DNA of 12,001 bases from contig JAFGVF010000341.1 in assembly GCA_016938155.1 (NCBI GenBank), positions 1 through 12,001 on the forward strand, given 5' to 3'. Positions 1 through 12,001 of the stretch are shown piece by piece. Position 1 is the first letter of the stretch. Each line of letters opens with the position of its first letter. The stretch comes from Candidatus Cloacimonadota bacterium. Lineage in GTDB: Bacteria > Cloacimonadota > Cloacimonadia > Cloacimonadales > JAFGVF01. A program made the position numbers and the translations under genes. The notes beneath the pieces are model-generated. The model made no database searches, had not been told where the DNA came from, and saw nothing but the letters and a program-made list of their open reading frames with translations.

Positions 1-22
1 AATTCGGAATCATTGGAGAGGT

Positions 23-56
23 AAAGGGAATGTCAATCGACATTCCCTTTTTATAT
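23..56 (+). terminator. Strong rho-independent terminator
   Basis: A perfect 12-bp stem (AAAGGGAATGTC at 23-34 pairing with GACATTCCCTTT at 39-50) closes a 4-nt AATC loop and runs into a T-rich tract (48-58). It would end transcription of a gene lying to the left of the window. One frame has a TAA at 22-24, directly before the stem, which could be the stop of that gene, but too little is visible to say. Confidence 0.9.
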
Positions 57-69
57 TTATAAATTTGAA

Positions 70-99
70 TTGACAAAAAAACCCAGACTCAAATATAAG
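70..99 (+). promoter_or_regulatory. Promoter of the TetR-family gene
   Basis: A perfect -35 box TTGACA (70-75) is followed after 18 bp by the -10-like TATAAG (94-99). It sits after the upstream terminator and about 30 nt before the start codon at 129. The palindrome at 101-111 lies directly downstream, over the expected transcription start, so a bound repressor would block initiation. Confidence 0.75.
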
Positions 100-100
100 A

Positions 101-111
101 GAACATAGTTC
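101..111. promoter_or_regulatory. Putative TetR operator, site 1
   Basis: GAACATAGTTC is an inverted repeat (GAAC, 3 nt, GTTC). It lies directly after the -10 box of the regulator gene. The same 11-mer, differing only at an A/T position near the centre, occurs at 805-815 before the receptor gene. Both are followed by GTTC-K-TTA. That pairing fits an autoregulating repressor that also controls its neighbour; binding itself is inferred. Confidence 0.6.
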
Positions 112-128
112 GTTAATGGAGAATAAAG

Positions 129-758
129 ATGCAGTTTAAGAAGAGTTTTATTCGCTCTGCAATTCTGGAAAATGCCAGAAAGGAGTTCCTTGAAGTGGGA
201 TTTATGGATGCAACTATCCGTTCCATTGCTAAAAGAGCGAATACTGCCCCGAGTAATATCTATAATTACTACTCCAACAAAGACGAGCTGTTCAGAGGCG
301 TACTCGATGACTTTTTAAAGCAATTCTCCATGGCAAAAGCTGCCTTCATGGAACATGTTCAAAATGATCCGGAGCATGACCCTGATGATGACGAACATAA
401 TGAGATGATTGAACAGATTCTGGATGCGGTAAGCAGATACAGAGAAGAACTTACACTGCTTATTCATCTCTCCAAAGGTTCTTCACTTGAACACTTTCTG
501 GATGACCTGATTGATTGGTATTCAGGTGTTTATACCATTTCGCTTTACAAGATGCTGGAAGAGATGGAATTGGAAGAAGTGGAAATAATGCCGGAAACAA
601 CTCACATGATTGCTGGTATGATTATTTCGATGGTTGTCACTACTCTCGATAAACATTACAATCGTGCCCAGATTAAAAGTATTGCCCTTGAATTAAGTCA
701 ATTTTTCAGTGCCGGCTGGAAAGGGCTTGTATCTTGGAAGATTGAGCAGGTTAACTAA
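129..758 (+). CDS. TetR/AcrR-family transcriptional regulator
   Basis: This 209-residue protein has the normal length and layout of a TetR-family repressor. Residues about 8-54 form the N-terminal three-helix DNA-binding domain, with a typical core (ILENARKEFLEVGF, then TIRSIAKRANTAPSNIYNYY and SNKDELF). The remaining ~150 residues are helical and not recognisable beyond the family, which is normal for the ligand-binding part; an acidic stretch at 80-92 stands out. The start is supported by GGAG at 118-121, seven bases before ATG. The TonB-dependent receptor follows 85 nt downstream on the same strand. An identical palindrome precedes both genes, so autoregulation and control of the receptor are likely. 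The ligand is unknown. Confidence 0.93.
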   Translation: MQFKKSFIRSAILENARKEFLEVGFMDATIRSIAKRANTAPSNIYNYYSNKDELFRGVLDDFLKQFSMAKAAFMEHVQNDPEHDPDDDEHNEMIEQILDAVSRYREELTLLIHLSKGSSLEHFLDDLIDWYSGVYTISLYKMLEEMELEEVEIMPETTHMIAGMIISMVVTTLDKHYNRAQIKSIALELSQFFSAGWKGLVSWKIEQVN

Positions 759-804
759 GTAAACTATCCCCAAAAAGAAGTGAGTTAAATAACGAACATA
801 AAGC

Positions 805-815
805 GAACATTGTTC
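805..815. promoter_or_regulatory. Putative TetR operator, site 2
   Basis: GAACATTGTTC matches site 1 (101-111) at 10 of 11 positions and is itself an inverted repeat. A further half site lies one helical turn upstream: CGAACAT occurs at 793-799 and again at 804-810, 11 bp apart. TAACGAAC at 790-797 is the exact reverse complement of GTTCGTTA at 108-115 in site 1. The site lies 28 nt before the receptor ATG, where a repressor could block initiation. No convincing -35/-10 pair was found here; TATAAA at 825-830 is a possible -10. Confidence 0.6.
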
Positions 816-843
816 TTTATTAAATATAAATCTGAGGTGAAAA

Positions 844-3135
844 ATGAGAAAATGGATTCTTATATTATTTGTACTAATCGGCTTGTCGGTGTTGAATGCC
901 AAAGACGGTAATGGTGGATTCAGCGGTACTGTTCGGGATGCGGACACACTATTCCCCTTAAATGTAGTAAACATCACAATCATTGATTCAGATATCGGGA
1001 CATCAAGTTCAGAATCAGGAACTTACCTTATAGATAATCTGCAACCGGGGGTTTATAGCCTTCGCTTCTCCAGAACAGGCTATGCTCCGGTCATCCTTGC
1101 AAATCAGATTATCAAGCCTAATAGAATTCTGCAAGTAGATGCCAAACTGCAACGCCAGGCTTTTATCCTTAGTGGAGTACAAGCCAGGAAAGCGGAATAC
1201 TTCGCAGAAGAGACCAACAATCAAGCTTCCAAGGCAGGCTTCAGTAATGAAGAGATTCGTCGTGCACCCGGAGCTGCGGGTGATATCAGCCGCATGCTGA
1301 CTTCCCTGCCGGCAGTAGGTAGTGCCGGAGGGCAGAACAATAATCTGGTGGTACGGGGAGGTAATCCGGTAGAGAACTCATTCTATGTTGATGGGATTCA
1401 GATACCCAATATCAGTCACTATCCCGGTCAAGGGATTACGGGTGGACCGATCGGCTTGCTGAACATAGATTTTATCAAAGAACTCAGCTTCTATTCAGGT
1501 GGGTTCTCTGCAGAATACGGAGATAAACTCTCCTCTGTATCAGACATTACTTTCCGCGATGGCAACAAAGCAGGATACGACTTTCAGACTTCACTTGATT
1601 TTATTGGCTATGGTCTGGTAGGTGAAGGTCCCATTACTAAATCAAACGGAACATTTATGATTGCAGTCCGAAGAAGTTACCTCGATTTCCTTACAAAACT
1701 GGTAGATTTAGGGACTTCTTCCATTCCATCTTACGGTGACCTTCAAGGTAAGATATCGTGGAAACCCGGGAACCGACATAATCTGTCCATCCTCATTGTG
1801 AATGGGGATGACCATTCTGACTCCGAAAGAGAAATGGCAAAAAATGAGAAAATGCTTTTTTATGGGAATCAAGACATCTATGTAAATACTGTCGGGATTA
1901 ACTGGAACTGGATGCTGTGTAATTACGCCTCCACAGAAACAACTATCTCCTGGACTTCCACTAAATACAAAGAGGATTTCTATGAACCGGCAACAGGACT
2001 GAGTTTATTGGCAAATCACTCACATGAGCAGTCAGCCCATCTCAGAAACAGGACGATGTTCCGTTTGAATGAAAGTAATATCCTTTCTCTTGGAATTGCA
2101 ACTGATTTCAATTTCGATAAAATCGATAATTCCTATGGTGATTCTATTGACCCGACCGGTGAAAATGTAGCAGGTGTAGCAATAAAAAAGAACTTTGCTT
2201 CAACTGTGTCTGGAGCATTCATTAACTACGAGTTTAAGACCCTTGACCGAATGTCCGTCAACGCAGGTATTCGTAGTGATTACTATCAAGCAAATGATGA
2301 AATCACCCTTTCTCCTCGTCTCAGCTGGCGTTACAGACTCTTCAGCGAAACATATCTTAAAGGAGCTCTCGGGAGATATTATCAGGAGTTACCATCTGTA
2401 TTACTGGCTCAACAATCCGAAGACAATTCTGAGTTAATGGTTTCTGACCACTACATTATCGGTTTGGAGCATATCCTCTCCCCCTCTCTTAAAATCTCCT
2501 TGGAAGCTTATCATAAAGGATATAAACAAATGCCATTAGACCCTGACCAACCTCAGCTCTTCATCCTGGATGAACCCTTTTATGATAACGGATTGTATGG
2601 TCTTCATGAAAACCTGGTATCTGAAGGAGTTGCCACATCCGATGGTCTTGAATTGATGCTCCAGAAGAAAATGACTAACAATTTCTATGGGATGTTGAGC
2701 GGAACTTATTTCCGAAGTCGATACAAAGATTTTGAGGGGAACTGGCATAACCGTAGTTATGATAATCGCTATTTTGTTAGTATTCAAGGCGGTTACAGAC
2801 CAAACTTCAATTGGGAATTCAGCGGAAAATGGACTTACTCAGGTGGTGTTCCCTTTACACCTCTCAATGTTTCAGAATCGGAACTCTCTGGTCAGGGTGT
2901 TCTTGATATGAGCCAAGTGAACGAAGAACGCTATCCAGCCTTTCATTCTCTTGACTTACGCATTGATAAACGGTTCTTCTACAAGAATACATCCCTTGTT
3001 ATCTACACCAGCGTCTGGAATGTCTATAATCGAAAGAATATAGCCTCCTATTATTGGAATCCGTTTACCGATAAAAAGGATACAATATACAACTGGGGAA
3101 TGCTTCCGGTCATTGGAATTGAATACGAGTTTTAG
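844..3135 (+). CDS. TonB-dependent outer-membrane receptor with carboxypeptidase-regulatory-like domain
   Basis: This 763-residue protein is an outer-membrane active-transport receptor. A signal peptide (residues 1-19, ending LNAK) is followed by a carboxypeptidase-regulatory-like Ig-fold domain (about 25-105; GTYLIDNLQPGVYSLRFSRTGY). The plug domain covers about 135-240 and contains NNLVVRGGNPVENSFYVDGI and FYSGGFSAEYGDKLSSVSDI. A beta-barrel fills the rest and ends in EYEF with the aromatic terminal residue typical of barrel proteins. AGGTGA at 834-839 gives a good ribosome site five bases before ATG. The plug resembles receptors common in Bacteroidota and relatives whose substrates are mostly unknown. 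The adjacent TetR gene and shared operator suggest a regulated receptor. Nothing in the sequence names the substrate, and no periplasmic or inner-membrane partner is nearby. Confidence 0.93.
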   Translation: MRKWILILFVLIGLSVLNAKDGNGGFSGTVRDADTLFPLNVVNITIIDSDIGTSSSESGTYLIDNLQPGVYSLRFSRTGYAPVILANQIIKPNRILQVDAKLQRQAFILSGVQARKAEYFAEETNNQASKAGFSNEEIRRAPGAAGDISRMLTSLPAVGSAGGQNNNLVVRGGNPVENSFYVDGIQIPNISHYPGQGITGGPIGLLNIDFIKELSFYSGGFSAEYGDKLSSVSDITFRDGNKAGYDFQTSLDFIGYGLVGEGPITKSNGTFMIAVRRSYLDFLTKLVDLGTSSIPSYGDLQGKISWKPGNRHNLSILIVNGDDHSDSEREMAKNEKMLFYGNQDIYVNTVGINWNWMLCNYASTETTISWTSTKYKEDFYEPATGLSLLANHSHEQSAHLRNRTMFRLNESNILSLGIATDFNFDKIDNSYGDSIDPTGENVAGVAIKKNFASTVSGAFINYEFKTLDRMSVNAGIRSDYYQANDEITLSPRLSWRYRLFSETYLKGALGRYYQELPSVLLAQQSEDNSELMVSDHYIIGLEHILSPSLKISLEAYHKGYKQMPLDPDQPQLFILDEPFYDNGLYGLHENLVSEGVATSDGLELMLQKKMTNNFYGMLSGTYFRSRYKDFEGNWHNRSYDNRYFVSIQGGYRPNFNWEFSGKWTYSGGVPFTPLNVSESELSGQGVLDMSQVNEERYPAFHSLDLRIDKRFFYKNTSLVIYTSVWNVYNRKNIASYYWNPFTDKKDTIYNWGMLPVIGIEYEF

Positions 3136-3142
3136 CAACTCT

Positions 3143-3161
3143 TTACAATATCTTACAATAT
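3143..3161. repeat. Two direct TTACAATAT repeats
   Basis: TTACAATAT occurs at 3143-3151 and 3153-3161, exactly 10 bp apart, so both copies face the same side of the helix. They lie just upstream of the AT-rich TATAGTATATTATG stretch (3162-3175), which may hold the promoter of the HTH-HEAT gene. TTTACA at 3142-3147 and TATATT at 3167-3172 are separated by 19 bp, a weak promoter candidate. A regulator-binding role is only a suggestion. Confidence 0.3.
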
Positions 3162-3235
3162 TATAGTATATTATGCTTGACAATTTTCATTCCTTTCTCT
3201 TTCTGGAACCATTAACCGGAAAGGAGAGATAACAA

Positions 3236-4096
3236 ATGAATTTTATCACTTTGGAGGAAGCCAGTAAGCTGTTAAACCTCCACCCTGAAGTTGTGAGAAA
3301 GAAAGCAAGAAGCGGAGAGATACCGGCTGTGAAGCTTGGTACGGGCATTCGTGCCCCATGGAGATTCAGCGAGGAAGCACTTCAGAACTATCTTTCAGGA
3401 GATGCATCTGCTATTAAAGAAAGTGAGTTACACAATCACTATTTGCAGAAACTACTCACTCAGATGAAAGAGGAAACAGAAGAGGAAAAGAGGGTATCGG
3501 CAATTCAGGAGATTGGACTCCTGGGAAGTGAAGAAGCCATACCTGAACTAACAAGGAATCTCTTGGACGATATGGAATCCGATTCTATTAAGTTCTATTC
3601 AATCAGAGCTCTGATTGCAATTCTGGGAACTGATTCTCGCAGATATATCTACAAATATATTGAATATCCGAATCCATGGTTAGCAATCGAAGCAGCCCTC
3701 TATTTTGCCAAGAAGGAACTGGATGAGAAGGCGATTGCCTTCTTGAAAGAAAGCTATGCCAAGAGAAAAGATTTCAATTCACTTCTTGCCTTAGCTCAGA
3801 TAGATTATGAAAGTGTCAAAGATGACTATCTTGCTCTTATCGACCATGATGCTGTCCAGAACAGATACAAAGCCCTCATGATCCTTGATAACATTACAGG
3901 TGCCGATTATGTGTCTATTGTGAGAAAACTATTGGCAGACAGAGAACATCGTATCAAGCGTAAGGCAATTGAACTGACAGGAGACTTGAAACTTACTGAA
4001 CTGATGCCGGAACTCACGGAAATGCTCTCAAAAAACATTACCGATGACTTGAAGAAATGTATCGGAGCAGCTATTGTTAAGATACATACCCTATAA
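3236..4096 (+). CDS. Excisionase-type HTH protein with HEAT-like repeats
   Basis: The 286-residue product joins two parts. Residues about 3-52 are a MerR/excisionase-type helix-turn-helix (FITLEEASKLLNLHPEVVRKKARSGEIPAVKLG, with W42RFSEEALQNYL closing the wing). Residues about 80-286 are alpha-helical pairs of the HEAT or PBS-lyase type, for example RVSAIQEIGLLGSEEAIPEL and HRIKRKAIELTGD followed by LTELMPELTEML. The HTH usually binds DNA in phage excisionases and small regulators; HEAT arrays bind proteins. A DNA-binding adaptor or regulator is therefore likely, but no specific function can be assigned. There is no signal peptide or membrane segment. GGAGAG (3223-3228) is a strong ribosome site seven bases before ATG. 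The gene is 100 nt from the receptor and probably has its own promoter. It converges on the B12 operon. Confidence 0.85.
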   Translation: MNFITLEEASKLLNLHPEVVRKKARSGEIPAVKLGTGIRAPWRFSEEALQNYLSGDASAIKESELHNHYLQKLLTQMKEETEEEKRVSAIQEIGLLGSEEAIPELTRNLLDDMESDSIKFYSIRALIAILGTDSRRYIYKYIEYPNPWLAIEAALYFAKKELDEKAIAFLKESYAKRKDFNSLLALAQIDYESVKDDYLALIDHDAVQNRYKALMILDNITGADYVSIVRKLLADREHRIKRKAIELTGDLKLTELMPELTEMLSKNITDDLKKCIGAAIVKIHTL

Positions 4097-4101
4097 TATG
4101 A

Positions 4102-4134
4102 ACCATTTGAAAGGTCTTAGACCATTTCAAAGGT
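4102..4134. repeat. Tandem quasi-palindromic repeat, 19-bp period
   Basis: ACCATTTGAAAGGT (4102-4115) and ACCATTTCAAAGGT (4121-4134) differ at one position, and each is followed by a TTAG or TAG (CTTAG and TAG). Each unit is nearly its own reverse complement (ACC...GGT ends). The pair lies just after the stop of the HTH-HEAT gene and before the large palindrome at 4144-4183. It is non-coding; its role is unknown. Confidence 0.6.
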
Positions 4135-4143
4135 TAGGAAAAG

Positions 4144-4183
4144 AAAATCTCGTTCCCAAGCCCCTGCCTGGGAACGAGAATTT
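4144..4183. terminator. Large palindrome between convergent genes; bidirectional terminator, possible dispersed repeat
   Basis: TCTCGTTCCCA (4148-4158) pairs perfectly with TGGGAACGAGA (4169-4179). The stem continues inward by two pairs across one mismatch, and outward through AAA/TTT. On the minus strand the hairpin is followed by TTTTCTTTTCC, and on the plus strand by ATTTTAGG, so it suits termination from both sides: the HTH-HEAT gene ends at 4096 and the B12 operon at 4233. From memory, hairpins of the form CTCGTTCCC...GGGAACGAG recur in unrelated bacterial genomes as dispersed palindromes; that was not tested here. Confidence 0.75.
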
Positions 4184-4189
4184 TAGGAA

Positions 4190-4207
4190 GTGGCACTTTA
4201 GTTCCAC
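4190..4207. repeat. Small inverted repeat after the B12 operon
   Basis: GTGGCAC (4190-4196) and GTTCCAC (4201-4207) form a 7-bp stem with one mismatch and a TTTA loop. It is the first hairpin met by transcripts leaving the propeller gene. It has no T-run of its own, so the larger palindrome next to it is the better terminator. Confidence 0.4.
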
Positions 4208-4232
4208 CAAATAAAATGATAATCATGCAAAA

Positions 4233-5462
4233 TCAACGAACTTTAAGTATCTTCCCTGTTGCGAGTTCTCTCCCACTCTTACTTATTTTATAAAAATAAA
4301 CTCCATTGGGAAGGGATTCGGTGTTAAGTGTTCCGGATGAACTGCTCACTTTCTGTGCTAGAACCTTTCTCCCCCGGATGTCATAGCAAGTAAAATCCAG
4401 CTTATCATTACTCTTTGTATCTGCATTAATTGTAATACAGGAAGAGAAAGGATTGGGATATACAGATACCTTAAATTGAGGTGCAGTTACATCCTGACTT
4501 GATGTGCTACTGTGTCTTACCTTTATATCCGTAGGTGACATACCGAGTGTATATTCCTGCTGAAACTCCTCTGCAAGATTGAATACCTTCAATACTCCGT
4601 TACTACCCCACATGGAATCTACGATAAAAATGCTGTTCGTGGTTCCGGAAACAAGTGAACCCGGAGTAGGAAAGCTTTCAGTAAAAGTATAGATAGGAGA
4701 ATAATCTGTTATATTATAGGCATAAAGTCCGGCATTATTACCATCAGCAACATATACTTTACCATTATTTGCAGACCAGATGTTCCCGAGATAACCTCCC
4801 AGAGTAATAGTATTGGTTACACTATCCGTTTCGGGATTTATCACTTTAATCGTGCCACCGTTTACTCCCCAGGCAGATGAACAGGCAACATGTAATTGTC
4901 CGTCGATAAGTTGAATATACTGAGCATTAGGGTCAATATTGATGGTTGTCAATACAGTGAATGTATCAAGATTGATAACGCTGACACTTGCATTTGCATA
5001 GTTAGGGTAAGACCCCGAGTTAGCAACATATAGCTTATTCTCTGCAATCGCCATCCCAGTGGGTGAAGCACCGACCATAACCTCAGCCACAACGGACTCA
5101 GTCTCCAAATTTATCTTGTAAACCTTGCTTGTGAGTAGTCCGCTGACATAAGCATACTGCCCCTCAATAATCAAATCATAGGGATTACACCCGGCAGCAA
5201 CGAGAATGGTTGCAAGAGTTTGACCATTATCCAAACTAACCTTTTGCAGAGTATTATCACCGGAATTTACAATATAACCAAAGTCTTCGGTAAGAGCTAT
5301 CCGATTGGTATAAAGACCTAAAGAAGCGAAGTTGTTATTCACAACCCCTGTTTCGGTGTCCAGTTTGGTAAGAGTCTCACTGGTGGAATTCACGATAAAA
5401 ACCTCTACAGCACCCAGGGTTAAAGCTGTAATCAACATGATAATCAATAATACTTTCTTCAT
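4233..5462 (-). CDS. Secreted YVTN-type beta-propeller with T9SS sorting tail; BtuG-like B12-binding candidate
   Basis: The 409-residue protein has a signal peptide (1-18, no lipobox cysteine). A beta-propeller follows at about 20-318, with recurring blades such as VEVFIVNSTSETLTKLDTET, ASPTGMAIAENKLYVANSGS and NNGKVYVADGNNAGLYAYN. A type IX secretion C-terminal domain covers about 330-409 (YPNPFSSCITI, DIRGRKV, LPNGVYFYKIS, ATGKILKVR). The gene is last in a cobalamin-riboswitch operon, 10 nt after the BtuB-like receptor, and its ribosome site TAGGAG overlaps the receptor stop codon. In Bacteroides, BtuG is a surface beta-propeller lipoprotein that captures B12 and works with BtuB. Position and fold suggest the same role here, with surface delivery by T9SS instead of a lipid anchor. 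Direct homology to BtuG is inferred, not shown; a generic surface propeller remains possible. Confidence 0.8.
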   Translation of the reverse strand: MKKVLLIIMLITALTLGAVEVFIVNSTSETLTKLDTETGVVNNNFASLGLYTNRIALTEDFGYIVNSGDNTLQKVSLDNGQTLATILVAAGCNPYDLIIEGQYAYVSGLLTSKVYKINLETESVVAEVMVGASPTGMAIAENKLYVANSGSYPNYANASVSVINLDTFTVLTTINIDPNAQYIQLIDGQLHVACSSAWGVNGGTIKVINPETDSVTNTITLGGYLGNIWSANNGKVYVADGNNAGLYAYNITDYSPIYTFTESFPTPGSLVSGTTNSIFIVDSMWGSNGVLKVFNLAEEFQQEYTLGMSPTDIKVRHSSTSSQDVTAPQFKVSVYPNPFSSCITINADTKSNDKLDFTCYDIRGRKVLAQKVSSSSGTLNTESLPNGVYFYKISKSGRELATGKILKVR

Positions 5463-5472
5463 CTAACTACTC

Positions 5473-7590
5473 CTATATATCTATTTTAATTTTATATGCT
5501 AAAGTCCAATTGATGCCCGGTTGTGGGATGTAGGCAATCACCTCATATTGTTCCGAGAGAACATTGTTAACTTGAACTGAGACTTGATGCTCCATTCTTT
5601 TTGATTTGAAACGACGATTAACCCCGACATTCAATAATCCGTATGCTTCCAAAGGTTTTATCAGGTTATCTCTGGTAGTCCACTGTCTTCCGGTATAGTT
5701 CCAGTCAATTGTAAATAAACACTTGAAAATGTTATACTCAATAATCGTTGCAAGCTGATACTCAGGGATATAGACAAGATGTTTATTAATAAAGGTTTCC
5801 GTTTTATCCAAAGCCTCGGTAAAGGTGCAATTGGACTTTACAGCGAGATTCTTAACAGGATAAATCTCCATTCCCACTTCATGATTGGTGAGTTGTGCCT
5901 TCCCCACATTATCAGGTTTCCAAACCCCTCCTGAAAGAGAGCTTCGAAGCCAGTAAATCATATCGTCTATAGAGTTCCGATTGTAGGTATATTTAACCTT
6001 AAAATGGTCAGGATATTCAATTTCACTCAGAATTTGCCAACCCTTAGATGTCTCGGCATCCAGTTCTTCGTTACCGATTGCTGAGGGAAGTCCCTTCCAG
6101 TAAAGACTCTCCATTGAGGGAACGGTAAATCCTGTACCGACGCTCATTCCGACTTTATAATTCAGCAAACCTTCGTATAGTAAACCGGAATAAATTCTAA
6201 AAGATGTATAGTCACCGAATAGCTTGTAGTTATCATATCGAACAGAACCATCATTTTCCCATAACAGACTACCCACTTTGGGTGTAACTTTTAAAGCAAA
6301 TGAGCCGGCAAAATAGCTGCTTTCTTTATTATCAACCGAGTTTGCAGTAGTAATGAAATCCTCAGAAGAATATGTATCAAGACCGTACTCTGTTCGAGCA
6401 TTGACCATCCACTGTTGTTTTTTGAATTGCCAGGCAAGAAAAGAACCACTCTTTGTAGTTTCGTTTGTATTATGGGTTTTCAATATACTTGCCTGAGTTG
6501 TTGAATTTGAATTATCATAATCAGAGAAAGAAATATGATGAAAGGCACTGAAATCAAGATAGTCAGCATAAGTCAGATTGAGGTTATGCCTGAGAATATG
6601 ACCTGTTTGAAGGGCTTTATCGTAGTGCATCTCATAATTAGTACTTCCGGGCATTTGCTTCTCAAACTCCTCATACATCAAGGCATAGGTAGTAAGCAGT
6701 GATTTGTAGGGTAACTCCGCCTTAAGATTGAGGTCATAAATCTCTTTTGCATTGTTTTGTCGTTTTACCGTCTCAGAAGGCTGATTGGAATAGGCACGGG
6801 TTTTGTATGCATAATCATTATCCGTTGTCAATCTGGATAATAGAAGCTGTAAATTTATCTTTTTTAGCCGGCTGTCCGTACCGAGAATCTCTTTGTTATA
6901 TCCGAATGAGCCGATTTCCACTTTACTCCAGAGTGAGAATCGACTTTCTGCTTTTACTCGATTTGTTTTGATGTTAATAGCACCGGCTAAAGCCCCGGAA
7001 CCTGCGGATGCATTATTCTTTACAATCTCAATAGATTCAATCAAATCTACCGGGATAGTGGAGATGTCAAACTCACTACCGGCAGGGTTCATAACCACAC
7101 CATCCACAATAATCGCTGTATGTCTGCTGCTATGACCTAAGAGTGAAACACTCTGTTTTTCTCCTGTCATATTAGCATTGCCTACTTTGATATCAGTACG
7201 GGATTTGAAGATGTCAGCCGAATTATCATAAACTTTATCGTCATTATTAATCACTATCTTTTCTGAATCGCCAAATTTGAAAGAGATATCTTCCTGTGGA
7301 CTTACAACTCTAACCCCCGGTAGTTGGTACGCTTTTTTGATAAGAATGACATCTTTCATTATCTCATTGTCAGAAACAGTTTTTTGCAAATATCCGGGAC
7401 GAATAAACTTGAGGGAATCCATGACAACTCCGACCTCAGCTTTTCCATCTTTATCAGTATAAAAGGCTTTATTATGATTGAGGATAATCACACTCTTGAG
7501 AGGATTATGCTCTTCATCTGTCACCTTAAGCATCACTGCATCGACCGACAATATCAAGACTAAGAGAGTTAGAAGTATTACTTGTTTCAT
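5473..7590 (-). CDS. btuB: TonB-dependent receptor, BtuB-like (cobalamin uptake)
   Basis: This 705-residue outer-membrane receptor has a signal peptide (1-18), a short carboxypeptidase-regulatory-like segment (about 20-90), and a plug domain (about 110-212). The plug carries QSVSLLGHSSRHTAIIVDGV, then STIPVDLIESIEIVKNNASA and SGALAGAINIKT, as in BtuB and siderophore receptors. The rest is a barrel with a final IKIDI strand that lacks the usual terminal aromatic residue. Its length is near that of Bacteroides BtuB proteins and above E. coli BtuB (about 614 residues). The start ATG overlaps the ATPase stop (TAATG), indicating translational coupling. Substrate assignment rests on the cobalamin riboswitch heading the operon and on the propeller partner downstream, because the barrel sequence alone does not name it. 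Confidence 0.85.
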   Translation of the reverse strand: MKQVILLTLLVLILSVDAVMLKVTDEEHNPLKSVIILNHNKAFYTDKDGKAEVGVVMDSLKFIRPGYLQKTVSDNEIMKDVILIKKAYQLPGVRVVSPQEDISFKFGDSEKIVINNDDKVYDNSADIFKSRTDIKVGNANMTGEKQSVSLLGHSSRHTAIIVDGVVMNPAGSEFDISTIPVDLIESIEIVKNNASAGSGALAGAINIKTNRVKAESRFSLWSKVEIGSFGYNKEILGTDSRLKKINLQLLLSRLTTDNDYAYKTRAYSNQPSETVKRQNNAKEIYDLNLKAELPYKSLLTTYALMYEEFEKQMPGSTNYEMHYDKALQTGHILRHNLNLTYADYLDFSAFHHISFSDYDNSNSTTQASILKTHNTNETTKSGSFLAWQFKKQQWMVNARTEYGLDTYSSEDFITTANSVDNKESSYFAGSFALKVTPKVGSLLWENDGSVRYDNYKLFGDYTSFRIYSGLLYEGLLNYKVGMSVGTGFTVPSMESLYWKGLPSAIGNEELDAETSKGWQILSEIEYPDHFKVKYTYNRNSIDDMIYWLRSSLSGGVWKPDNVGKAQLTNHEVGMEIYPVKNLAVKSNCTFTEALDKTETFINKHLVYIPEYQLATIIEYNIFKCLFTIDWNYTGRQWTTRDNLIKPLEAYGLLNVGVNRRFKSKRMEHQVSVQVNNVLSEQYEVIAYIPQPGINWTLAYKIKIDI

Positions 7591-8363
7591 TATATCCCGG
7601 GATAGATAAGATTTGGGCGGTTACTGAGCGGGTTGGTATTTATCAGGAAATCCATATCATAGGCTTCCTTAATTCTTGCTTCTGTGATGATATCGACCGG
7701 AGTTCCATCAGCTACAATCGACCCTGATTTCATCAGGATTATCCTGTCGCAAAAATTGGCTGTTAGGTTAATATTGTGCGAGACAAGAATAATTAGCTTT
7801 CCGGTTTCCTTGTGAATAATATGGAGTAACTGCATCATCTCAATCTGGTGATTTATATCCAGGTGACTAAAAGTCTCGTCAAGCAGAAGGATATCTGTAT
7901 CCTGAGCTATTGCCCGAGCTAAAAAGACTCTCTGTCTTTCACCTCCGCTCAGTTCATTGATATATCTATCCCGAAGCTCATTGAGCTGAAACTTAGTCAT
8001 AACTTCTGTTACGACATTAATATCATCTTTGGAATAGCGTTGAAGGAAGTTTAAGTAGGGATAACGCCCCATCAACACAAGCTCTTCCACTGTAAATTCA
8101 AACTGATGAAAGGTGTCCTGAGGGATAAAAGCCATGCGACTTGCCAACTCTCGGCGTGACCATCGATTCACATTTTTACCATCAACAGAAACAGAACCCG
8201 AAGATGGCGGGAGAAAACCTATAATGGTCTTTAAGAGGGTTGATTTCCCTGCTCCGTTTGGTCCAAGCAAGGCAATAAACTCACCTTTTGAAGCAGAAAA
8301 CGAAATATCATGGAGAATTTCTCCCGTCTGATAACCCGCACTTATACCGTTAATTTTAAGCAT
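7590..8363 (-). CDS. btuD: ABC transporter ATP-binding protein, BtuD/FecE type
   Basis: The 257-residue cytoplasmic ATPase powers an inner-membrane importer. It has Walker A (GPNGAGKST, 34-42), a Q-loop (Q82), the signature LSGGERQR (138-145), Walker B (ILLLDE, 158-163) and an H-loop (H196). Walker B is followed by TFSHLD where PTSHLD is usual, a mild variation. The family serves cobalamin, haem and Fe-siderophore importers; the riboswitch upstream points to cobalamin. The frame stays open to 8498, but ATG at 8361-8363 is preferred: AAGGAAG lies four bases before it, the protein then begins at the first conserved strand (MLKINGISAGY), and the extra 45 residues would be translated from the riboswitch expression platform. 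No permease or binding protein adjoins it, so it must pair with products of other loci. Confidence 0.9.
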   Translation of the reverse strand: MLKINGISAGYQTGEILHDISFSASKGEFIALLGPNGAGKSTLLKTIIGFLPPSSGSVSVDGKNVNRWSRRELASRMAFIPQDTFHQFEFTVEELVLMGRYPYLNFLQRYSKDDINVVTEVMTKFQLNELRDRYINELSGGERQRVFLARAIAQDTDILLLDETFSHLDINHQIEMMQLLHIIHKETGKLIILVSHNINLTANFCDRIILMKSGSIVADGTPVDIITEARIKEAYDMDFLINTNPLSNRPNLIYPGI

Positions 8364-8367
8364 AATA

Positions 8368-8374
8368 CTTCCTT
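8368..8374 (-). promoter_or_regulatory. Ribosome binding site that sets the ATPase start
   Basis: AAGGAAG on the minus strand lies four bases before the ATG at 8361-8363. This supports the short form of the protein rather than a start at 8498, which lies beside the aptamer end and has no ribosome site with comparable support. It is also the site a translational riboswitch would control. Confidence 0.75.
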
Positions 8375-8384
8375 TACGATAATG

Positions 8385-8443
8385 CGGGGAAAGGTGATTC
8401 TGTAGCGTCCTTTTCCCCGAAGGATGACCCGGGAGTAAGGACG
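8385..8443 (-). promoter_or_regulatory. Candidate riboswitch expression platform: two mutually exclusive hairpins
   Basis: Read on the minus strand, the segment at 8409-8419 (CGGGGAAAAGG) can pair upstream or downstream. Upstream, CGTCCTT (8437-8443) pairs with AAGGACG (8406-8412), and an inner stem TCCCG/CGGGGA extends it. Downstream, it pairs with CCTTTCCCCG (8385-8394) with one bulge. Only one hairpin can form at a time. Neither is followed by a T-run, so translational rather than termination control is more likely. The freed CCTTTCC could pair weakly (five pairs) with GGAAG of the ribosome site. The pairings are seen in the sequence; the switching is inferred. Confidence 0.45.
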
Positions 8444-8499
8444 AAAAGTAGGGTAATAACCTGTATTTCCGCGACTTCTTGCTCCGAAAAGTCATCAAG

Positions 8500-8675
8500 A
8501 ATCATTTGTTTGGCAGGTTTCCTGGCTCACAGCGGAATTTCTTCGTCTGCCTTCCCGGGTTTTTCCCAGTGACAGATGCTCCTTGCAGATTGAACTGCAG
8601 CTGCTTACAGTGGCGGAGACCGCTCCGGCATTTAACCGGATTCCCTTTTAAATATCACCACACGAAGCTATGATT
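8500..8675 (-). ncRNA. Cobalamin (adenosylcobalamin-type) riboswitch aptamer
   Basis: The minus strand carries the conserved elements of a cobalamin riboswitch in order: AAAAGGGAA, a TCCGG/CCGGA hairpin, AGCGGTCTCCGCCACTGTAA, a CTGCAG-rich stem region, CACTGGGAA, CCCGGGAAGGCAGACGAAG, and the B12 box AGCCAGGAAACCTGCC at 8512-8527. AATCAT (8670-8675) can close the aptamer with ATGATT (8500-8505). It lies 136 nt upstream of the ATPase ATG and heads the operon. With B12 bound, the known class represses uptake genes, so ATPase, receptor and propeller should rise under B12 limitation. Confidence 0.96.
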
Positions 8676-8702
8676 GGGGATTGAGGTTTTATGTCAATGG
8701 TA

Positions 8703-8708
8703 TTTATA
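8703..8708 (-). promoter_or_regulatory. Possible -10 box of the B12 operon
   Basis: TATAAA on the minus strand would place the transcript start near 8696, just upstream of the complete aptamer. No good -35 box sits at the expected distance. A perfect TTGACA at 8692-8697 (minus) lies nearer, but its -10 would be poor and its transcript would begin inside the aptamer and lose the closing helix, so it is the weaker choice. Confidence 0.35.
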
Positions 8709-8878
8709 GTGAGGAGCGATTAAAAAACCGGAGCTAATTTGATAATTTATTCTCAAGGCAGGACTTAGGAACGGAGTAGATACTCCCTGCAATCTTGGAT
8801 AAAAGTCCGGCATTTCTTCGTGTATTTTTTGTTTTTGGTGGTTGAAAATCTCTTTGAATTGTATTTGCTGTTTGGGGA
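8709..8878. other. Non-coding spacer between sensor gene and B12 operon
   Basis: No gene is supported here. The stretch holds the perfect palindrome GGAGTAGATACTCC (8773-8786), nested inside weaker pairings: GCAGG (8758-8762) with CCTGC (8786-8790), and GGACTT (8761-8766) with AAGTCC (8803-8808). Neither strand shows a T-run after these structures, so a terminator for the sensor gene is not evident. Transcripts of the sensor gene could in principle read through into the B12 operon. Confidence 0.5.
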
Positions 8879-10732
8879 TTACCCCTTAACTCTCCCCTCC
8901 AACGCTGCAACTCTATCCTTCAACTCCTTTATCCTGAATTCTCTTCCTACGAAGAGCTTATTAAATCTTTCCAATTCTGTGTTCTTTGTCTCAAGCTCTT
9001 TCGTTCTTTCCTTGACCAGTTCCTCGAGTCTTTCTCCATGTTTTTCTAACTGTATTTCTGCCAACTTAATGTCTGTTAAGTCAACAGTTTGGATAATGGC
9101 ATTAGTAACAAATCCTTCTTTATTGATGACTGGCGTAATAATTGATCTGATATATTTATGAGTAGCATTCTGAACAGTCACATGGTCAACAGCCTTGAAG
9201 TCATAGTCCATTTCAAAATCTGCGATTACACCATTGTTAAAAACATCTTCAACAAGTGGCATTAATCCCTTTTCTTTTATTATATTGTCATTGAAAATAG
9301 TGTATTTCCCTATTACTTCCTCTTCGGATGCCCCGAATAGTTTCAAGCATGCCTGATTTGTAGAGACAGCATAACCCTTCTCATCTGAAATCCACATACT
9401 TACGGCAGCATTTTCAATAATGGTATTTAAGAAGTTTGTCTTTTCACTAAGCATTATCTCATTCTCTTTCACTGCTGTGATATCGCTCATTACATGCACT
9501 GCACCGGTCAATTTGCTCTCGCTATCAAGAATTGGAGTTACCGATACAAGATACCATTTATCACCGAATTTGAATTCCATGGTCTCTTTTTTCAGGCTTT
9601 TCTGCATTCTAAGATTGGGACAATTCTCAAATGGTCCATTCAAACCATGAACTATTTCAAAGCACTTTTTCCCTAATAATCGGTCAGAAGTATATCCAAA
9701 TAACTCTGTTGTTGCTTTGTTGACCTGAATGATATTGCTGTCCGGATCAAGAAGAACTACTGAATCACTCATGGCATCGAAAGTAGTCTGCCATCTGCGA
9801 CTGTATTCAATCAACTCATTTTCCGTTTCCAATTGCTTCGTATATTGCTTCTCAAGAAGCAAAACTTTACTTCTGATTTGTGCTTTTAAATATCTGTCCA
9901 ACATGAAGATGAATAAAACTAAAGCCAGAACAAGAATCAGGAGGGAATAAATCCACTTAGGGATTCTTCGTTCAGGAGTTATACTCCCCATATACTTATC
10001 AAGAGATTTATAATATATCGACTTCAGGTCCTTTCTCAAGGTAATGACATGATAGTCTATCCTCTTCTTAAGTAAAGGTGTCATTACTCCTGATTGGGGG
10101 AATGCAAACATGAGGGTGGAAGGACTGAAAACTATGGGAGTGCTTTTAACGCGATATCTCCTTTCATTCATCAAACCATAGTCTTTGTTGGTAATACCCG
10201 CAAAAATCTGTTTCTTCTTCAAAGCCATAAAAACTTCATCATAACTATTGTATTCCACTAATTCACTTTTTATGGCATAAGACTTTAAAATATCCTCAAA
10301 TCCGTTTTTATCTTCAAAGTTTGAGCTTCTTATCAATCCCCCTACTCGCTTTCCTTCCAAATCAAGCAGTGATTTAAGCTTCGTGTCTTTATTTATATAG
10401 ACTCCGGACCAGCTAAGCAAAACCGGTTCCTCAGAAAAAGTAAGTCGTTTTTCCCTTTCTGAAGTTAGAGCAACATCTGGTAGAATGTCAATTTCTGAAT
10501 TCTCCAACCATTCAATGCAATGATTCCAGGAACCATGTACATACTGAAGAGTCCAGTTTTCCTGTGTTGCTATATATTCGATTAGATCGATCCAAAATCC
10601 GGAAGGAACACCATTTTCATCAGTGTATATTTTAGGAGAATTTTCATACACTCCTACACGAACGAGTTGTTCTGAAAACAGCAGCGATAATGCAAATAAT
10701 AGAATGGATGCCAAAAGTATCTTTCGTTTCAT
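8879..10732 (-). CDS. Membrane sensor with solute-binding and two PAS domains, no output domain
   Basis: The 617-residue protein starts with a signal peptide (1-20), then a periplasmic family-3 solute-binding domain (about 23-250; VRVGVYENSPKIYTDENGVP, GFWIDLIEYIA, EIDILPDVALTSEREKRLTFS). One membrane helix follows (about 258-278), then a linker helix, PAS 1 (about 311-420), PAS 2 (about 432-560) and a C-terminal coiled coil (about 558-617, including FNKLFVGREFRIKELKDRV). PAS 1 contains C357, H362 and C371 in a CFEIVHG...CP pattern that I recall from a subset of PAS domains. Such proteins normally continue into a histidine kinase or cyclase, but here the frame ends and the next 180 nt code for nothing. 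It may signal through a separate kinase via the coiled coil. GAGG nine bases before ATG is a fair ribosome site. Confidence 0.88.
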   Translation of the reverse strand: MKRKILLASILLFALSLLFSEQLVRVGVYENSPKIYTDENGVPSGFWIDLIEYIATQENWTLQYVHGSWNHCIEWLENSEIDILPDVALTSEREKRLTFSEEPVLLSWSGVYINKDTKLKSLLDLEGKRVGGLIRSSNFEDKNGFEDILKSYAIKSELVEYNSYDEVFMALKKKQIFAGITNKDYGLMNERRYRVKSTPIVFSPSTLMFAFPQSGVMTPLLKKRIDYHVITLRKDLKSIYYKSLDKYMGSITPERRIPKWIYSLLILVLALVLFIFMLDRYLKAQIRSKVLLLEKQYTKQLETENELIEYSRRWQTTFDAMSDSVVLLDPDSNIIQVNKATTELFGYTSDRLLGKKCFEIVHGLNGPFENCPNLRMQKSLKKETMEFKFGDKWYLVSVTPILDSESKLTGAVHVMSDITAVKENEIMLSEKTNFLNTIIENAAVSMWISDEKGYAVSTNQACLKLFGASEEEVIGKYTIFNDNIIKEKGLMPLVEDVFNNGVIADFEMDYDFKAVDHVTVQNATHKYIRSIITPVINKEGFVTNAIIQTVDLTDIKLAEIQLEKHGERLEELVKERTKELETKNTELERFNKLFVGREFRIKELKDRVAALEGRVKG

Positions 10733-10753
10733 AGCTTGCCTCTGAATTCTTAA

Positions 10754-10800
10754 AAAGGTTAGCCTTGCTAATTCTAAATAAATTATTGCACTTAACCTTT
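10754..10800. promoter_or_regulatory. Inverted repeat bracketing the sensor-gene -10 box
   Basis: AAAGGTTA (10754-10761) and its exact complement TAACCTTT (10793-10800) flank the -10 box of the promoter at 10782-10810. One arm sits in the promoter spacer and the other about 20 nt into the transcript. A smaller palindrome, TTAGC-CTT-GCTAA (10759-10771), overlaps the downstream arm. This fits an operator pair, or a leader hairpin if transcription starts upstream; neither is tested. Confidence 0.4.
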
Positions 10801-10810
10801 ATAATGTCAA
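10782..10810 (-). promoter_or_regulatory. Promoter of the sensor gene
   Basis: On the minus strand, TTGACA (10805-10810) is followed after exactly 17 bp by AATAAT (10782-10787), five of six positions of the standard -10 box. The start codon lies 50 nt further on. This is the best promoter match in the window. Confidence 0.85.
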
Positions 10811-10951
10811 GCAAAATAATTTAATTTTGAGACATAATTGAGACTTTCTCGGACAAACAAGGTCATAAAGAGGAAGTATCAGAGATAGAAAAATGCTCCA
10901 TTTATATAGAGATGAAAACCGTATTCCTAAGTATCAGATTATGATTGTTTT

Positions 10952-10977
10952 ATAAATTCAGCCAATAAATTCAGGCA
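10952..10977. repeat. Tandem 13-bp duplication
   Basis: ATAAATTCAGCCA is directly followed by ATAAATTCAGGCA, differing at one base. It is non-coding and probably a local slippage or duplication product. Confidence 0.5.
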
Positions 10978-11062
10978 ATTATCTTTTTACTAATCGTCTG
11001 TTTCTCCTCCATTACAACAATCAGGAATTTTACCGGAATAAGTTATGCACAACTTGTGACTA

Positions 11063-11141
11063 ACTCGGGGCGTTGCCCGAGTGATTCCCGAGTGAGTCCC
11101 GAGTAATTCCCGTGTGATTCCCGTGTGAGTCCCGAATATTG
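11063..11141. repeat. 11-bp tandem repeat array preceded by a matching hairpin arm
   Basis: Five consecutive 11-bp units start at 11076: CCCGAGTGATT, CCCGAGTGAGT, CCCGAGTAATT, CCCGTGTGATT and CCCGTGTGAGT, with a decayed sixth (CCCGAATATTG) ending at 11141. Directly before them, ACTCGGG (11063-11069) is the exact complement of CCCGAGT and forms a hairpin with the first unit; it could equally pair with units two or three. The array is far richer in G and C than its AT-rich surroundings. It is not translated in any supported gene. Confidence 0.85.
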
Positions 11142-11237
11142 AGATGGAAAATAGAAAATGCAATGAAATAAAAGTTAGCCAACTCTAACGATTCCAATTA
11201 TATTAGAAGTGTAATAAATTTTATTGAGGAGTTTGAA

Positions 11238-11741
11238 ATGAATATTTATGATAGAGTGATTCAATTGGAAAAGGAAACTGAGAAGTTTTACCTTGAGTTG
11301 TTTAATAAATGCAAGAGTTCACCCGGCATTTCACATATACTCTCCATGCTGGCTAATGATGAAAAGAAGATAATTCTTGCCTACGAAAACATGAAGTTAC
11401 TGGATTCCGGCAGAGATGTGGACATCTCATGTGAAACGGATACCTGCATGAAAGACACGAAACAGATTTTCGAGAAATTCAAGCATGGAAAAGAAAATTT
11501 CGATTGCTCCATCGCCCAAATCAATCTTTACCAATCGTCATTGGAGAAGCAGAAAGAGATTGTGAAGCTCTTCAAAGATGAATTGAAAGCAACAACCGAC
11601 CCTGAAAGGCTCAAGATAATTGAGAAGCTCACAAGAGAAAAGATAAAGCATGTTCTGATACTTGAGAATCTGGTCGAGATGCTTCTAAACACAGAACAAT
11701 GGATTGAGAATGCCGAGTTTAACCACTTTGATGAATACTAA
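11238..11741 (+). CDS. Ferritin/rubrerythrin-like helical protein
   Basis: The 167-residue protein is almost all alpha-helix with the outline of a rubrerythrin-type four-helix bundle. Residues 7-55 resemble the first helix pair (EKETEKFYLELFNKC, then LSMLANDEKKIILAYENM), and residues 95-150 the second (KLFKDELKATTDPERLKIIEKLTREKIKHVLILENL). The ending WIENAEFNHF is also in the style of the family. The usual ExxH iron ligands are incomplete: I45 stands where the first histidine would be, and E134 and H138 are one residue too far apart. It may not bind a di-iron centre. There are four cysteines (25, 65, 70, 90). GAGGAG (11226-11231) is a good ribosome site. It overlaps the next gene by 11 nt, so the two probably act together. 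Family placement is tentative. Confidence 0.65.
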   Translation: MNIYDRVIQLEKETEKFYLELFNKCKSSPGISHILSMLANDEKKIILAYENMKLLDSGRDVDISCETDTCMKDTKQIFEKFKHGKENFDCSIAQINLYQSSLEKQKEIVKLFKDELKATTDPERLKIIEKLTREKIKHVLILENLVEMLLNTEQWIENAEFNHFDEY

Positions 11742-12001
11742 AACCTTAGTCTTAATCACATTGTTGATAATGCTTACTTCCTGTATGCGTTCCGCATCAG
11801 CAAACAAAGAAAAGGAGATTGTAGCAAGCATGGAGAAATCCACAAAAACTCTGGAACAATTAGACACTCCCATCTTCTGGGCTGAGGGGCATCCGGGTGA
11901 CCTCCCTCGTGAAAGTTGGCAGATTGAAGTTACCGGTTCCTGCGATAATCCGCAGGTCTTTACCTGGGATGATTTGATGAAGATGCCGAAAACTATAGCC
12001 G
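11731..12001 (+). CDS. Lipoprotein with molybdopterin-dependent oxidoreductase (sulfite-oxidase-like) domain, partial
   Basis: Only the first 90 codons are present and the frame runs off the window. Residues 1-18 are a lipoprotein signal ending in the lipobox LTSC (C18), so the protein is probably anchored to a membrane facing the periplasm. From about residue 54, HPGDLPRESWQIEVTGSCDN followed by FTWDDLMKMP matches the start of the oxidoreductase molybdopterin-binding domain found in YedY/sulfite-oxidase-like proteins, where a short strand and a DLxxMP segment open the fold. The cofactor cysteine would lie beyond the window edge. The ATG lies inside the end of the preceding gene (11-nt overlap) and has no clear ribosome site, which suggests coupled translation. 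Substrate unknown; the domain can also have lost its catalytic role. Confidence 0.75.
   Translation, partial: MNTKTLVLITLLIMLTSCMRSASANKEKEIVASMEKSTKTLEQLDTPIFWAEGHPGDLPRESWQIEVTGSCDNPQVFTWDDLMKMPKTIA

Follow-up and report, generated by a model that had tools for sequence, protein, structure and literature searches.

A BtuG-like beta-propeller protein with a type IX secretion sorting domain at a cobalamin riboswitch locus of Cloacimonadota

The window, the whole stretch of 12,001 nt that was analysed, is an entire contig of a 2.38 Mb, 72%-complete assembly affiliated with Cloacimonadota by the source names of its relatives ('Candidatus Cloacimonadota', 'Cloacimonetes' and 'Candidatus Tenebribacter mawsonii'). 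The minus strand showed the order riboswitch-btuD-btuB-propeller. The cobalamin riboswitch aptamer RF00174 was located at 8495..8677 (cmscan, 90.4 bits, E 8.4e-22, model positions 1-189 of 189) and was the sole RF00174 match in the 72%-complete assembly. Repression by riboswitches of the cobalamin class is lifted at low B12. A BtuD-like ABC ATPase was encoded at 7590..8363, with 125.9 bits for ABC_tran in a domain scan run on 7590-8366. It scored 244-259 bits with FecE, heme and corrinoid ATPase models, and none of the 25 models listed exceeded its own cut-off. Sequence inspection placed its start at the ATG at 8363, preceded by AAGGAAG, and a TTG start of the same ORF (to 8498) was considered unlikely because it would overlap the riboswitch. 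The interval between riboswitch and btuD had a folding z-score of -0.93, and no hairpin is claimed there. A BtuB-like TonB-dependent receptor of 705 aa followed at 5473..7590. Its gene ended 10 nt before the start of the gene of interest at 4233..5462, which encodes a BtuG-like propeller protein of 409 aa. The preliminary description had placed this gene directly after a BtuB-like receptor under a cobalamin riboswitch. Both statements held, and the BtuD-like ATPase between riboswitch and receptor is an addition.

The receptor matched TonB-B12 TIGR01779 with an E value of 1.4e-26, but its 93.2 bits were far below the cut-off of 599.7. Using the structure model (pLDDT 83), Foldseek returned BtuB3, BtuB2 and BtuB1 chains of Bacteroides thetaiotaomicron at ranks 1-6 and E. 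coli BtuB next, and VIA-align tied the B. theta and E. coli BtuBs. The nearest named receptor was from 'Candidatus Zophobacter franzmannii' (57% identity). A BtuC-like permease was encoded elsewhere in the genome. Three B12-binding domains exceeded their cut-offs, so B12 has a use in the organism. At 8879-10732 on the minus strand, the window also encoded a protein that combined an SBP_bac_3 domain with two PAS stretches and whose Pfam matches included no kinase or output domain. On the plus strand, a TetR-family gene (129-758) preceded the gene of another TonB-dependent receptor (844-3135), which had a carboxypeptidase-regulatory domain, and an excisionase-type helix-turn-helix domain was fused to HEAT repeats (3236-4096).

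The propeller protein, characterised by its ORF, domain profiles and a structure model, comprised three parts on the minus strand. Residues 1-17 (5412..5462) form a putative signal sequence without cysteine or lipobox, as read from the translation with a putative cleavage site. The N-terminus was hydrophobic with a predicted helix at 2-15, and residues 1-40 contained no cysteine. Residues 18-318 (4509..5411) form a seven-bladed beta-propeller with a net charge of -16, a pLDDT mostly above 90 and matches in the PDB. The YVTN repeat TIGR02276 (32.4 bits, cut-off 27.85) and DUF5074 (30.1 bits, cut-off 27.2) were both detected. The model, with a mean pLDDT of 90.9, contained 28 strands between residues 19 and 317, grouped as seven blades, then a low-confidence linker at 320-328 and a second beta domain up to the C-terminus. 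Residues 334-407 (4242..4463) were jointly covered by the T9SS type A sorting domain profiles Por_Secre_tail PF18962 (49.7 bits, cut-off 27) and TIGR04183 (46.1 bits, cut-off 23). The YVTN-type propeller, the Por/T9SS C-terminal domain and the absence of a lipobox from the putative signal peptide, all part of the preliminary description, were thereby confirmed.

In 98 of 103 Cloacimonadota members, the profile match extended into the tail, to at least position 400, and a PNP motif near the C-terminal end was present in 35 of 36 family members. Among these 36, the lipobox pattern matched once, at residues 10-13 of P0014, inside the hydrophobic core. The genome of the window encoded SprA with neighbours (G000:C292, 378 bits, cut-off 200), together with three PorU-type pieces that stayed below the cut-off of 420 (387, 339 and 225 bits). 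Across the phylum, SprA was present in 115 of 124 genomes, exceeding the cut-off in 110. The PorU sortase model had matches in all 124. Since this model has a sorting tail at its own end and gave weak matches in two unrelated control genomes, 71 genomes over the cut-off is the safe count. Cloacimonadota are among the phyla that may have a T9SS, according to passages of PMC11285876.

Kinship with BtuG was examined by fold, by profile and by whole-genome searches. The predicted fold was BtuG-like in the structure comparison that the preliminary description had proposed. The nearest PDB entry was an archaeal YVTN surface-layer propeller, with BtuG next, and structure alignments with BtuG gave 14-20% identity. 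Other seven-bladed propellers scored nearly equal to BtuG, and the fold match was therefore rejected as proof of identity. The pocket residues of BtuG2 considered were Trp194, Tyr239, Trp272, Tyr316 and Tyr335, with numbering deduced from PDB fragments, for Trp272 in part. Judged by eye, three were not kept, the equivalent of Tyr239 depended on the alignment and Tyr335 stood opposite a Trp. BtuG1-type proteins were likewise variable at these positions. Net charges ranged from -33 to -7 in 35 family members trimmed approximately to this domain, and from -23 to +5 in 67 BtuG proteins. A generic propeller profile and a BtuG profile scored 83.5 and 82.3 bits against the family. At the 90% level, the family shared 13 columns with BtuG versus two with generic propellers, and at the 70% level 40 versus 27. 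The loop after 'YVANSG' had the same length as in BtuG and was approximately seven residues shorter in the generic profile. By itself, the profile comparison separated BtuG weakly from other propellers. Taken alone, fold and profile scores are still compatible with a generic propeller.

Searches of whole genomes were more discriminating. With the BtuG profile at E 1e-6, 102 of the 124 genomes of Cloacimonadota gave one match each. For 101 of them, the match fell within the propeller that the family profile also detected; the remaining one was a contig-edge piece on a contig shared with the receptor fragment of that genome. In the opposite direction, profile A5, covering the propeller only and built from 22 Cloacimonadota rows, was searched against 11 Bacteroidota genomes chosen for having BtuG loci. 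By coordinates, the known locus was the best match in ten. In the eleventh, G125, it was a second locus, L186, also with riboswitches. Among 345 evenly drawn Bacteroidota genomes, A5 had a match at 1e-20 or better in 55 and none at this level in 290. In 53 of these 55 loci, RF00174 preceded the propeller by 319-3401 nt and shared its strand. The other two, L172 and L199, begin at or near the end of a contig, a short way upstream of the propeller. Because 53 of 55 loci carried RF00174, a profile made from Cloacimonadota only finds, at 1e-20, almost only propellers of B12 loci in Bacteroidota. The best matches in both directions argue for a sequence kinship to BtuG that exceeds the kinship to other propellers. 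Together with the B12 linkage, they led us to set aside a generic YVTN/lactonase as the main reading. The tree described below was rejected as proof of this kinship, since generic rows served as outgroup and their exclusion is built in.

The linkage to B12 was widespread in Cloacimonadota. A propeller match of at least 146 bits was found in 103 of the 124 genomes searched; the listed matches below 146 bits were of tail type and reached at most 104 bits. RF00174 was present in 101 of the 124 genomes, in 99 above the cut-off. Upstream of the 103 propellers, the riboswitch lay at 68-154 nt in 38 cases, at 2.2-3.1 kb in six and at 7.1-8.8 kb in 25, two of the last class resting on RF00174 matches below the cut-off. 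For 34, the contig held no linked riboswitch on the strand of the propeller. A receptor was located directly upstream (<700 nt, same strand) of 59. The preliminary description had regarded relatives unlinked to B12 loci as evidence against its reading; 94 of the 103 propellers were linked to a receptor, a riboswitch or both, and four of the other nine start less than 220 nt from a contig end. In 11 of 13 family-level groups, the propeller was coupled to either btuB or a riboswitch of the cobalamin class. In raw counts from incomplete assemblies, ten genomes had a receptor without a propeller match, two a propeller without a receptor and 11 neither. Within the largest family, f2, 32 of 44 propellers were not directly beside the receptor and had their own riboswitch instead. 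Across the phylum, both genes separately carried a riboswitch in 11 genomes, in seven of which they were on different contigs. This dispersed regulon argues more strongly for a shared task than adjacency does.

In the 7-9 kb class, loci L032-L037 held a block of btuF, btuC, an opposite-strand cluster and then btuD, btuB and propeller, with domains checked in L033 and partly in L032 and L036. A riboswitch this distant does not necessarily govern the propeller in such loci, because the opposite-strand cluster lies between btuC and btuD. The cluster was observed in these six loci from five family-level groups (f6, f9, f10, f11 and f13). In L033 (5226-7643), it comprised an Rrf2 regulator, a cysteine desulfurase-like protein and a NifU-type scaffold, and the five other loci were judged by eye. 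Four genomes of one genus, G001, G003, G005 and G008, had propeller and receptor, and RF00174 was not found in these genomes, in three of them also near the propeller. A lenient riboswitch search of the unlinked loci L044-L047 gave no RF00174. The four genomes of this genus must have a different B12 control or an aptamer that has diverged too far. Close to the unlinked propeller of G001, several CRISPR-DR7-like repeats stood in a row (L044:5465-7465), each below the gathering score.

In Bacteroidota, both anchor types were detected. The BtuG profile detected at least 585 named Bacteroidota loci. Of the best 80, 74 showed the lipobox pattern and none carried a Por-type tail motif. Of the other six, five had a cysteine by eye and one starts at a contig edge. 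Sixteen of these 80 loci were scanned, of which 12 had RF00174 and one AdoCbl-II. In the set of 55 Bacteroidota genomes found with A5, 12 of 59 propellers had the tail motif at the C-terminus, in two or three places among lipoproteins, which makes the anchor look exchangeable. Two of the 12 were near-copies of two others by branch length, and all ten that were scanned passed the TIGR04183 cut-off. The tailed equivalent that the preliminary description had ascribed to 'this lineage' is thus present in Cloacimonadota as a BtuG-like protein and is not confined to them. Three loci, and probably a cut fourth, encoded a lipoprotein BtuG and a T9SS-tailed propeller in tandem after one cobalamin riboswitch each (L148:1163-3360, L162:4693-7287 and L165:1031-3228). 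The tailed copies of the tandem loci were neutral to positive in charge and may therefore have a different role.

A quick tree of 103 rows required at least four changes between tail and lipid. A careful tree of 77 rows left out 26 of the 103, namely the four tailed copies from tandem loci, three of the eight generic rows, one of the four other tailed rows, and rows that were long-branched or near-copies. Cloacimonadota formed one clade (100/99). The eight remaining tailed Bacteroidota stood in three places and were together in 0% of 200 bootstrap trees. Well-supported branches alone require two places for them. Over the whole tree, at least four changes were needed. The AU test against one clade gave p 0.0265 for the eight tailed Bacteroidota rows, a modest value for groups picked after the first tree, and 2e-5 with 18 Cloacimonadota rows added. 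A single origin of the tail is disfavoured by this test, and these phylogenies favour more than one anchor exchange in evolution. The direction of change cannot be read from the trees.

Altogether, the findings support the BtuG reading of the preliminary description. With a probability of roughly 0.75, the 409-aa protein is a BtuG-like corrinoid-capture propeller working with the adjacent BtuB-type receptor. At low cellular B12, the riboswitch would permit expression of btuD-btuB-propeller. The propeller protein would be exported by Sec and then cross the outer membrane through the T9SS via its C-terminal domain, which may be swapped for a surface glycolipid or retained as a tether. Outside the cell, the negatively charged propeller may capture corrinoids and transfer them to BtuB, on which it probably acts as a lid as in Bacteroides. 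BtuD and the BtuC-like permease encoded elsewhere would complete import. In B. theta, the N-terminal lipid linker follows a receptor loop and could serve as a hinge, as a part of PMC10404256 describes. Since the ends of a closed propeller are close together, a C-terminal tether could replace the N-terminal lipid with the hinge little moved. By analogy, the same surface complex as Bacteroides BtuBG may be built. Chances are about even for a wider proposal, in which capture of B12 by a propeller lid on BtuB is common to Cloacimonadota and Bacteroidota and the anchor is an exchangeable module. Most Bacteroidota would attach the lid by an N-terminal lipid; Cloacimonadota, along with two or three separate lines of Bacteroidota, would hold it by a C-terminal T9SS tether. 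In the tailed form, the hinge would sit at the C-terminus of the lid, and both forms stand next to each other in some operons of Bacteroidota.

A different use of the same locus would be a free or loosely tethered scavenger, which, like BtuH/BtuJ, picks up corrinoids either on the cell surface or in the surrounding medium and is never a stoichiometric lid on BtuB. BtuH and BtuJ (DUF4465) are B12-binding surface proteins, mostly lipoproteins, and are not known to be propellers. As the window protein would, they contribute accessory surface capture of B12 from riboswitch-regulated loci (as given in part of PMC13398666). Equal dosage is not enforced where propeller and receptor stand apart, as for the 32 f2 propellers, and T9SS cargo can be either released or anchored according to the abstract of PMC10202324. 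The position directly after the receptor in 59 of 103 cases argues against such a scavenger, as do the lid-bearing B. theta BtuBs at the top of the Foldseek ranking, although the lidless E. coli BtuB ties in VIA-align. We consider it rather unlikely.

The protein could also descend from a generic T9SS surface YVTN propeller that was drawn independently into B12 uptake in Cloacimonadota, sharing no B12-locus ancestor with BtuG. This would fit the similar generic and BtuG profile scores and the aromatic pocket residues of BtuG2 that are not visibly kept. The two-way best matches, the excess of columns shared with BtuG at both levels and the BtuG-like length of the 'YVANSG' loop all point away from it and render such a recruitment improbable. 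Least probable, and quite unlikely overall, is another task at low B12 with mere co-regulation, for instance as an adhesin, an S-layer part or a binder of a B12-carrying protein or other ligand. The closest single PDB match, the archaeal surface-layer propeller, would agree with such a task, but the coupling in 11 of 13 family-level groups and the propellers at B12 loci of a second phylum speak against it.

Compared with known systems, the lid-forming reading is closest to BtuG1, BtuG2 and BtuG3 of B. theta (PDB 3dsm, 8bmx, 8blw and 8p97). Shared features are the seven-bladed propeller beside a BtuB-like receptor, the cobalamin riboswitch, the two-way best match and the negative charge, for which part of PMC10404256 gives -18 in BtuG2, against -16 here. 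Unlike BtuG, the window propeller lacks a lipobox, carries a C-terminal T9SS sorting domain, belongs to another phylum, is 14-20% identical in structural alignment and, compared with BtuG2, does not visibly keep the aromatic residues for the upper ligand. Similarities to the pedal-bin transporter BtuBG are the adjacent genes and a receptor model that Foldseek places closest to the BtuBs of B. theta, whereas the anchor is at the opposite chain end and the Cloacimonadota system is known from genes and single-protein models. Among T9SS type A cargo proteins that bind a nutrient, HBP35 of Porphyromonas gingivalis resembles the window protein in its C-terminal sorting domain, by which it is delivered as a surface protein. 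It binds heme rather than B12 and is not known to contain a propeller or to belong to a receptor operon.

BtuG has been published as a lipoprotein, and from Bacteroidetes only; the tailed Bacteroidota forms are new here. The available portion of PMC6143338 reports no BtuG homologues outside Bacteroidetes among 313 human gut strains, and that of PMC10404256 describes lipoprotein-capped receptors as apparently exclusive to Bacteroidetes. No description of a T9SS-tailed BtuG was found in searches of the open literature on BtuG/BtuB, cobalamin and T9SS, and Cloacimonadota, including accessible parts of PMC6143338, PMC10404256, PMC13398666, PMC12578637, PMC11285876 and PMC8542988. If the BtuG-like reading is correct, the capture-lid strategy extends to a second phylum without the need for a lipoprotein, and the T9SS serves vitamin uptake. 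Comparing anchor types could then show which lid motion depends on the tether. A likely role would also be given to a protein of 103 of 124 Cloacimonadota genomes that is named, for example, 'T9SS type A sorting domain-containing protein' or 'YVTN family beta-propeller protein'. Tail-less relatives were present as well: P0040, P0042 and P0043 showed 38-39% identity over approximately 65% of the query. The source name of P0040 was Armatimonadota, and P0040 and P0042 had a dockerin-like N-terminal stretch by eye.
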